Assembly: GCF_001536285.1 (NCBI RefSeq)
Contig: NZ_FAOZ01000018.1
Coordinates: 1 to 64,000, forward strand
Direction of reading: 5' to 3'
Origin: Parafrankia irregularis
Lineage (GTDB): Bacteria > Actinomycetota > Actinomycetes > Frankiales > Frankiaceae
DNA length: 64,000 nucleotides
Position 1 is the stretch's first letter. Each line of letters begins with the position of its first letter. The notes under the pieces are model-generated. The model did no database searches. It saw only the letters and a list, made by a program, of their open reading frames with translations, and had not been told where the DNA came from. The position numbers and the translations under genes were made by a program. Positions 1 to 64,000 of the stretch are shown piece after piece.

Positions 1-354
1 TCCCCCGTCAAGCACTTCATGCGCACCGCCACCCGCGACACCACCATCCGCGGCGTCCCGATCCCCGCCGGCGACGCCGTCCTGCTGTCCTACCCCTCGG
101 CCAACCGCGACGAGGACGTCTTCACCGACCCGCAGACCTTCGACGTCGGCCGCACCCCCAACAAGCACGTCGGCTTCGGCTTCGGCGCCCACTACTGCCT
201 CGGCACCCACCTCGCCCGCCTCGAAGCCCGCGCCCTCTACACCGAACTCGTCCCCCGCCTGCGCGAGGTCGAGCTCGCCGGCACCCCCGAGTACATGCAG
301 ACCGTCTTCGTCGGCGGCCCCAAACGGCTCCCGATCCGCTACAAGATCTCCTGA
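1..354 (+). CDS. Cytochrome P450, C-terminal part (cut by window edge)
   Basis: The frame is open from the first base, so this is the last ~117 residues of a P450 whose start lies outside the window. The heme-binding signature FGFGAHYCLG is intact, with the cysteine that ligates heme iron, followed by the L-helix HLARLEARAL. The preceding stretch (PSANRDEDVFTDPQTFDVGR) is typical of bacterial class I P450s, which take electrons from ferredoxin. The substrate cannot be told from this part. A 26-bp tandem duplication covers its last codons and the stop, and a strong hairpin follows. Confidence 0.95.
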   Translation, partial: SPVKHFMRTATRDTTIRGVPIPAGDAVLLSYPSANRDEDVFTDPQTFDVGRTPNKHVGFGFGAHYCLGTHLARLEARALYTELVPRLREVELAGTPEYMQTVFVGGPKRLPIRYKIS

Positions 355-383
355 CACCGATCCGGTACAAGATCTCCTGACAC
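332..383. repeat. 26-bp tandem duplication over the P450 stop codon
   Basis: Bases 332-357 and 358-383 are the same 26-mer with one mismatch (CGCTAC versus CGGTAC). The first copy carries the last codons and the TGA of the P450 gene, and the second is its untranslated echo. This looks like a recent slippage or duplication event. Confidence 0.9.
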
Positions 384-387
384 GAGA

Positions 388-417
388 CTCGCCCGGCCAC
401 TGGCGTGGCCGGGCGAG
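388..417. terminator. Hairpin between convergent P450 and liv genes
   Basis: Perfect 12-bp inverted repeat (CTCGCCCGGCCA, 388-399, with its complement at 406-417) and a 6-base loop. It lies between two genes that converge, so it probably ends transcription from both sides. There is no clear T tract, as is common in high-G+C actinomycetes. Confidence 0.75.
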
Positions 418-449
418 GGGCATTCGTGACCAGCGGCGTCCCGCTGCTG

Positions 450-3341
450 TCAGTCGTTCGACGGGCCGGACGGGCCGCCGTCGACACGGGATCCCGCGCG
501 GGTCCCCACCTTCTCCGCGACCGGTGCCGTCTCCGGTTCCGTGCCCGGCTCGGCTCCGACCTCCGCCGGCTCGACGGCCACGCCCAGGTAGGCGGAGGCG
601 AGACGGTCGGAGTCGACCGCACTGACCGGACCACTCCAGGAGATGTTCCCGACGGTGAGGAACGCGACCCGGTCGGCCAGCGCCAACGCGTCGCGGGTCT
701 TCTCCTCCGCGATGAGCAGTGCGGTGCCCCGGCCCTGCAGTTCGCGCAGCGCCGTGTAGATCTGGTCGATGACCAGCGGTGCCAGGCCCAGGGACGGTTC
801 GTCGGCGATGAGCAGGCGCGGCGGCCGCACCAGTGCCGGCGCGAGGGTGAGCATCTGCTGCTCACCACCTGACATGGCGCCGGCGAGCTGGCGACGACGC
901 TCACCGAGCACCGGGAAGGCGTCGTAGGCCGCGGTGCGCTCGTCCTCCTGCCGCAGCCAGAGCATCAGGTTCTCCTCGACCGTGAGGTCGGGGAAGATGC
1001 CCCGGCCCTCAGGTGCGAGGTAGATGCTGTCCCGCTCGCGACGCTGGGCGGGGGTTCGGGTCACGTCCGTGCCGGCGAGCATGACCGTGCCCGCGCTCGG
1101 GGCCAGCAGACCGCCGATGACGGCACACAGGCTGCTCTTGCCCGCGCCGTTGCCACCGAGCAGCGCGACCGCCTCGCCGGCGGCGACGGTGAGGTCGATG
1201 CCGTGCAGCACCTCGATCTCGCCGTAGCTCGCACGCACGCCCTGGACCCGCAGCACCACCGGGCCCGCAGGCTCCGCCGTCGTGTCAGCCACCGCGGCCG
1301 CTGTCTCGGACACTGCCGTGGCCCTGGACGGAGCCGTCGCCTCGGACACAGCCGTCACCCCCGACACAGCCGTCACCTCCGACACAGCCGTCACCTCCGA
1401 CACAGCTACCACGTCGGCGGTGCCCGCCGCCGCCCTGGAGCGTCGTCGTTTCTGGCTCGAGCGGCCGATGGCGGCCAGCGCTCCGTCCGGGTCACGAGCC
1501 AGGCCGATCGCGCCGAGGCCGAACAGCACCTGCATGAAGTAGGACGAGGCCGGGACGGCCTCGAACGCCTGCGGCGCGAGCGCGCTGACCAGGCCGGCGA
1601 GAACCGCGCCGGCCGGCCGGCGAATACTGAAGGTGACGGTCGTGGCAAGCCAGACCAGGCCGAGCAGAACGTCGTAGTCGGTGTTGGTGACCCGTCCCCG
1701 GCTGGTCGCCAGCATCACCCCGCCGAAGCCGGCGATCGCCGCCGAGATGACGAACACCAGCAGTTTCATCCGGTCGACGGCGATGCCGCTGGTACGCGCA
1801 CCGACCTCGGTGGAGCGCACCGCGAGCATCGCGCGCCCGGTACTCGACGTACGCAGCGCGTGCACCAGCCAGAGCACCAGGCCGACGAGCACGAGCATGA
1901 GGACGACGAGCCACCGCGGGTTCTCCGTGTCGACGATCCCCAGGTCGGGCGCCGGGACGGCCCAGCCGGAGCTGCCGTTGGAGATGTCGTGGATCTGGAA
2001 GAGCAGGTTCTGCCCGATGTACGCCAGCGCCAGGGTTGACAGGGCGAGCGGCAGACCGCCGAGCCGGCGGGCCGGCAGCGCCACGATCAGCCCGGTGATC
2101 GCGGCCACCGCGGTCCCGGCGAGCAGTGCGAGGAGGAACGGGACGTCATGCCCGATCAGGATGCCGGCGGTGAACGCACCCGAGAGCACGAACGCCGCCT
2201 GGGCGAGACTGACCATCCCGCCGACACCCGTGACGACCGTGAACGACATCAGCACGATCGCGGTCGCCAGCCCCTGTGCGAGCAGCCCCGCCCAGAAGTC
2301 CGTCGCACCGAACGCCGTGTAGGCCAGTAGTCCCGCGACCACGGCGGCCCACAGTGCCCGCCGGGCCCACGGCGAGGCCTCGGTCGGATCGTCCGCCGGT
2401 GGCTTCTCCTCCAGCGTGGCCCCGGCGCTGCGGCCACGTTCGGCACCGAAGTAGATCAGCAGGCCGAACAGGATGATGAACGGCACGGCGGTCGGGAAAC
2501 CGGTGATGTCCAGGTCGACGTAGCCCGCGACCAGGTTCTGGGCCACTCCCAGGAGCAGCCCGCCGCCCATCGCCACCGGGATCGAGGCGAACCGGGCCAG
2601 CACGACGGCCGGGATCGACACGAAGAGCATCGTGTTGAACGTGAAGCTGCCGAGCCCGAACATCGGCGCCAGCAGCACACCGACCAGGCCGGCGAGGCCG
2701 CAGGACAGGATCCAGGAGACGGCCGAGGCCCGGTCCGGGTCGACACCGCGCAGTGCGGCGATCTTCGGCCGGCTCACCGAGGCACGCATCTCGAGGCCGA
2801 TCCGGGTGTGCCGCACCAGCCACCACAGCAGCAGCGCGGCGAAGATCGCCGCGCCCAGCATGGCCAGCTGGTTGGTGTCGATGACGAGCCCGTCCCCGAG
2901 GGAGAAGCTCTCCTTCGGGGACGGGCCGAGACCGGGGATGAGGAACACGTCCTCGATCGCCGGGAGATCCCAGTGCGCCTTCTCGCGCAGCATCGCGGTG
3001 ACCCACAGCGCGAACGCGGGTAGCGCGATCAGCAGGCCGAGCGTTCCCACCATCCGGGCCGCGATCGACGCCTCCCGCAACGGATTGAACAGCACCCGGT
3101 GCAGCAGCCAGCCGAGCAGTGGCGCGAACACTCCGACGCAGAGGAGAGCCGCCGGCACCACCGGCATGTCCTGACCGGTGTTCAGCTGGAAGAAGAGATA
3201 GGCGGTCGCGAACGCGACCCCGCCCTGCCCGAAGTTGAAGACTCCCGACGTCTGATAGGTGAGGGTGAGCCCCGACGCCAGAATCGCGTATAAGGCGCCG
3301 GAGACCAGACCTGCGACCACCAGGCTGAGAAATTCGGTCAC
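450..3341 (-). CDS. livHMF: Fused branched-chain amino acid-type ABC transporter: LivH + LivM permeases + LivF ATPase
   Basis: A 963-residue protein joins three subunits that are usually separate. Residues ~1-300 are a LivH-type permease (start MTEFLSLVVAGLVSGALYAI). Residues ~325-640 are a LivM-type permease. Residues ~705-930 are a LivF-type ATPase with Walker A GGNGAGKSS (~residue 730), signature MSGGEQQ and Walker B LLIADEP. A low-complexity linker of VSEVTA-like hexapeptides joins permease and ATPase. The GTG start at 3341 has a GGGGGAGGAA ribosome site close upstream. livG lies 45 bp upstream on the same strand, so one operon is likely. The family imports branched amino acids, amides, urea or aromatic acids; the catabolic setting suggests an organic acid. 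No intact binding protein is adjacent. Confidence 0.92.
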   Translation of the reverse strand: MTEFLSLVVAGLVSGALYAILASGLTLTYQTSGVFNFGQGGVAFATAYLFFQLNTGQDMPVVPAALLCVGVFAPLLGWLLHRVLFNPLREASIAARMVGTLGLLIALPAFALWVTAMLREKAHWDLPAIEDVFLIPGLGPSPKESFSLGDGLVIDTNQLAMLGAAIFAALLLWWLVRHTRIGLEMRASVSRPKIAALRGVDPDRASAVSWILSCGLAGLVGVLLAPMFGLGSFTFNTMLFVSIPAVVLARFASIPVAMGGGLLLGVAQNLVAGYVDLDITGFPTAVPFIILFGLLIYFGAERGRSAGATLEEKPPADDPTEASPWARRALWAAVVAGLLAYTAFGATDFWAGLLAQGLATAIVLMSFTVVTGVGGMVSLAQAAFVLSGAFTAGILIGHDVPFLLALLAGTAVAAITGLIVALPARRLGGLPLALSTLALAYIGQNLLFQIHDISNGSSGWAVPAPDLGIVDTENPRWLVVLMLVLVGLVLWLVHALRTSSTGRAMLAVRSTEVGARTSGIAVDRMKLLVFVISAAIAGFGGVMLATSRGRVTNTDYDVLLGLVWLATTVTFSIRRPAGAVLAGLVSALAPQAFEAVPASSYFMQVLFGLGAIGLARDPDGALAAIGRSSQKRRRSRAAAGTADVVAVSEVTAVSEVTAVSGVTAVSEATAPSRATAVSETAAAVADTTAEPAGPVVLRVQGVRASYGEIEVLHGIDLTVAAGEAVALLGGNGAGKSSLCAVIGGLLAPSAGTVMLAGTDVTRTPAQRRERDSIYLAPEGRGIFPDLTVEENLMLWLRQEDERTAAYDAFPVLGERRRQLAGAMSGGEQQMLTLAPALVRPPRLLIADEPSLGLAPLVIDQIYTALRELQGRGTALLIAEEKTRDALALADRVAFLTVGNISWSGPVSAVDSDRLASAYLGVAVEPAEVGAEPGTEPETAPVAEKVGTRAGSRVDGGPSGPSND
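1333..1404. repeat. Four 18-bp tandem repeats coding the permease-ATPase linker
   Basis: Units at 1333, 1351, 1369 and 1387 share the pattern GCCGTCACCTCCGACACA. On the minus strand they read in frame as VSEVTA-like hexapeptides in the linker between LivM and LivF. The unit length is a multiple of three, so copy changes would lengthen or shorten the linker without a frameshift. Confidence 0.9.
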
Positions 3342-3386
3342 GTGTTCCTCCCCCAGTGAGTCTTTACAGCTGGCATCGCCGGCCGG

Positions 3387-4178
3387 TCAGCCAAGGTAGG
3401 CATCGCGGACTCTTTCATCACGCTGGATCTCGTCCGGGGTTCCTTCCGCAAGCACCGAGCCGAGGTTGAGAACGGAGATCCGGTCACAGATCCGCATCAC
3501 GAACCCGGCGTCGTGCTCGACCAGAAGGACCGCGCAGCCCTCGCTCCGCAGCGACTCGATGAGATCACCGAAACGCGCGGACTCCGCGGCGTCCAGGCCC
3601 GAGGTGGGCTCGTCGAGCAACAGGAGGGTCGGGCGATCCACGATCGCCCGAGCCAGCTCGACGAGTCGCTGCTGCCCCAGTGGCAGTGAACCGGAGGTGA
3701 TCCCGCGGACGGCCGTCAGGCCACACCACTCGAGGACCTCGGCGACCCGCTCCCGGCGTTCACGCTCGTGCCGCCGCCGCGCCGGCCAGCCGCACAGGTC
3801 ACCCAGGACACCCCCGCCGCCACCTCGCCATTCCAACGCTGCCAGCACGTTGTCCTCCACCGACAGCCAGCTGAAGACCTGGGCACGTTGGAAGGTCCGA
3901 CGCATGCCCATGCGGGCGCGTGCGGTCGAGGACCGGCCGGTCACGTCGGCGCCGCCGAATCGCACAGAGCCGCGGCTGGCCGGGGTGATCCCGGAGATGA
4001 CGTCGAACAGCGTCGTCTTTCCCGCACCGTTCGGCCCGATCAGGCCACGCACGGTTCCCGGTGCGACCTCAAGGTCGACGTCGGTGAGTGCATGCACGCC
4101 GCCGAATCGTTTGCTGACGCCGCCGAGCGCCAGAAGTGGGCCGTCAGCGGGGGCAGCGGGTGCCGCCGGGGTGGGCAT
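3387..4178 (-). CDS. livG: LivG-type ABC transporter ATPase
   Basis: A 263-residue ATP-binding subunit of a branched-chain amino acid-type importer. It has Walker A GPNGAGKTT (~residue 45), Walker B LLLLDEP, a switch histidine in LLVEHD and the LivG-type C-terminus. The ABC signature reads LPLGQQRL, a slight variant. I chose ATG 4178 because AGGAGG lies four bases upstream; an in-frame GTG at 4199 would add seven residues. It sits upstream of the fused LivHMF gene on the same strand, with an A+T-rich operator-like element about 185 bp upstream. Together the two genes give a complete inner-membrane importer apart from the binding protein. Confidence 0.93.
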   Translation of the reverse strand: MPTPAAPAAPADGPLLALGGVSKRFGGVHALTDVDLEVAPGTVRGLIGPNGAGKTTLFDVISGITPASRGSVRFGGADVTGRSSTARARMGMRRTFQRAQVFSWLSVEDNVLAALEWRGGGGGVLGDLCGWPARRRHERERRERVAEVLEWCGLTAVRGITSGSLPLGQQRLVELARAIVDRPTLLLLDEPTSGLDAAESARFGDLIESLRSEGCAVLLVEHDAGFVMRICDRISVLNLGSVLAEGTPDEIQRDERVRDAYLG

Positions 4179-4561
4179 GGGGCCTCCTGTGTCACGCACG
4201 AGGTGATCGATATGCGGCGAGCCGTCGGCCAGGACGGTGAACGGGACCCGTCAGGGTCGGCGACGACGACGTCCGAGCCGGGGTCAGTACGACGGCTGCC
4301 CGGCACCGGCTCCAGGCCCTCTAGCCCCGACATGTGACGACTCACACAGAAGCGTAGCCGATAGATATATATGTTTCTAGTCCGGCGTCAAACGGCGATC
4401 GCCGAACGCCCACGCGGTCGCCCCGCGCAGGCGTCGGCGCGATCCACAGAACCTGGAGGCCACGGGATTGGGTGACGTCCGGCGAACCGGGCGGCAGATG
4501 ATCCACGACGGAACGTGGCCCGCAAATGAGCTAGAGATTTAAGGTGCCAGACGACGCGGGG
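4179..4561. other. Intergenic, promoter side of liv operon
   Basis: No convincing gene is seen in these 383 bases. The stretch lies upstream of livG and downstream of the alcohol dehydrogenase. It holds the A+T-rich element listed at 4362-4379. Confidence 0.7.
4362..4379. promoter_or_regulatory. A+T-rich operator-like element (site 1)
   Basis: TAGATATATATGTTTCTA stands out in a ~70% G+C background. It resembles the elements near 36.8 and 41.65 kb (shared TATATGTTT). It could be a regulator site or a promoter -10 region for the liv operon. Confidence 0.45.
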
Positions 4562-5542
4562 TCAGGGCCGGAGGAGAATCTTCGCGCTCGCGGTGACGTT
4601 GGCGAGATCGTCGAAGGCCTCGTTCACCTCGCTGAGGCCCACCCACCGGGCGATCAGCGGCTCCGGGTCGATCTGCCCGCCGGCGAACGCGTCGACGACG
4701 GTGCGGAACTCCTCGGGGGTGTAGTAGACGGCGAAGCCGACCGAGACCTCCTTCATCAGGGCCGCGACCGACGCGAACGGGGTCGGCTCGATCGTCACGC
4801 CTGCCATCACGATCCGGCCCCCCGGCCGCGCGACGGTCACGCAGGCGTCGAGCAGCGATGCCCTGCCCGCGCACTCGGCGACGAAACTGTAGGTGCCGGC
4901 GGCGACCTCCTCGACGGAGCCGACGACCTCGGTCGCCCCGAAGGATGCCGCGGCTGACCGGCGGATGGCCACCGGGTCGACGGCGGTGATCCGCCGGGCG
5001 CCGCGTTGGCGCGCCCACGCGATCGTCGTGAGGCCCACCGTCCCGGCGCCGACGACGAGCACGTCGTCGCCTTCGGTCAGGTGCCCCGTCCGGGCGATGT
5101 GCAGGCCGACCGCGAACGGCTCCACCAGCGCGCTGTACAAGGGATCGATCCCCGGTGCCAGCGGGATGGCGGCGGCCGCGGTGACCACCGCCAGCTCCGC
5201 GAAACCGCCCCCACTGCCACCGAGCCCGACCAGGCGCACCTGCGGGCAGTGGATCACCCGGCCGGAGGCGCACCACTCGCATCTCCCGCAGGAAAGCGCG
5301 GGCAGCACCGCGACCTGGGTGCCCTCCCGCCAACCCGTCGTCTCCGGGCCGATCCCCACGACCTCCCCGCCGAACTCGTGCCCCATGATCTCCCCTGCGG
5401 GCATCGCCGCCCGCGCCTTGACGTCCGAGCCGCAGAACCCGCACGCGGTGACGCGGAGCAGGAGTTCGCCGGGGCCCGGGGACGGATCCGGGACCTCGCT
5501 GATCTCATACCGGCCCCCGGAAGCGATCACAGCCGCACGCAT
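4562..5542 (-). CDS. Zinc-dependent alcohol dehydrogenase (MDR family)
   Basis: A 326-residue medium-chain dehydrogenase that oxidises an alcohol to a ketone or aldehyde with NAD(P). Catalytic-zinc residues are seen in CGFCGSD and GHEFGGEV. The structural-zinc cysteines are in CGRCEWCASGRVIHC, and the Rossmann motif is GAGTVGLTTI. ATG 5542 is chosen because MRAAVIASGG is the usual N-terminus and GAGGTG precedes it; the frame is open further upstream but the added residues are not family-like. It lies downstream of the hydrolase and monooxygenase on the same strand, so it may oxidise the alcohol before or the hydroxy acid after ring opening. That role is inferred. Confidence 0.92.
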   Translation of the reverse strand: MRAAVIASGGRYEISEVPDPSPGPGELLLRVTACGFCGSDVKARAAMPAGEIMGHEFGGEVVGIGPETTGWREGTQVAVLPALSCGRCEWCASGRVIHCPQVRLVGLGGSGGGFAELAVVTAAAAIPLAPGIDPLYSALVEPFAVGLHIARTGHLTEGDDVLVVGAGTVGLTTIAWARQRGARRITAVDPVAIRRSAAASFGATEVVGSVEEVAAGTYSFVAECAGRASLLDACVTVARPGGRIVMAGVTIEPTPFASVAALMKEVSVGFAVYYTPEEFRTVVDAFAGGQIDPEPLIARWVGLSEVNEAFDDLANVTASAKILLRP

Positions 5543-5625
5543 GACACCTCGCTTGTTCCACGACCGGCCCACGGTCGCGTGAGATCGACGTCTGTCGTGG
5601 CCACCACAGGCAGCCGAGGAGCAGC

Positions 5626-6411
5626 TCAGGCGAGCGATTCCAGCCACGCGGTGAGAAGGGAGTTGAACTCGGCTGGACGCTCCTGGTGCAGCCAGTGGCC
5701 GGCGCCCTCCCAGGTCACCACCCGGGACCGCGGGTCCGTGAAGATCGCCTGCTCGGCGGCGGCCCGCGTCGGGTCGGCGTAGAAGGTCAGCACCGGGCAG
5801 GTCCGCCTGCGCAGGTAGGGCGCGCTGTGCGAGTGCAGCGCCATCCCGGTCGCCTGGGCCTCCAGCGCCTGGCGCAGCACGTGGTCGGCCATGCCGGCGA
5901 TACGGCGAACCTGCCAGGTGCGCAGGGCCAGGTCCCGGGCCGGGGAATCCATGCCCCCCACCAGCTGCTGGACCAGGGGAACCGGGTCGGACACCGCGAG
6001 CAGGTCGAGCAGCGGCCGGATGCCGCCGGCGATCTCGTCCGGGAGCAGGTAGGCCGGGTCGACACCGACCATGGCGGCCACCCGGTCGGGGTGTTCGACC
6101 GCCAGGCTGCCGGCGACGCTGCCACCCATCGAATGACCGACGGCGACGACCCGCTCCACCTCGAGCTGGTCGAGCAGCCCGGCGAGGTCGGCGGCGAACT
6201 GCGTGGTCGTGTAGCCGTCGGGTGGCGCGCTGGAGCGCCCGTGACCGCGGAGGTCGACGGCGATCACCCGCCGGCTGGCGGCCAGGTACGGCAGCTGCCA
6301 GCTCCAGTCATGCGAATCGGAGGTGTAGCCGTGGATGAGCAGCAGCGGCAGGTCGCCGGTGCCCTCGTCGGTGAAGAACAGCCGGACGTCTCCGACCTGT
6401 GCGAACGCCAC
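5626..6411 (-). CDS. Alpha/beta hydrolase (esterase/lactonase-like)
   Basis: A 261-residue alpha/beta hydrolase. The oxyanion motif LLIHGYTSD is near residue 27. The nucleophile serine is in GHSMGG (~residue 94), and the catalytic histidine is in EGAGHWLHQE near the C-terminus; DLRGHGRS is also typical of the fold. No signal peptide is seen, so it is cytosolic. It lies nine bases downstream of the flavin monooxygenase stop on the same strand. In known cyclic-ketone pathways such a hydrolase opens the lactone made by a Baeyer-Villiger enzyme. The role here is inferred from context. Confidence 0.9.
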   Translation of the reverse strand: MAFAQVGDVRLFFTDEGTGDLPLLLIHGYTSDSHDWSWQLPYLAASRRVIAVDLRGHGRSSAPPDGYTTTQFAADLAGLLDQLEVERVVAVGHSMGGSVAGSLAVEHPDRVAAMVGVDPAYLLPDEIAGGIRPLLDLLAVSDPVPLVQQLVGGMDSPARDLALRTWQVRRIAGMADHVLRQALEAQATGMALHSHSAPYLRRRTCPVLTFYADPTRAAAEQAIFTDPRSRVVTWEGAGHWLHQERPAEFNSLLTAWLESLA

Positions 6412-6420
6412 CGGAGGCCC

Positions 6421-8091
6421 CTAGGAGATCTTGAAGCCGGAGTAGCCGGCGGCGACGACCTGATCACACTGTTTGTGGAACTCCGGAACGCCGGCGACGT
6501 AGGTCGTGTACATCCGCTTCTTGCCCGGGACGTTGGCGCCGTTGTACCAGGAGTCGCACTTCGGGTGGAGCAGCACGCTGCCCGCCACGAGCGCCTGCAC
6601 CCCGTCGATCCACTCGCTCTGTGCCTCGGGAAGCGTCTCGATCGTCTGGTGGCCACCGCCGCGCAGGTGGGCCACGCAGTCCGCTATCCACCTGATCTGG
6701 TACTCCATGGTCGCGAGGTAGTTCGACGCCGCGGACGGGCTGCCCGGCCCCTGGATGAGGAAGAGGTTGGGGAAGCCGGCGACCCCCAGGCCCAGGTAGG
6801 CGACGGGACCCTCGTCCCGCCAGACGTCGCCCAGGACAACACCTCCCCGACCACGGACGTCGATGCGCGTCAGCGCGCCCGTGAGGGCGTCGAAGCCGGT
6901 CGCGAAGAGGATCACGTCGACCTCGTGATGGCCCTGCCCGGTCCGGATGCCGGTGGGGGTGATCTCCTCGATCGCGCCCTGGCGCAGGTCCACCAGCGTG
7001 ACGTTGTCCCGGTTGAACGTCTCGTAGTAGCCGACGTCGATGATCGGCCGCTTGCAGCCGAACGGGTAGGTCGGGGTCAGGCCGGCGGCCGTCCGCGGAT
7101 CCCGCACGATCAACGCGACCGCCTCGCCGTACAGCGCGGTCGCCAGCTCCCCCGCCTCGGGGTCGGACAGCACGTCGCTCCAGTACAGCGCTCCCCTGAC
7201 GCCGTTCTCCTCGATCGCGCGCAGCTGCTCCTCGCGCGTCGCCGTCTTCAGCGGCGGGAAACCGCCCATGTTCATGAACACGGAGAAGGCGCTCGTGCGG
7301 GCCGCGCCCACGTGGGCGACCAGCTGGGCGGCCCGGATGTCGTCGTAGTTCGCCTTGAGCTCGTCGAGCTCGCCCGGCTCGTAGGGACGGGCGGGCGAGG
7401 GCAGCGTGTAGGCGGCGGACCGCTGCAGGACGTAGAGGTGTTCCGCCTGCTCGGCGACCACCGGAATGATCTGGACGCCGGTGGAGCCGGTTCCGATCAC
7501 CGCCACCCGCCTGCCGGCGAGGTCGAAGCCCTCGCGCGGGTACTGGCTGCTGAACAGGACGGTGCCGCCGAAGGTGTCCAGGCCGGGTATGCCCGGGTCG
7601 AGCGGCGCGGAGAGGATGCCGGTGGCGGCGACGACGAACGGCGCGGTGAAGCTCTCCCCCGCCTCGGTGCGCACCGTCCACGTCGAGTCGGCCTCGTCGA
7701 AGGACATCTCGACGACCCGGGTGTCGAACTGGATGTCGCGGCGCAGGTCGAGCCGGTCCGCGACGAAGTTCAGGTAGGCCTCGATCTCCGGCTGGCCCGG
7801 CAGCACCTCGGACCAGTTCCACTCCTGCTGGAGCTCCGGGGAGAAGCTGTACGAGTACTCGATGCTCTCGATGTCACAGCGCGCACCGGGGTATCGGTTG
7901 AACAACCAGGTTCCGCCGACGCTGTCGGCGGCCTCGAGCACCCGCACCCGCAGGCCGTCGGCTCGCAGCCTGTGCAGTGCGTAGAGGCCGGCGAAGCCCG
8001 CACCCACCACGATGGCGTCATAGTGCCGGTCCGCGGCGTCCGTCAGCCGGGCGGCACCGGCCCGTGTTCCGTTCCCGTCGCTCACGGCCAC
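6421..8091 (-). CDS. Flavin-containing / Baeyer-Villiger-type monooxygenase
   Basis: A 556-residue flavoprotein with two dinucleotide folds: FAD-binding GAGFAGLYALHRL near residue 31 and NADPH-binding GTGSTGVQIIP near 185. Length and layout match cyclohexanone monooxygenase-like enzymes, which insert oxygen next to a carbonyl. The fingerprint between the two folds reads FGGTVLFSSQYP instead of FxGxxxHxxxWP: the histidine is phenylalanine and the tryptophan tyrosine, so the exact reaction is uncertain. GTG 8091 follows a GGGGG tract. It leads an operon with the hydrolase and alcohol dehydrogenase, and an A+T-rich element lies ~40 bp upstream. Confidence 0.9.
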   Translation of the reverse strand: MAVSDGNGTRAGAARLTDAADRHYDAIVVGAGFAGLYALHRLRADGLRVRVLEAADSVGGTWLFNRYPGARCDIESIEYSYSFSPELQQEWNWSEVLPGQPEIEAYLNFVADRLDLRRDIQFDTRVVEMSFDEADSTWTVRTEAGESFTAPFVVAATGILSAPLDPGIPGLDTFGGTVLFSSQYPREGFDLAGRRVAVIGTGSTGVQIIPVVAEQAEHLYVLQRSAAYTLPSPARPYEPGELDELKANYDDIRAAQLVAHVGAARTSAFSVFMNMGGFPPLKTATREEQLRAIEENGVRGALYWSDVLSDPEAGELATALYGEAVALIVRDPRTAAGLTPTYPFGCKRPIIDVGYYETFNRDNVTLVDLRQGAIEEITPTGIRTGQGHHEVDVILFATGFDALTGALTRIDVRGRGGVVLGDVWRDEGPVAYLGLGVAGFPNLFLIQGPGSPSAASNYLATMEYQIRWIADCVAHLRGGGHQTIETLPEAQSEWIDGVQALVAGSVLLHPKCDSWYNGANVPGKKRMYTTYVAGVPEFHKQCDQVVAAGYSGFKIS

Positions 8092-8130
8092 GCCCCCACG
8101 AATCGCTGATGTAAGTCGGACCCCCGCATA

Positions 8131-8146
8131 GCTCTAAATATTTCGC
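8131..8146. promoter_or_regulatory. A+T-rich element upstream of the monooxygenase operon (site 2)
   Basis: GCTCTAAATATTTCGC contains the palindrome AAATATTT, about 40 bp upstream of the monooxygenase start. It aligns loosely with the other elements (TCTA then ATATTT). It may be a -10 region instead. Confidence 0.4.
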
Positions 8147-8234
8147 CGGTGGCGGGTGTCGTCAAGGGAGCGGCCAGCGCCGACCGGGCGCCAGACCGGC
8201 ACCGACCGCTCCCCGGCCCGTCAGCCCGGCGGGG

Positions 8235-9407
8235 TCAGAGGGCCTCGATGACCATCGCGGCACCCATGCCACCGCCGGCACACATCGACACCACGCCGAG
8301 CGCGTTCCCCCGGCGGCGAAGCTCGGCGACCATGGTGACCACCATCCGCGCGCCGGTGGCCGCGATCGGGTGGCCCAGGCTCGCGCCGCTGCCGTTGATG
8401 TTCACGATCTCCGGCCGGATCCCGAGCTTGCGGATCGTGGCCACCGGGACCGAGCAGAACGCCTCGTTGACCTCGAAAAGATCGATGTCGGCGAGTGTCA
8501 GACCCGCACGGTCCAGCGCCTTCGGGATCGCGAGGGAGGGGCCGAGGCCGGTCAGCGCCGGGGCCACCCCGACCGAGGCCCACGACCGGATCCGGGCCAG
8601 CGGGCGCAGACCGTGGGCCTCGGCGTACTCGTCACTGGCCACCGTGACGGCGGCCGCCGCGTCGTTGAGACCGGCGGCGTTGCCTGCGGTGACCGTCGGG
8701 TTCGGCAGCTCAGGGTGCAGTAGCCGCAGCTGGGCCAGCCCTTCCACCGTGGTGCCGCGGCGGGGGAACTCGTCGGTGTCGAACAGCCGGGTCGAGCCGT
8801 CCGGCTGGGGCACCGGCACCGGCACGATCTGCTCGGTGAAGTACCCGCCGTCGATCGAGGCGATCGCCTGCGCGTGGCTGTACACGGCCCACTCGTCCAC
8901 GTCGAGACGGGTCAGGCCCAGCTCGCGGGCGGTGTTCTCACCGACCGTGATCGACATGTCGAAAGCCGGGGCCTCCGGGCTCTCCGGGTGCGACGCCGAC
9001 ACCCAGGTCACCGGCTGCCCGTCCGCGCCCTTGCGGGTGGTGGTCATCGCGCTGTTGCTGAGGCTCTCCGTCCCGCCGGCGATGACGACCTTGTCCATGC
9101 CGGCCCGGACGCTGCCCGCGGCGATGGCGACCGCGCTCAGCCCGCCGGCGCAGTGCTGGTTGGTGGCGACCCCGGCGATGTCGTCGAGGCCGAGCCGTAC
9201 CGCGATGTTGCGGGCGATGACCCCGCCACCCTGGTAGGCCTCGGCGAGCACCAGGCTGTCGACGTCCCGGGCCGGCACGCCGCTGCGCTCCAGCACCGCG
9301 GGGACGACGACCTCCGCGAGGTCGAAGGCGTCCAGGCTCACCAGCGATCCCTTGCGGGCTCGTCCGATCGGGGTGCGGGCGGTCGAGATGATGACTGCTT
9401 CGGTCAC
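8235..9407 (-). CDS. Thiolase (acetyl-CoA acyltransferase)
   Basis: A 390-residue thiolase-fold enzyme that cleaves 3-ketoacyl-CoA or condenses acyl-CoAs. The acylated cysteine is in NQHCAGG (~residue 86), the histidine in GHPIAATG (~350) and the second cysteine in MCAGGGMG (~376). The NEAF loop reads NEAFCSV, where NEAFA is usual. GTG 9407 is chosen because GGAGGAG lies seven bases upstream and VTEAVIISTART is the typical beginning. It is transcribed away from the acyl-CoA ligase across a shared 404-bp promoter region, and probably ends the beta-oxidation of acids activated by that ligase. Confidence 0.95.
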   Translation of the reverse strand: MTEAVIISTARTPIGRARKGSLVSLDAFDLAEVVVPAVLERSGVPARDVDSLVLAEAYQGGGVIARNIAVRLGLDDIAGVATNQHCAGGLSAVAIAAGSVRAGMDKVVIAGGTESLSNSAMTTTRKGADGQPVTWVSASHPESPEAPAFDMSITVGENTARELGLTRLDVDEWAVYSHAQAIASIDGGYFTEQIVPVPVPQPDGSTRLFDTDEFPRRGTTVEGLAQLRLLHPELPNPTVTAGNAAGLNDAAAAVTVASDEYAEAHGLRPLARIRSWASVGVAPALTGLGPSLAIPKALDRAGLTLADIDLFEVNEAFCSVPVATIRKLGIRPEIVNINGSGASLGHPIAATGARMVVTMVAELRRRGNALGVVSMCAGGGMGAAMVIEAL

Positions 9408-9593
9408 GGTGGACTCCTCCGGGAGGTTGACTGTGCCCGGGGACGCCGGACACCGACGGCGGATGGTGCGCGAACCGGGCACGGCCGGGCACCAGGCTTC
9501 GGGGGGCCGCCGGGTGCGAACTCATCACTCGCCCGAGCACTCGCCGCACCGCGGGCCGGCGCCCGGTACCCGACCTCACACCACCGAGCCCGT

Positions 9594-9611
9594 GATACAT
9601 CTACATCTAAC
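9594..9611. promoter_or_regulatory. GATACATCT element (site 3)
   Basis: GATACATCTACATCTAAC, in the divergent thiolase/ligase promoter. It shares its first nine bases with site 4, exactly 100 bp further on. Confidence 0.5.
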
Positions 9612-9693
9612 AACGTGTGGCGGGTTCGATGCATCGCGATGCTCCTGCTGCTCCGTTGGTCCACCGCAGGTGCGCGCCCGCGATCCGACCACC

Positions 9694-9711
9694 GATACAT
9701 CTGGATGTTTT
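9694..9711. promoter_or_regulatory. GATACATCT element, palindromic (site 4)
   Basis: GATACATCTGGATGTTTT contains the inverted repeat ACATC-TG-GATGT. It lies about 100 bp upstream of the acyl-CoA ligase start and is the clearest dyad of this sequence family in the divergent region. Confidence 0.55.
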
Positions 9712-9811
9712 GGGGTCAATGAGGTACAACCCATCGTGGGAAGGTCCGTCGACCTGCGGTTCCGCGGCCGGAACGGACAGGGACCCACGCGCGAAGGGCG
9801 GTTCTCCCGCG

Positions 9812-11530
9812 ATGACCCGACATAGCCTGGCCGGCTCCGGCATCGCGCCGGTCTACCGCGACGATCCGCGGCTGGCGCCCCTCGTCGGCCCCGGTGGGCC
9901 GTTCGAGGTCGATGACGTCGAGATCCACGGCGTCCCGTTACGCGACTTCGTCCGCGGACCGCGCACCGTCAACGACATCTTCCTGATGGGCGCCGCCCAC
10001 CAGGCTCTGATCCACACGGTCTACCAGGGTGAGCGGCAGACCTTCGCCCAAACCCGGCTGCAGGCGCGGGCGGTGGCGGCGCAGCTGCGGCTGGTCCACG
10101 GCGTGCGCCCCGGCGACCGGGTCGGCATCGCCATGCGCAACCTGCCGGAGTACGTCACGTCGTTCTGGGGCGCCCTGCTCGTCGGCGCCATCGTCACGCC
10201 GCTGAACGCGTGGTGGACCGCACCGGAACTCGACTACGCGTTACGCGACGCCGCGGTGTCGGTGCTGTTCGCGGACGAAGAGCGCCTGAGGCGGGTGCGC
10301 GCGGCCGGCAGGCCCGACGGCCTCACGCTCGTCGGCGTGCGTTCCGACCTGGGTGACGTCCCGTTCGCCGAGCTCACCGCCGCGGAGCCGATCGACGACG
10401 ACTCCGTCGCCCGGCTGGACCGCGACGACCCGGTGACGCTGCTGTTCACCTCCGGCACCACCGGACGACCCAAGGGCGCTGTCAGCACGAACCGGGCGAT
10501 GACCGCCAACATCTGGAACATGGCCTTCGCGAACCTGCGTGAAGGCGTCGTCGCCGGCCGGGCGCCGCGCGAGAACCGCCAGCCCGCGACGCTCTCGACC
10601 GGGCCGATGTTCCACATCGGCGGTGTCACCACCATCATCTCCAGTCCGCTCGGCGGCGCCAAGATCGTGATGATGCGCCGGTGGGACGTCGAGGAGGCCC
10701 TGCGCCTCGCCGCCGCGGAGCAGGTGACCGCGCTCGGCGGTGTCCCAGCCGTCGCGCGGCAGATACTCGAGCACCCGCGGACCCCCTCGCTCGCCGAGCA
10801 CGTCCGAGGTTTCTCGATCGGCGGTGCCGCCGTTCCCCCCGACCTCGTCGCGCGTGCCGTCGAAGTGCTCGGCCCCGACGTCCAGGTCTTCAACGGCTAC
10901 GGTCTCACCGAGACGACCTCCGCCGTGGTGACCAACGTCGGCGTCGAGTTCCAGGCGCATCCGGACTGCGTCGGCCGGCCGAACCTCACCGCGGACGTGC
11001 GGGTGCTCGGCGCGGACGGCGAGCCGCTCCAGACCGGCGGGACCGGCGAGGTCTGCTTCCGCTCCCCGCAGGTGGCCAGGGGCTACTGGAACGACGAGGC
11101 CGCCACCGCGACGTCGTTCCAGGACGGCTGGTTCCGCTCGGGTGACGTCGGCTTCCTCGACGACGAGGGCTTCCTGCACGTCGTCGACCGGCGCAAGGAC
11201 GTGGTGATCCGGGGCGGCGAGAACGTCTACTGCACCGAGGTCGAGGCGGTCCTGCACGAGCATCCGGGCGTGGCCGAGGTGACCGTCGTCGGGCTGGACG
11301 AGCCGATGTTGGGCGAGCGGGTCTGCGCGGTGGTCGTCCCGCGGCCCGGTGCCACACCCGGCATCGAGGAGCTGCGGGCCTTCGCGGCCGACCGGCTGGC
11401 CGTCTTCAAATGCCCCGAGGCGCTGTACGTCATCGCCGAGCTGCCGAAGACCGCCACCGGCAAGGTGGCCAAGAACGACGTCCGTGCACTGATCACGGAC
11501 GACACCGACAGGATCGTCCGTGCCTGGTGA
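9812..11530 (+). CDS. Acyl-CoA synthetase (AMP-forming, FadD-like)
   Basis: A 572-residue AMP-binding ligase that activates a carboxylic acid to its CoA thioester through an acyl-adenylate. The P-loop-like motif FTSGTTGRPKG lies near residue 214, followed by GYGLTETTS, RSGDVGFLDDEGFLHVVDR and the catalytic lysine in PKTATGKVAKND (~550). ATG 9812 is chosen because MTRHSLAGSG begins the family-like part, with GAAGGGCGG upstream; the frame is open much further upstream but looks non-coding. It is followed 94 bp later by the aldehyde dehydrogenase on the same strand. The substrate is unknown; a dicarboxylic or alicyclic acid fits the context. Confidence 0.94.
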   Translation: MTRHSLAGSGIAPVYRDDPRLAPLVGPGGPFEVDDVEIHGVPLRDFVRGPRTVNDIFLMGAAHQALIHTVYQGERQTFAQTRLQARAVAAQLRLVHGVRPGDRVGIAMRNLPEYVTSFWGALLVGAIVTPLNAWWTAPELDYALRDAAVSVLFADEERLRRVRAAGRPDGLTLVGVRSDLGDVPFAELTAAEPIDDDSVARLDRDDPVTLLFTSGTTGRPKGAVSTNRAMTANIWNMAFANLREGVVAGRAPRENRQPATLSTGPMFHIGGVTTIISSPLGGAKIVMMRRWDVEEALRLAAAEQVTALGGVPAVARQILEHPRTPSLAEHVRGFSIGGAAVPPDLVARAVEVLGPDVQVFNGYGLTETTSAVVTNVGVEFQAHPDCVGRPNLTADVRVLGADGEPLQTGGTGEVCFRSPQVARGYWNDEAATATSFQDGWFRSGDVGFLDDEGFLHVVDRRKDVVIRGGENVYCTEVEAVLHEHPGVAEVTVVGLDEPMLGERVCAVVVPRPGATPGIEELRAFAADRLAVFKCPEALYVIAELPKTATGKVAKNDVRALITDDTDRIVRAW

Positions 11531-11624
11531 CCCGCGCCGAGCGCCGCTGACCACCAGACCAGGCCGGTCCGCATTTCCGCAACCACGTGTGCCGGCGAAG
11601 CCGGCGCCTCCGGAGGGCTGAACC

Positions 11625-13091
11625 GTGTCCGAGCACCGCCTGTTAATTGACGGAAAGCTTGTCGAGGCCGAGGGCGGCCGGGTGTTCGACAACATCAACC
11701 CGGCCACGGAGGAGGTGCTGGGAGTCACCGCGGACGCCTCCCGTGCCGACATGGAACGGGCCGTCGGTGCCGCCCGCGCCGCGTTCGACCAGACCGAGTG
11801 GTCGCGTGACCCCGGGGCCCGCAAGCGGGGCCTGCTGCAGTTGCAGGCCGCGATCGAGGGCGAGGTCGAGGAACTGCGGGCCGAGCTCGTCGCGGAGGTG
11901 GGCTGCCCGGTCATCACCACCTACGGCCCGCAGCTCGACGCACCCCTGCGGGAGGCGCTGCGCTGGCCCGCCGAGCAGATCGAGTCGTTCCCGTGGACGC
12001 GCTCGCTGCCGGACCACGACGCGTTCGGCATGGGCTTCCCCTCCGCCCGCGAGGTCTGGAAGGAGCCCGTCGGCGTCGTCGGGGTGATCGTGCCCTGGAA
12101 CTTCCCCCTCGAGATCGCGCTGAACAAGCTCGGCCCCATCCTCGCGATGGGTAACACCTGCGTGCTCAAGCCCGCCCCGGACACACCCTGGAACACGACC
12201 CGGCTGGGCCGCCTGATCGCTGAGAAGACCGACATCCCGCCGGGCGTCGTGAACATCGTCGCCTCCTCCGACCACCTGGTCGGCGAGGTGCTCTCGACCT
12301 CGCCGGACGTCGACATGGTCGCCTTCACCGGCTCGACGGCAACCGGGCGACGGGTCATGCAGGCCGCGGCCGCCACGGTGAAGCCGACGTTCCTCGAGCT
12401 CGGCGGCAAGTCGGTGAACCTCGTCCTGGAGGACGCCGACTTCACGAAGGCGATCCCCACCGCCGCCATGGTCTGCATGCACGCCGGGCAGGGATGCGCC
12501 ATGCCGACCCGGCTGCTCGTCCCGAACTCCCGCTACGACGAGGCGATCGAGCTCGCCAAGGTCGCGTTCGAGGGCGTGAAGTACGGCGACCCGACCGACC
12601 CGTCGGTGCTCCAGGGCCCGCAGGTCTCACGCCGCCAGCAGGAGCGGGTCCTCGGCTACCTCGACTCCGGCCGCCAGCAGGGCGCCCGCGTTGTTCTGGG
12701 CGGCGGGGTACCGAAGGACCTCGACCGCGGCTACTTCGTCGAACCGACCCTGTTCGCCGACGTCACACCCGACATGACCATCGCCCAGGAGGAGATCTTC
12801 GGCCCGGTCCTCGTCGTCATCGGCTTCGACGACGATGACGACGCCGTCCGCATCGCCAACAACTCCGTCTACGGCCTGTCCGGAATGATCACCTCCGGCG
12901 ACCTGGACCGGGCCAAGGCCGTCGCCCGGCGGATCCGCACCGGAACCCTCGGCATCAACGGCGGCATGTGGTACGGCGCGGACGCCCCCTTCGGCGGTTA
13001 CAAGCAGTCCGGGATCGGCCGCCAGTGCGGCCTCGAGGGCCTGGAGATCTTCACCGAGACCAAGACCGTGGGGTGGCCGGCAGGCAGGTGA
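11625..13091 (+). CDS. Aldehyde dehydrogenase (NAD-dependent)
   Basis: A 488-residue aldehyde dehydrogenase that oxidises an aldehyde to an acid. It has the cofactor motif VIVPWNFPLEIALN, the general-base glutamate in LELGGKS (~residue 259) and the nucleophile in GQGCAMP (~290). The C-terminal PFGGYKQSGIGRQ motif is also typical. The GTG start at 11625 is preceded by GGAGGG. It lies downstream of the acyl-CoA ligase, so the acid it makes could be activated next. With the alcohol dehydrogenase and monooxygenase at 4.5-8 kb it supplies the oxidation steps of a cyclic-ketone-type pathway. The substrate is inferred only. Confidence 0.95.
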   Translation: MSEHRLLIDGKLVEAEGGRVFDNINPATEEVLGVTADASRADMERAVGAARAAFDQTEWSRDPGARKRGLLQLQAAIEGEVEELRAELVAEVGCPVITTYGPQLDAPLREALRWPAEQIESFPWTRSLPDHDAFGMGFPSAREVWKEPVGVVGVIVPWNFPLEIALNKLGPILAMGNTCVLKPAPDTPWNTTRLGRLIAEKTDIPPGVVNIVASSDHLVGEVLSTSPDVDMVAFTGSTATGRRVMQAAAATVKPTFLELGGKSVNLVLEDADFTKAIPTAAMVCMHAGQGCAMPTRLLVPNSRYDEAIELAKVAFEGVKYGDPTDPSVLQGPQVSRRQQERVLGYLDSGRQQGARVVLGGGVPKDLDRGYFVEPTLFADVTPDMTIAQEEIFGPVLVVIGFDDDDDAVRIANNSVYGLSGMITSGDLDRAKAVARRIRTGTLGINGGMWYGADAPFGGYKQSGIGRQCGLEGLEIFTETKTVGWPAGR

Positions 13092-13131
13092 CCGGCACCG
13101 CGCACCGCACCTGGGCGGTGACGGCGCGGTG

Positions 13132-13170
13132 GCCCGGGTGGTGACGACGGATGGCCGTCACCACCCGGGC
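13132..13170. terminator. Hairpin between convergent aldehyde dehydrogenase and GntR genes
   Basis: Perfect 15-bp inverted repeat (GCCCGGGTGGTGACG at 13132-13146, complement at 13156-13170) with a 9-base loop. It is placed between two converging genes, so it probably works in both directions. Confidence 0.8.
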
Positions 13171-13247
13171 GACGGTCAGGCACGGCAGAGCCCGTCCGCC
13201 GTCGCGGATCCGCCCGTCCCCCCGCCCTCCCACGGCCGGGCGCCGGG

Positions 13248-13994
13248 TCAGTAGTCGTCGATCAGGTCGACGACGGCCTCCGCCCGAGCACTGGGCGCCA
13301 GTTTGCCGAGGGCGACCATGTGCGATCGCCAGTGTTCCTGAGCGCCCGGACCGTCGCAGGCCACGATGAGCTCGACCAGGCGGCGCTGGGACCGGACACT
13401 GCGTCTCCGGTTGGCGAGCGAACCGGCGACGCCCCGGTCCTGCGCCGCGGCGACCGAGCGCGCGACGATGTCCGTCAGCATCTCGGCCACGATGGCGAGA
13501 GTCTGGTTCCCGGCAAGGGCGAGCAGCCGCTGGTGGAACTCCGCGTTCACACGCGCGAACGCCCCCGCGTCGCCCATCACCGCCTCCTGCTCGGCGATCA
13601 GCGCCTCGAGCTCGGCGACGGCGGCGAGCCTGGTGTCCAGGTCGGCGACCCGACGCGCCGCCAACGGCTCGAGATGGCTGCGCGCGACGAAGACATCCGC
13701 CAGCGAAACGTTACGGGCGAGGAGCATCAGCGCCGCGGTGCGCGCGGTCGCCTGCTCGTCCGGATGACGCACGAAGATCCCGCCGAGGACACCGCGCTGT
13801 ACCGAGATCAGCCCCTGGGCCTCCAGGATGCGCAGCGCCTCACGCAGCGAGGGCCGGGAGACACCGAACCGCGCCACCAGGTCGGATTCACGGCCAAGCA
13901 GGTCGCCGTCCGTCAGCTCCCCGCTGACGATGAGGCGGCGGAGCTCGTCGGCGATCTGCTGGGGCTTCTCCCGGGGCGAGCCTTTCGATGCCAT
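13248..13994 (-). CDS. GntR-family transcriptional regulator, FadR/FCD type
   Basis: A 248-residue regulator. Residues ~10-75 form the winged helix (RFGVSRPSLREALRILEAQG), and residues ~95-225 the all-helical FCD effector domain, with histidines in SHLEPLAARR and AEFHQRLLALAGN that may bind metal or a carboxylate. ATG 13994 has GGGGAGGG upstream. It converges on the aldehyde dehydrogenase and is a clear paralogue of the regulator at 42671-43447, with near-identical recognition helices. It is a good candidate repressor of the surrounding genes, with an acyl-CoA or organic acid as effector, but no site can be assigned to it from sequence alone. Confidence 0.92.
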   Translation of the reverse strand: MASKGSPREKPQQIADELRRLIVSGELTDGDLLGRESDLVARFGVSRPSLREALRILEAQGLISVQRGVLGGIFVRHPDEQATARTAALMLLARNVSLADVFVARSHLEPLAARRVADLDTRLAAVAELEALIAEQEAVMGDAGAFARVNAEFHQRLLALAGNQTLAIVAEMLTDIVARSVAAAQDRGVAGSLANRRRSVRSQRRLVELIVACDGPGAQEHWRSHMVALGKLAPSARAEAVVDLIDDY

Positions 13995-14271
13995 GGGCCC
14001 TCCCCGTCTGCAGTTCGCGGTCACGGTATCGCTGATGATGACCGAGCCCTGATGGTTTGACATCCTCCCCGGCCTGAAGGCCGCCCTCGAAGGCGGGGCT
14101 CGGGCCAGGCTCCACCCCGACATGGTGGCCGGGGTGGAGCAGCTACTCGCCCAGCGGAACCCCACCACTGGCTGACTGCACCGCACGGAGACGGAAGGGC
14201 CTGGCCACCTTGTCAAAGCAGCCACGCCGTTCCCGTCGGGCCCCGCCCGCCTTCCGTCACGTGGGCGCCGG
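13995..14271. other. Intergenic, possible IS200/IS605-type end relic
   Basis: These 277 bases lie upstream of the GntR gene and downstream of the next ligase gene. They include TTTGACATCCTCCCCGGCCT at 14056-14075, which resembles the ends of IS200/IS605-type elements, followed by small G+C-rich hairpins. No transposase fragment is seen, so the relic call is tentative. Confidence 0.4.
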
Positions 14272-15789
14272 TCACCGTGTTGCCTCCGGGGGCAGCAGTC
14301 GCCGGGCGACCTTCCCGGTCAGCAGGCGCGGCAGCTCGGCCAGGAACACCACCGAACGCGGCGCCTTGTAACGGGCGATGCGATCCCGAACGAACTCGAT
14401 GAGCTCCACCTCGAGCGCCGCGGAATCCGCCGGCGGTGCCACCGGCTGGACGACAGCGCGCACGGACTCCCCCATCTCCGCGTCCGGCACGCCGATCACC
14501 ACGACGTCCGCGACCGCCGGATGCAGGATCAGCGCGTCCTCGATCTCACGCGGATAGATGTTCACCCCGCCCGAGATAATCATGTTCGACGCACGGTCGG
14601 TGAGATAGAGATACCCCTCCTCGTCGACCCAGCCGATCTCCCCGAAGGTGCCCCAGCCCTTCTCGTTGAACGCACTGGCCGTCTTCTCCGGATCTCCGTG
14701 ATAGGTGAAACCGTTCGGTGACTCGAAGTACACCCTGCCCTCTGTGCGCGGCGGCAGCTCGCCGCCGTCCTCCCCGACGATGTGCACCGGCCCCAGCATG
14801 GATTTCCCGACCGATCCCGGATGGGCAAGCCATTCCTCCGGTCCGATCACGCAGAACCCGATGCCCTCACTGCCGGAGTAGTACTCGTGGACCACCGGCC
14901 CGAGCCAGTCCAGAACGGCCCTCTTCACCTCCGGCGGACACGGCGCCGCCGCGTGCACGAGAGTCCGAAGGCTCGACAGGTCGAACCGGGCCCGGTCCAC
15001 CTCGGGCAGCTTCAACAACCGCACCAGATGCGTCGGCACCACCTGAGCCAACGTCACCCGATGGCGTTCGATCAGCCCAAGGAACTCACCCGCGTCGAAC
15101 CGTTCGACCGCCACAACCGTGCCGCCGATTCGATGGATAGCCGTCGCCCACCCCAGCGGAGCGGCGTGGTAGAAAGGCGCCGGACTCAGATAGACGGTGG
15201 ACTCGTCGCCGCCGAAAAGGAACCGAACCATCGCGGTGAAGCCGGTGGGTTCACCGAGGGGGCGACCGACCATCGCCGGGGTGATCCCCTTGGGCCGGCC
15301 CGTGGTACCCGACGAGTAGAACATCCAGTTGCCCTCGCATTCGTCGCCGATCGGCGACGTGGGATGGGCTGCGAGAGTCTCCTCGTAGGAGACGAACCCG
15401 TCGATGGGCCCGCCCACGGCGAGTCTCACCTTCAGTGCCGGCGCGTTGATGCCGGCCGCGATTTCCGCCCGCGGTGCCGACGCGACCAACGCCGTCGCAC
15501 CACAGTCCACCACGATGTACTCGGCCTCGGCGGCGGACAGATGCCAGTTGATCGGTGTGACGAGCAGCCCGGAGCGCAGCCCCGCCCACACGACCTCGAA
15601 ATACTCCGACCGGTTCTCCATCAGCACGGCCAGATGACTGCCCGTCTCGAGCCCGAGCGACCTCAGCGCGTGTGCCAGCTGGTTGGAACGTGCCTCGAGC
15701 TCGGCGTACGAAACAGTCCGGTCCCCGATGACCACCGCCGGACGGTCAGGCGCCGTCTCCGCGAACCGTTTCGGATGCTCCATGTCCAC
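14272..15789 (-). CDS. Acyl-CoA synthetase (AMP-forming)
   Basis: A 505-residue AMP-binding ligase with YSSGTTGRPKG near residue 160, EYYSGSEGIG, FGEIGWVDEEGYLYLTDR and the catalytic lysine in LTGKVARRL close to the C-terminus. It is only distantly like the ligase at 9.8 kb, so the two probably use different acids. GTG 15789 is chosen because GGAG lies five bases upstream; ATG 15783 is a close alternative. It is a single gene with its own promoter region, in which the palindrome TTGATATA-GATA-TATATCAA lies ~46 bp upstream. The substrate is not predictable. Confidence 0.92.
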   Translation of the reverse strand: MDMEHPKRFAETAPDRPAVVIGDRTVSYAELEARSNQLAHALRSLGLETGSHLAVLMENRSEYFEVVWAGLRSGLLVTPINWHLSAAEAEYIVVDCGATALVASAPRAEIAAGINAPALKVRLAVGGPIDGFVSYEETLAAHPTSPIGDECEGNWMFYSSGTTGRPKGITPAMVGRPLGEPTGFTAMVRFLFGGDESTVYLSPAPFYHAAPLGWATAIHRIGGTVVAVERFDAGEFLGLIERHRVTLAQVVPTHLVRLLKLPEVDRARFDLSSLRTLVHAAAPCPPEVKRAVLDWLGPVVHEYYSGSEGIGFCVIGPEEWLAHPGSVGKSMLGPVHIVGEDGGELPPRTEGRVYFESPNGFTYHGDPEKTASAFNEKGWGTFGEIGWVDEEGYLYLTDRASNMIISGGVNIYPREIEDALILHPAVADVVVIGVPDAEMGESVRAVVQPVAPPADSAALEVELIEFVRDRIARYKAPRSVVFLAELPRLLTGKVARRLLPPEATR

Positions 15790-15834
15790 GTGGACTCCCT
15801 CACCGGCCTGTGACGCCCACAAAACTCCAGGCAA

Positions 15835-15854
15835 TTGATATAGATATATATCAA
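15835..15854. promoter_or_regulatory. Palindrome upstream of acyl-CoA ligase (site 5)
   Basis: TTGATATAGATATATATCAA has 8-bp perfect arms around GATA. It lies 46 bp upstream of the ligase start, where a bound repressor would block the promoter. Confidence 0.6.
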
Positions 15855-15960
15855 CGCCTCTCGTCGCGCACCTGTCCACAGCCGGCGCCAGGCAGCCCGG
15901 CAGCCAGCGTCGCGCTGGTCGCGGACCACACCGCGTGGCAGCCGCATCGCGAACCCCAAG

Positions 15961-15995
15961 GCGATGGCGGACCCGTCACACGGGCCCGCCATCGC
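15961..15995. terminator. Strong hairpin, second downstream of lipocalin gene
   Basis: GCGATGGCGG (15961-15970) pairs with 15986-15995, and inside it CCCGT pairs with ACGGG, giving about 15 bp with one mismatch. The GATGGCGG stem resembles that of the hairpin at 38821-38863. Confidence 0.7.
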
Positions 15996-16064
15996 TTTGA
16001 GCTCTCCTCTGTGCCGAGGTGCCGGGGCTCCTTCACGGAGTCTGACGGCGCACTCCCCGGGCGA

Positions 16065-16100
16065 CCGGGTGGCGGGTCCGCGATAGATCCCGCCACCCGG
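16065..16100. terminator. Hairpin just after the lipocalin-like gene
   Basis: Perfect 12-bp inverted repeat (CCGGGTGGCGGG at 16065-16076, complement at 16089-16100) with a 12-base loop. It lies 40 bp downstream of the minus-strand stop codon at 16140. Confidence 0.75.
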
Positions 16101-16139
16101 GTCAGAGAATTTTCCCGAGAAGGGGTTGCCGACGACCGG

Positions 16140-17279
16140 CTAAAGGCCCAGGAGATCTCCGACCTGCTCCCAGACATAGCCGTGGCCCGGCATCGCGATG
16201 AACGGAATGACCTCGGCGTAGGCCTGCCCGGTCACCGCCTGACCGTTGATCGTCCCGGACACGGTCGTGGTGCCCTCCCAGTACGACCCCACCGTGACGA
16301 TGTCGCTGTAGACCTCCTGGTCAGGGAACTGCGACGTCACGGTCAGCGTGCCGCCCGGAACATTGACCTTCCAGTTCTGGGGATACACGATTCCGGTATG
16401 CGGACTGGTCCAGCTGCCGAGCGCCGTCTCGCTGAGCTGGCTCGCCGGCAGGTTCACGGTGCTGCCGTCGGGGTTGATGAGCGTACCGACCGTCTGGACG
16501 TAGTTGTGATTCTCGTCGCGGATGAAGTAAAGCATGTACTGGGTGTTGTTGGACAGCTGGATGCTGAACCACTCCCAGCCACCCTTGCCGGGGTTCCAGT
16601 TGCCCCACTGGTGGTCCATCCATGCCTTTCCGGTGACGTTCACCAGCAGGCCGTGGTCGAAGAGCTTCCCGGAGACGTCGAGGTTCGTCTGCGAGTAGTA
16701 GGCCGACTCACCGAACGGGCCGTAGGGAATCACACCCGAAGGTCCCCCGTGCAGCGCGGCCGGGGTGCTCTGCTTCAGCGTCAGCCCGCTGTACACATAG
16801 CTGAGGTCCGGGAATCCTCCCCAGATGTGGTTGACGCCGTTCTTCCCGTCCATGTGCACGCCACCGACGTCGAAGCTGAATCCGCCGCCGGCCGGGGTCT
16901 GGTCGTTCTGGATGCTGTAGATGTCCCGGTTCTGCTTGAAGGTCCCCCGGGTCAGGTCGGTGACCGACATGTTTACGTTGTAGATGACACCGGTCGGCGC
17001 GGTGTCGAGCCCGTCGTTACGGACGACCATGGTCTCGAACCCGTACGAGTGGCTCTTGCCGAAGACGTCCTTTCCGGTGAGGTGGCCGGTGAAGTACCAC
17101 CACTCCATTCCGGCGTCCGGGTGGGCGGACTCGTCCGCCGGCAGCACCACCGGGGGTGTCGCCGCCGAGGCCACTGGCGCGTGCACCGCGGACAGCGCCA
17201 GGCTGGCCGCCGTGCCTAACACAAGCGCTGCGAGTCTTCGGAACCGTGGCCGGGCCCGGAAGCCCTTGGTCGACGTCAT
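16140..17279 (-). CDS. Secreted lipocalin-like protein (AttH/CrtC type)
   Basis: A 379-residue exported protein. The N-terminus has an RPRFRRLAALVLG...ALSAVHA signal with an AxA-type cleavage site near residue 35. The mature part starts with the family hallmark GMEWWYFTGHL and carries WMDHQWGNW in the second half, as in the two-barrel CrtC/AttH lipocalins. Some relatives hydrate carotenoid or isoprenoid double bonds and others are of unknown function. ATG 17279 has AAAGGAG upstream. It is a single gene with a long upstream region and two hairpins downstream. A lipid or terpenoid ligand is plausible but not shown. Confidence 0.85.
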   Translation of the reverse strand: MTSTKGFRARPRFRRLAALVLGTAASLALSAVHAPVASAATPPVVLPADESAHPDAGMEWWYFTGHLTGKDVFGKSHSYGFETMVVRNDGLDTAPTGVIYNVNMSVTDLTRGTFKQNRDIYSIQNDQTPAGGGFSFDVGGVHMDGKNGVNHIWGGFPDLSYVYSGLTLKQSTPAALHGGPSGVIPYGPFGESAYYSQTNLDVSGKLFDHGLLVNVTGKAWMDHQWGNWNPGKGGWEWFSIQLSNNTQYMLYFIRDENHNYVQTVGTLINPDGSTVNLPASQLSETALGSWTSPHTGIVYPQNWKVNVPGGTLTVTSQFPDQEVYSDIVTVGSYWEGTTTVSGTINGQAVTGQAYAEVIPFIAMPGHGYVWEQVGDLLGL

Positions 17280-17827
17280 GACGTCGCTCCTTTCGTAAAC
17301 TGCGGTCGTGCGACGAAGCGGTCGCCTCGCCGCCCGTCGGCGGCCTGTCCCCGGCTGCCGAGGTCCATAACAATCGGCGGCCGCCACCCGAAAAGGCGGA
17401 AACGCCGAGATGACATGTCACTGAGAGACCAAAGAATTTGTTTCGCCTGCCGGGAAGTACCCCGGCTCATCTCCGGTCGGCGGTGGCGCCGTGTTCGCGG
17501 GATCTCGACAACGACCGCCGGTCGGAAAGAACGTGATCGAAGGGCTGCGTGGCTCACTCCGACGCCGCCGCATCGGTGACTTCCGATACGTACGTCGTCC
17601 CGGCGTCCAAAATACGGACGACCCGGAGGTTTTGAACAGGAAACCGGCACTCAAGGCAACCGCAACGATCGCCTGGGCCAGCTGGTCGTGGGTGAATCGC
17701 GGAGTCCGGATGGCCGCCGCCGACATACGACGATCATCCGACGAGTGAACCTAGCCGAAATATCCAGAAGTTTCAAGCCGGGATCGGAGCCGATCCAAAA
17801 CAGGCGCCGGTCCGCCGGCGGCTCCTG
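17280..17827. other. Intergenic, 548 bases
   Basis: Lies upstream of the lipocalin gene and downstream of the LuxR-type regulator. A short open frame at 17491-17748 (+) has no ribosome site, known motif or family-like composition. It is otherwise less G+C-rich than the genes, as expected for a promoter region. Confidence 0.6.
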
Positions 17828-20191
17828 TCAGCTCGCCGTCGTCCTGGAGGCACCACCAAGCTGGTCGGCCAGCCACACGGTGACCTTCGCGCGGGAGTGG
17901 AAGCCAAGCTTGCTGAGGACCTGGTGGACATGCGACTCCGCGGTCCGCGGAGCGATCCGCAGCTCCGTCGCGATCTCCCTGTTGGTCCGCCCCAGGGCCA
18001 ACAGGCCGACGACCTCCCGTTCGCGGCGGGTCAGCCCGGCGTCGGACAGCGGGCCCCTGTCGGCGATCCCGCTCGCGACACCAGGCGGGGTGCCTTCCTC
18101 GGGTTGGCCCAGAGCGCGGGAACAGGCTTCGGTCGGCGTCAGCTCGGCGCCGTGCGCCCGCGCCGCCTCGAACGGGCCGTCACCGAGTGACCGGAGGCAG
18201 TCCGCCTCACAGTCACTGCGAAAGCGGAACAGAGCGGGGAAGGCCGCGGTGGACGTCCCCATCCGCGACCACAGTCGATCCGCCGCACCGAGCAGTACGG
18301 CGGCCGTCACGTGCCGGCCGCGGCCCGCCTCGATCCAGGCGATGGTCTCCAGGCACAGTGCGAGGCTCAGCCGGTCGGACCGGCTGGCCGCGAAGGACAG
18401 CGCGTCCCGGGCGCTCGACACTGCGGCTTCCGCGTCACCCGAGCGCCATACGGCGAGCGCATAGGGCCAGGCCGTGTACAGGCGCAGCGCCGGCTCGCGA
18501 CGGCGCACGGCCATCGCGCCGCACTCCGCGTGGTAACGCCCAGCCGCCGCGGGGGCGGGGCCGAGCGCCGCGGCCACGGTGAGCATCGCGAGGGTCTCCA
18601 GTTGGCGGTCGACGTCGCCGACCTGGCGAAACCGCTCCAATGCGAGTTCGAGGTGTTCTGTCGCCACGGACTGACCGGTGTACAGCGCCTCCATTCCGTC
18701 CAGCTGGGTGATCAGAGCGGCGGCCGAGACGTCATCGCTGCTGGCGGCCAGCTGGGCTCCCTCGCGCAGGATCGCCGCCGAGGCGACGGCGTCGCCCTGC
18801 AAGGTCGCCAGCCAGCCTGCCGCGTGCAAGGCCTGTAGACGATCCAGCGCCGTTCCGTCATCGACGTGCTGGAACCGCGCGAGCCAGGTCCGGCCCTCGT
18901 CGAACCGCCCGTCGGCCACCCAGTAGTAATGCAGCGACCGCGCCAGGGTGCGTCCTTGTGCGTGGTCATGCGCCTCGGCGCTGTAGGCCATCGCCCGCTG
19001 GAGGTTGGCGTGGTCGCGGCGCAGGCGGCGCAGCCACTGCCGTCGGTCGGTACCGAGCAGCCCGCCCTCCGCCCGTGTCGCGAGCTCGAGGAACCAGTCG
19101 CGGTGAGCCCGGCGCATCGCGGTGTCCTCGCCGCTTTCGCGCAGCTTCTCGTAGCCGTACTGGCGCAGCATCTCCAGGAGCCGGAAACGCGCCTTCCCGG
19201 AGCCCGGCTCGGGCATCAGGATGGACTTGTCCACCAGCGACAGGATCAGGTCGACCACAGGCTCAGGCAGTCCCGAACCGTGACAGACCCCCTCCACGGC
19301 ATCAAGCTCGAAGCCGCCGGCGAACACCGACAGCCGCGCCCACAGGCGCTGTTCCGCACCGGTGCAGAGGTCGAAACTCCAGTCGATGCAGCCTCGGAGG
19401 GTGCGCCGCCGATCCGGCATCCGGCGGCCGTCGTGCCGCAGGACCCCACCTCCCTCGTGGAGTAGTCGCAGGATCTCGGCTGGCGACAACGCACGCAGCC
19501 TGACCGCCGCCAGCTCTATCGCGAGCGGTATCCCGTCGACCAGGCGGCAGATGTCCCCGATCGCGTCGCGGTCGTCCCGGGTGAGATCGACGCCTGACCG
19601 CACAGCGCGAGCCCGGTCCAGGAAGAGGGTGGCGGCGTCACCGCCGGACTCGCCCTGCTTCTCGATGCTGGACCGCTCCGGCACCGAGAACGGCGCCACC
19701 AGGTACGTGCACTCGCTCTCGACGCGCAGCGATTCCCGGCTCGTCGCGAGAACACGCAGTCGCGGGCACCCCCGCAGCAGACTGTCGACCAGATCCGCGC
19801 AGGCGTCCGCCAGATGCTCACAGTTGTCGAGAACGAGCAGCAGTCGCCGCTCGCGCAGGTGCCCCAACAACGTGTTCAGAACAGTCCGATCCGCTGGCGG
19901 TGAGCAGCCGAGCGTCGCCGCGAGCTGATGCGGGAGCAGGTCCGGATCACGCAGCTGGGCCAGTTCGACGAACCACACCCCGTCGGGAAACTCGCCGCGG
20001 ACCTCCGCGGCGGTACGCAGGGCCAGCCGTGTCTTACCCACGCCTCCCACGCCCACGAGCGTCACCAGCCGAAACCGCCCGAGCCGCTGTCGTAGGTCGG
20101 CACGCTCCTGGCGCCGACCCACGAAGCTGGTCACTTCCGTGGGCAGGACGGCGCCGGGCAGCTGCGGTGACCCGGACACGGACGCGGTCAT
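17828..20191 (-). CDS. LuxR-family regulator with N-terminal AAA/NB-ARC-like ATPase
   Basis: A 787-residue regulator. An N-terminal STAND-like ATPase has a P-loop GVGGVGKTRL near residue 47 and LLVLDNCEHL as Walker B. A middle region of helical repeats (~370-700, TPR-like) follows, then a C-terminal LuxR-type helix-turn-helix (LTRREREVVGLLALGRTNRE, ~720-787). Such proteins activate secondary metabolism or catabolic genes in actinomycetes when a ligand frees the ATPase. ATG 20191 gives the usual MTASVSGSPQLP...EVTSFVGR start. It reads toward the lipocalin gene, 548 bp away, which is a possible target. Confidence 0.93.
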   Translation of the reverse strand: MTASVSGSPQLPGAVLPTEVTSFVGRRQERADLRQRLGRFRLVTLVGVGGVGKTRLALRTAAEVRGEFPDGVWFVELAQLRDPDLLPHQLAATLGCSPPADRTVLNTLLGHLRERRLLLVLDNCEHLADACADLVDSLLRGCPRLRVLATSRESLRVESECTYLVAPFSVPERSSIEKQGESGGDAATLFLDRARAVRSGVDLTRDDRDAIGDICRLVDGIPLAIELAAVRLRALSPAEILRLLHEGGGVLRHDGRRMPDRRRTLRGCIDWSFDLCTGAEQRLWARLSVFAGGFELDAVEGVCHGSGLPEPVVDLILSLVDKSILMPEPGSGKARFRLLEMLRQYGYEKLRESGEDTAMRRAHRDWFLELATRAEGGLLGTDRRQWLRRLRRDHANLQRAMAYSAEAHDHAQGRTLARSLHYYWVADGRFDEGRTWLARFQHVDDGTALDRLQALHAAGWLATLQGDAVASAAILREGAQLAASSDDVSAAALITQLDGMEALYTGQSVATEHLELALERFRQVGDVDRQLETLAMLTVAAALGPAPAAAGRYHAECGAMAVRRREPALRLYTAWPYALAVWRSGDAEAAVSSARDALSFAASRSDRLSLALCLETIAWIEAGRGRHVTAAVLLGAADRLWSRMGTSTAAFPALFRFRSDCEADCLRSLGDGPFEAARAHGAELTPTEACSRALGQPEEGTPPGVASGIADRGPLSDAGLTRREREVVGLLALGRTNREIATELRIAPRTAESHVHQVLSKLGFHSRAKVTVWLADQLGGASRTTAS

Positions 20192-20557
20192 GGTCAGACT
20201 TTTCTGGGCGGTCGACGGGACGTCAAGTCAGACATCTCCGTAGTCCGTCTACGTAGTTCCACTGTGGACGGACCCGGGAAAACCGTCGATCCTTTCCCCG
20301 TGGCCGGGTCCGACATCCCGGCCGCTCCGCGCGTTCGAGGTGTGCGACGCGCGCACCAGGACCGACCCCGGGCACCCGGGCCCCGGTGCTCCGACGCGTC
20401 GCGCACCGAAACCGAAAGGAGGCCCAACCAGGCCACGGCCCGGGAGACGTCCGGTCCGGTTGTGGAATTCCTTGGCCGGGCCACCGCGCCGGCACCCACT
20501 GACACGACGGCAGGACAGCCAGCGCGGGGTCATGGTCGAGTCGCTACGACGATGTCC
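20192..20557. other. Intergenic, 366 bases
   Basis: Promoter side of the LuxR-type regulator. It contains the small palindrome CTACGTAG near 20247. No convincing gene is seen. Confidence 0.6.
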
Positions 20558-21637
20558 TCACGGCCGACTTCCCGGACTTTTCCGGTGCAGATGCGGTGGC
20601 TGCGCCACCGGGAGGTCCAGATGGGTCCGGATACCCGCGGGTGCGTCCACGACCGTGGGTATGGCGTTGACGGCGGACAACGCCGTCCAGATGCGCCCCC
20701 AGTAACCGATGTCGCCGTTCGGCCCGGGATCGGTCGGCTCGTAGTTCACCCGGAAGGATGGCAGACCGGTGAAGTACAGCGCGTATTTGCAGTCCTCGTA
20801 CCCCCAGTCGGGGTCGGTCTCGTCATCCATCCGCCAGAAGGAGCGAAAGATCAGGACCGGCCGGCCGCCATTCCAGACCCGCCATTCGAGCCGCATTCCC
20901 GCGACACCACCCTTTGCGATCGATCCGGCTCGAACGGTGACATCGCGTCGGGCGACCGCGCTGTCCCAGACGAAGTCGTAGTCCTCCACGTCGATTCCCA
21001 GGCCTGCGGCCAGCAGGTGGATGGACTCCTTGAAGGTCCGGCCCATGGTGTCGAACATCCGCGGCGGGTTCGCCCTGAGATCGTCCGGATCGCGGCCGAA
21101 GCCGAGTCCGTCGAACATCATCGCGGCCGAGGGGTGGTTGCGGAAGTCGCCGACTTCCTGCACCACGAGCTCGTCGATGCGCGAGGCCAGCCGCGCGAAG
21201 GTCAGCGGCAGCAGATCGCCGGCGAACCCCGGATGAATGCCGGTGCCGAACAGCGACACGCCGCCCTCCTGGCAGGCGGCCTCCAGCCGCTCCCGCACCT
21301 TGTCGTCGAGCGCTGCGGGATAGGTGAAGCCGGAGGGGGTCACCAGGTTCTTTCCGCTGCGCAGAATGCGCGTGATCTCGTCGATGTCGACATACAGCGG
21401 CGCGTAGTTGACGCAGTCGGCGTCCAGCGCCAGCACCGCTTCGGCATCACAGGTGGCGAGCACTCCGACCGGGTCGACACCGGCCAGTTCACCGATGTCG
21501 CAACCGTCCTTCTCCGCGGAGGTGACGAAACACCCGACCACCTCGAAGGCCGGGTTCTCGACCATGTGCCTGATCGATATCTGTCCGACACTGCCCGTCG
21601 CCCACTGGATGACCCGCAGCGGCCGCCTCTCCGACAC
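20558..21637 (-). CDS. DapB-like NAD(P)-dependent dehydrogenase, copy 1
   Basis: A 359-residue protein with an N-terminal Rossmann fold (RVIQWATGSVGQISIRHMVE) like dihydrodipicolinate reductase and 2,4-diaminopentanoate dehydrogenase, and a family-specific C-terminal half. It is longer than true DapB (~250) and lacks the DapB active-site pattern, so lysine synthesis is unlikely. The related protein at 21793-22815 has the same layout. GTG 21637 is chosen because GAGGGG lies eight bases upstream. It follows copy 2 by 155 bp on the same strand. The substrate is unknown; relatives are frequent beside catabolic genes in mycobacteria and Frankia-like actinomycetes. Confidence 0.85.
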   Translation of the reverse strand: MSERRPLRVIQWATGSVGQISIRHMVENPAFEVVGCFVTSAEKDGCDIGELAGVDPVGVLATCDAEAVLALDADCVNYAPLYVDIDEITRILRSGKNLVTPSGFTYPAALDDKVRERLEAACQEGGVSLFGTGIHPGFAGDLLPLTFARLASRIDELVVQEVGDFRNHPSAAMMFDGLGFGRDPDDLRANPPRMFDTMGRTFKESIHLLAAGLGIDVEDYDFVWDSAVARRDVTVRAGSIAKGGVAGMRLEWRVWNGGRPVLIFRSFWRMDDETDPDWGYEDCKYALYFTGLPSFRVNYEPTDPGPNGDIGYWGRIWTALSAVNAIPTVVDAPAGIRTHLDLPVAQPPHLHRKSPGSRP

Positions 21638-21792
21638 AGCGTTTCCCCTCTTTGCTCTGGTGCTCTCGGACGGCAGGGACCAGTCCCGCCGGCGGGGCAC
21701 TTCCCTGCCGTCCGCCGGGCCGATGCCTTGGATGTGGTTCGGAGCCGGAGGTGGTTCGGCGCCTGAGCCGCACTCGGGGCCTGCGCCGTATC

Positions 21793-22815
21793 TCAGGGCC
21801 TGAGCTGGTGGGCGCCCCGGACGAACGGCAGCCCGGTGAGGTTCACGATGCCGGGTGGCGCCGCGCAGACCTGCGGGATGGCATTGACGGCGGGCAGCGC
21901 CGTGGTCACGGTGCCGTCGAGGTGGTCACCCTGGGGCTCGAGACGGACCCGGACACCGGGATCACCGTCAAGCTCGATGATGTAGCCATGGGTGACGGGC
22001 CAGTTCGGGGTCATGTCCTCGCCGAGCTTCCACACGAAGGAGCACTCGATGAGCGATCGGCCGTCCCGGTCGCCGGACACGGTGCCCTTGAAACCGGCGA
22101 TGTGTCCCTTGCGGACGGTCATGAACCCGAAGTCGGTGTCCTCGTTGGCCGTGGCGAACTCCACCCGGAAACCGACCCTGTCGATACGGACACCGAGTTC
22201 CCTCGCGAGCACTGGGATCTGATCCTTGAACGACCCGCAGGACGCCTCACAGGCCACCGCGGCCGCGGGATCCTCGGGGGGCAGGTCGAAGCCCTGGGCG
22301 CGGAACATCTGTTCGTTGGCGTAACCGGCGATGTCGAGCGACTCCAGGATCGAGACCCGTTCGATGCGGCTGCACATCGCGCTGGCGGCGAGCGCGACGT
22401 TCGGCGCATGCCCCGGATAGATGCCGGAGGCGTAGAGCGACGAGCCGCCGCGCAGGCAGGCGTCCCGCAGCCGGTGGGTGGCCTCCTCCCCGTAGCCGAA
22501 GCCGGCCATCATGTACATCGTCGAGACCACGTTGACGCCGGATTCGAGGATCCGTTCCAGGTGGTCGAAGTTCGGCCGGTAGGCCATGTACGAGACGCAG
22601 TCGGGCTCCAGCGCGACGAGCGCCTCGACGTCATCGGTGGCCAGCACTCCGATCGGGTCGAGGCCGCACAGCTCTCCGACGTCCCGGCCGACCTTGTCCG
22701 GTGCGTGGGCGTAGCAGCCGACCAGGTCGAGGACGGGGTGGCCGACCATGCCACGGACCGCGGCACGCCCGGTCTTACCGGTCGTCCACTGGACGACGCG
22801 CAGCCGCCGGCTCAT
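21793..22815 (-). CDS. DapB-like NAD(P)-dependent dehydrogenase, copy 2
   Basis: A 340-residue relative of the protein at 20558-21637, with the Rossmann start RVVQWTTGKTGRAAVRGMVG and shared blocks such as DPIGVLAT, YASGIYPGHAPN and PAVNAIPQVCAAPPGI. The N-terminal third is the best conserved. ATG 22815 overlaps the stop of the upstream SDR gene (ATGA), so translation is probably coupled. The SDR and the two DapB-like proteins probably act on one substrate series as redox enzymes, though none is recognisable to a reaction. Confidence 0.87.
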   Translation of the reverse strand: MSRRLRVVQWTTGKTGRAAVRGMVGHPVLDLVGCYAHAPDKVGRDVGELCGLDPIGVLATDDVEALVALEPDCVSYMAYRPNFDHLERILESGVNVVSTMYMMAGFGYGEEATHRLRDACLRGGSSLYASGIYPGHAPNVALAASAMCSRIERVSILESLDIAGYANEQMFRAQGFDLPPEDPAAAVACEASCGSFKDQIPVLARELGVRIDRVGFRVEFATANEDTDFGFMTVRKGHIAGFKGTVSGDRDGRSLIECSFVWKLGEDMTPNWPVTHGYIIELDGDPGVRVRLEPQGDHLDGTVTTALPAVNAIPQVCAAPPGIVNLTGLPFVRGAHQLRP

Positions 22816-23735
22816 CGGGCGATCCGGTCCGGTCGCCGGGTCGAGGTCTCCTGCAGCGCACGCCAGACCCCGGTCGCATCCGCCCGCGACAGGCCGAAGC
22901 ACCTGCGCGACACGAACTCGTCGTCGGAATGCGTGTAGGCCACCGGCCCGTGGGCGAGCCCCTCGTACGACGCGGTCGCGACCTCCTCCGGCGAACTCGG
23001 ACGCATCAGGCGTGACCGGGCCCGGTCGAGCGGGTCGTCGGTGTCCGTGCGGTTGCACAGGTCGGGATCGAGCGTCTCCTGGAAGGCGTCGTAGTTCGGC
23101 GACGAGGTCGCTCCGACGAACACGTTGACCGCGTCCACACCGCGGTCCGCGAGTTCCGTCCACAGCGACTCGGTGAGGATCCACTCGAAGGCCTTGCCCG
23201 CGTTGTAGGTGCTGAAGTTCACCGCGCCCTGGGTGCCACCCATCGAGCTGATCATGACGATCCCGCCGCGGCCCCGCTCCGCCAGCCGGCGTCCGAAGTG
23301 GTGCGAGAGGATCACCGGCGTCCGACAGTTCACGTCGACGCTGAGCAGGTGCAGGTCCAGGTCGCCGTCGATGAAACGGCTGTTCGGGCCGACCGCGGCG
23401 TTGTAGACGAGCAGGCCGACATCGAGATCCGCGGTCGCGTCCGCGAGGATCTCGCCGATGTCGGGTGACGCGAGGTCCGCCGCGACCGTGCGCACCTCGC
23501 GACCGTGCCGCGCGGCCACCTCCGATGCGGTCGCTTCCAGCTTCTCCTTGCCACGAGCCACCAGGACGACGTTCAGCCCACGCTCGGCCGCTTCCATGGA
23601 CAGTGCGCGGCCGATTCCCATCGACGCGCCAGCCACGACCGCCCACGGCCCGTACCTGCCGGCGAAGTCCTTGCTCGCGACGGCGCCGTCCGCCGCATCG
23701 CCGTTTCCCGGGCCATGCCCCGACACCACAGTCAT
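22812..23735 (-). CDS. Short-chain dehydrogenase/reductase
   Basis: A 307-residue SDR. The cofactor motif is GASMGIGRAL (TGxxxGIG type) near residue 38, NAAVG stands for the NNAG motif, and the catalytic set is ISSMGG with YNAGK. A 40-residue C-terminal tail extends beyond the usual ~250. ATG 23735 has GAGAGGAA upstream; the open frame continues upstream but is not family-like. Its stop overlaps the start of the DapB-like gene. A TetR gene is divergent, with the inverted repeat AACAT-GCA-ATGTT between them, so the operon is probably TetR-controlled. Confidence 0.92.
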   Translation of the reverse strand: MTVVSGHGPGNGDAADGAVASKDFAGRYGPWAVVAGASMGIGRALSMEAAERGLNVVLVARGKEKLEATASEVAARHGREVRTVAADLASPDIGEILADATADLDVGLLVYNAAVGPNSRFIDGDLDLHLLSVDVNCRTPVILSHHFGRRLAERGRGGIVMISSMGGTQGAVNFSTYNAGKAFEWILTESLWTELADRGVDAVNVFVGATSSPNYDAFQETLDPDLCNRTDTDDPLDRARSRLMRPSSPEEVATASYEGLAHGPVAYTHSDDEFVSRRCFGLSRADATGVWRALQETSTRRPDRIAR

Positions 23736-23823
23736 CCCGTTCCTCTCGACGTCCACCGCGGCCGGGAGATCCGCACAGCCGCACCATCCGGGTCCACCTA
23801 CGACCCCGAGGGCGTAAACATAA

Positions 23824-23836
23824 AACATGCAATGTT
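23824..23836. promoter_or_regulatory. Inverted repeat in the SDR/TetR divergent promoter
   Basis: AACAT-GCA-ATGTT, a perfect 5-bp dyad inside an A+T-rich patch, 89 bp upstream of the SDR start. The position suits an operator for the TetR protein encoded next to it. Confidence 0.55.
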
Positions 23837-24022
23837 ATTGGGCAAGACACCTGTACGGCTCCCGACGCGGTGGGGGCGACCTCGTACGATGGCCGCTGTG
23901 CCCCTGGATCACCCCGCGCTCATGAGAAGCCCGGCCTGCCCGACCAGGAAGCACCGACGTCGTCCGGCCGGCCGCGACCGGAACGGCCGACGGCACACGA
24001 CACGGCGATCAGGCCAGCCGAG

Positions 24023-24643
24023 GTGACCAGGCCAGCCAAGGCGACCAGGCCCAGTGGGCCGACCCAGCGAACCCAGGTTCGTGGCGACCGCACCCGATCG
24101 ATGATCATCGACGAGACGGTGCGCTGTGTGCGCGAGGAGGGCTTCGGCGCCGCCAGCGCCCGGCACATCGCGGAACGCGCGGGCGTCACCTGGGGGGTGA
24201 TCCAGTATCACTTCGGTGACCGGGACGGTCTTTTCAGCGCCGTCGTGGAGAGCGGGTACCAGCAGCTGCGTGCGAGCGTCGAATCGGCGCAGCTACCCGT
24301 GACAGGTACGACCCGAGAACGCGTCAGCGCTCTCGTCGACGCCGCCTGGGCGGCGTTCTCCGCGCCGACATCCATGGCCAGCCTCGAGATCTCGATCGCC
24401 ACGCGGGTCGACCGTTCCGCCAGCCAGGCCGCCTACCTTGAGAGCGTCGCCGGCCAACTCCACCAGCTCGGCGGCCGCCTGACGGACGGACCTGACGACC
24501 GCCTCGGCGACCTCGTCTGGGCAGCCCTGCGCGGCCTCGTGCTGCGGCAGATGGTCGTTCGCGAGCACCTTGACTTCGCCGACGATCGAGCCCTTCTCGT
24601 CGATGTACTCGTCGCCTACCTCGACGCGAGACACACCACCTGA
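24023..24643 (+). CDS. TetR-family transcriptional regulator
   Basis: About 206 residues. The N-terminal helix-turn-helix is clear: ASARHIAERAGVTWGVIQYH followed by FGDRDGLFSAVVESGYQQL. The C-terminal ligand domain shows no known subfamily mark. The start is uncertain: GTG 24023 gives the usual short lead before the HTH, while the frame is open far upstream. It is divergent from the SDR/DapB-like operon with a dyad between, so it probably represses that operon and itself. The ligand is likely a substrate of those enzymes. Confidence 0.85.
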   Translation: MTRPAKATRPSGPTQRTQVRGDRTRSMIIDETVRCVREEGFGAASARHIAERAGVTWGVIQYHFGDRDGLFSAVVESGYQQLRASVESAQLPVTGTTRERVSALVDAAWAAFSAPTSMASLEISIATRVDRSASQAAYLESVAGQLHQLGGRLTDGPDDRLGDLVWAALRGLVLRQMVVREHLDFADDRALLVDVLVAYLDARHTT

Positions 24644-24829
24644 TCTCCTTCCAGGCGTGTAACACGGAGGATTCCCACTACACGCAAGCCGGCAGCCGGC
24701 TCGCGCAGTCGAGGTTCGTGGCCGGCGCCCGGACCCCCTGCCGATCCGAGGACCAGGGCGTCCTCCGGCGGCTTCGATGCCCCGGCCCGGGCGGGGCCGC
24801 GAACAGCCTCACCCGGGCGGACCGCCGGC

Positions 24830-25666
24830 GCATTCTGCATCGAGTGCGTGCAGACGTACTGGTCCTACATCGCCAAGCTCGCCGGAGCCACGAAGATCGC
24901 GGCGATCGGGCTCGGCGTGAATCCGGCGTCCAAGAACTGCGCGAACGGCGTCGTCAAATCCATCGAGAAGCAGGGTGGAGCCTTCGGTCAGAAGGTCGTC
25001 TACCTCAACGACGGCCTGCCCTTCGGCCTCCCGAACGGCGTCGGCCCCGAGGTGACGGCCATGAAGAAGGCCGGCGTCCAGCTCGTGATCGGCTGCGTCG
25101 ACTCCAATTCCATGAAGACCTTCTCCCAGGAGATGCGGCGCCAGGGCGTCGGAGACGTCACCATGGTCCACCAGAACACCTACGATCAGAGGTTCGTCGC
25201 CGAGAGCGGCGATCTCTTCGAAGGCGACTACGTACTGGCCCGGTTCCGCCCCTCCGAGGCCGACGCCGGCTCCTCCGCACTGACGAACTTCTTCACCTGG
25301 ATGGACGGGGCCAAGGCCGAGCACACTGAATACGCCATGCTCGGCTGGATCGACGCCGATCTCGCCTATCAGGGGATCAAGGCAGCCGGCGAATCCTTCA
25401 CCCGTGAGTCCGTCATCACCGCCACGAACCAACTGACCGCCTACAGCGCGGACGGCCTCATCGACCCCATCGACTGGAGCCGTCAACATGTACCGCCCAC
25501 GGACGAAGATCCCGTCACCCACGGCAACAAGCAGGAGTGCATCTCTCTCGTCCAGGTCCACGGCGGAAAGTTCAAAGCCGTCGGCGATCCCGCGAAGCCG
25601 TTCATCTGCTGGCCGGTGACGAAGGACCGCGCCTGGTCCGAGCCCACCTTCGTCGAGCTGAAGTAA
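24830..25666 (+). pseudogene. 5'-truncated ABC substrate-binding protein (Leu/Ile/Val-binding type)
   Basis: From about 24830 the frame encodes ~278 residues of a type-I periplasmic binding protein (AFCIECVQTYWSYIAKLAGA, then GVQLVIGCVDSN and LGWIDADLAYQGI). The signal peptide, lipobox and roughly the first third of the usual ~420 residues are missing. Upstream, the frame stays open back to the TetR stop but the residues are not family-like. GTG 24848 could in principle start a product, but it would lack one lobe and an export signal. A good terminator hairpin follows. It is probably the relic of a binding protein for an importer such as the Liv system at 0.5-4.2 kb. Confidence 0.75.
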
Positions 25667-25677
25667 CGCCTCGCCAG

Positions 25678-25711
25678 CTCGCCGGTGGGCCGTACGCAGC
25701 CCACCGGCGAG
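25678..25711. terminator. Hairpin after the binding-protein relic
   Basis: Perfect 13-bp inverted repeat (CTCGCCGGTGGGC at 25678-25690, complement at 25699-25711) with an 8-base loop, 12 bp after the relic's stop codon. Confidence 0.8.
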
Positions 25712-25840
25712 GTCAGGCCCGACCGAGCGAGGTCCGGCCACTCGCCCGTGAACCGCTACTCGTGCGTGAACCTCGATTCCCGACGAGCGACAAACGCCGC
25801 AGCCCCTCCAGCAGGCGGACGACACCCGCAGAAAGATCGA

Positions 25841-25859
25841 AAATCTATCTAGATATTTT
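25841..25859. promoter_or_regulatory. TATCTAGATA palindrome (site 6)
   Basis: AAATCTATCTAGATATTTT has a perfect 10-bp palindromic core. It matches site 7 at 27.1 kb in the TCTAGATAT part. It is not close upstream of an intact gene, so it may be a leftover promoter from a lost gene or part of a rearrangement. Confidence 0.45.
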
Positions 25860-25965
25860 GCGGATGTCGAGTGGCACCGCTGATCGCACCCGGGCCGACG
25901 CGCCGTACATCAGTGTGGACCTCATCAGGATCAATGCTTGTGGAAGTACGGTGCCGCCGGCCTGT

Positions 25966-27051
25966 CTAGGACAGCCGGCCGGGGTTCGCGGGCAGGCCAC
26001 GCGCCGACGGCGGCCGGATCCCGCGATAGGCCTCGACCACCGGAGCGACCTCGTCCGGCGAGACGCCGTGCAGGATCACACCGGTGGCCCCCAGCTCGAA
26101 CTGGCGGGCCACGGCCGCAGCGCACTGCTCGGCCGTCCCCGTCGCGCTCGCCGCCAGCCATTCCGCCGGGATCAGCGTGGCGAGATGCTCCAGCTGCCGT
26201 TCGTCGGCCCTCGCGTCGAACGCGCCCTGGAAACCCTGGACGAACTCGTCGGCCCGGAACCGGGCGAGCACCGCCGGATCCCAGTCGTTGACCCGCACCA
26301 GGATGTCGCCGTAGCCCAGCAGGTAGGTGGCCAACCGCCCGACGGTGCGCCGCAGCATCTGGTCCGGTGGGATGTGATCACCGACGACGGCCAGCACCGA
26401 CCAGACCCGGACGCTGTCCGGGTCCCGTCCCGCCGCCTTCGCTCCCCGGCGCACCGCCTCCACGGACTCCGTCAGCGCGACGTCCGAGAAGAAGGTGTGC
26501 AGCACGACGCCGTCCAGGCAGCGCCCGGCGAGCTCCAGGCTGCGCGGTCCGAGCGCGGCGAGCATGAGCGGGATGTCCTCGTCGAAGTCCGGGTCCTGCT
26601 GCAGGTACGGGTACTTCCCGGCCGGGCCGTCGTGGCCGAGGATCATCTCTCCTCGCCACAGCCGGCGCATGAGCCCGGCGAAGTCCTCGATCTGGGCGCT
26701 GGTCACCGGGCTGAGCCCGACCGCGGACCAGAACCGGTCGAAGCCCCGGCCCAGCCCGAGCGCGAACCTCCCACCGGTGAGGCGGTGCATGGTCGTCGCG
26801 AAGGTCGCGGTGACCAGCGGATGGCGGGTGTGGTGGTTGGTCGCCGCCGTGGCGATCCCGAGCGTCTCGGTGAGGGCGCCGGCCGCACCCGACAGCACGG
26901 CCGCGTCCTTCGTCGAGAAGCGCTCGGAGACGAACGTGGCGCCAAGACCCAGCCGCTCGCCGGCCAGGACCTCCGTGACCAGGTCACGGGGCGTGCCGGA
27001 ATGCCCGGGCAGGGTGTAGAAGCCAAGCTCCGTGAGCTGGTCGGTCGTCAT
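25966..27051 (-). CDS. LLM-class F420/FMN-dependent oxidoreductase
   Basis: A 361-residue luciferase-like TIM-barrel enzyme. Family features include GLGATFVSER near the N-terminus, the cofactor-side motif GRFALGLGRGFDR and GTAEQCAAAV near the C-terminus. In actinomycetes many of this class use coenzyme F420, others FMN; the choice cannot be made here. ATG 27051 is the start. It is divergent from the amidohydrolase gene across a 186-bp region that holds an A+T-rich element, so the two genes are probably co-regulated and act in one pathway. Confidence 0.92.
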   Translation of the reverse strand: MTTDQLTELGFYTLPGHSGTPRDLVTEVLAGERLGLGATFVSERFSTKDAAVLSGAAGALTETLGIATAATNHHTRHPLVTATFATTMHRLTGGRFALGLGRGFDRFWSAVGLSPVTSAQIEDFAGLMRRLWRGEMILGHDGPAGKYPYLQQDPDFDEDIPLMLAALGPRSLELAGRCLDGVVLHTFFSDVALTESVEAVRRGAKAAGRDPDSVRVWSVLAVVGDHIPPDQMLRRTVGRLATYLLGYGDILVRVNDWDPAVLARFRADEFVQGFQGAFDARADERQLEHLATLIPAEWLAASATGTAEQCAAAVARQFELGATGVILHGVSPDEVAPVVEAYRGIRPPSARGLPANPGRLS

Positions 27052-27125
27052 GGGCGGTCTCCCTCACAGCGGCCCGGCTCGGGGGTGGCCCGGCTCACAC
27101 CGAAGCCGGCAAGCCGGAGGACCTC

Positions 27126-27143
27126 AATACATCTAGATATCTC
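27126..27143. promoter_or_regulatory. ATACATCTAGATAT element (site 7)
   Basis: AATACATCTAGATATCTC, between the divergent LLM and amidohydrolase genes. It combines the ATACATCT of sites 3 and 4 with the CTAGATAT of site 6 and is close to the best consensus. Confidence 0.6.
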
Positions 27144-27237
27144 GACGTCCCCTGGGGTATAACCCGAAGAGGGCACTGTGGGCAAGACCCGTGGCCCTCC
27201 GGTCCGCGAAAGCGCCACTTCCCTCTACGCACCCAGG

Positions 27238-28461
27238 ATGTCCAGGATGACCACCAGCAAGGATCTCGGCTTTCCGGTCTTCGACGCGGATCACCACCTG
27301 TACGAGACGGAGGACGCCTTCACCCGGCACCTGCCGGCGCGGCACAAGGACCTGTTCCGCTTCGTCGAGCTCGGCGGCCGCAAGAAGCTGGTCGTGCGCA
27401 ACACCCTCACCGAGTTCATCCCCAACCCGACCTTCGAGGTCGTCGCCGCCCCCGGCGCACACATGGCGTTCTACTCGGGCAACAACCCCGAGGGCAGGTC
27501 CCTGCGGGAGCTCAGCGGCAAGCCCATCCGGCCGCTCCCCGCGTTCCGCGAACCAGCGGCGCGCCTCGCCCTGCTCGACGAACAGGGCGTCGCGGCCTGC
27601 CTGCTGTTCCCGACCCTGGCCAGCCTCATCGAAGAACGGCTGCGCGACGACCCGGCGCTCACTCAGATCGCGATCCGGGCCTTCAACGACTGGCTGTACG
27701 ACGACTGGACGTACAGCTACGCCGACCGGATCCTCACCACCCCGATCATCTCCCCCTGCGACGTCGAGGGCGGCATCACCGAGCTCGAACGTGTCCTGGA
27801 GCGCGGCGCCCGCGCGATCCTGGTCCGTCCGGCACCGGTCGCCGGCCTGCGTGGCCTGCGCTCACCGTTCCTGCCGGAGTTCGACCCCTTCTGGGCCCGG
27901 GTCCAGGAAGCCGGCGTGCTGGTCGCCCTGCACGCCTCCGACAGCGGCTACCAGGACTACCTCAACACCTGGGAAGGCAACACCGGCGAGTACGTCGCCT
28001 TCAAGCCCAAGACCTTCGCCTACGTCGCCGACGGCGGCCGCACCATCCAGGACACCCTCGCCTCCGCCATCTGCCACGGGATGCTCGACCGCTTCCCCGG
28101 TGTCCGCCTCATCAGCGTCGAGAACGGCGGCAGCTGGGTGGGGCTGCTGGCCAGGAACCTCGAGCTCGCCTGGAAGAAGATGCCGCGGGAGTTTCCCACC
28201 CACCCCATCGAGGTCCTGCGGCGCAACATCTGGATCAATCCGTTCTGGGAGGACTCCCTCGACGGCCTCATCAGCCTCATGGGCGCCGACCGGGTCTGCT
28301 TCGGCTCCGACTACCCCCACCCCGAAGGCCTCGCCGAACCCCTCTCGTTCGCCGACGAGCTCGGGGACCGGACCCCGGCCGAGATAGAGAAGATCATGTC
28401 CGCCAACATGTTCGACCTGCTCGGGCTCAAGCGCCCGGCACCGGCCACAGCTCAGGCCTGA
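27238..28461 (+). CDS. Amidohydrolase-2 family metal-dependent hydrolase/decarboxylase
   Basis: About 407 residues. The start FPVFDADHHLYE carries the HxH-like metal motif, LVALHASDSGYQDY supplies a further histidine, and FGSDYPHPEG the metal aspartate near the C-terminus. The fold is that of ACMS decarboxylase and o-pyrocatechuate decarboxylase relatives, which act on small acids. ATG 27238 is used; ATG 27247, nine bases later, is equally possible, and GTG 27178 less likely. It is divergent from the LLM oxidoreductase. A second, more divergent amidohydrolase lies at 37966-38799. Confidence 0.9.
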   Translation: MSRMTTSKDLGFPVFDADHHLYETEDAFTRHLPARHKDLFRFVELGGRKKLVVRNTLTEFIPNPTFEVVAAPGAHMAFYSGNNPEGRSLRELSGKPIRPLPAFREPAARLALLDEQGVAACLLFPTLASLIEERLRDDPALTQIAIRAFNDWLYDDWTYSYADRILTTPIISPCDVEGGITELERVLERGARAILVRPAPVAGLRGLRSPFLPEFDPFWARVQEAGVLVALHASDSGYQDYLNTWEGNTGEYVAFKPKTFAYVADGGRTIQDTLASAICHGMLDRFPGVRLISVENGGSWVGLLARNLELAWKKMPREFPTHPIEVLRRNIWINPFWEDSLDGLISLMGADRVCFGSDYPHPEGLAEPLSFADELGDRTPAEIEKIMSANMFDLLGLKRPAPATAQA

Positions 28462-28505
28462 CAACCCGGCGGCGTGACGCGACACAGTCCGGCGGCGTGA
28501 CACAG

Positions 28506-28543
28506 CCGTCGCCGCCCCCGCTCCCGGGCGGTGGCGGCGACGG
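28506..28543. terminator. Hairpin between convergent amidohydrolase and PRC-barrel genes
   Basis: CCGTCGCCGCCCCC (28506-28519) pairs with 28530-28543 with one mismatch around a ten-base loop. It lies between two converging genes. Confidence 0.7.
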
Positions 28544-28552
28544 TCTCCGGCT

Positions 28553-29560
28553 TCAGGGCCGGCGAGGCCTCTGCTCGCCGCTGCGACCCTGACTTTCGTC
28601 GACGTCCATGTTGATTTCCTCGTGGCGCAACTGCTCCTCTATCTGCCGCTCCTCGGTTACCCGCTCGGTGGTCAGCCGTACACGTTCGACCGGCACGGTC
28701 TCCTTCTGGATGACGGGCCGCTCCGCGTGCAGCGTCACCTCCTGATCCTGTTCGGTCAGCTCGGGCCTGGTGCGTATCGCGGCCCGGTCGGCATCCGTGA
28801 TGGTCTCGCGTTCGAGCCGCACCTCCTCGTGGCTGAACGGAACGGATTTGCGAACGTTCTCGGTCACCACGTACTTGTGCAGCCGAGCCCGACCGGTCTC
28901 GACGGTCTCGGTGCTGATCCGGAGGCGCTCCTCCGAGCGGGTCATCTCACCTTCGGCACCACGGACCGGTGCGCCGCGTTCCCGCTCGTCGGGCGCTCTG
29001 CCCTGGGCGGCGCCGGCCCGCTGGTCTGTCGCCGATGTCGCCTGCCGGGAAGCTCGCTGCTCCTTCTCCATGCCTCGCTGCCCAGCGGTCCGCTCATCCG
29101 CCGCCATGGTTCGCTGGCCCGTCGCACTCTCGTCCGCTTCCACGGTTCGCTGGTCGGCCCGTTCACTGCCCGCGAAGGTTCCGCCCATAGTGCCGGCCGC
29201 GGCACCGGCCGCCGTTCCAGCGGCGGAACCCCGGACTGTCCTGCCGGTGCCGAAGCCGTAGTAGGCGTTGATCTCCTCCTGTTTGCGCGGCGAGATGTCC
29301 TCACCGGAATCGATCCTCGGCGCGTCCTTCACCTGCTCCCTGGTCAGGGGCACAGCGAGCTTGTCCCCCTGGACGGAGGCCTTGTCCAGCGGCACGACCG
29401 TCGTCTTCGTCCCGAACAGCCCGGTGTGCACGGCGGCATAGGCGGGGCGCTCGGTGTTGGACGGCTCGACGTAGAGAGTCGAGATCGTCCCGATCTTCTC
29501 CCCGTCGCGGCCGACGACGGTACGGCCCGGCCAGCGGTCGAATTCGGTGAGCGCAGGCAT
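28553..29560 (-). CDS. PRC-barrel and DUF2382 (YsnF/AvaK-like) protein
   Basis: 335 residues in three parts. An N-terminal PRC-barrel (GRTVVGRDGEKIGTISTLYV) spans ~1-100. A low-complexity middle is rich in Q, R, A and T. The C-terminal DUF2382 domain (~205-320) has RLHKYVVTENVRKSVPFSHE and the repeated PVxxETVPVERVRL pattern. It has no signal peptide. Relatives are stress-linked proteins of unknown biochemical role. ATG 29560 is the start. It converges on the amidohydrolase and shares the upstream region with the P450 gene. Confidence 0.9.
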   Translation of the reverse strand: MPALTEFDRWPGRTVVGRDGEKIGTISTLYVEPSNTERPAYAAVHTGLFGTKTTVVPLDKASVQGDKLAVPLTREQVKDAPRIDSGEDISPRKQEEINAYYGFGTGRTVRGSAAGTAAGAAAGTMGGTFAGSERADQRTVEADESATGQRTMAADERTAGQRGMEKEQRASRQATSATDQRAGAAQGRAPDERERGAPVRGAEGEMTRSEERLRISTETVETGRARLHKYVVTENVRKSVPFSHEEVRLERETITDADRAAIRTRPELTEQDQEVTLHAERPVIQKETVPVERVRLTTERVTEERQIEEQLRHEEINMDVDESQGRSGEQRPRRP

Positions 29561-29792
29561 GCGATCCCCTTCTCCTGATTAGTCCGGTCACTGATGTTCG
29601 TTTTCCCGCCGGGGCTCCTCTAATACGTCCCCCGGCAAGATAGTCGGCCACGGACAACAGCACGCGAAACGGATTTTCGGGCGTCGGGTGCACCAAAACT
29701 ATTAATCGCCGACGCGCCACTCGGGGCGGCGAGCCTGCTGCCGCTCGTAGTTGGCCCGCCGCCACTCAGGGCCGGCCGGCCGCCACTCGATG

Positions 29793-29818
29793 TTGACAGC
29801 AGCCCCCACCGATAGTTT
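29793..29818 (+). promoter_or_regulatory. Putative P450 promoter
   Basis: TTGACA at 29793-29798 matches the -35 consensus. A+T-rich bases (TAGTTTGAA) start 14 bases later, so the -10 box is imperfect in spacing. The dyad at 29814-29835 overlaps the -10 region. Confidence 0.4.
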
Positions 29819-29835
29819 GAATCACTGTTCAAACT
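29814..29835. promoter_or_regulatory. Operator-like inverted repeat upstream of P450
   Basis: AGTTTGAA-TCACTG-TTCAAACT, a perfect 8-bp dyad with 6-base spacer, ending 37 bp before the P450 start. Its size and place suit a TetR-type repressor, but no regulator gene adjoins it. Confidence 0.7.
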
Positions 29836-29872
29836 TTGACCGCGAAATGCGGCCATGTCAGGAGGTGTCCGA

Positions 29873-31072
29873 GTGAGCGACTCGAGCCCGGTGTACTGGG
29901 ATCCGTTCGACCGTGAGATCGCGCGCGACCCGTACCCGGTCTACCGGCGGCTGCGGGCCGAGGCCCCGCTCTGGTACAACGACCGCCACGACTTCTGGGT
30001 CCTCAGCCGCTGGGACGACGTCAACGGCGGGCTGGTCGACTGGGCCACCTACTCCTCCGCCAAAGGACCGATCCTCGAGGTCATCAAGGCCGACATCGAG
30101 ATCCCGCCGGGCACGTTACTCATGGAGGATCCGCCCATCCACGACATCTACCGACGGCTGCTCGCGCGGGTGTTCACGCCGCGCCGGGTGCTCTCGCTGG
30201 AGCCCGAGATCCGGGAGTACTGCGTCCGCTGCCTCGACCGGCTCGACGGCGCCGACCGGTTCGACCTGATGACCGAGTTCGCAAACGAGGTGCCCATGCG
30301 GGTCATCGGCATGCTCCTCGGCATCCCCGAAGCCGACCAGCTGACCGTCCGCGAGCGCGCCGACGCCAAGCTGCGCACCGAGCCCGGCCAGCAGATGAAG
30401 GTGTCGGCCGGCGCGCTCATGGACACCGACATCTTCGCCGACTACATCGACTGGCGCGCCGAGCATCCCTCCGACGACCTGATGACCGAACTCCTGCGCG
30501 CCGAGTTCGTCGACGAGAAGGGCGTCACCCGCACCCTCACCCGCGAGGAGATCCTGACCTACGTCACCGTCCTGGCCGGGGCCGGGAACGAGACCACCGC
30601 CCGCCTGATCGGTTGGCTCGCCGCCCTGCTCGACCGTCACCCCGACCAGCGCGCCGATCTCGTCGCGAACCGGGACCTGATCCCGAACACCATCGAGGAG
30701 ACGCTGCGCTTCGAGCCCACCGGACACGCCATCGCCCGCTATGTCACACGCGACGTAGAGCTACACGGCCAGACCGTCCCGGCGGGCAGCGCGATGATGC
30801 TGCTCGTCGCCTCCGCCAACCGCGACGAGCAGCGGTGGAGCGCCGGCGAACGCTACGACATCCGCCGCAAGATCGACCAGCACATCACCTTCGGGCTCGG
30901 TACCCACTACTGCCTGGGCGCCGCCCTGGCGAGACTCGAGGGCCGCATCGCCCTCGACGAGCTCCTCAACCGCTTCCCGGCATGGGAAGTCGACTGGGAC
31001 AACACCGCGTTGTCCTCCACCTCGACCATGCGCGGCTGGGAATCCCTGCCCATCACCGTCGGCGGCGACTAG
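29873..31072 (+). CDS. Cytochrome P450
   Basis: A complete 399-residue class I bacterial P450. It has the I-helix motif AGAGNETT (~residue 237) with the threonine for oxygen activation, the ExxR motif EETLRF (~277) and the heme motif FGLGTHYCLG (~residue 340-349) with the iron-ligating cysteine. GTG 29873 is chosen because AGGAGG lies seven bases upstream. No ferredoxin gene is nearby, so electrons must come from elsewhere. The stop overlaps the stop of the converging PIN-like gene in the palindrome CTAG. A steroid, terpenoid or alicyclic substrate would fit the region but is a guess. Confidence 0.97.
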   Translation: MSDSSPVYWDPFDREIARDPYPVYRRLRAEAPLWYNDRHDFWVLSRWDDVNGGLVDWATYSSAKGPILEVIKADIEIPPGTLLMEDPPIHDIYRRLLARVFTPRRVLSLEPEIREYCVRCLDRLDGADRFDLMTEFANEVPMRVIGMLLGIPEADQLTVRERADAKLRTEPGQQMKVSAGALMDTDIFADYIDWRAEHPSDDLMTELLRAEFVDEKGVTRTLTREEILTYVTVLAGAGNETTARLIGWLAALLDRHPDQRADLVANRDLIPNTIEETLRFEPTGHAIARYVTRDVELHGQTVPAGSAMMLLVASANRDEQRWSAGERYDIRRKIDQHITFGLGTHYCLGAALARLEGRIALDELLNRFPAWEVDWDNTALSSTSTMRGWESLPITVGGD

Positions 31073-32379
31073 GCCGGAGCGTCCTGCGGATCCGCCCATT
31101 CCAGGACGAGCGGCAGAGCTGACCTCGGCACGGAGAAGCCGGTGGCCAGCCCCACGGTCTCATCGTCGTAGACCGCCTGAAGCAGGTCATCGACCCCGCC
31201 GGGGATCAGACCCCTGTCCTGGAAGGCCTGGACGATGCGGCGCACGGGACGCGTGAATCCGCGGAGACTGCGAGTCGAGTCGTAGTTTCCAATCCGGTAG
31301 ACGTCGTCCCGGTTGATGAAACCACCCAGTTCAGCGGCACGTCGCAAAACCTGCGCCTGGACCGGAGCCTCCTCGGACAGCCGATCGAGAACAGCCGCGA
31401 CGGCCTCCGCCGCCCACTCGTCGCCGGCCTGCTTCGCAACCTCGAACTGTTGGACTCGTTCGACGTTCTCCAGAGAGGATTCCGATACGTCGACGTTGAG
31501 GAGGCTCCGCGCGCGTTCCAGGAGGCCGTCCGGCTGCATCATGAACAGAGCGCGCCCGGTCTGCTGCCGCATCTCCCGGACCAGCTCGGGTCGCGGACCT
31601 CGGGGAGCCTCCCCGACCCGCCGCCACCAGTCCTCCTTGACGTCGCTGGTGACGAAAAGTGCATTGCAGTCGCGCCGCTTCGCCTCCTCGAGGAGCTCAC
31701 ACCAGAGCAGAAAATCCCCGACAGGCCCGTTTCCTGGCTTCCCCTTGTCCTTGTATCCGGGTGGTATTTCCTGTGCAACGCGCTCATGGCCGGTTGCGAT
31801 CCTGGCCTCCAGCACGTCCTGGGTCGGCTTCGCGCCCACCTTCCCCGCGAGGATGTCTGCGAGGGCGGTCACGACCGGGTCGCCTGCGGAGTCCTCGAGG
31901 TACCTCGTCCCGCCACCGTCGTCGAACTCTCCAATGCGTTCGATCGCAGCGTCGAAGGCAGCTTCGATACCGGCTCGCAGATCTTCTGCCGTACCAGGGG
32001 AAAGAGATCTCTCCCGCGCCCACTCGCTGATCATCTTCTCGGCACGGGCCTGTAGTTTGTCGAGCTCCGTGGTGAGCGCAAGGGTACCCCTCGGATCACG
32101 CAGCACACTGTCACGTACGCTCCAGAACTCGCTTATCACCTGGTGCGGAACCCAAAGGCTGCTGCCGAGGTTCTGGAGCACACTGAGGAGGCTGTCACGG
32201 GCTTCGGAGCTGTACCGGTAGAGATTGAGGAGAACGTTCGTGTCCGGCACCACGAGCCCGGCAGAAAAAACGAATCGAAAGTCGTCGTCGGATGGAGTCC
32301 GAAAGGCCTCGAAGCCGTCGAAGAGACCGCAGCTCAGCCGCTGGTCGAGTTGACCGCCAGGTGCTGTGGTCACTGTCAT
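31069..32379 (-). CDS. PIN-like domain nuclease (PIN_8/DUF4935 type) with C-terminal extension
   Basis: 436 residues. The N-terminal ~250 form a PIN-like nuclease: VVPDTNVLLNLYRYS carries the first metal aspartate, QVISEFW the glutamate, and GDFLLWCELLEEAKRRD with FVTSDVKEDWW the later acidic residues. These match the PIN_8 type found with mobile and defence genes. The remaining ~180 residues are helical, with no family I recognise. ATG 32379 overlaps the stop of the upstream unknown gene (ATGA). It is third in the ParA-unknown-PIN operon. It probably cuts RNA or DNA; the trigger is unknown. Confidence 0.87.
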   Translation of the reverse strand: MTVTTAPGGQLDQRLSCGLFDGFEAFRTPSDDDFRFVFSAGLVVPDTNVLLNLYRYSSEARDSLLSVLQNLGSSLWVPHQVISEFWSVRDSVLRDPRGTLALTTELDKLQARAEKMISEWARERSLSPGTAEDLRAGIEAAFDAAIERIGEFDDGGGTRYLEDSAGDPVVTALADILAGKVGAKPTQDVLEARIATGHERVAQEIPPGYKDKGKPGNGPVGDFLLWCELLEEAKRRDCNALFVTSDVKEDWWRRVGEAPRGPRPELVREMRQQTGRALFMMQPDGLLERARSLLNVDVSESSLENVERVQQFEVAKQAGDEWAAEAVAAVLDRLSEEAPVQAQVLRRAAELGGFINRDDVYRIGNYDSTRSLRGFTRPVRRIVQAFQDRGLIPGGVDDLLQAVYDDETVGLATGFSVPRSALPLVLEWADPQDAPA

Positions 32380-32891
32380 CCCGCCGTATCCCCCCGTATG
32401 GCGCGTGCTGTCAGCACGGCCCCCAGTGTGCCGTCGACAACCTTGCGGATGATGTCGGGCCGGCGATCCTTCGCGGACAGTCGAACGCCCAGTTCGCCCG
32501 CCAGGCCGCGCAGCACCGCCACCGTTCCGAGAGTTCCGACATAGCTCGCCGCTTCCTCACGGCTCGCCATGGTCATGATTGTCGCCCGGATGGATTCCGC
32601 GTCGATCTCGCGGCCGGCCCTGGCCACACCGCGGGCCGTCGAGCCTGCCTCCGGGGCAGGCGACCCGACCAGGGTCTCCTGGCTGCTGCGTACCCCGGCC
32701 CGCAGCCCCAGATCAGGGGATTCCAGCGGGTGCGGCGCGGCACCGGTGTCCGCAACGGCGGCGGTGGTCACGACCGCCAGTCGGCAGCGGCCAGCCACCA
32801 GATCACGGATCTGTGCCGGGTCGAGCCGCTCCAACAGCCTGGAAACCTGATGCAGCAGCAGGCTCGCCACTTCGGCGGACGTGTCAGACAT
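32376..32891 (-). CDS. Unknown protein between ParA-like and PIN-like genes
   Basis: 171 residues, not recognised as a named family. The N-terminal ~50 are helical (VASLLLHQVSRLLERLDP). A Pro/Gly/Ala-rich stretch follows, and a helical C-terminus (LRGLAGELGVRLSAKDRRPD, IIRKVVDGT) looks like the small SAP/Rho-N-type nucleic-acid-binding fold, by eye only. ATG 32891 overlaps the ParA stop by eight bases, and its own stop overlaps the PIN start by four, so the three products are probably made together. It could be an adaptor or antitoxin that binds both partners. Confidence 0.75.
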   Translation of the reverse strand: MSDTSAEVASLLLHQVSRLLERLDPAQIRDLVAGRCRLAVVTTAAVADTGAAPHPLESPDLGLRAGVRSSQETLVGSPAPEAGSTARGVARAGREIDAESIRATIMTMASREEAASYVGTLGTVAVLRGLAGELGVRLSAKDRRPDIIRKVVDGTLGAVLTARAIRGDTAG

Positions 32892-33813
32892 GACTGCCAC
32901 CCTGTATTCTCGAGACGATCTCGGTGACCAGCTCGCGCATCTCGGCCACATTCTTCTCGGGCGCCCGGTGGGAGAGCACCAGCGGAAGTCCCTCACTGGC
33001 CGACTCCGCATAGAATCGGTGACTCTCCCGAACCAGGTTGTTAAATCTCGGGATGCCGGCGCGCGGCAGATCAATGAAATTCTGTTCGGCAAGCACGGGC
33101 CCGTTCGCCTGATAGCGGACCATCGTGAAGATGATACCAAGGACCTGCGCCGCCACACGGTCATCAGGCACCACCGAACGAGCCCTGCCAGCCACGCCGT
33201 TGTACGCGCCCCGGAAGTGGTTGAATCGATCGACGAAATGCTCGATCGCAACGGTCGACAATTCGTCCGGCCTTGCCGGAACCAGAATGAACTGACTGGC
33301 GAGGATAGCCGATCGAGTAAGCATCCCGAAACTGGGTGGGCAGTCGACGAGAACAAGTTCGTAGGTGTCCGGGGGTATCCCCCTGAAGGCGTCACGAAGT
33401 CGCCCGAAGACCCGAAGGTAGTTCCGGCGGTCGCGAGCCCCGTTCTCCTTGCTCGCGGCGACCACCAGCTCCTCCTCGACCTCGCTGAGCGTCAGGTCCG
33501 AGGCCATGACATCGAGGCGTCCGCTCGAACCGATGTAGAAGTTGGCTCGTTGCGGGCTGTCAACAAGCTCGAGCGGGTTGCGGAGTTCTCCGCGTGGCTG
33601 CCAGGACTGGAACCAGTGCTTGACCGTCCGATGCGGCTGAAGGTACTGGCGCCAATGCTCGGGCTTGTAGAAGGACAGCGTCAGGCTGGCCTGCGGGTCG
33701 AGATCGACGAGTAGCACCCGATTGCCGCGCCGTGCGAGCTCGGCGCCGATATTGGCGGTGAGCGTGGTCTTCCCGACGCCACCCTTGTAGTTCACTACCG
33801 AGACGACCTGCAC
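32884..33813 (-). CDS. ParA/MinD-type ATPase
   Basis: A 309-residue deviant-Walker ATPase: NYKGGVGKTT near residue 9 with the signature lysine, LLVDLDPQAS as switch I and LVLVDCPPSFG as Walker B. Two sequence-specific helical inserts follow. GTG 33813 is chosen because GAGGGGG lies just upstream; the frame is open upstream but not family-like. No parB gene or parS-like site is adjacent, so chromosome or plasmid partition is unlikely. It heads the ParA-unknown-PIN operon and may sense or position the complex on nucleic acid in an ATP-dependent way. Confidence 0.92.
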   Translation of the reverse strand: MQVVSVVNYKGGVGKTTLTANIGAELARRGNRVLLVDLDPQASLTLSFYKPEHWRQYLQPHRTVKHWFQSWQPRGELRNPLELVDSPQRANFYIGSSGRLDVMASDLTLSEVEEELVVAASKENGARDRRNYLRVFGRLRDAFRGIPPDTYELVLVDCPPSFGMLTRSAILASQFILVPARPDELSTVAIEHFVDRFNHFRGAYNGVAGRARSVVPDDRVAAQVLGIIFTMVRYQANGPVLAEQNFIDLPRAGIPRFNNLVRESHRFYAESASEGLPLVLSHRAPEKNVAEMRELVTEIVSRIQGGSHV

Positions 33814-34216
33814 CGTTCCCCCTCGGCTGTCGCCGCATGCCTCAACCACTTCCACGTACGCGTCGAAGCGCCACTCGACGGCGAGTGCGAGCGTGAAATG
33901 CTGAGAGCAGTCGGATGAGTGTAACCAGTGGAGAGGCGGCGCCGATCGGCAGGGGCTCTCAAAGCCTGGCGGCCTCCCTGTGGTTACGTTCGCCGTCAGG
34001 CTCTGCGGCGCACGCGTCGTGCGTCGACCCCAGTTGCAGTCGACGGGCGCCGCCCGCACGGATTCGGGTGCGCAGAACAGTTCCCAGACACTCTCAGAAT
34101 GAGATCTGGCCTGATGAAAGCCGGTCAGGCCAGTCCCGGACCGATGGGACGTCCGCCAATGGCTGGCGTGGCATGAACGGCCTCTGCTGGCAGTGTGCGG
34201 GGGGCGCGCTGCGGTC
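33814..34216. other. Intergenic, promoter side of the ParA-PIN operon
   Basis: These 403 bases lie upstream of the ParA gene and downstream of a TetR gene, both on the minus strand. A short open frame at 33928-34176 (+) has no support. The stretch is less G+C-rich than its surroundings. Confidence 0.6.
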
Positions 34217-34930
34217 TCAGAGCACCGACGGGGGCACAGCGGGGGGTGCCTGGTCCTGGTCGATCCCGAGGAGGAAGCGGCGGGTTTCCGGGGACACCGG
34301 GGCCGCGAGGTGCCCGGTGAAGCCGTCGATCAGGGTGCTGACGAACAGGCCGAACGGACTGACGTGCTCGCCTGCCGCGATCGCCCGCTCGCGCCGCGCG
34401 GCGGCATGCACGCTGAGCTCCTGGACCTCGCGGATGCGCATCGTGCGCACCGGCTCCTCGAGGTGGGCCAGCAGCCGGCGCATGTCGTCGAAGAAATCCC
34501 GCTGCGACCGCTGGATCTCCGTCGGCTGGGCGAGCGCGCCCGACTCCTCGCTGCGCTGTAGCTGCTCGACGAAGGACACGTAGAAGTTGTCGGGTGACTC
34601 GGCCAGTTCGAGCACCGGCAGCAGCTGTGCCTCGAAACGTGCCCGCAGGTCGTCCCGGTCGATGCGGGCGAGCAGCAGCGCGCGCCGCTGCACCAGCTGG
34701 GGCAGCCGGTGGGCGAAGATCGCTTCGATCAGCTGGCTCTTCGAGCCGAAGTGATAATGCACGGCCGAGTTGTTGGCCGACCCGGCCTGGGCGGCGATCT
34801 GCCGCAGGGACACCCCGTCGATTCCATGCTCGGCGAACAGCCGCTCCGCGGTCAGCAGGAGCCGCAGCGCCATCGCACCCGGCGGGGTGCCCGGCGCATG
34901 GCCTGACGGGGTGCCCTGCGGCTGGCTCAT
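34217..34930 (-). CDS. TetR-family transcriptional regulator
   Basis: 237 residues. The helix-turn-helix is typical (ERLFAEHGIDGVSLRQIAAQ, then AGSANNSAVHYHFGSKSQLI). The C-terminal domain ends with a long PxxGLFVSTLIDGFTGHL helix. ATG 34930 overlaps the stop of the CMD-type gene (ATGA). It is the last gene of an SDR-CMD-TetR operon and so probably regulates its own operon. The A+T-rich elements between 36.6 and 36.8 kb, upstream of this operon, are candidate sites. Confidence 0.92.
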   Translation of the reverse strand: MSQPQGTPSGHAPGTPPGAMALRLLLTAERLFAEHGIDGVSLRQIAAQAGSANNSAVHYHFGSKSQLIEAIFAHRLPQLVQRRALLLARIDRDDLRARFEAQLLPVLELAESPDNFYVSFVEQLQRSEESGALAQPTEIQRSQRDFFDDMRRLLAHLEEPVRTMRIREVQELSVHAAARRERAIAAGEHVSPFGLFVSTLIDGFTGHLAAPVSPETRRFLLGIDQDQAPPAVPPSVL

Positions 34931-35691
34931 GACCGGCCCGCTCGCCAGTGTCGAGCAGCGTCGTGCAGCACCTCGCCCTTGGCGAAACCGTAGTAGGCAC
35001 TGAAGTGCAGGATGATCTCCTGCATCTCCTCGTAGCTCACATCGCCCGACTCTAGTGCCGAACCGACGTGCGAGAAGATCGGTCCGACGGCGTCCGACGC
35101 CCCCACGCAGGGGATCGTGACGAGTCGTCGTTCACGGCGGCTCAGACCCGGTCGGCGCCACACATGACCGAACACGAAGTTGAGGATCCCGGCGTAGAAG
35201 TACGGCGAATCGGACGGTGGCGCCGGAATGACGTTGACGCTCCGGAACTCCTCCTGCCCGCCGCGGATCCGTTCCGCACGGTCCTCGGGCCCGAGATCCT
35301 CGGCGGTCAGGGTCGGCCAGGCCGGTGCCTCCTGCCCACGTTCCTCGTGCAGCCGCTGCCACTGCGCACGGACGGTCTGTTCCAGGAACGAGGCCTTCGG
35401 CCAGCCGCAGTAGACCGCGAAGTGCAGTGTCACCTCGTTCAGCTGCTCGATGGTCAGATCGCCGCTGCGTAACGCCGCGTAGACGTGGCCGGCGATCGGC
35501 GTCGCCGCGTCGGCCGCGGCGACGCAGGCCAGCGACACCAGGCGCCGGTCACGGATACCCAGGTCCGGGCGGCCCCAGATCTCCCCGAACAGGAACCGGC
35601 GAGACGCGGCTTCGAAAGGTGTCTCCACCGCCGGCGGCTCGACAGTCATCACCAGGCGGTAGAGATCATCGGCGGGCGTGTTCACAGTCAT
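34927..35691 (-). CDS. Two-domain carboxymuconolactone decarboxylase-like protein
   Basis: 254 residues with two gamma-CMD-type helical domains in tandem. Each carries the family pattern HVxxALxSGD...EExxEIxLHFxxYxG (around residues 68-95 and 208-235). The AhpD-type CxxC redox pair is absent, so it is not a peroxidase of that kind. Known single-domain relatives decarboxylate carboxymuconolactone in the protocatechuate path; no other genes of that path are here. ATG 35691 overlaps the SDR stop (ATGA). The function is unproven. Confidence 0.87.
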   Translation of the reverse strand: MTVNTPADDLYRLVMTVEPPAVETPFEAASRRFLFGEIWGRPDLGIRDRRLVSLACVAAADAATPIAGHVYAALRSGDLTIEQLNEVTLHFAVYCGWPKASFLEQTVRAQWQRLHEERGQEAPAWPTLTAEDLGPEDRAERIRGGQEEFRSVNVIPAPPSDSPYFYAGILNFVFGHVWRRPGLSRRERRLVTIPCVGASDAVGPIFSHVGSALESGDVSYEEMQEIILHFSAYYGFAKGEVLHDAARHWRAGRS

Positions 35692-36503
35692 GACCGTCCC
35701 TCTGTCTGCTCAGCTATGCGGGCCTGCAGGTAGGCCTCCAGGTTGCCGGCCCGCCCGACCAACTCGTCCCGGATCTCGGGCACGGTGAGGACGAGGAACC
35801 GCCCCTTCGCCACGGCTTCGGCCACCAGCTCGCCCACGGCCTCCGCCGAGACGAGGGGGTGGTCGGGGGCGCGCGGCGACGCGGCCACCTCGCCGTAGAC
35901 GGCGATCTGTTCCACGATGTTCGTGATCACGCCCGAGGGGCAGACGCAGGTGACCCCGACCCCGCGGGGGCCCAGGTACAGCGCAAGCGCTTCGGACAGC
36001 CCGACGATCGCGTGCTTGCTCGCGACGTAGGGCAGCCGGTCGAAGCCGTAGGCGAGCAGCCCCGAGGCGGACGACGTGTTCACCACGTGCCCCGAGCCCT
36101 GGGCGAGCAACAGCGGGAGGAAGACCCGGTTGCTGCGCGCCACGCTCATCAGGTTCACGTCGAGGACACGTTGCCAGGCCTCGTCGGGCAACGACTCGGG
36201 CGCGCCGAGCGCCAGCACGCCGACGTTGTTCATCACGACGTCGACCCGGCCGAACCGTTCGAGGCAGGCGGTTCGCAGTGCCGTGAGGTCGGCCTCGCTC
36301 GTGGCGTCGACTCGCAGGCCGATCGCGTCGCCGCCGATGACAGCGATCTCCGCGGCGACGGCCTGGGCCCGGGCCGCGTCGAGGTCGCTCACGACGACCC
36401 GAGCCCGGCGGCGCGCGAACGCGAGCGCGCTGGCCCGTCCGATGCCGCTACCCCCGCCGGTGACGACCACGGCGGCTCCGGTGAGTTCCAGAGGATGGGT
36501 CAT
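35688..36503 (-). CDS. Short-chain dehydrogenase/reductase
   Basis: A 271-residue classical SDR: GGGSGIGRASAL near residue 16, NNVGVLALG for the NNAG region, serine in NTSSASG, and YVASKHA as the YxxxK pair. ATG 36503 has GGGAGG ten bases upstream; the open frame upstream is not family-like. It is first in an operon with the CMD protein and TetR regulator, each junction overlapping by ATGA. The divergent phosphotransferase gene shares its 330-bp upstream region, with two A+T-rich elements. The substrate is an alcohol or ketone that cannot be named. Confidence 0.93.
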   Translation of the reverse strand: MTHPLELTGAAVVVTGGGSGIGRASALAFARRRARVVVSDLDAARAQAVAAEIAVIGGDAIGLRVDATSEADLTALRTACLERFGRVDVVMNNVGVLALGAPESLPDEAWQRVLDVNLMSVARSNRVFLPLLLAQGSGHVVNTSSASGLLAYGFDRLPYVASKHAIVGLSEALALYLGPRGVGVTCVCPSGVITNIVEQIAVYGEVAASPRAPDHPLVSAEAVGELVAEAVAKGRFLVLTVPEIRDELVGRAGNLEAYLQARIAEQTEGRS

Positions 36504-36602
36504 CCGATGCAGGCCTCCCTCACTTAAAGCGGACAGCTTAGAAATCAAGGTAGTCGCCTTCACGGGCGGGCGCACGCCACGACGGGTACGAGGAAGGTCC
36601 GA

Positions 36603-36618
36603 ATAGTTTAGATACATA
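36603..36618. promoter_or_regulatory. A+T-rich element (site 8)
   Basis: ATAGTTTAGATACATA, about 100 bp upstream of the SDR operon. It contains the GATACAT seen in sites 3 and 4. Confidence 0.4.
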
Positions 36619-36789
36619 GGCACACCACATCCACGGTGGACGCCCACCCAGCAGCACGTCGGCGGGCCCGCCCAGCCAGCAGCTGGAGCTGTCGTGCCAC
36701 ACATGCCGCTGGTACTCTGACTACAGCTTGCGATCAGGCACGGCTTCCCACCGTCAGGACGAGCTGCAGGCTAGCGGCGTAGGCCTCAG

Positions 36790-36806
36790 AAACATATAGT
36801 TCTTTT
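36790..36806. promoter_or_regulatory. A+T-rich element upstream of phosphotransferase (site 9)
   Basis: AAACATATAGTTCTTTT. Read on the other strand it contains CTATATGTTTC, shared with sites 1 and 10. It also contains TATAGT, a good -10 box, 28 bp from the start codon end. Confidence 0.45.
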
Positions 36807-36833
36807 AAGCCGCTACCACCGTGAGGCCTGCCC

Positions 36834-37895
36834 ATGGACTTCCAGTTACGTGACCCCCTCGAGACCGCCAGCCGCCTGCGCACCTGGCTGACCGACGTCC
36901 GCGGGCTGACCGACGTCGAGGTCGGGGAACCGACCATCCCGGCCGGGACCGGGGCATCCAACGAGACAGTGCTGTTCGAGGCCAGCTGGGCCGGGCCCGC
37001 CGGGCCGGAACGGCATCGTCTGGTCGCGCGCATCGCGCCGACGAGCTACGTGGTGTTCCCCGACGACACGTTCGCGCTGCAGTTCCACGTGATGCGCGCG
37101 CTCGCCGAAGCCTCCAGCGTGCCGATGGCCCGCATGCACTGGTTCGAACCGGACACCTCCTGGTTCGGCGCCCCCTTTTGGATCATGGAAAGGGTCGCGG
37201 GCCTGATCCCCAGCGACACCCCGCCCTACGCGTCGGCCGGGTGGCTGGCCGAGGCGTCGCCCGAGCAGCAGCGACAGGCCTGGGTGAGCGGGGTCCGCGC
37301 GCTGGCGGGCATCCACACCACCGCGCTCGCCGATCTCAACGTCCCCGCAGGCCTGCTGGTACCTCCGGACGATCCGGTGGGCGCGGAGCTCGACCGCTAC
37401 GAACGGTTCCTGGCCTGGGCCGAGGAGGGCAGGCCCTTCGAACTGGCGCGGGAGGCACTCGCCTGGCTCAGGCGCAACAAGCCGTCGACACCCGTCGACG
37501 CCCCGGCGCTGTGCTGGGGGGACGCCCGGCTCAGCAACCTCATCTTCCAGGACTTCGAGGTCGCCGCGGTGCTCGACTGGGAGATGGCGAGCGTCGGCGA
37601 CCCCCTCCTGGACCTGGGCTGGTGGATCTTCGCCGACGAGACGCTCACCACCGGCCCCGGTGTCAACCGACTGCCGGGCTTTCCCTCCCGCGACGAGACG
37701 GCCGCGCTCTGGAAGTCGATCACCGGGCGCCCCACGGACAACCTCGACTACTTCGAGGTGTTCGCCGGGCTGCGGTTCACCGTCATCATGGTCCGGATCG
37801 GGAAGCTGGTCGTCGACATGGGATTCATGCCCGACACCTTCCCCTACGACAACATGGTCAGCCAGGCGCTCCGCCGAGTGCTCTCCCAGGTCTGA
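36834..37895 (+). CDS. APH-family phosphotransferase (ACAD10/11 kinase-like)
   Basis: 353 residues with the protein-kinase-like fold of aminoglycoside phosphotransferases. The catalytic loop is LCWGDARLSNLIF, where WGDxxxxN replaces the usual HGDxxxxN. The metal aspartate is in AAVLDWEMA. Relatives fused to or beside acyl-CoA dehydrogenases phosphorylate hydroxyacyl substrates (the ACAD10/11 type), which fits a catabolic role better than drug resistance. ATG 36834 has GTGAGG upstream. It is followed 70 bp later by an amidohydrolase gene. Confidence 0.9.
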   Translation: MDFQLRDPLETASRLRTWLTDVRGLTDVEVGEPTIPAGTGASNETVLFEASWAGPAGPERHRLVARIAPTSYVVFPDDTFALQFHVMRALAEASSVPMARMHWFEPDTSWFGAPFWIMERVAGLIPSDTPPYASAGWLAEASPEQQRQAWVSGVRALAGIHTTALADLNVPAGLLVPPDDPVGAELDRYERFLAWAEEGRPFELAREALAWLRRNKPSTPVDAPALCWGDARLSNLIFQDFEVAAVLDWEMASVGDPLLDLGWWIFADETLTTGPGVNRLPGFPSRDETAALWKSITGRPTDNLDYFEVFAGLRFTVIMVRIGKLVVDMGFMPDTFPYDNMVSQALRRVLSQV

Positions 37896-37965
37896 CCACG
37901 GCCCAGCGCGACTGCGCAGGGGGTATACGCGGGCCGAACAATCCCGACAAGGAAAGGAGATCACG

Positions 37966-38799
37966 TTGACCCGTGCCATCGACTGCCTGGTGAACGTCGA
38001 CTTCGGCGACACGAAGAAGCAGCCCGACTGGATGGTCCGTGTGAAGGAGGACTATTTCAAGGGCGGCGACAACTTCTTCCGCAGCCCGGAGCTGCCCGAG
38101 CTGCTGGAGGACATGGACGCGAACGGTGTCGAGCGCGCGGTCCTGATCGCGAAGGCCGGGAAGCCCGACGGCCGGGCGTTCCAGTTCGCCGAGGCCCGCC
38201 CGGACCGGTTCGCCCTCGCGATCGGCGGCTTCAACCTGCTGCATCCCATGCCGACGGTCCGCGCCCTGGAGTCGTTCGCCCGCGACTTTCCGGTGGTGAG
38301 TGCCACCGTCGGCCCCAGCTTCTGGGGTGACGGCATGTACCCGCCCACCGACCCGGTCTACTACCCCCTCTACACGAAGTGCTGCGAGCTCGACCTGCCG
38401 CTGTGCGTCAACACCGGCATTCCGGGACCGCCGCTGCCCGCCGAGCCCCAGAACCCGATTCACCTCGACCGGGTCTGCTACCGGTTTCCCGAACTGAAGC
38501 TGTGCATGATCCACGGCGCCGATCCGTGGTGGGACACCGCGATCCGTCTGATGATCAAGTACCGCAACCTGCGTCTGATGACGTCGGCGTGGTCGCCGAA
38601 GCGGCTGCCCGAATCGCTGCTGCACTTCATGTCGACCCGCGGCAAGAACCGGGTCATCTTCGCCTCGGACTACCCCGTGCTGTCTTTCAAGCGGTGCCTG
38701 GGTGAAGCCGAGGCCCTCCCACTGACCGACGAGGTCCGCGACAACTGGCTGTACGGCAATGCGGACGCCTTCTTCTTCGACCGCAAGCCCGCCTCGTAG
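37966..38799 (+). CDS. Amidohydrolase-2-like protein with altered metal motif
   Basis: 277 residues of TIM-barrel type, related to the protein at 27.2 kb but shorter. The C-terminal FASDYPVLS and LCMIHGADPWWD blocks keep the metal aspartate and a histidine. The N-terminal HxH pair is missing: the equivalent stretch reads CLVNVDFGD. The product may bind metal differently or be non-hydrolytic. TTG 37966 is chosen because AAAGGAG lies six bases upstream and the residues before it do not fit the family. It is downstream of the phosphotransferase on the same strand. Confidence 0.85.
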   Translation: MTRAIDCLVNVDFGDTKKQPDWMVRVKEDYFKGGDNFFRSPELPELLEDMDANGVERAVLIAKAGKPDGRAFQFAEARPDRFALAIGGFNLLHPMPTVRALESFARDFPVVSATVGPSFWGDGMYPPTDPVYYPLYTKCCELDLPLCVNTGIPGPPLPAEPQNPIHLDRVCYRFPELKLCMIHGADPWWDTAIRLMIKYRNLRLMTSAWSPKRLPESLLHFMSTRGKNRVIFASDYPVLSFKRCLGEAEALPLTDEVRDNWLYGNADAFFFDRKPAS

Positions 38800-38820
38800 C
38801 AGCGGACGCCATGCCACGGG

Positions 38821-38863
38821 AACCGGGATGGCGGACCAGCCGTAAGGATCCGCCATCCCGGTT
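38821..38863. terminator. Strong hairpin between convergent genes
   Basis: Perfect 15-bp inverted repeat (AACCGGGATGGCGGA at 38821-38835, complement at 38849-38863) with a 13-base loop. It lies just past the amidohydrolase stop. Confidence 0.85.
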
Positions 38864-38929
38864 CAGAGGATGCGACGACCGAGCAGGAGTCGTTCCGACA
38901 GATCAGACCCCGTAGGGCCGATCAGCTGC

Positions 38930-39334
38930 CTAGAACAGGGCTCTCCGTAGACGCGACCACAGATCGTCACGACGCCGGTTTCGCACCGGCGCATGCGGAC
39001 GGGGCTCATGCGCGGGCTCGGTCAACGGGCGGCGCAGCGGATGCTGATAGAGCGGGTGGTCGCTGTCCGGCAACGATTCGTTCATCGCGGTCCGCGCGGA
39101 ATCGAGAGTGCATCCGGTCGCGTTGGAGATAGCCCCGGCGAGTGCCGCCGGGGTCGGCATGGCGGCGTGCCACGGCGGGCTGAGCCAGACTTCCGGACCC
39201 TGCGACTCGGCGTCCCACCCGGACCCATTTCTGGTGAGCTGGGCGTAGAGGGAATCCGAGGCCGGGTCGAACCCCCAGACACTCTGATGATCCCATCCGC
39301 TCAGCTCAAGGTTGTACTGCGGATATGACACCAT
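38930..39334 (-). CDS. Small actinobacterial protein of unknown function
   Basis: 134 residues, without a family I can name. The N-terminal MVSYPQYNLELSGWDHQSVW and GFDPASDSLYAQL give an aromatic-rich, soluble domain of ~90 residues, and the tail is rich in Pro, His and Arg. No signal or membrane segment is seen. ATG 39334 has GAGGTG upstream. It stands alone, converging on the amidohydrolase gene, and its composition and codon use look native. Confidence 0.7.
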   Translation of the reverse strand: MVSYPQYNLELSGWDHQSVWGFDPASDSLYAQLTRNGSGWDAESQGPEVWLSPPWHAAMPTPAALAGAISNATGCTLDSARTAMNESLPDSDHPLYQHPLRRPLTEPAHEPRPHAPVRNRRRDDLWSRLRRALF

Positions 39335-39680
39335 GCGGCGCACCTCACGGACATGCGGGCCAAGGGGCGCCTGTGACCTTAGCCGCGCCCGACAAAGCTG
39401 CTGGACTATGGCAGCAAATGGCCTCGCCGGGCCACGCCCGCGTCTGCCCACATGCGTGCGTACGCCGCCGAGGTCTTCGGGATGCGCTTCGAGGCCAGCC
39501 GGCCGGTGCGGCGTCGGCCGTGGCGGGGAGGTTGTGCTGTGCGCACCGACTCCGATCTCCGCCACGGCCCCGAGCACCGGCTCGTCCGCTCTGGTGCCAT
39601 GTCGCTCTGCGGTTCTGTTGCTCTTTCGGCCTGTTACGCCTTCGATCTGTTGCGCTGTTGCCCTTGTCGCCTGCCGGCGA
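39335..39680. other. Intergenic, 346 bases
   Basis: Between the small unknown gene and the enoyl-CoA hydratase, both on the minus strand. Neither a convincing gene nor a clear regulatory element is seen. Confidence 0.55.
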
Positions 39681-40442
39681 TCAGCGGCCCTTCCAGACGG
39701 GAGTCCGCTTCTCGGCGAAGGCGCGACCGGCCTCCTGGGCGTCCTCGCTCCCCATGAGCGTGCCCATCGCCTCGAAGACCGGCTTCATCGCCGCCTCGTC
39801 GTCGCCGAGCTCCGCACGCATCAGCCGCTTGGTCGCGGTGACGGCGAGCGGGCCGCCGAGCCCGATGCGGGCGGCGAGCCCAAGCGCCGTGGTCAGCAGC
39901 TCGTCTCGGGGCACCACGCGGTTGATCAGGCCCCAGCGCAGCGCCTCGGACGCGGGAATCGGCTCCCCTGTGAGCCCGAGCTCGAGGGCGACCGCGATCG
40001 GCAGCCGCTGCGCCAGCCGGGTGCCACCGCCACCGGCCAGCAGGCCACGCCGGACCTCGGGCAGCCCGAACGGCGTGTCCTCGACGGCGACAACGAGGTC
40101 ACAGAACATCATGACCTCGAAGCCACCGCCCAGGCAGGCACCGTTCACCGCGCCCAGCAGCGGCTTCGGGAAGTCCCGCAGCGCGTTCAGACCATCCATG
40201 ACGGGCTTGAGGTTCTCGCCACGGGCCAGGGCCTTGAGGTCGAGGCCGGCACAGAAGCTGCGGTCGCCGGCACCGGTGAGAACGACGCAGCGGATGTCCG
40301 CGTCATCCGAGGCACGTGCGAGCGCGTCGACGATGCCCTGGCCGACCTCGCCGTTCAGGGCGTTGCGGGCCTCGGGGCGGTTGATGGTGACGACGAGCGC
40401 GCCGTCGGTCAGGTCGGTGAGGATGCTCATCTGGTCGCTCAC
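39681..40442 (-). CDS. Enoyl-CoA hydratase/isomerase (crotonase)
   Basis: 253 residues of the crotonase fold. The oxyanion motif is SFCAGLDL, and both usual catalytic glutamates are present: one in ACLGGGFE and one in GLPEVRRGL. It is thus likely a true hydratase that adds water to 2-enoyl-CoA. The GTG start at 40442 overlaps the stop of the SDR gene (GTGA), so the hydratase and 3-hydroxyacyl-CoA dehydrogenase-type SDR form a coupled pair for consecutive beta-oxidation steps. Confidence 0.94.
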   Translation of the reverse strand: MSDQMSILTDLTDGALVVTINRPEARNALNGEVGQGIVDALARASDDADIRCVVLTGAGDRSFCAGLDLKALARGENLKPVMDGLNALRDFPKPLLGAVNGACLGGGFEVMMFCDLVVAVEDTPFGLPEVRRGLLAGGGGTRLAQRLPIAVALELGLTGEPIPASEALRWGLINRVVPRDELLTTALGLAARIGLGGPLAVTATKRLMRAELGDDEAAMKPVFEAMGTLMGSEDAQEAGRAFAEKRTPVWKGR

Positions 40443-41200
40443 TTCGGGGCGAAGCGCTGGCCGCCGTCCAGACGGATCGTCTGGCCGTTGAGCATCGGGT
40501 TCTCGACGATCCCGACGGCGAGCAGGGCGTACTCCTCGGGCCGGCCCATCCGCTTGGGGAAGGCCGCGTCCTTCGTCAGCACCTTCTCGTACTCCTCGGG
40601 GATCCCCGCGGTCAGCCCGGTGTGGAACAGGCTGGGCGCGATCGCGTTCACCCGGATTCCCAGCGAGCCCAGCTCCCGGGCCATCGTGAGGCTCATCGCC
40701 GCGACACCGCCCTTGGCCGCGGTGTAGGCGATCTGGCCGATCTGGCCCTCGAACGCGGCGATCGACGCCGTGTTGATGATCACGCCGCGCTCGCCCTCGG
40801 CGTTCGGCTCATTGGTGGCCATCCGTGCGGCGGCCAGCCGGGCCACGTTGAACGTGCCGACGAGGTTGAGGTCGACGACCCGCTGGAACTCCTCGATCGG
40901 CAGCGGGCCCGCCTTGCCCAGGGTGCGCCCGGGTGTCGCACCGCCCGCGGTGTTCACCACGACGTCGATGCCGCCGAGCGCGGCCACGGCCGCGTCCAGG
41001 ACCGCCTCGAACCCGGCGAAGTCGGTGACGTCGCAGGGGTGGAACGTGCCGTTGAGGCCGGCGGCGACCGCTTCCCCGTCGCTCGCCGCACGGTCGAGGA
41101 TCGCGACCCGGCCACCGCGGGCACCGATCAGCTCGGCCGTCGCACGGGCCATCCCGGAGGCGCCGCCCACGGCGACCGCCCGTATGCCTTTCAGTTCCAC
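40439..41200 (-). CDS. SDR of 3-hydroxyacyl-CoA dehydrogenase type II (HSD17B10-like)
   Basis: A 253-residue SDR with AVGGASGMARATAEL for cofactor binding, NTAGGATPGR, the serine in NTASIAAF and YTAAKGG for the YxxxK pair. Relatives such as HSD17B10 oxidise 3-hydroxyacyl-CoA. GTG 41200 has GAGAGGAAG upstream. It overlaps the hydratase by GTGA. The 511-bp upstream region is shared with the divergent crotonase and holds A+T-rich elements. It probably provides the third step of beta-oxidation with the hydratase it is coupled to. Confidence 0.93.
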   Translation of the reverse strand: MELKGIRAVAVGGASGMARATAELIGARGGRVAILDRAASDGEAVAAGLNGTFHPCDVTDFAGFEAVLDAAVAALGGIDVVVNTAGGATPGRTLGKAGPLPIEEFQRVVDLNLVGTFNVARLAAARMATNEPNAEGERGVIINTASIAAFEGQIGQIAYTAAKGGVAAMSLTMARELGSLGIRVNAIAPSLFHTGLTAGIPEEYEKVLTKDAAFPKRMGRPEEYALLAVGIVENPMLNGQTIRLDGGQRFAPK

Positions 41201-41711
41201 GTGATGCTTCCTCTCTGAGGTTCACGTCCTGGCCGGCCCGGCCGGTTCCTGGCCGGCCACCCGATGCGGGTGGTGGGCCCGCGCCTCGGCCGCCCCGCCC
41301 GCTGGATGACATCCGCGGGCGGCGAGGCTGATTTTGGATAAAGTATTTCTTTCTTTTATCCCTGCGGACCGGTCACCCGCAAGCACAGCGCGGGCGACCG
41401 GTCCAGATGCGGCACCGAACCAGCTAACTCGAAAAATCTACACTTTTTGGGCGACGCGTTCACGCCGCACCTCGCGGAGGATCGACGCCCCACCGATCCG
41501 CGCACCGCCGCCGGCAGGTGCGGCAGGCGGGGTCCCCCGCGGCGACCGCCCAGCCGACGGCGGCACGCGGGTGCGCGGACGGCACGGTTGACCACGGCAC
41601 GGTCCGCGACCGTTGCGCGCACACCACGAGAGAAGCTACGCTCCATAATATCTATATGTTTACGGCGCCTGACGTCGGTGCAGGGCAGACGGACGAGAGG
41701 GAGAAACACCC
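41201..41711. other. Divergent promoter region, SDR / crotonase
   Basis: These 511 bases hold no convincing gene. A+T-rich patches lie near 41332-41360 (ATTTTGGATAAAGTATTTCT), near 41430-41445 (AAAAATCTACACTTTTT) and at site 10. Confidence 0.65.
41645..41662. promoter_or_regulatory. A+T-rich element upstream of crotonase (site 10)
   Basis: ATAATATCTATATGTTTA, 50 bp before the crotonase start. It shares CTATATGTTT with site 9 (other strand) and TATATGTTT with site 1. Confidence 0.55.
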
Positions 41712-42515
41712 ATGGGGTTCGAGTCGATCCAGTACGACGTCGCCGACCGCATCGCCACGATCACCTTCGACCGGCCGGACCAGCTCAACGCCCTGAGCCC
41801 GGCCATGATCGAGGAACTGCGCCGTGCCTATGCAGAGGCCGAGGCCGACGACAACGTCTGGATCCTCGTCATCACCGGCAACGGCCGGGCCTTCTGCGCC
41901 GGCGCCGACGTCGGCGAGATCTCCGGCGACGGACGGGTCGTCTACGAGGAGCCGTACCTGACGACCTACCCCCAGTGGGAGGCCCCGCAGGAAGGCACAC
42001 CCCCCTTCCGGACCATGACCAAGCCGATCCTCGCCGCGATCAACGGCCTGTGCTGCGGCGCCGGGCTCGACCTCGTCACCACCGGGGACATCGTCATCGC
42101 CTCCGAACGCGCCGAGTTCTTCGACCCGCACGTGAGCATCGGCCTGGTCAGCGGACGGGAGGCCGTCCGCCTCGCCCGCGCACTGCCCACCAACATCGCC
42201 ATGCGGATGGCGCTGATGGGCCGGCACGAGCGCATGAGCGCCCAGCGCGCCTACGACCTCGGGCTCGTCTCCGAAGTGGTCGAACACGACCGGCTGCTCG
42301 AACGCGCACACGAGATCGCCGGCATCGTGAACCGCAACGCCCCCCTCGCCGTGCGCGGCACCCGCCTCGCCATCCGCAAGGGCCGCGACCTCCCCCTGCA
42401 CGAGGCCGAGATCATGGCCGAGGCCTACCGCGAGCGTGTCGTACGCACCGACGACGCCCAGGAGGGACCGCAGGCGTTCATGGAGAAGCGCACACCCAAG
42501 TGGCAGTGCAGCTGA
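41712..42515 (+). CDS. Crotonase-fold protein lacking both catalytic glutamates
   Basis: 267 residues. The oxyanion-hole motif AFCAGADVGEI is intact, but the two hydratase glutamates are not: the first position reads GLCCGAGLD (aspartate) and the second FFDPHVSIG (histidine). It is therefore unlikely to be an ordinary enoyl-CoA hydratase and may isomerise, hydrolyse or cleave a CoA ester. ATG 41712 has GAGGGAGAAA upstream. The GntR/FadR regulator follows on the same strand 156 bp later. Fold and CoA binding are sure; the reaction is open. Confidence 0.9.
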   Translation: MGFESIQYDVADRIATITFDRPDQLNALSPAMIEELRRAYAEAEADDNVWILVITGNGRAFCAGADVGEISGDGRVVYEEPYLTTYPQWEAPQEGTPPFRTMTKPILAAINGLCCGAGLDLVTTGDIVIASERAEFFDPHVSIGLVSGREAVRLARALPTNIAMRMALMGRHERMSAQRAYDLGLVSEVVEHDRLLERAHEIAGIVNRNAPLAVRGTRLAIRKGRDLPLHEAEIMAEAYRERVVRTDDAQEGPQAFMEKRTPKWQCS

Positions 42516-42670
42516 TCCCGCGGACCGCGGCCGTTGCGGCCGGCGCCGAGCGCGCCGGTCCGTGTAAGGCAGGTGGCCTGGGCGGGGCGACCAGCCGAAG
42601 GCGACCAGCCGAAGGCGACCCGTGGAAGGCAATCCGTGGAAGGTATCCAGCGGAAGGAAGGTCGGGCCAG

Positions 42671-43447
42671 GTGACCGAGGCCGTGAACGCCCGCGGCGGT
42701 GAGCGGGCAGCGCCCCGCGAGAAGCCGCAGCGGATCGCCGACGAGCTCCGGCGGCTCATCGTGCAGGGCGCGCTGGCGGAGGGTGAGTCACTCGGCCGTG
42801 AGCCCGACCTGGTCGACCGGTTCGGGGTGTCCCGCCCGTCGCTGCGGGAGGCGCTGCGCATCCTGGAGACGGAAGGCCTCATCTCCGTGCGCCGCGGGGT
42901 GCTCGGCGGTGTGATCGTCCATCAGCCCGACGAGCGGTTGACGGCACGCACGGCGGCGATGGTCCTGCAGGCCCGCAATGTTCCGCTGGTGGACGTCTAC
43001 GACGCCCGCAGCATGATCGAACCGGTCGCGGCAAGGCTGGTGGCCGCGTCGCGCTCGCACCGGTCGGCGGCCGCGGAGCTACGTCGGCTCACCGCCGAGC
43101 AGCTTGAGGTGGTTGACGACCCCGAAGCCTTCGGACAGGCCAACTCACGTTTTCACAGCCGGCTCGTCGAGCTCGCGGGCAATCAGACGTTGTCCATCGT
43201 CATCGAGATGCTCAACGAGGTCGTCGCCCGGGCGGTGGCCGCGGTGAGCCAGCCCGACGACGCCGGCGACGCCACCACCACCAAGCTGCGCGGCCTGCGT
43301 TCCCAGGCCCGGCTCGCCACCCTCATCGAGCAGGGCGACGCCGGCGCGGCCGAGGAGCACTGGGCCGGGCACATGAAGATCGTCGGTCTGGTCATGCTCG
43401 CACAGCGCGCGAAGACCGTCATCGATCTCATGCAGCACGCCTTCTGA
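42671..43447 (+). CDS. GntR-family transcriptional regulator, FadR/FCD type (paralogue of 13.2-kb gene)
   Basis: 258 residues. The winged helix (RFGVSRPSLREALRILETEG) and FCD domain (NSRFHSRLVELAGNQTL) match the regulator at 13248-13994 almost residue for residue in the DNA-binding half (PREKPQ-IADELRRLIV; RRGVLGG). GTG 42671 is used; a GGAAGGAAGG tract lies 12 bases upstream. A few imperfect short repeats (CGACCAGCCGAAGG) precede the gene. It probably controls the crotonase and SDR/hydratase pair. With its paralogue it may bind the same operators, so the two could respond to different ligands. Confidence 0.92.
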   Translation: MTEAVNARGGERAAPREKPQRIADELRRLIVQGALAEGESLGREPDLVDRFGVSRPSLREALRILETEGLISVRRGVLGGVIVHQPDERLTARTAAMVLQARNVPLVDVYDARSMIEPVAARLVAASRSHRSAAAELRRLTAEQLEVVDDPEAFGQANSRFHSRLVELAGNQTLSIVIEMLNEVVARAVAAVSQPDDAGDATTTKLRGLRSQARLATLIEQGDAGAAEEHWAGHMKIVGLVMLAQRAKTVIDLMQHAF

Positions 43448-43584
43448 CCGAGTGTCGTTCCTGACCGGATGTCGTTCCTGACCGGATGTGGTCCGGCGGT
43501 GGTAGCTCGCCCGGCAACCGCCGGTGGCGGATACGGCGGTACGGGCGTACGGTTGCGCCACCTACGAGCGAGCAGGCGAGCCCT

Positions 43585-44748
43585 GTGGCGAACTTCGGTG
43601 ACTACCAGTTCGAGATCTACCTGAACGGCCTCTCCGGCGTCATGCCGACGATGCCGATGACGTATGCCGAACTGGAGGAACGCGGCTCCCGGGCACTCGA
43701 CCCGTGGCTGCTCTCGTACGTGGCCGGCGGTGCCGGAGACGAACACACCCAGGATCTCAACGTCTCGGTGTTCGACGACTGGGGCCTGATTCCCCGGATG
43801 CTCGTCGACGGCAGCCAGCGGGACCTGTCGGTCGAGCTCTGCGGGATGACGCTGCCGTCACCGCTGCTGATGGCTCCCGTCGGCGTGATCGGTGTGTGCG
43901 CCCAGGACGGCCACGGCGACCTGGCGGTGGCGCGGGCTTCGGCGAGGACCGGCGTACCCATGATCGCCTCCACTCTCGCGGCCGACCCGTTGGAGGATGT
44001 CGCATCCCAGCTCGGGGAAACCCCGGGATTCTTCCAGCTCTACACACCCAACGACCGTGAGCTGGCCGAGAGCCTGGTGCACAGGGCCGAGAAGGCGGGC
44101 TTCAAAGGGATTGTCGTCACGCTCGACACCTGGGTTCCGGGATGGCGGCCCCGCGATCTCACCCGATCGAACTTTCCCCAGTTACGCGGGCTGGCACTCG
44201 AGAACTACTTCAGCGACCCGGTCTTCGTCTCCCGGCTGGCCAGACCGCCGCGGGAGGATCTCCAGGCCGCCGTGGGGACCTGGGCGCTGACCTTCGGCAA
44301 TCCGAGCCTTACCTGGAAGGACCTGACCTGGTTCCGGTCCATGACCAGCCTGCCGCTGATCCTCAAAGGGATCATGCATCCGGAGGACGTCCGACGAGCG
44401 GTCGACGGTGGTGTCGACGCGATCTACTGCTCCAACCATGGTGGTCGCCAGGCGAACGGCGGGCTGGCCTCGCTCGACATGCTGCCCGACGTCGTCGAGG
44501 CCGCCGGCGAGATCCCGGTGGTCTTCGACTCCGGTGTGCGCTCCGGTGACCACATCGTCAAGGCGCTCGCGCTGGGCGCCCGGGCGGTCGGCGTGGGAAG
44601 ACCGTATGTGTACGGTCTGGCGCTCGGCGGCGAGGACGGAGTCGTCCACGTGCTGCGTTCGCTGCTCGCCGAGGCCGACCTGCTCATGGCGGTCGACGGC
44701 TACCCACGGATCGCCGACCTCGGCCCCGCTGCCCTGCGTCGTCGATAG
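43585..44748 (+). CDS. FMN-dependent alpha-hydroxy-acid oxidase (lactate 2-monooxygenase-like)
   Basis: 387 residues of the glycolate-oxidase/lactate-monooxygenase TIM barrel. FMN-side and catalytic motifs include [27 protein letters not shown] and [12 protein letters not shown] with the active-site histidine. The long DTWVPGWR insertion is like lactate 2-monooxygenase, which turns lactate and oxygen into acetate, though a larger 2-hydroxy acid is possible. GTG 43585 has only a weak ribosome site, so the start is uncertain. It is flanked by the GntR gene and a converging patatin gene, with no evident operon. Confidence 0.9.
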
Positions 44749-44770
44749 GTCTTCCGCGCGAGGTCCAACG

Positions 44771-45592
44771 TCAGGAAACCGGAAGGCGAATTCGCCCGGC
44801 GGCCGCCGGGGCCTGTCGCAGGCCGGCCTCGAAGGCCGGTACCCAACGGGTGTGGTCACCCACATCCGTGCCGATGGCCGCGAGCGCGGCATCGTCGGGG
44901 ACGACGCCTATGGTGCGGGTGCCCTGCACCAGTACGTCGCCCGAGTCGACGCCGAAGGGCTCCACCAGGACAATCGTCTTCGCCCCGGCGGCAAGACGCG
45001 GATGGGATCCCCCGGCGAGGGCTCCGTCGACATAGCGACGGCCGTTGATCGTGACCGGCGGATAGGCACCGGGCATCGCACAGCTCGCCGCCACCACTCT
45101 CGCCAGCGGAGCGGCGCTGGCGCGGTCCCACACCACGGGCTCACCGGTATCGAGATCCACGGTGGTGATCAGCATTGCGCGCTGCGGCCAGCCGCCGGCA
45201 CCGACCAGGTACTCCATCGAGGCCACATGTTCCTCCTCGGCGATGGTGGGCGCGGTGAGCGCGAGCCGGCCGACGCGGCGGCGGGCCTCGGCCGGCGCCA
45301 GCCCGGAATCCCCGAGAACGGCCCGCACCCGAGCCATGAGGTCGGGATCGGGCCGGTGCCACGGTCCGGACGACTCGGGAGGCGCCGCCAGCCGCCGGAG
45401 GTCACCGCCGGAGGCCAGCGCCGCGCCGGCGATCGCGCCCGCGGAGGTTCCCACGATCAGATCGGCGTCCGCCAGGTCCACGCCTTCGTCACGAAGCCCG
45501 GCCGCGAGCCCGAACAGCCACGCCATGCCGACGAGCCCACCGGGACCGAGCACGACCGCCTGAGCGGCAGAGAACGTCATGCGCGCCAGCAT
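44771..45592 (-). CDS. Patatin-like phospholipase
   Basis: A 273-residue lipid acyl hydrolase with a Ser-Asp dyad. The oxyanion loop is GPGGLVG near residue 17, the nucleophile serine lies in GTSAGA (~49), and the aspartate in VDGALAGG (~190). No signal peptide is seen, so it is probably cytosolic or membrane-associated. ATG 45592 has GAGG five bases upstream; the second ATG (45580) is a possible start. It converges on the flavoenzyme gene, and 68 bp separate it from the TIM-barrel gene on the same strand. Confidence 0.92.
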   Translation of the reverse strand: MLARMTFSAAQAVVLGPGGLVGMAWLFGLAAGLRDEGVDLADADLIVGTSAGAIAGAALASGGDLRRLAAPPESSGPWHRPDPDLMARVRAVLGDSGLAPAEARRRVGRLALTAPTIAEEEHVASMEYLVGAGGWPQRAMLITTVDLDTGEPVVWDRASAAPLARVVAASCAMPGAYPPVTINGRRYVDGALAGGSHPRLAAGAKTIVLVEPFGVDSGDVLVQGTRTIGVVPDDAALAAIGTDVGDHTRWVPAFEAGLRQAPAAAGRIRLPVS

Positions 45593-45660
45593 CGGACCTC
45601 AAGAGAGGTTCAGGTCAAGTCCCGCCTGTGGATGGACCGGCAGGCGGTTTCGCCCAGAAA

Positions 45661-46590
45661 TCATCCGCCCAGGACCAGCGGGCCGAGAGTACGCGCGGCG
45701 ATCTCAAGGCCCCTCTTCACCTTCTCCTCCGAACCGCTCCACACCGGGTCCTCGTGCTCGACGGCGACCGTCCCGGAGAAGCCTCCGTCATGGAGGACGT
45801 CGATGATGCGGTTCCAGTCGAGCTGGCCGCGGCCCGGAACGCGGTAACGCCACCAGCCGACGTCCTCGGGCCTCGCCCGGCCCAACGCCCGCCCGAAAAC
45901 GCTGTACCGGCTGCGCCGCCGTTCGTCGATCTCGATGTCCTTCGCCTGCACATGCAGCACTTTTCCGCCCTCCAGGGCGGGCCGCAGCGCGTCGATGGGG
46001 TCGATGCCGAGCCAGCGAAGGTGGGAGGGATCGTAGTTCAGGTAGAAACCCAGATCGAAGATCCAGTCCCACAGCTCCGGTGAATAGGCCAGATTTCCCG
46101 GGTAGCCGTCGGGGTGCCAGCCCTCCATGGGGCAGTTCTCGACGACGAGCCGCACATCGCGCCGCCGTGCGTAGTCGACCAGCCGTGGCAGGGTCTTCTC
46201 CGCGAGCTCCACGTTCGCCGCGACGGTGCGCGAGGGATCCCTGCCGACGAAGGTTCCGACGCAGGGAACCTCGAGCCTGGCCGCGGCATCGACGCAGCGG
46301 CGGAGATGGTCATGCGTCCGGCGCCGTTCATCCTCGTCAGCGTGCAGGTTGTTGCCGTAGTAGCTGACCGCCGAAATGGAAAGTCCGTGCTGGGCCAACA
46401 GTTTGCGGACGGCGGTCGCCTCCGCCGCGGAGAAGCTCTCGGCATCGATGTGGCTGGCCTGGTGAGCGTGCTCGCTTCCGACCGGCCAGGCAGCGACCTC
46501 CAGCGTCTGATAGCCCGACCGGACGCACCAGGCCGCGATGTCGGCGAGCCCGAGCCGCGGCAGGCAGGCGGTGAACAGGCCAAGTTCCAC
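45661..46590 (-). CDS. Sugar-phosphate isomerase/epimerase-type TIM barrel (xylose isomerase-like)
   Basis: 309 residues of the AP-endonuclease-2/xylose-isomerase fold. Metal-site residues are seen in VVENCPMEGW, NYDPSHLRW, LHVQAKDIEID and AVEHEDPVW. Relatives isomerise or dehydrate sugars and inositol derivatives. GTG 46590 has AAAGGGA upstream; the open frame upstream is not family-like. The TPR gene lies upstream on the same strand, 73 bp away. The substrate is unknown. Confidence 0.92.
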   Translation of the reverse strand: MELGLFTACLPRLGLADIAAWCVRSGYQTLEVAAWPVGSEHAHQASHIDAESFSAAEATAVRKLLAQHGLSISAVSYYGNNLHADEDERRRTHDHLRRCVDAAARLEVPCVGTFVGRDPSRTVAANVELAEKTLPRLVDYARRRDVRLVVENCPMEGWHPDGYPGNLAYSPELWDWIFDLGFYLNYDPSHLRWLGIDPIDALRPALEGGKVLHVQAKDIEIDERRRSRYSVFGRALGRARPEDVGWWRYRVPGRGQLDWNRIIDVLHDGGFSGTVAVEHEDPVWSGSEEKVKRGLEIAARTLGPLVLGG

Positions 46591-46663
46591 GGTGGTCCCT
46601 TTCCGTTTTGTTCCGGACGTCGTCCTCGCGGCGCGCGGGACGACCACCCACGACGAAACCGGG

Positions 46664-47938
46664 TCAGGCGCCCGGTGAGCCGACGAGTTCGAGGAGGTAC
46701 GCACGGGTGTCGATGGTGCTCGGATGGTCCGCGCCGAGACGGCTCGTCTGCGTCCGGAGAATCCTCCGCAGCTCGCGGCGCGCCGCCGGAACACGCCGCC
46801 GGTCGATCCGTGCCGTGGCCAGCGCGTGGTACTTCCGTGTCTCAAGGGTGTCGGGATGCCCGGCACCGAAGATTCTGCGGCGAGCCACCAGCACCCGCGC
46901 GCACAGATCGCGGGCACCTCGGATGTCCCCCATCGCCAGCAGCACCTGAGCCAGCGAATGCTCCGCGTCCAACGTGTCCGCGTGCAGGGGCCCGAGAAGA
47001 GCGGCCCGACTGTCGATGACAGCGCGGTAGGCCGCCTCGGCTTCGGCCCATCGCCCCTGCCTGCCCAGCAGCCAGGCGTACATGCAGTCGAAGTGCAGCC
47101 GCTGCGTCGCCGTCGTGTCGACGGCCTGCTCGATCATGGCCTCGAGCTCGGCGAAGACCACCTCGGCTTCGTCCGGCCGGCCCTGCTGCACCAGAGCCCA
47201 GGCCAGGTAGCGGCACGACTCCACCGTCTCAGGATGACCCGGGCCAAGCACCCTCGTCTGCCTCGTGTGGACGTCCCGCAGCTCGCGCTCCGCCCAGTCA
47301 CGGTCACCGATCCGCAGCGCCGCCATCGCGCCGGTGAAGCGGCAGCTCAGCGCCGCGGGCCGATCCGCGTCCAGCAGGATCACGTGCGGCCGCGCCGCGG
47401 CGATCAGAGCGGCGCCGGCCCGGTCGTCCCGGTTCTCGACGAGCACCGCGCCGGTGTGGGCGACCAGAGCGAGCAGTTCGTCCCTGCTCCGCCGGTCGAA
47501 CGTGCCAGCCGGGCTTCCGAGCAGCTGGAGCAGCAGCCGCGTCAGCGCGGTGAACCGCCGACGGCTGGCCCGCGGCAGACCACGGATATCCCCGAACGCG
47601 TAGATCGCCCGTGACAGCGACTCGATCGCGCTGATGCGCCAGGTGGTCGCCGCCGACCGCGCGGCGAGTCGATCAGGCCGGCCGAACCGCCGCCCGAGCG
47701 CGGCCCCGACAGCGGAGACGAACAGCCCGCCAGCGGTACACAGTTTGAGGAGCTTGCCGGGCCGGGCGTCGATGTGTGCGGCCAGCTCCTCGGCCCGCAC
47801 GTGGGCTCGCAACGGGTCCGTATAGCGGAGGCGTGCGGCCCAGCGGGCGAGCACCCGGCCGAACCACGGAGCGATGTCATAGATCTCGTTCAGCAGATAG
47901 CAGCACATGATCCCCAGCAGAGGGCCGGCGATGTTCAC
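46664..47938 (-). CDS. Membrane-anchored tetratricopeptide-repeat protein
   Basis: 424 residues. An N-terminal hydrophobic segment (NIAGPLLGIMCCYLL) may anchor the protein. The C-terminal half holds at least four TPRs of the kinesin-light-chain type, with the repeated LGxxHPxTxxxR pattern (LGPGHPETVESCRYLAWAL, FGAGHPDTLETRKYHALA, LGADHPSTIDTRAYLLEL). GTG 47938 is chosen because it overlaps the PadR stop (GTGA). Such proteins bind partners or regulators; no enzymatic domain is present. Coupling to the PadR gene suggests they work together. Confidence 0.85.
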   Translation of the reverse strand: MNIAGPLLGIMCCYLLNEIYDIAPWFGRVLARWAARLRYTDPLRAHVRAEELAAHIDARPGKLLKLCTAGGLFVSAVGAALGRRFGRPDRLAARSAATTWRISAIESLSRAIYAFGDIRGLPRASRRRFTALTRLLLQLLGSPAGTFDRRSRDELLALVAHTGAVLVENRDDRAGAALIAAARPHVILLDADRPAALSCRFTGAMAALRIGDRDWAERELRDVHTRQTRVLGPGHPETVESCRYLAWALVQQGRPDEAEVVFAELEAMIEQAVDTTATQRLHFDCMYAWLLGRQGRWAEAEAAYRAVIDSRAALLGPLHADTLDAEHSLAQVLLAMGDIRGARDLCARVLVARRRIFGAGHPDTLETRKYHALATARIDRRRVPAARRELRRILRTQTSRLGADHPSTIDTRAYLLELVGSPGA

Positions 47939-48345
47939 CGCGCGCCACCGAAGAGAACGAAACGGCGCCACGCCCCGGTGAAGGAGAGGCCCCGAAGCGC
48001 GTCAGAGGGTCGCGCGGGTCCGGATTCGGCCGGCCGCACAACGCCCCGGCGGTTGCTGCTTCCCCGTCGCTCAGCCAGTAGTTCCCGCGCCGCCGCGGCT
48101 CCTTCGGCCGAAAGGACGTACAGGCGGCGACGGGGCCGGGACGGCTCCACCGGAGGCTCCTCCCACCGGCCGGTCACCCACCCCAGATCCTCGAGGCGGT
48201 CGAGAATTCCGTAGACGGTCGGCCCTGACCTCCCCGTCGACCTGGAGATGACCCATCCATGGAGCTCCTCGGATTTCTGCATGGCGTCAAGAAAGGCTTC
48301 CAGGACGTCGAGAAGCGGGCCCGTGACCCGAGTGGGATCCGGCAT
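47935..48345 (-). CDS. PadR-family transcriptional regulator
   Basis: A 136-residue PadR-type winged-helix repressor. STGRSGPTVYGILDRLEDLG is the recognition part, and the wing is in PRRRLYVLSAEG. ATG 48345 (MPDPTRVTGPLLDVLEAF) has AAGGG upstream; the frame is open further but the extra residues are not family-like. Its stop overlaps the TPR gene start (GTGA). Classic PadR proteins respond to phenolic acids and others to drugs or stress. The 285 bp upstream hold no obvious dyad. Confidence 0.9.
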   Translation of the reverse strand: MPDPTRVTGPLLDVLEAFLDAMQKSEELHGWVISRSTGRSGPTVYGILDRLEDLGWVTGRWEEPPVEPSRPRRRLYVLSAEGAAAARELLAERRGSSNRRGVVRPAESGPARPSDALRGLSFTGAWRRFVLFGGAR

Positions 48346-48630
48346 GACCCTTAATCTACCTAGGAAGAACAAGCGCCGCAGCCATTTCGTCAAACCCGAC
48401 AAATATCGGGACAATCCGCCGTCAGCCGACCCGCCGCCCGTTCCGGCGCTCGCGACAGCTCAATGCGGATGGCGCTGCCGGGCACCGCGAACGCGTGAGC
48501 CCAACGCTCCTGCGACTCGCTGTCCAGCCGGCGCGGCGTCGCGTGCCGCGGCGAGAACGGCGGGCGCGTCTGCTCCCTGTTCTCGGTGGGGATCCGGGCG
48601 AGCCGGGTGGATTGGCCACCGTGGCGGACG

Positions 48631-49455
48631 TCAGGCGCCGCCAAAACGCCAGTACTGCTCAGGTCGATCGCCGCAGACCGTCTGGATCACCGGTGCGGTC
48701 TGCCGCGTGTCCCCGTCGCGTACCGCCAGGCAGAGCCCACTGTTGTTGTTGATGATCCGATACAGCGGACGACGACTGGAATCCAGGAACTGGAACTCGA
48801 TACGCCAGAAATGGTCCGGATAGTTGCCGCACAGGTACTGGTTGACGTTCGCTCCAACCGCCACGCTCGCCCCAGGCACCGCAGCGCAGAATCCGCTGTG
48901 ATTGTTAACTATCCGGTACACCACCTGCCCGCCCCCCGCGGCGGACCACGGGTCGATCCGCCAGTAGGTGTCGGGAAAGTCCCCACAGCCGAACTGGTTC
49001 AGATCCACATAGGTGTTCGTGCTGGCCCCCGGCACAGCCAGGCACAGCCCGCTGTTGTGGTTCACCACCCGCACCGGGCTGTCGATGGGGACCGTCGGGT
49101 CCGGCGCCTGCGGGGGTGGCGCAGCGGAGGCGCGCGGTTCCGGCAACACCGATGACGGCGCCGGCGCTGTCGGCGAACGGCTGTCGGGGGTCAGCTGTGC
49201 CGGCGAGCGAGCGGTTGACGCAGGGCTGGCGGCCGCCACCGGTGACAGGAGCGACGCGGCCGGCGACGGACCGCGCGGGGTCGGCGATGATGGCGACGAG
49301 CCGTCAGTGGTCGCCCGGTTTGTGACGGGCTCCGATCTCACGATCTCCGCCGAGCGCGCACGGTACGGACCGACCAGCACGGTGATCAGAATGCCGATCA
49401 GCGGAATCACGATGCCAACCACCCACCATGCCCATCTTGGTGGCTGGTCTGTCAT
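48631..49455 (-). CDS. Membrane-anchored ricin-type beta-trefoil protein
   Basis: 274 residues. One transmembrane segment (AWWVVGIVIPLIGILITVLV, ~residues 9-28) is followed by a ~90-residue Pro/Ser/Ala linker. A C-terminal beta-trefoil made of three repeats follows, each with the pattern (V/I)xNxxSGLCLAVPG...CGxxPxxYWRI. The anchor is probably N-in, placing the lectin domain outside the membrane. No catalytic domain is attached. It may bind sugars or a peptide partner at the cell surface. ATG 49455 is used; no clear operon partner is seen. Confidence 0.87.
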   Translation of the reverse strand: MTDQPPRWAWWVVGIVIPLIGILITVLVGPYRARSAEIVRSEPVTNRATTDGSSPSSPTPRGPSPAASLLSPVAAASPASTARSPAQLTPDSRSPTAPAPSSVLPEPRASAAPPPQAPDPTVPIDSPVRVVNHNSGLCLAVPGASTNTYVDLNQFGCGDFPDTYWRIDPWSAAGGGQVVYRIVNNHSGFCAAVPGASVAVGANVNQYLCGNYPDHFWRIEFQFLDSSRRPLYRIINNNSGLCLAVRDGDTRQTAPVIQTVCGDRPEQYWRFGGA

Positions 49456-49933
49456 AGAACTGCGTCAAATGACTGGGATTTCCTCAATCCCCACATCACC
49501 TGTAGCACCCGCACACTCCCCCCGCGAGATCTCCCGGGAAACAGTATCGCCTAAAACGTGCGCTTCCCTGTGTTTCCTGGTCAACCCGGCCCTTGGCGGG
49601 GCCCCGGTTGACCAGGAACAGCCGACACGCCCGAACACGCACCTGCCTGCCGAAGAACCGGTGTCTGCCCGTGCCCTGGGAGTTCCGCCGCCAGCGGGGG
49701 CACGGTCCTGACGCGGGTCGCCGTCGCGTACTGCGGCGCGATCGAAGCACACCGGGCACCGATCGGGAACCGCACGGCGGATCCGCCGGCGCAACAGCAG
49801 GGCAACCAGACGGCTCCTGGCCGGCAATCCGCGGCGACAAGACTGCCGCGTGCCTGGATCAACGACCCGCGCACGGCCCCATCGGCCCCGGCTGCCGCCA
49901 CCCGTCGTGGGTACGACCGCGAGGGAGACACAC
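49456..49933. other. Divergent intergenic region with a strong hairpin
   Basis: These 478 bases separate the ricin-type gene and the monooxygenase, which diverge. There is no convincing gene. A perfect 13-bp inverted repeat lies at 49574-49618, listed separately. Confidence 0.6.
49574..49618. repeat. 13-bp inverted repeat in a divergent promoter region
   Basis: TTCCTGGTCAACC (49574-49586) pairs with 49606-49618, with a 19-base G+C-rich loop. It looks like a terminator but lies between divergent genes, so it is more likely part of a leader or the mark of a lost gene. Confidence 0.7.
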
Positions 49934-51238
49934 ATGTTCCACCTGGGCTGGTTCGTCGGCAGTGGATTCGGGCCGCAGGCCTGGAACGACATGTGGTCGG
50001 GCACGCTTTCCTCGGAATGGACCAGGGGCAGCTTTTACACCGATCTCGCCCGTTCGCTCGAGCGCGCGTTCTTCGACTACCTGATCCTCGAAGACGGCCT
50101 GATGATCACCGATACCTACAAGGGGACGATGGAGGTCGATCTCGCCCACGCCTGGGAGTCACCGCGGTTGGACCCGATGGCCGCCGTGGCCGTGATGAGC
50201 CAGGCCACCTCACGCATCGGGCTGGTCGCGACACTGTCCACGTCGTTCTATCCGCCGTTCATGGCGGCCCGGATGCTGGCATCTCTCGACCACCTCTCCG
50301 AGGGCAGGGCCGGGGCGAACCTGGTGACGTCCAGCAGCCACCGCTCGGCCCAGAACTTCGGCTTCGCGGAACACTTCGAGCACGACCTTCGCTACGAGAT
50401 GGCCGACGAGTGGATGGAGCTGGTGGATCGGCTCCTGTCCTCCTGGGAGCCCGGCGCGGTCATCGCCAGTGGCGGGGTCTTCGCGGATCATCGCAAGGTG
50501 CACACCGTCGACTTCGACGGGCGTCTCCACCGCAGCCGCGGGCCTCTCAACGCCCCGGCCGGGCCGCAGGGCCGCCCGGTGATCTGCCAGGCCGGCGGGT
50601 CACCCGCGGGCCGGGAGCTCGCCGCGAAGCACGCCGACACCATCATCGCCGTGCCGCACGGCGTGGACGCGATGCGCGCCTACCGGGACGACATCTCCGA
50701 GCGCATGCTTCGGCACGGGCGCAAGCCGGCCGACTGCAAGGTGCTGTTCCTGGTCAACCCGGTTCTGGGCGAGACCGACGCGGAGGCCCGCGAGACCCTG
50801 GCCCGCCGCCGCGCACGGCAGCACGACCCCGACGTCATGGACACCATCCTCGGGCAGATGTCCTATTTCAGCGGCATCGATTTCGCGCAGTTCGACCTGG
50901 ACGCTCCTTTCCCGGATCTGACCGGCCAGGTGAACGGCCACCAGAGCTCGATGGCCCGGTTCGCCGCCGCCGCGGGCGGACGCACGCTGCGGGAGACCGT
51001 GATGGATCACGACACGGTCGAGTCGGTGGAGCTGGTCGGATCGCCGGACACCGTCGCCGTGCAGATGGGCGAGGTGATGGACGCCGTCGGCGGCGACGGT
51101 TTCCTGATCGCCACGCCGGTGCACCGCCGTTCGGTCAGCGAGATCGTGGACGGGCTCGCCCCGGCGCTGCGCCGCCGCGGGCTCATGCGCGGGTCGTACC
51201 CGCACCGGCTGTTCCGCGACAACCTGCTCGACTTCTGA
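49934..51238 (+). CDS. NtaA/SnaA/DszA-type flavin-dependent monooxygenase
   Basis: 434 residues of the bacterial-luciferase-like two-component monooxygenase family. SATLSTSFYPPF-like residues (LVATLSTSFYPPFMAARMLA) and ANLVTSSSHRSAQNFGF are hallmark segments near the flavin. NtaA, SnaA and DszA use reduced FMN from a separate reductase to hydroxylate chelators, polyketides or sulfones. ATG 49934 has GAGGGAG upstream; an earlier in-frame start lacks family-like sequence. No flavin reductase lies next to it. The substrate is unknown. Confidence 0.93.
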   Translation: MFHLGWFVGSGFGPQAWNDMWSGTLSSEWTRGSFYTDLARSLERAFFDYLILEDGLMITDTYKGTMEVDLAHAWESPRLDPMAAVAVMSQATSRIGLVATLSTSFYPPFMAARMLASLDHLSEGRAGANLVTSSSHRSAQNFGFAEHFEHDLRYEMADEWMELVDRLLSSWEPGAVIASGGVFADHRKVHTVDFDGRLHRSRGPLNAPAGPQGRPVICQAGGSPAGRELAAKHADTIIAVPHGVDAMRAYRDDISERMLRHGRKPADCKVLFLVNPVLGETDAEARETLARRRARQHDPDVMDTILGQMSYFSGIDFAQFDLDAPFPDLTGQVNGHQSSMARFAAAAGGRTLRETVMDHDTVESVELVGSPDTVAVQMGEVMDAVGGDGFLIATPVHRRSVSEIVDGLAPALRRRGLMRGSYPHRLFRDNLLDF

Positions 51239-51341
51239 TCGATCGACACTGACGCTGCCTCCGTGCAAGGCCTGGCAGAACGACACCGGCCAGCACCCGG
51301 ACGGGCTGCGGCCGGGCGGAACCCGGGATGACGTGCGGCCC

Positions 51342-51368
51342 GCCCCGGTGACCACCTCTCACCGGGGC
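51342..51368. terminator. Hairpin between convergent monooxygenase and VOC genes
   Basis: Perfect 10-bp inverted repeat (GCCCCGGTGA at 51342-51351, complement at 51359-51368) with a 7-base loop. Confidence 0.7.
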
Positions 51369-51417
51369 CGGACCTCCCGCCGGGTGGATCGCACCGGGGC
51401 CGCGGGCGGCATCCACC

Positions 51418-52212
51418 TCAGGCGGTCGCCTGCTCCTCCTTGTTGGGCCCGACCAGCTTGAAGGCGGCGCCGAACGGGTCGGCCGCGATCGCGAGCCGGC
51501 CGTAGGGGGTGTCGATCGGCGGCTGGGCGATCGTGCCGCCGAGCTTCTCGGCCAGGGCCACCGCGGCATCGGTGTCCTCCACCGCGATGTACACACCCCA
51601 GTGCGACGGGACGCCCTCGGGGAGGAAACGCGAAGCATCCATGATCCCCGCGTACTGCTCGCCGGCGTCGTCGACCTGGACGAGGTAGCGGAAGTCGTCG
51701 GTGTCCCCCATGAGCTTCGTCTTCCAGCCGAAGACCTCCTGGTAGAAGGGGACGGAGGCGGCGAAGTCACGGCTCATCAGCTCGAACCAGCCGGGTGCTC
51801 CCGGCTCGGCCAGCAGCTGGAAACCACGGTGGCTGCCCTGCTGCCACAGGCCGATCACCGCACCCGCGGGGTCGGTCACCACGGCCATGGTTCCCAGGTC
51901 GGCCACGGGCATCGGCGGGACCAGCACGGTTCCCCCGTGCGCGGATGCCGCCGCCACGGTCTTCTCCGCATCCGCCACCATCAGATAGGTGGTCCAGACG
52001 TCGGGGAGCTCGGCCTCCTGCTTCGGCATCCCGCCGGCGATCATCTTCCCGTCCTTGCTGAAGAACATGAAGTAGCCGCCGAACTCCTCGGACGGCTCCG
52101 CCGGGACCCAGCCGAACAGCTCCGCGTAGAACGCGCGGGCGCCTTCGACGTCCGAGGTCATCAGGTCGATCCAGCAGGGGGCGCCAGGCAGGGTGGTGTC
52201 GTTGGCGGGCAT
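51418..52212 (-). CDS. Two-domain VOC (glyoxalase-like) protein
   Basis: 264 residues with two vicinal-oxygen-chelate domains in tandem: PCWIDLMTSDVEGARAFYAE and PGWFELMSRDFAASVPFYQE begin each half, and each ends with DPAGAVIGLW or DPFGAAFKLV. Such two-half proteins in actinomycetes include glyoxalase-like and antibiotic-binding members. No metal set can be assigned with confidence. ATG 52212 has AAGGAG upstream, and the longer open frame is not family-like. It sits alone between converging and diverging genes. Confidence 0.9.
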   Translation of the reverse strand: MPANDTTLPGAPCWIDLMTSDVEGARAFYAELFGWVPAEPSEEFGGYFMFFSKDGKMIAGGMPKQEAELPDVWTTYLMVADAEKTVAAASAHGGTVLVPPMPVADLGTMAVVTDPAGAVIGLWQQGSHRGFQLLAEPGAPGWFELMSRDFAASVPFYQEVFGWKTKLMGDTDDFRYLVQVDDAGEQYAGIMDASRFLPEGVPSHWGVYIAVEDTDAAVALAEKLGGTIAQPPIDTPYGRLAIAADPFGAAFKLVGPNKEEQATA

Positions 52213-52449
52213 CACAGGCTCCTTCATCGTCGTGGCACGCGGCGCGCGGGGCGCGGGAGGTGCTCCCGCAGGTCGCTGTGCTCGTGCTGTCGACAGATTG
52301 GACCCGACCACCGACAGAAACTCATCGCCGCACGGCCGCGGCGTTGCGAGAAATTCGCCGACGGCATGCCGACGCCTGCCGACGCCAGGCGATCGCCCGA
52401 CGATCAGAGCGGGGTGAAGCAGGGCGCGCCGCCGTGGCCGCACCGGCGA

Positions 52450-53445
52450 TCAGGCCTGCTCCCCCGCCGTGGCCCGCGACCTCGACCTCGACCGCGTCGC
52501 CGCCGCGGCGGCGACGCCGGCGCTGAGCCCGGCCGCGGCCACCGTGACCGCTCCGGACAGGCGCGCCGCGACCGCCAGGTCCTCGACCTGCGGCCGGCGT
52601 CCGGTGCCCAGCTCGGGACGGTGCTCGACGCCGTGGGCATACCGCAGCTCGCCGCCGAGCCGCAGGCCGGCCGCCCCGGCGAACGCGGCCTCGGCCATAC
52701 CCGAGTTCGGGCTGGGGTGGCGGCGGCCGTCCCGGCGCACCGTCCGCAGCGCCTGCGCCGGTGAGCCGCCGACCACCGGGGCACAGGCACAGGTCAGCAG
52801 CGCGCAGACCCGGGCGGGCAGCAGGTTGGCCAGGTCGTCGGCCCGGGCGGCGGCCCAGCCGAAGCGGCGATGGCGGGCGTTGCGGTAGCCGACCATCGCG
52901 TCCAGGGTGTTCACCGCCCGATAGGCGACGAGACCGGGCAGGCCGGCGGCCGCACCCCACAGCAGCGGTGCGACGACGGCGTCCGAGGTGTTCTCGGCCA
53001 GCGACTCGACCCCGGCCCGGGCGAGCCCGGCCGCATCGAGCACCGACGGGTCCCGCCCGCACAGCGACGGCAGCCGGGAACGCGCGGCAGCCAGGTCGGC
53101 CCGGGCCAGCTCGCCGCCGAGCGCTCGGCCCTCCCGGCGTAGCGATGTGCCGCCCAGCACCGCCCACGTGGTCGCGGCGGTCAGCGCCGTCAGGGCCAGC
53201 CCGGCCGCCGGGCTGGCGGGGCGGGCGGCCAGCGCTCGTTCCACCCGGTGGGCGGCCAGCGCCGGGACTCCGACGAGCACCGCCGCGTACGCGGCACCGA
53301 CCAGCCGGTTGTCACGATGGACGACACGCTCGAGACTCCCGGCGACCCGGCCGAAACCAGCCACCGGATGGGACCGGGCCGGATCCGCGAAAAGCACGTC
53401 GAGCCCCGCGCCGAGCAGCAGGCCCAGGGCTCGGCGGCCGATCAA
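52450..53445 (-). CDS. cobD: Adenosylcobinamide-phosphate synthase CobD/CbiB
   Basis: A 331-residue polytopic membrane enzyme that attaches aminopropanol (phosphate) to adenosylcobyric acid in cobalamin synthesis. Family marks are ADPARSHPVAGFGR near the N-terminus, ENTSDAVVAPLLWGAAAG and AARADDLANLLPAR in the middle, and DGRRHPSPNSGMAEAA. TTG 53445 overlaps the cbtA stop (TTGA) and gives the right N-terminus; a much longer open frame upstream is an overlap artefact. It is third in a cobalamin-riboswitch-controlled operon with cbtB and cbtA. Confidence 0.93.
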   Translation of the reverse strand: MIGRRALGLLLGAGLDVLFADPARSHPVAGFGRVAGSLERVVHRDNRLVGAAYAAVLVGVPALAAHRVERALAARPASPAAGLALTALTAATTWAVLGGTSLRREGRALGGELARADLAAARSRLPSLCGRDPSVLDAAGLARAGVESLAENTSDAVVAPLLWGAAAGLPGLVAYRAVNTLDAMVGYRNARHRRFGWAAARADDLANLLPARVCALLTCACAPVVGGSPAQALRTVRRDGRRHPSPNSGMAEAAFAGAAGLRLGGELRYAHGVEHRPELGTGRRPQVEDLAVAARLSGAVTVAAAGLSAGVAAAAATRSRSRSRATAGEQA

Positions 53446-54266
53446 CCGGCCGAGCCGCTCGACGCCGGCGAGGCCGACACCGGAAGGGCCGTGGTACGCC
53501 GGGCCGGTGACGGGTTGAGCACACGTTCGGCGAGCGGGCCGAAGCCGAGCCCGAGCACCACCCAGACCAGCGCCTGGGTGCCCAGCGAGGACAACCGGAA
53601 ACGCCACAACAGCTCGGCCGGGAAGGATGCGGGCACCTCGTTGACCACGGGCATGAGAACGGCGGCCACCGTCACCAGCACGGTGAACGCCCCGGCCGAG
53701 GCGAGCCAGGCGTTCCATCGGCTGCTGCGGCCGGCGAGCGTCCGGCCGACCTGAGCCGCGATCAGTGCGGCCAGCACCGAGACCAGAACCATCACCACGT
53801 ACAGGCCGGTCCGGCGGTCGATGGTGTCCGCGTTCCCGACTGCCGGGGGATTCGCCGGGTACTTGAGAAAGGGAACCAGGGCGACCGCGACGAAACCGCC
53901 CAGCGCGACTGTCGCGGCGGTGGCCCGCATCCCCGGCACGCCGATGCGACCGTAGGCGACGGCGCACGCGATGGCGAAAAGCCCGCCCATCGCGACGCCG
54001 TACAGGCCGGTCGCGACGGCCAGGCCGATCCCCTTCTGGGTCGACCGTGACACCTCCGCGGGCTCCTCGTGCGAGTGCGTGGCCGCGGCCTCGTCGTCAT
54101 GCTCGCCGTGGGAATGCGGGGTCACCGCCTCCCCCTGGGCCGCCGCCTCCTCGAGGGCGATCGCCGCGTCGACCTGCGGCTCACCCGCGATGGAGGCGAA
54201 CCCGAAGGCGACCAGACCGGCGACGAGACCTACGAGCATGCCAAATACAAGAAGTCTGCGCATCAT
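53442..54266 (-). CDS. cbtA: Cobalt transporter subunit CbtA
   Basis: 274 residues with about five or six membrane segments. A histidine-rich loop (HSHGEHDDEAAATHSHEE) after the first segment is suited to bind cobalt. CbtA with CbtB forms a B12-regulated cobalt importer known from comparative genomics. ATG 54266 and a second ATG directly after are possible starts. It lies 50 bp downstream of cbtB, and its stop overlaps cobD. Confidence 0.93.
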   Translation of the reverse strand: MMRRLLVFGMLVGLVAGLVAFGFASIAGEPQVDAAIALEEAAAQGEAVTPHSHGEHDDEAAATHSHEEPAEVSRSTQKGIGLAVATGLYGVAMGGLFAIACAVAYGRIGVPGMRATAATVALGGFVAVALVPFLKYPANPPAVGNADTIDRRTGLYVVMVLVSVLAALIAAQVGRTLAGRSSRWNAWLASAGAFTVLVTVAAVLMPVVNEVPASFPAELLWRFRLSSLGTQALVWVVLGLGFGPLAERVLNPSPARRTTALPVSASPASSGSAG

Positions 54267-54316
54267 GTGAAACGGCCTCCGCCGTCAGCGCGGAAAGCTC
54301 CGCGGGCCGAGGCGGA

Positions 54317-54553
54317 TCAGTGGCAGGGGAAACCGAGCAGGTGCCGACCATCGTGCACGAACTCGTGGATCCAGGTGCCGCCCACCATCGAGAAGGCGCC
54401 CTCCTCGGACCCGACGAAGTAGATCACGAGCAGCATGAGCACGCCCGTGAGCACAGCCCACGGAACGATCTCGCGCAGCGGAAGCTGAAGCGGCCGCGCG
54501 CCGCCGACTGACGGAGCGGGAACAACAGACGAGGGAACAACGGACTCGGCCAT
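54317..54553 (-). CDS. cbtB: Cobalt transporter subunit CbtB
   Basis: A 78-residue protein with a single membrane segment (IVPWAVLTGVLMLLVIYFVG). The CbtB C-terminal signature HEFVHDGRHLLGFPCH has metal-ligand histidines and a cysteine. The start at 54553 has GGGAGG seven bases upstream. It is the first gene after the cobalamin riboswitch. Confidence 0.95.
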   Translation of the reverse strand: MAESVVPSSVVPAPSVGGARPLQLPLREIVPWAVLTGVLMLLVIYFVGSEEGAFSMVGGTWIHEFVHDGRHLLGFPCH

Positions 54554-54589
54554 GCGAGGACCTCCCAGGGATCACGCGTCCCACTGGTT

Positions 54590-54725
54590 GTTACGTGACG
54601 AATCGGGTCTGGCTTCCACCCATGAGGGAAATCCCCCCAGGCGGTCACAGTGGCGCGGCCGCGCCGGAATCTCACCGGCTTCCTGTCAACATCACGACTA
54701 TCGGCAGTCAGGCTACGAGATATCC
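54590..54725 (-). ncRNA. Cobalamin (B12) riboswitch
   Basis: Read on the minus strand, bases ~54690-54605 give GGAAGCCGGTGAGATTCCGG, then GCGCCACTGTGACC (the conserved CCACTG region) and GGTGGAAGCCAGACC, the standard conserved blocks of cobalamin riboswitches in the right order. The cbtB ribosome site (GGGAGG) lies ~35 bases downstream, with a possible CCAGTGGG/CCCTGG hairpin between, so control is probably at translation or by a nearby terminator. The outer limits are approximate. Bound adenosylcobalamin would switch off cobalt uptake and CobD. Confidence 0.92.
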
Positions 54726-54867
54726 GAACGCACCGTCAACGGCGAGTTCCACCTGTCTGTTCCAAGTCACAACGCCTACCGTGATCGGCACGCAACTCTT
54801 CTCACACGAAATCCGGGCATGGGGCCGCACCGGGTAGCACTCTGATCTCCGTCAGGAAGGAGGGGCC

Positions 54868-56241
54868 GTGCTCCCGAGAAGGCGGCCTGGGCCGGTGACG
54901 CTGGACGCGCGGTCGGCCCGCTCGGTGTTGGTGCGGCCGACCCACGCAGCGCTGTTCCGCAGGGCAACGGTCCGCTCGGCAGCGGTCCGCACGGCAGCGG
55001 CTGGCTCGGTGGTGGTCGGCTCGGCGACGCTGCTCATCGCCGGCTGCGGGAGCCGGCCGGCCGGCGGTCCACCGGCCCTGCACTGGTATGTCTACAACGA
55101 GTCGTCCGGGTCGTTCGCGGCAGCTGCGGCGGACTGCTCCAAGTCCTCGGGTGGCGCCTACCGGATCAGCATCGACGTCCTGCCGAACGACGCCGACGGC
55201 CAGCGCCAGCAGCTGGTGCGCAGGCTGGCCGCCGAGGACACCTCGATGGACATCCTCGCCCTCGACGTTACCTGGACGCCCGAGTTCGCCGAGGCCGGGT
55301 GGATCGAGGCGTTCGACGACGCCACCGCGCAGCGGATCACCACCGGCACGCTCCCGGTCGCGACCCGCACCGGCACCTGGGCGAACCACCTGTACGCGGC
55401 GCCGTTGAACACCAACGTGCAGCTGCTGTGGTATCGCAAGGACCTGGTTCCCACTCCCCCGCGGACCTGGGACGAGATGCTCGCGGCCGCCCGCGGTCTC
55501 GCGGCGCGCGGGAGGCCGCACCTCGTCGAGGTGCAGGGAGCCCAGTACGAGGGGCTGACGGTCCTGTTCAACACGCTGGTGGCCTCGGCGGGTGGTTCGA
55601 TCCTCTCCGCGGACGGATCTCAGGTAACGCTGGGCGCACCGGCGGAGCGGGCGGTGGCAGCGATCCGGGCGCTGGCGGACTCACCGGCGGCCGACCCGTC
55701 CTGGTCGAACCAGCGGGAGGACGACAACCGGCTGGTCTTCGAGAGCGGGGCGGCGGCGTTCCAGCTCAACTACCCGTTCGTCTATCCGTCGGCGCGGCAC
55801 AACGCGCCGGGCCTGGTGCCCGAGATCGGCTGGGCGCAGTGGCCTGGCCTCGTCGCCGGGCAGCCGTCGCATCCCACCATCGGTGGTTACAACCTCGCGG
55901 TCAGCTCCTATTCGGCCCATCCCGGCCTGGCCCGACGGGCGATCGAATGCCTGCGCGGCCGGGCCAACCAGATCCGTACCGCGATCAGGGGCGGGCTGGC
56001 GCCCACCTTGGAGGCCCTCTACACCGACCGGGAGCTGCTCGACGGCGGCTACCCGTTCGCCGCCGCGGTCGGTGAGGCGTTGCGCAACGCGAGCGTCCGG
56101 CCGCGGACCCCGGCGTACCAGACCGTGTCGTTGCAGATCTCCGACGCCCTGTCGCCGCCACGGTCGGCTTCGGCGGGGCGGCTCGACGGCCTGCGCACCG
56201 CGATCGCCGACGCGCTCGAATCGAAGGGGCTGGTCCCCTGA
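54868..56241 (+). CDS. lpqY: Sugar ABC transporter solute-binding lipoprotein, LpqY-like
   Basis: 457 residues. A long basic N-terminal region leads to a lipobox (SATLLIAGC, cysteine 60) for lipid attachment. The mature part is a type-1 extracellular sugar-binding protein ([46 protein letters not shown]). With the three genes downstream it matches the mycobacterial LpqY-SugABC trehalose-recycling importer. GTG 54868 has GAAGGAGGGG upstream. Trehalose specificity is inferred from gene order and similarity. Confidence 0.9.
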
Positions 56242-56276
56242 GCGGGCTGTCGCCGCGGACGCGGGCCGAGCGGCGG

Positions 56277-57125
56277 TTGGGCTGGCTGCTGTGCGCGCCG
56301 GCGGTGCTGGTGATCCTGCTGGTCACCGCGTATCCGATCGGCTACGCGGTCTATCTGTCGCTGCGCCGGTACGACCTGCGCTTCCCCGCCGACACGGCGT
56401 TCGTGGGGCTGGCGAACTACGGCACGGTGCTGTCGAGCGGGCTGTGGTGGCAGGCACTGAAGATCACCATGATCATCACGGTGGTCTCGGTGGCGATCGA
56501 GTTCGTGCTGGGCCTGGCGCTCGCGCTGCTGATGCACCGGACGCTGGTCGGCCGCGGCCTGGTACGCACCGTCATCCTGATCCCCTACGGCATCGTGACC
56601 GTGGTCGCCGCCTTCGGCTGGCGCTTCGCCTGGACGCCGGGCACCGGCTACCTGGCCGGCCTGTTCGGGGACGCCGCGCCCCTGACCTCGCAGACCTGGG
56701 GCGTAGCCGTGATCATCCTCGCGGAGGTGTGGAAGACGACGCCGTTCATGGCGTTGCTGCTGCTCGCTGGGCTGGCGCTGGTTCCCGAGGAGCTGCTGCG
56801 AGCGGCACAGGTGGACGGAGCCGGGGCGTGGGCGCGGCTGCGCCGGGTGACGCTGCCGCTGATGAAGCCGGCGATCCTGGTGGCGCTGCTTTTCCGCACC
56901 CTGGACGGCTTCCGCATCTTCGACGACGTCTATGTGCTGACGGCAGGCGCCCACGACACCCGCTCGGTGTCCATCCTCGGCTACGACAACCTGTTCACCG
57001 CGTTGAACCTCGGCGTCGGCTCCGCGCTGTCCGTTCTGATCTTCGGAGTCGTCGCGCTGATCGCCGTCGTGTTCATCCGGGGATTCGGGACGGCGGCGCC
57101 GGGCCAGGAAGCGGACCACCGTTGA
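56277..57125 (+). CDS. sugA: Sugar ABC transporter permease, SugA-like
   Basis: About 282 residues with six membrane segments and the ATPase-docking EAA-type loop [23 protein letters not shown] 56277 is the first strong start; the frame also continues upstream to CTG 56238, which overlaps the lpqY stop (CTGA) and would give a more usual N-terminus ([18 protein letters not shown]). It forms the channel with SugB, and its stop overlaps the sugB start. Confidence 0.9.
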
Positions 57126-57964
57126 CCAGCGACCCGGCAGCCGGAAACCGGGCCCTGCTGGGCTGGGTGACGGCGAACACGGTCGTCGTCGTCCTGTCGC
57201 TGGTACCGCTGCTGTGGCTGGTGTCGCTGTCGTTCAAGACGCCGGAGTCCATCGGCGACGGCCGTCTCGTGCCCACCGACTGGACCCTGGCGAACTACCG
57301 GGGAATCTTCACGCAGTCGCTGTTCACCCGGGCGCTGGTGAACTCACTCGGCATCGCGCTGATCTCGACCCTGCTCGCCGTCGGGATCGGCGGCCTGGCC
57401 GCGTACGCGATCGCCCGGCTGCGCTTCCCGGGGCGGCGGGCGCTGGTGGGGCTGGCGCTGCTGATCGCGATGTTCCCGCAGATCTCCCTGGTCAGCCCAC
57501 TGTTCAACCTGTGGCGCCAGCTGGGGATCTTCGACACCTGGATCGGGCTGATCGTCCCGTACCTGACGTTCTCGCTGCCGCTGGCCATCTACACCCTCGC
57601 CACGTTCTTCCGGGAGATCCCGCCGGACCTGGAGAAGGCCGCCGCGATGGACGGGGCCACGCCGGCTCAGACCTTCCTCCGGGTGATCCTCCCGCTGGCG
57701 GCGCCCGGGACGGTGACCACCGCGATCCTGGTGTTTATCTTCTGCTGGAACGACTTCCTGTTCGCGATCTCGCTGACGTCCACGGAGTCGTCCCGCACAG
57801 CCCCGGCGGCGATCGCCTTCTTCACCGGGGCGTCGCAGTTCGCCCAGCCGATCGGGTCGATCGCGGCGGCGGCCGTGGTCATCACCATCCCGATCATCGT
57901 CTTCGTTCTGCTGTTCCAACGACGGATCGTCGCCGGGCTGACCTCCGGCGCGGTGAAGGGCTAG
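57122..57964 (+). CDS. sugB: Sugar ABC transporter permease, SugB-like
   Basis: A 280-residue partner permease with six membrane segments and the EAA loop [23 protein letters not shown] 57122 overlaps the sugA stop (TTGA) and gives the right N-terminus [15 protein letters not shown]; a far longer open frame upstream is antisense-like background. The sugC gene follows within a few bases. Confidence 0.92.
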
Positions 57965-57979
57965 GGGTTGGCGCCGGTC

Positions 57980-59206
57980 ATGGCCGACATCGTTCTGGAT
58001 CATGTGAGCAAGCGCTTCGCCGACGGCCGGGTCGTGGTCGACGACGTCACCCTGACGATCGCCGACGGCGAGTTCCTGATCCTGGTCGGCCCGTCAGGAT
58101 GCGGGAAGTCGACCACCCTGAACATGATCGCCGGGCTGGAGGACATCTCCGCCGGCGAGCTGCGCATCGGCGGGAAGGTCGTCAACCGGCTGTCGCCGAG
58201 GGATCGCGACATCGCGATGGTGTTCCAGTCGTACGCGCTGTACCCGCATATGACGGTGCGGCAGAACATGGGGTTCGCGCTGTCGTTGGCGAAGCTGCCG
58301 AAGATCGAGATCGCCCGCAGGGTGGAGGAGGCGGCGCGGATCCTCGGCCTGACCGAGCACCTCGAACGCCGGCCGGCCGCGCTGTCCGGCGGGCAGCGGC
58401 AGCGGGTGGCGATGGGCCGCGCGATCGTCCGCTCACCGCAGGCCTTCCTCATGGACGAACCACTCTCGAACCTGGACGCGAAGCTGCGCGTGCAGACCCG
58501 GACCCAGATCTCCCGGCTGCAGAACCGCCTCGGGACGACCACCGTGTACGTGACCCACGACCAGACCGAGGCGATGACGCTCGGCGACCGGGTGGCGGTC
58601 ATGCGGGCGGGACGCATCCAGCAGATCGCTCCCCCGGGCGAGCTCTACGCGGCTCCGGTGAACATCTTCGTGGCCGGGTTCATCGGCTCGCCGGCGATGA
58701 ACTTCCTGCCGGTGACCCTCACCGCCGACGGCCGCGCGCTGCGCACTCCCCTGGGCGAGTGGCGGCTGGACGGGCCGCGGCCTGATGACGGACGTCAGCT
58801 CGACGACGGGCGGCTGGTGGACCGGCTGCGCCGGGCGGCACCGCCGTCGGGTGAGCGCCCACTCGTGTGCGGGATCCGTCCCGAGCACTTCGAGGACGCC
58901 GCCCTCGTCCCCGCAGACCGCGGTGGCGCACGGTGCACGGTGCGCGCCGAGGTCGTGGAGTCCCTCGGCTCCGACAAGTACGTCTACTCGTCCTGGGCGG
59001 GCCCGGTGGCGCTGGGCACCGATCTATCCGCCGATCTGCCCACCGATCCGCCCCTGCCCGCAGGCGCCGGCACTCAGCTGGTCGCGCGGCTCGACGCGGC
59101 CAGCCGCGCGGCCGAGGGCGAGCCGGTGCGGCTGTGGGTGGACACGACACGGCTTCACCTGTTCGACCCGGCCAGCGGCGCCAACCTCACCGCGCCCCGG
59201 GTCTGA
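57980..59206 (+). CDS. sugC: Sugar ABC transporter ATPase, SugC/MsmK-like
   Basis: 408 residues. The ATPase has Walker A GPSGCGKST (~residue 37), signature LSGGQRQR and Walker B FLMDEPLSNLD. The C-terminal ~150 residues are the TOBE-type regulatory domain (CGIRPEHFED). ATG 57980 is preferred with GGGG upstream; TTG 57968 would add four residues. It powers the LpqY-SugAB importer. Confidence 0.94.
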   Translation: MADIVLDHVSKRFADGRVVVDDVTLTIADGEFLILVGPSGCGKSTTLNMIAGLEDISAGELRIGGKVVNRLSPRDRDIAMVFQSYALYPHMTVRQNMGFALSLAKLPKIEIARRVEEAARILGLTEHLERRPAALSGGQRQRVAMGRAIVRSPQAFLMDEPLSNLDAKLRVQTRTQISRLQNRLGTTTVYVTHDQTEAMTLGDRVAVMRAGRIQQIAPPGELYAAPVNIFVAGFIGSPAMNFLPVTLTADGRALRTPLGEWRLDGPRPDDGRQLDDGRLVDRLRRAAPPSGERPLVCGIRPEHFEDAALVPADRGGARCTVRAEVVESLGSDKYVYSSWAGPVALGTDLSADLPTDPPLPAGAGTQLVARLDAASRAAEGEPVRLWVDTTRLHLFDPASGANLTAPRV

Positions 59207-59231
59207 GAGTCCGCGCAGGCCCGACGTCCGC

Positions 59232-59275
59232 GCGGGCCCGAGGTGCGCTCAGGCCCGAGGTGCGCTCAGGTCGAC
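59232..59275. repeat. 17-bp direct repeat at the sugC/helY convergent junction
   Basis: GCCCGAGGTGCGCTCAG occurs twice in tandem in the ~60 bp between the two converging stop codons, the second copy reaching the helY stop. A related GTCCGCGC(A/G)GGCCCGA repeat precedes it. Confidence 0.75.
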
Positions 59276-62244
59276 ATCGAGTAGGCGACCACTCCGCGGC
59301 GGATCGCGTCCATCGCGTCCCGGGCGGCCTTGCCCACCCCGGCCCCGCTCTCGCCCGCCATGAACCTCGGCGCCAGCTGCGCGATCTGGTCGAGAAGGTC
59401 GAGGAGCTGACGCATCCAGCGGACGAAATCACCGGCGGTGAGCTCGGTGCCGGCCTCCGAGAGCACCCGTTCCAGCCCACGGCCCGACGCCCACCCGAAG
59501 GCTGCCGCGACGAAACCCAGGTCCGGTGGGCGGAGGAAGCCCAGCCGGTGATCGTCCTCGACCATGCTCAGGCGGGTGTAGATGTTCGCCATGTCCGCGA
59601 GGGCTTCCTGCAGGGCGGCACCGCCGGGCAACGCGGGGGCCGCGACATCGTCTCCACGCGGTTCGAACACCAGCGTCGAGACGGCCGCGGCCAGTGCGGG
59701 CGGGGTCAGCCCCTCCCACGCCCCGGTGCGCAGGCATTCCGCGACCTGCAGGTCCTGCTCGGTGTAGATCCGTGCCAGCATGGCCCCGGCCTCGGTGACG
59801 GAGTCGCCGCCGGCGCTGAGGTAGCCGAGCTCGGCGAGGGTGTCCCGGACCCGGTCGAACGTTCGGGCCACCGTGTTCGTCCGCCCCTCGACCTTGCGTT
59901 CGAGACCGGCGGTCTCCCGGCGCAGCCGGTCGATGCGCTCGGCGGAACGCAGGTGGGCCTCACGCTGCGGGCAGTCGTGCACGGGATGGCCCCGCATGGC
60001 ACGGCGCAGCCGGGCGAGCTCGGTGTCGTCCGCCGCCAGCGACCGCATCCGCTCCCGCCGGCCGGGCTCCTCGGGCAGCCGGGTGTTGCGCAGTGACGAC
60101 GCCAGATCGCGGCGGGCCTGCGGTGAGCGGGGGTTGAACGACTTCGGGATCCGCACCCGCGCCAGCGGCTCCACCGGGACCGGGAAATCGATCATCGACA
60201 GCCGCCGGACCTGCCGGTCCACGGTGAGGACGACCGGCCGGGGCCCTTCCGGCGACCCGGTGTCGAGCCCGGCGTCCAGCACCACGACGAGGCCGCCGCG
60301 CCGCCCCGAGGGGACGCGCACCACGTCCCCGCTGCGCAGTTTCGCCAACGCCTCGGCCACCTCGGACTGCCGGCGCGCCGTGCCCGCACGGGACAGGTTG
60401 TTCTCCCGCTCCCGGATCTGGCGACGCAGCTCGTCGTACTCCGTGACGGCACCGCGGTCGCAGTCCAGCGCGGCGGTCAGCTCCTCGATCGCGGTCTGGT
60501 TACGGCGTACGGCACGGGCGATCCCCACCACCGCCTTGTCCGCCTGGAACTGCGCGAACGACGACTCCAACACCACCCGCGCGCGCTGCGCACCGAGCCG
60601 CCCGACCAGGTTGACGGCCATGTTGTAGGACGGCCGGAACGACGACTTCAACGGGTAGGTACGGGTCGACGCGAGGCCGGCGAGGGCGAGGGGGTCCAGC
60701 CCGGGCTGCCACAGCACCACCGCATGGCCCTCGACGTCGATCCCGCGTCGCCCGGCACGCCCGGTGAGCTGGGTGTACTCCCCCGGGGTGATGTCCGCCC
60801 TGGTCTGGCCGTTGAACTTCGTCAGGCGTTCGAGCACAACGGTACGAGCCGGCATGTTGATGCCCAGGGCGAGGGTCTCGGTGGCGAACACGGCGCGGAC
60901 CAGCCCGCGGACGAACAGCTCCTCCACCACCTCCTTGAAGGTGGGGAGCATGCCGGCGTGGTGGGCGGCGATGCCGCGTTCCAGCCCGTCGAGCCACTGC
61001 CAGTAGCCGAGCACGTCGAGGTCGGCCTGCGGAATGCCCGCCGTCCGGGCCCGCACATGCGCGTTGATCTCCCGCCGTTCGTCGGATGTCGTCAGGCGCA
61101 GGCCCGCCTGGACGCAGGAGTTCACCGCGGCGTCACAGCCGACCCGGCTGAAGATGAACACGATCGCGGGGAGCAGACCAGCCCGGTCGAGCCGGATCAC
61201 GACGTCCGGGCGGCTCGGGGGCCCGAAACGACGCCGACCGCCACCATTACCGCCACCGCCACCGCCACCATTACCGCCACCCGGCCGGCCCGAACGCGAG
61301 GAGCGGGGCCCGCGGCCGCGCTCGTAGCCGGACTGTGACTCCTCACGCGCGAGCCTGAGCAGGTCCGGGTTGACCACCCGGCCGCCCGCTGCCTGGCCAC
61401 CCGAGTCACTCGACCGCGGGCCGCCTGGCGTTACCCGCTCCGCGGCAGCGGCCCGGTTCGCGGCAGGCGCCCGATTCGCGGCACGCCTCCCGGCCACGGG
61501 AGCGTCGGGGCTGTCCGGGGTGGTCGTGGTGCGTGCGTCAGTGCCGGAGACCGGGCCGTCCGAGGCCGTGGCACGCGACCCGGAGGAGCGATCGACGAAG
61601 AGATCGTGCAGGGACCGATCGGCGAGCACATGCTGGTAGAGCGGCACCGGGCGATGCTCGCTGACGATCACTCTGGTGTGGCCCCGGACGGTGACCAGCC
61701 ACTCGGCGAACTCCTCGGCGTTGCTGACCGTCGCCGACAGGGAGACCAGGCGCACGTGCTGAGGAAGGTGAATGATCACCTCCTCCCACACGGCGCCCCG
61801 CTGGCGGTCGGCGAGGTAGTGGACCTCGTCCATGACCACGTAGGCGAGCGCGTCCAGCCGGCCGCTGCCCGCGGCCTCGGTGTAGAGCATGTTGCGCAGG
61901 ACCTCGGTGGTCATCACGACCACCGGGGCGTCGCCGTTGCGCGACGTGTCGCCGGTCAGCAGGCCGATCGAGTCGGCACCGTAACGGGCGACCAGATCCG
62001 CGTACTTCTGGTTCGACAGCGCCTTGATCGGCGTGGTGTAGAAGCAGCGGGTGCCGGTGGCGAGCGCGAGGTGCGCCGCGAACTCGCCGACGACCGTCTT
62101 GCCGGCGCCCGTCGGCGCGGCCACGAGCACACCTTCGCCCTGGGCGAGGGCGTTGACGGCCTCGGACTGGAACGGATCGAGCCCGAAGGGATACCGGGCC
62201 GCGAATTCCTCGACGGCGCCAGGCGCGGAGGACACGTTGCTCAC
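59266..62244 (-). CDS. helY: DEAD/DEAH-box RNA helicase, HelY/Ski2-Mtr4-like
   Basis: A 992-residue superfamily 2 helicase. Walker A APTGAGKT lies near residue 45, and Walker B is DEVH (MDEVHYLADRQRG, ~138). Further motifs are SATVSNAEEF (III), ETLALGINMPARTV and QLTGRAGRRGID (V/VI). The C-terminal ~400 residues are the winged-helix and helical-bundle part of Ski2-like helicases. A Gly-rich insert (RPGGGNGGGGGGGNGGGRRR, ~318-345) replaces part of the loop after the first RecA domain. GTG 62244 is the start. It is the last gene of tatA-tatC-helY, a typical actinobacterial order. Confidence 0.95.
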   Translation of the reverse strand: MSNVSSAPGAVEEFAARYPFGLDPFQSEAVNALAQGEGVLVAAPTGAGKTVVGEFAAHLALATGTRCFYTTPIKALSNQKYADLVARYGADSIGLLTGDTSRNGDAPVVVMTTEVLRNMLYTEAAGSGRLDALAYVVMDEVHYLADRQRGAVWEEVIIHLPQHVRLVSLSATVSNAEEFAEWLVTVRGHTRVIVSEHRPVPLYQHVLADRSLHDLFVDRSSGSRATASDGPVSGTDARTTTTPDSPDAPVAGRRAANRAPAANRAAAAERVTPGGPRSSDSGGQAAGGRVVNPDLLRLAREESQSGYERGRGPRSSRSGRPGGGNGGGGGGGNGGGRRRFGPPSRPDVVIRLDRAGLLPAIVFIFSRVGCDAAVNSCVQAGLRLTTSDERREINAHVRARTAGIPQADLDVLGYWQWLDGLERGIAAHHAGMLPTFKEVVEELFVRGLVRAVFATETLALGINMPARTVVLERLTKFNGQTRADITPGEYTQLTGRAGRRGIDVEGHAVVLWQPGLDPLALAGLASTRTYPLKSSFRPSYNMAVNLVGRLGAQRARVVLESSFAQFQADKAVVGIARAVRRNQTAIEELTAALDCDRGAVTEYDELRRQIRERENNLSRAGTARRQSEVAEALAKLRSGDVVRVPSGRRGGLVVVLDAGLDTGSPEGPRPVVLTVDRQVRRLSMIDFPVPVEPLARVRIPKSFNPRSPQARRDLASSLRNTRLPEEPGRRERMRSLAADDTELARLRRAMRGHPVHDCPQREAHLRSAERIDRLRRETAGLERKVEGRTNTVARTFDRVRDTLAELGYLSAGGDSVTEAGAMLARIYTEQDLQVAECLRTGAWEGLTPPALAAAVSTLVFEPRGDDVAAPALPGGAALQEALADMANIYTRLSMVEDDHRLGFLRPPDLGFVAAAFGWASGRGLERVLSEAGTELTAGDFVRWMRQLLDLLDQIAQLAPRFMAGESGAGVGKAARDAMDAIRRGVVAYSMST

Positions 62245-62289
62245 CCTACGCCGCCTGGGCGTGGCGCAAAAAGTGGGTGTTCGGCGGAA

Positions 62290-63237
62290 TCAGGTGACGT
62301 CGCCGTGAAGGTTGTCGGCAGGGGACGCACCCGCGGCACCGGCCACCACCGTGTCGACGTTCAACCCGCTGCCCGAGCCGGCCGCGGCCCCGCCACCCCG
62401 GCTGCCCGTGCTGGTCGCACGGTCCGCCCTGGTGTCGTCGAAGTCGAGCGGCGAGACCTCGTCGTCAGCCAGGTCCGCGTACGGCGAGGTGTCACCCCGG
62501 CGGATCTTGCGCCGGTCGTTGACCCACCCGATGATCAGCGCGACCTCATAGAGGAAGATCATCGGCAGGCCCAGTGCCAGCATGGTGAAGGGGTCCTGGC
62601 TCGGCGTCACGACCGCGGCGAAGACGAACACCAGGAAGATCTCGGCCCGCCGCCAGGAGCGCAGCTTCGCGGTCGTGACCAGACCCGCGAGGTTCAGCAT
62701 CGTGATGAGCAGCGGCACCTCGAACGACAGCCCGAAGACCAGCAGCATCGCGAAGACGTAGCTCAGGTACTTGCTTCCGTCCAGGACGCTGACAAGACCG
62801 TCGCCACCGAAGCCGAGCAGCAGTTTCAGGCCGGTCTGGAGCGTGATGTAGGCGAAGAAGCCGCCGGCGGCGAACAGGACGAGCGAGGCGAGGACGAAGG
62901 TCAGCGACCAGCGCCGCTCGTTGCGGTGCAGACCGGGGGTGATGAACGACCAGAGCTGGTAAAGCCAGATCGGGGCCGAGAACACCGCACCCGAGAGCAT
63001 CGAGATCTTCAGCCGGATGGTGAAGGCATCCAGGATGCCGAAGAAGTACAGGTTGCAGGACCCGTCGGCGCCACCGAAGTCACCGCGCTTGTCTGCTGGC
63101 AGGGAGCAGTACGGGTCGATCAGCCACTGGAAGATGTTCGGCTCCCAGATGAAGCAGATGATCGACGCTACGCCGAAGGCGAGAAGCGCCTTGGCCAGGC
63201 GGTTCCGCAGCTCTCGCAGGTGCTCGGTGAGAGGCAT
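62290..63237 (-). CDS. tatC: Sec-independent translocase subunit TatC
   Basis: 315 residues with six membrane segments. The N-terminal MPLTEHLRELRNRLAKALLA is the conserved TatC head, FGLSFEVPL and VTPSQDPFTM are conserved loops, and a hydrophilic tail of ~75 residues is specific to this lineage. TatC recognises twin-arginine signal peptides with TatA. ATG 63237 has GAGGA upstream; GTG 63369 would add 44 residues without a homologous feel. helY starts 45 bp downstream. Confidence 0.94.
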   Translation of the reverse strand: MPLTEHLRELRNRLAKALLAFGVASIICFIWEPNIFQWLIDPYCSLPADKRGDFGGADGSCNLYFFGILDAFTIRLKISMLSGAVFSAPIWLYQLWSFITPGLHRNERRWSLTFVLASLVLFAAGGFFAYITLQTGLKLLLGFGGDGLVSVLDGSKYLSYVFAMLLVFGLSFEVPLLITMLNLAGLVTTAKLRSWRRAEIFLVFVFAAVVTPSQDPFTMLALGLPMIFLYEVALIIGWVNDRRKIRRGDTSPYADLADDEVSPLDFDDTRADRATSTGSRGGGAAAGSGSGLNVDTVVAGAAGASPADNLHGDVT

Positions 63238-63487
63238 CCTGCTGTCCTCGACCGTGCGGGTGCGCCGCTGGTTCACCGACGAGGCGAGGGTGCGCGGCGT
63301 TGGCAACCGTGGCACGGGCTGAGGCTCCTGCTCGATGAGGGCGATGGTTCGGACGGACGGGCTCACCACGGATGATCGGGGCGACGCTGTCGTTCAGCTC
63401 GCCGCCACCGCTCCGTGAGGGTTCAGACGGAGAATCCGCCGACATGCGCACGCCGGGTCAGCCAGCGCGCGGACCGATCGGCAAGCT

Positions 63488-63511
63488 GGTCCGGGCCTGA
63501 CGGCCCGGACC
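63488..63511 (-). terminator. Hairpin between tatA and tatC
   Basis: Perfect 10-bp inverted repeat (GGTCCGGGCC at 63488-63497, complement at 63502-63511) with a 4-base loop, 15 bp after the tatA stop. It could act as a partial terminator that keeps TatA more abundant than TatC. Confidence 0.7.
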
Positions 63512-63525
63512 GCACCGGCGTTCGT

Positions 63526-63804
63526 TCAGCGGCGCTCGGCGTCGACCGGCGATGCGCCGTTGACCGAGGTCGCCGGAGTGACCACGGGACGGCTCTCGAT
63601 CGGGAGCGGAGCGACGGGCTGCGCCGCGGGGGCCGCGGTGGCCGGAGCCGGGGCGTCGTCCTCACGGAGGCCCTTCGTCTCGGCCTTGAAGATGCGCAGC
63701 GACCGGCCGAAGGAACGGGCAGCGTCGGGAAGCTTCTTGGAGCCGAACAGCACCATGACTACCAGCGCGATGATGATGATCTCGGTCGTGCCAAGGTTGG
63801 GCAT
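63526..63804 (-). CDS. tatA: Sec-independent translocase subunit TatA
   Basis: 92 residues. The N-terminal membrane helix ([20 protein letters not shown]) is followed by the conserved FG hinge and the amphipathic helix [14 protein letters not shown], then an acidic-to-Ala/Pro-rich tail. It forms the variable pore of the Tat export system. ATG 63804 is preceded by GGAGGAC. It is first in a leftward tatA-tatC-helY set. Confidence 0.95.
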
Positions 63805-64000
63805 GGCAGGCGTCCTCCAAAATGCAAATGCCGGTGCGGTCGGGAGACCGGTGCGGTCGATGCTACGTCGGTCAGCCTAGGAAGCGATAGACAGTAACCG
63901 GGTATCCCGCAGGTGACGTCTTCGCAACGCGAAGATGATGAGCTGCCTCACCGGCACTTTCCGCTACAAACCGGACCGCCGACGCAGGGCATCCAGGACA
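63805..64000. other. tatA upstream region
   Basis: The last 196 bases hold the tatA promoter region and probably the edge of a further gene. I see no confident coding frame in them. Confidence 0.4.

Follow-up and report, generated by a model that had tools for sequence, protein, structure and literature searches.

The window, a stretch of 64,000 nucleotides of the Parafrankia irregularis genome (contig NZ_FAOZ01000018.1), carries a gene in which both permeases and one ATPase of a Liv-type importer are joined in a single reading frame, with the second ATPase, LivG, encoded separately (Table 1). The fusion is real and conserved. Within a known family of importers, the LivH-LivM-LivF (H-M-F) chain represents a minority form, and its likely mechanism is an ordinary one. 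Together with LivG it likely forms the translocator of an ABC importer of the Liv/HAAT family, for which an alicyclic, terpenoid or steroid-like acid is the probable cargo. The original prediction that LivH, LivM and LivF share one frame of 963 residues, with LivG apart, was right, and the same arrangement recurs in independent assemblies.

Domain organisation of the fusion gene and livG

Along the chain the domains follow in the order LivH, LivM, a disordered linker bearing repeats and a LivF-type ATPase, and the GTG start codon is preceded by a GGAGG-like ribosome binding site. Pfam detected BPD_transp_2 in two stretches (176.8 bits against a cut-off of 26.8), as expected of two permease domains, and ABC_tran at residues 712-850. 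The best two NCBIfam models for the ATPase part were UrtE (169.8 bits) and LivF (168.9 bits), with UrtD at 86.9 bits, and those for the separate ORF at 3387-4199 were UrtD (210.7 bits) and LivG (208.8 bits). The transporter therefore has two distinct ATPases, one LivF-type and one LivG-type, although all of these scores fall under the curated equivalog cut-offs. The E. coli-type LivF equivalog (NF008626) in particular requires 441 bits, so that the fused domain is LivF-like rather than a member of that equivalog. Our own profiles gave the same assignment of H, M, F and G, but they were built from E. coli and window seeds, and the NCBIfam result is the independent one. By both, the fused ATPase is of LivF and not LivG type, with an own-profile margin of 373 bits (partly self-seeded) and of 176 bits in another run.

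Table 1. Features of the fusion locus and its surroundings, with positions numbered along the window
Feature	Position	Strand	Basis or remark
Cytochrome P450, 3' end, cut by contig start	1..354	+	Pfam
Perfect 11-bp inverted repeat, 4-base loop	390..415		between fusion gene and convergent P450
LivH-LivM-LivF fusion gene	450..3341	-	963 aa, GTG start, stop 450-452
C-terminal tail, residues 926-963	453..566	-	predicted disorder
LivF-type ATPase domain, residues ~693-925	567..1265	-	Pfam, NCBIfam, motifs
M-F linker, residues ~641-692, low complexity	1266..1421	-	predicted disorder 645-690, pLDDT <50
18-bp tandem repeat, 5.6 copies	1305..1406	-	VSEVTA-like hexapeptides inside linker
LivM-type permease half, residues ~325-640	1422..2369	-	second BPD_transp_2 stretch; own M profile
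LivH-type permease half, residues ~1-302	2436..3341	-	Pfam BPD_transp_2 8-295; model helices 2-304
LivG, separate	3387..4199	-	270 aa from GTG; Pfam, NCBIfam, own profile
Zn alcohol dehydrogenase	4562-5647	-
Alpha/beta hydrolase	5626-6411	-
Flavin monooxygenase, Baeyer-Villiger type	6421-8091	-	best NCBIfam match, far under cut-off
Thiolase	8235-9482	-
Acyl-CoA ligase, divergent	9617-11530	+
Aldehyde dehydrogenase, divergent	11625-13091	+

The length of an ORF is poor proof of a gene here, as illustrated by an ORF of 807 aa opposite 5686-8109 that overlies other genes. Since long ORFs come cheaply in sequence of approximately 70% GC, homology was used as the test of reality. In-frame homology, with identities of 40-82%, extended over the whole chain in the 14 and 16 relatives aligned. 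Altogether 37 distinct H-M-F proteins were collected, that of the window included; because they were gathered by similarity to the query, counts within this set are not frequencies.

LivG lies upstream of the fusion and ends 45 bases short of its start codon; a common transcript is probable. A likelier start for LivG than the GTG is the ATG at 4178, which stands behind AGGAGG. Scans of positions 300-4700 for promoters and for terminators with a T run found none; the inverted repeat downstream of the fusion gene is a possible terminator, judged by its sequence, without a T run.

Distribution and descent of the fused architecture

When 35 genomes of the order were searched, 16 proved to contain relatives at E≤1e-100. 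The 31 rows obtained represent 30 loci, one of which contributes two rows. H-M-F occupies a single frame at 28 of these loci; of the other two, one is interrupted by a run of N and the second is truly split. Three of the fused rows were flagged with a stop, and all three domains still lie within their ORFs. A class-wide draw, in which seven candidates were scored per genome as against 24 in the order-wide search, recovered the clade in 6 of 118 genomes, two of these outside the family. Members are also present in Streptomyces, Sphaerisporangium, Nonomuraea and Embleya, and at least five H-M-F loci (L084-L088) are among the 80 loci listed from a scan of named genomes. LivG precedes the fusion in the close relatives of the window and follows it in the Streptomyces members.

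Quick trees, with SH-aLRT as the measure of support, were built from 81 rows for the HM part and from 85 rows for the F domain, and both place all 37 fused proteins in one clade. This clade comprises 39 rows (SH-aLRT 100 for HM and 89 for F), the remaining ones being the N-broken locus L072 and the truly split locus L003/L062 (G000:C8), a paralog from the same genome whose HM and F genes overlap by GTGA. The exact position of L003 is unsure, as it is grouped with L078, a long branch. Outside the clade, but near it, are loci with a fused HM and separate F and G, namely L007, L054 and L057 in the tree of HM and L054 in that of F. These trees would be most simply explained by a single fusion of F to HM, followed by one fission in L062, whose separate F begins with a repeat-rich stretch similar to the linker repeat. 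H-M-G proteins occur in at least two other groups of the tree and H-M-F-G proteins in another.

These data bear directly on whether a lost base or stop codon, through an error of sequencing or assembly, has joined what are really separate livH, livM and livF genes. The paralog L062, with HM and F in separate genes, speaks for such an artefact, but the fused frame is repeated in 37 distinct proteins from many assemblies, and the split locus falls inside the fused clade in both trees, which indicates a secondary fission even though it is paired with the long branch L078. Relatives with separate genes, coupled with an assembly error in the window, were what could have undone the original prediction; the sole true split found was this one. 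Given the recurrence across genomes and the tree position of the split paralog, assembly error was rejected as extremely improbable, and the fusion is taken to be genuine.

A fusion of all three components had also been predicted to be rare, which stands for LivF only and fails in general. Permease domains of this Pfam family form 25 clusters in the P. irregularis genome. Three of these (L202-L204) were dropped, since the ORF next to each carries two ATPase domains, an arrangement seen in sugar importers. The 22 Liv systems left comprise three with all genes separate, seven with a fused HM and separate G and F, ten with H-M-G and a separate F, and two with H-M-F and a separate G. A permease-permease-ATPase fusion is thus found in 12 of 22 systems, ten times with LivG and twice with LivF, and this count rejects rarity for three-part Liv fusions as such. 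Both plasmids examined of Rhodococcus jostii RHA1 likewise encode H-M-G with a separate F. Three further loci (L046, L051 and L059) have frames of 1269-1555 aa in which all four Liv core domains form one H-M-F-G chain. No title on an H-M-F or H-M-G fusion was found in the literature searched, a scope that left most subscription journals outside. PatDABC of RHA1 was considered as a precedent and dropped, as its permeases are given as PatB and PatC and its ATPase as PatA (PMC3983516).

The E. coli K-12 LivHMGF system (NC_000913.3) has the same four core domains, but encodes them in four separate genes in the order H-M-G-F, in contrast to the one H-M-F chain with G upstream in the window. The H-M-G system on pRHL2 of R. 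jostii RHA1 (WP_011600149.1, WP_050787660.1) also consists of a permease-permease-ATPase chain with the second ATPase separate; there, however, the fused ATPase is LivG, and its parts belong to other clades of the HM and F trees. That system has an adjacent receptor and thiolase and crotonase genes nearby. The H-M-F-G chains are of the same family and likewise begin with the permeases, but contain both ATPases and form another clade. Fusion of an ATPase to the permeases of Liv importers has apparently come about by at least two routes, through LivG, which is common in actinobacteria, and through LivF in this clade. H-M-F and H-M-G are mirror images, and their comparison bears on which of two unequal ATPases tolerates tethering without loss of transport, as well as on whether tethering stops the swapping of subunits among at least 20 parallel Liv systems.

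Linker, ATPase motifs and the predicted translocator

The linkers between M and F in the 37 proteins measure 6-140 aa between profile edges (median 36) and are rich in Ala (31%) and Pro (14%). The longest, in L088 (3986-7147), consists of 140 aa with a repeated GSA-rich unit, and several other linkers have short repeats of their own. A structure model of the fusion had a mean pLDDT of 78.6 and a pTM of 0.76. Stretches of at least three residues with pLDDT below 50 were confined to residues 303-315, 645-690 and 924-963, that is, to the H-M joint, the M-F linker and the tail. The ATPase part of the model matches 1ji0 of Thermotoga (Z 29.2); the VIA-align rows span nearly only this part and are silent on the permease fold. 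By sequence, the permease part had no match in the PDB at E≤1, with either a single sequence or a profile. FhuB of the ferrichrome importer FhuCDB has two permease halves in one chain, which is not known to include an ATPase. It was the best structural match (PDB 7lb8; E 7.7e-6, TM 0.51, rmsd 8.9) of a model of the HM part only, which is itself of low confidence (mean pLDDT 67.9).

The LivF domain of the window carries the ATPase motifs expected, with Walker A GGNGAGKSS, signature MSGGEQQ and Walker B LLIADEP, and its H-loop reads AEEK, without His. Within the clade the signature is [LM]SGGEQQ in 37 of 37 LivF domains, followed by LAP in at least 33 of 37 proteins (17 of 17 in the alignment), and the H-loop is [ED]EK in 35 of 37. 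Of the 33 partner LivG proteins, all have the H-loop EH[DN] and at least 29 a signature of the non-canonical form L-[PS]-x-G; these counts were taken from the nine commonest forms of each motif. E. coli is alike in this respect, its LivF having the signature MSGGEQQ and VEQN in an H-loop without His, and its LivG having EHD and LAYG. Since LivF is without the H-loop His and LivG possesses it, one canonical and one degenerate ATP site are predicted from the motifs.

One fused chain and one LivG would make up a full machine of two permeases and two ATPases. A Peripla_BP_6-type lipoprotein receptor would load this machine; H and M would form the channel, and the flexible linker of variable length would tether LivF to the cytoplasmic C-terminus of M, where it could pair with free LivG. 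The canonical ATP site would be composed of the Walker motifs and H-loop His of LivG against the LSGGE signature of LivF, as in E. coli LivFG, and the second site would be degenerate. With LivF tethered, the ratio of H, M and F would be fixed at 1:1:1 as a consequence of the fusion, as had been proposed, and the fused LivF would be kept from passing to other Liv systems in the same cell.

A different fate of the chain would be its cleavage within the linker into HM and F after synthesis, the fusion then serving as a way to equal amounts and nothing more. The linker is hypervariable (6-140 aa) and predicted to be disordered, and the L062 paralog manages without fusion, its separate F beginning with a similar repeat. 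On the other hand, no cleavage motif common to the 37 linkers was apparent by eye, and 37 of the 39 members of the clade, all but L062 and the N-broken locus, have an uninterrupted frame. Cleavage is accordingly considered unlikely, and an intact tether is preferred.

The further proposal that the fusion may restrict which ATPase can dock fits the co-divergence of LivG with the fused chain, for which a Mantel r of 0.93 was obtained over 33 loci with none of 2000 permutations as high (r 0.95 for the fused F, 33 loci). Co-inheritance of the operon, or linkage alone, would give the same result, so that the proposal is compatible with the data without being singled out by them.

Neighbouring genes, cargo and receptor

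The enzymes encoded next to the transporter in the window (Table 1) constitute a set typical of alicyclic ketone breakdown. At 12 other loci of the clade, 64 of 65 selected neighbour genes, called by a simple GC3 rule, were scanned. The most frequent families were AMP-binding (5), P450 (5), short-chain dehydrogenase (4) and TetR (4), and no family exceeded five. A Thiolase_C_1 protein adjoins LivG in all five orthologous loci of genus g6 (L065, L066, L067, L070 and L071), and a family III CoA-transferase lies near LivG in six of six loci, the same five and L068, within the stretch fetched. KshA-type Rieske oxygenases (3-ketosteroid 9alpha-hydroxylase family), which are known from steroid breakdown, are encoded near the fused transporter in L063 (14645-15817) and L065 (3679-4791), the two loci in which they were sought.

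Judged from the neighbouring genes only, the cargo is probably an alicyclic, terpenoid or steroid-like acid and not a branched-chain amino acid. Import of branched-chain amino acids would suit the family membership, with BPD_transp_2 and LivF- and LivG-like ATPases. However, the neighbours are oxidative and acyl-CoA enzymes, the NCBIfam cut-offs for LivF, LivG and Urt were not reached, and 22 Liv systems in one genome are too many for a single class of substrate. A genuine branched-chain amino acid importer is thus improbable, and an acid of the kinds named is favoured.

An adjacent Peripla_BP_6 receptor gene, usual though not strictly required for such importers, was absent within 21 kb on one side of the pair, and on the other the contig ends after approximately 450 bases. 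The system may be incomplete or may borrow a receptor. The nearest receptor gene, at 24848-25666 and 21.5 kb from the pair, is truncated, with the first third of the domain missing, and is perhaps a remnant; it spans profile positions 123-326 of 343, reaches 33.9 bits with the clade-receptor profile and is unlikely to be the receptor of this system. In the closest ortholog (84%) a receptor gene lies directly downstream.

A receptor match was obtained in 15 of the 22 clade contexts L061-L082. The seven others (L065-L068, L070, L071 and L080) had none with the receptor profile save a 16.9-bit match in L067, in 15-19 kb fetched for each of the six loci other than L080. Around the seven loci there are 27 gene calls of 330-560 aa, of which 24 (21 of 24 for the six) were scanned with Pfam without any Peripla_BP_6 being found; the three unscanned calls resemble CoA ligases.

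The P. irregularis genome encodes 70 Peripla_BP_6 receptors above the cut-off against 22 Liv translocators, and 49 of the 70 have no permease core within 5 kb. The receptor of the closest ortholog is related to eight receptors of this genome, seven at 46-69% identity and the eighth at 30%; six of those seven were without permease genes in contexts of 18 kb. In the receptor tree, L193 is represented by its second receptor, another receptor of that locus being absent. The excess of receptors and the orphans among them support, without proving, the sharing of receptors, and make sharing by one translocator directly testable. It is conceivable, if rather doubtful, that the H-M-F chain and LivG act as a shared hub that has no receptor of its own and is served by several dispersed lipoprotein receptors, each in its own catabolic cluster, LivF being tethered so that the motor is not exchanged with approximately 20 parallel Liv systems.

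A receptor-P450 module was also considered. Between the 70 receptors and 59 P450 places of the genome, five pairs were observed within 1.5 kb (1.9 expected), five within 3 kb (3.2 expected) and ten within 5 kb (4.8 expected). The expectations assume uniform placement and disregard contig ends, and the enrichment is too weak to claim. The first 358 bases of the contig are identical to the end of contig C41 in reversed orientation (99.5% identity over 365), and the repeated P450 3' end probably broke the assembly at the contig start. Three Peripla_BP_6 receptors are encoded on C41 within 19 kb of the matching end. A 26-bp tandem repeat spans the P450 stop codon at positions 331-383 of the window.
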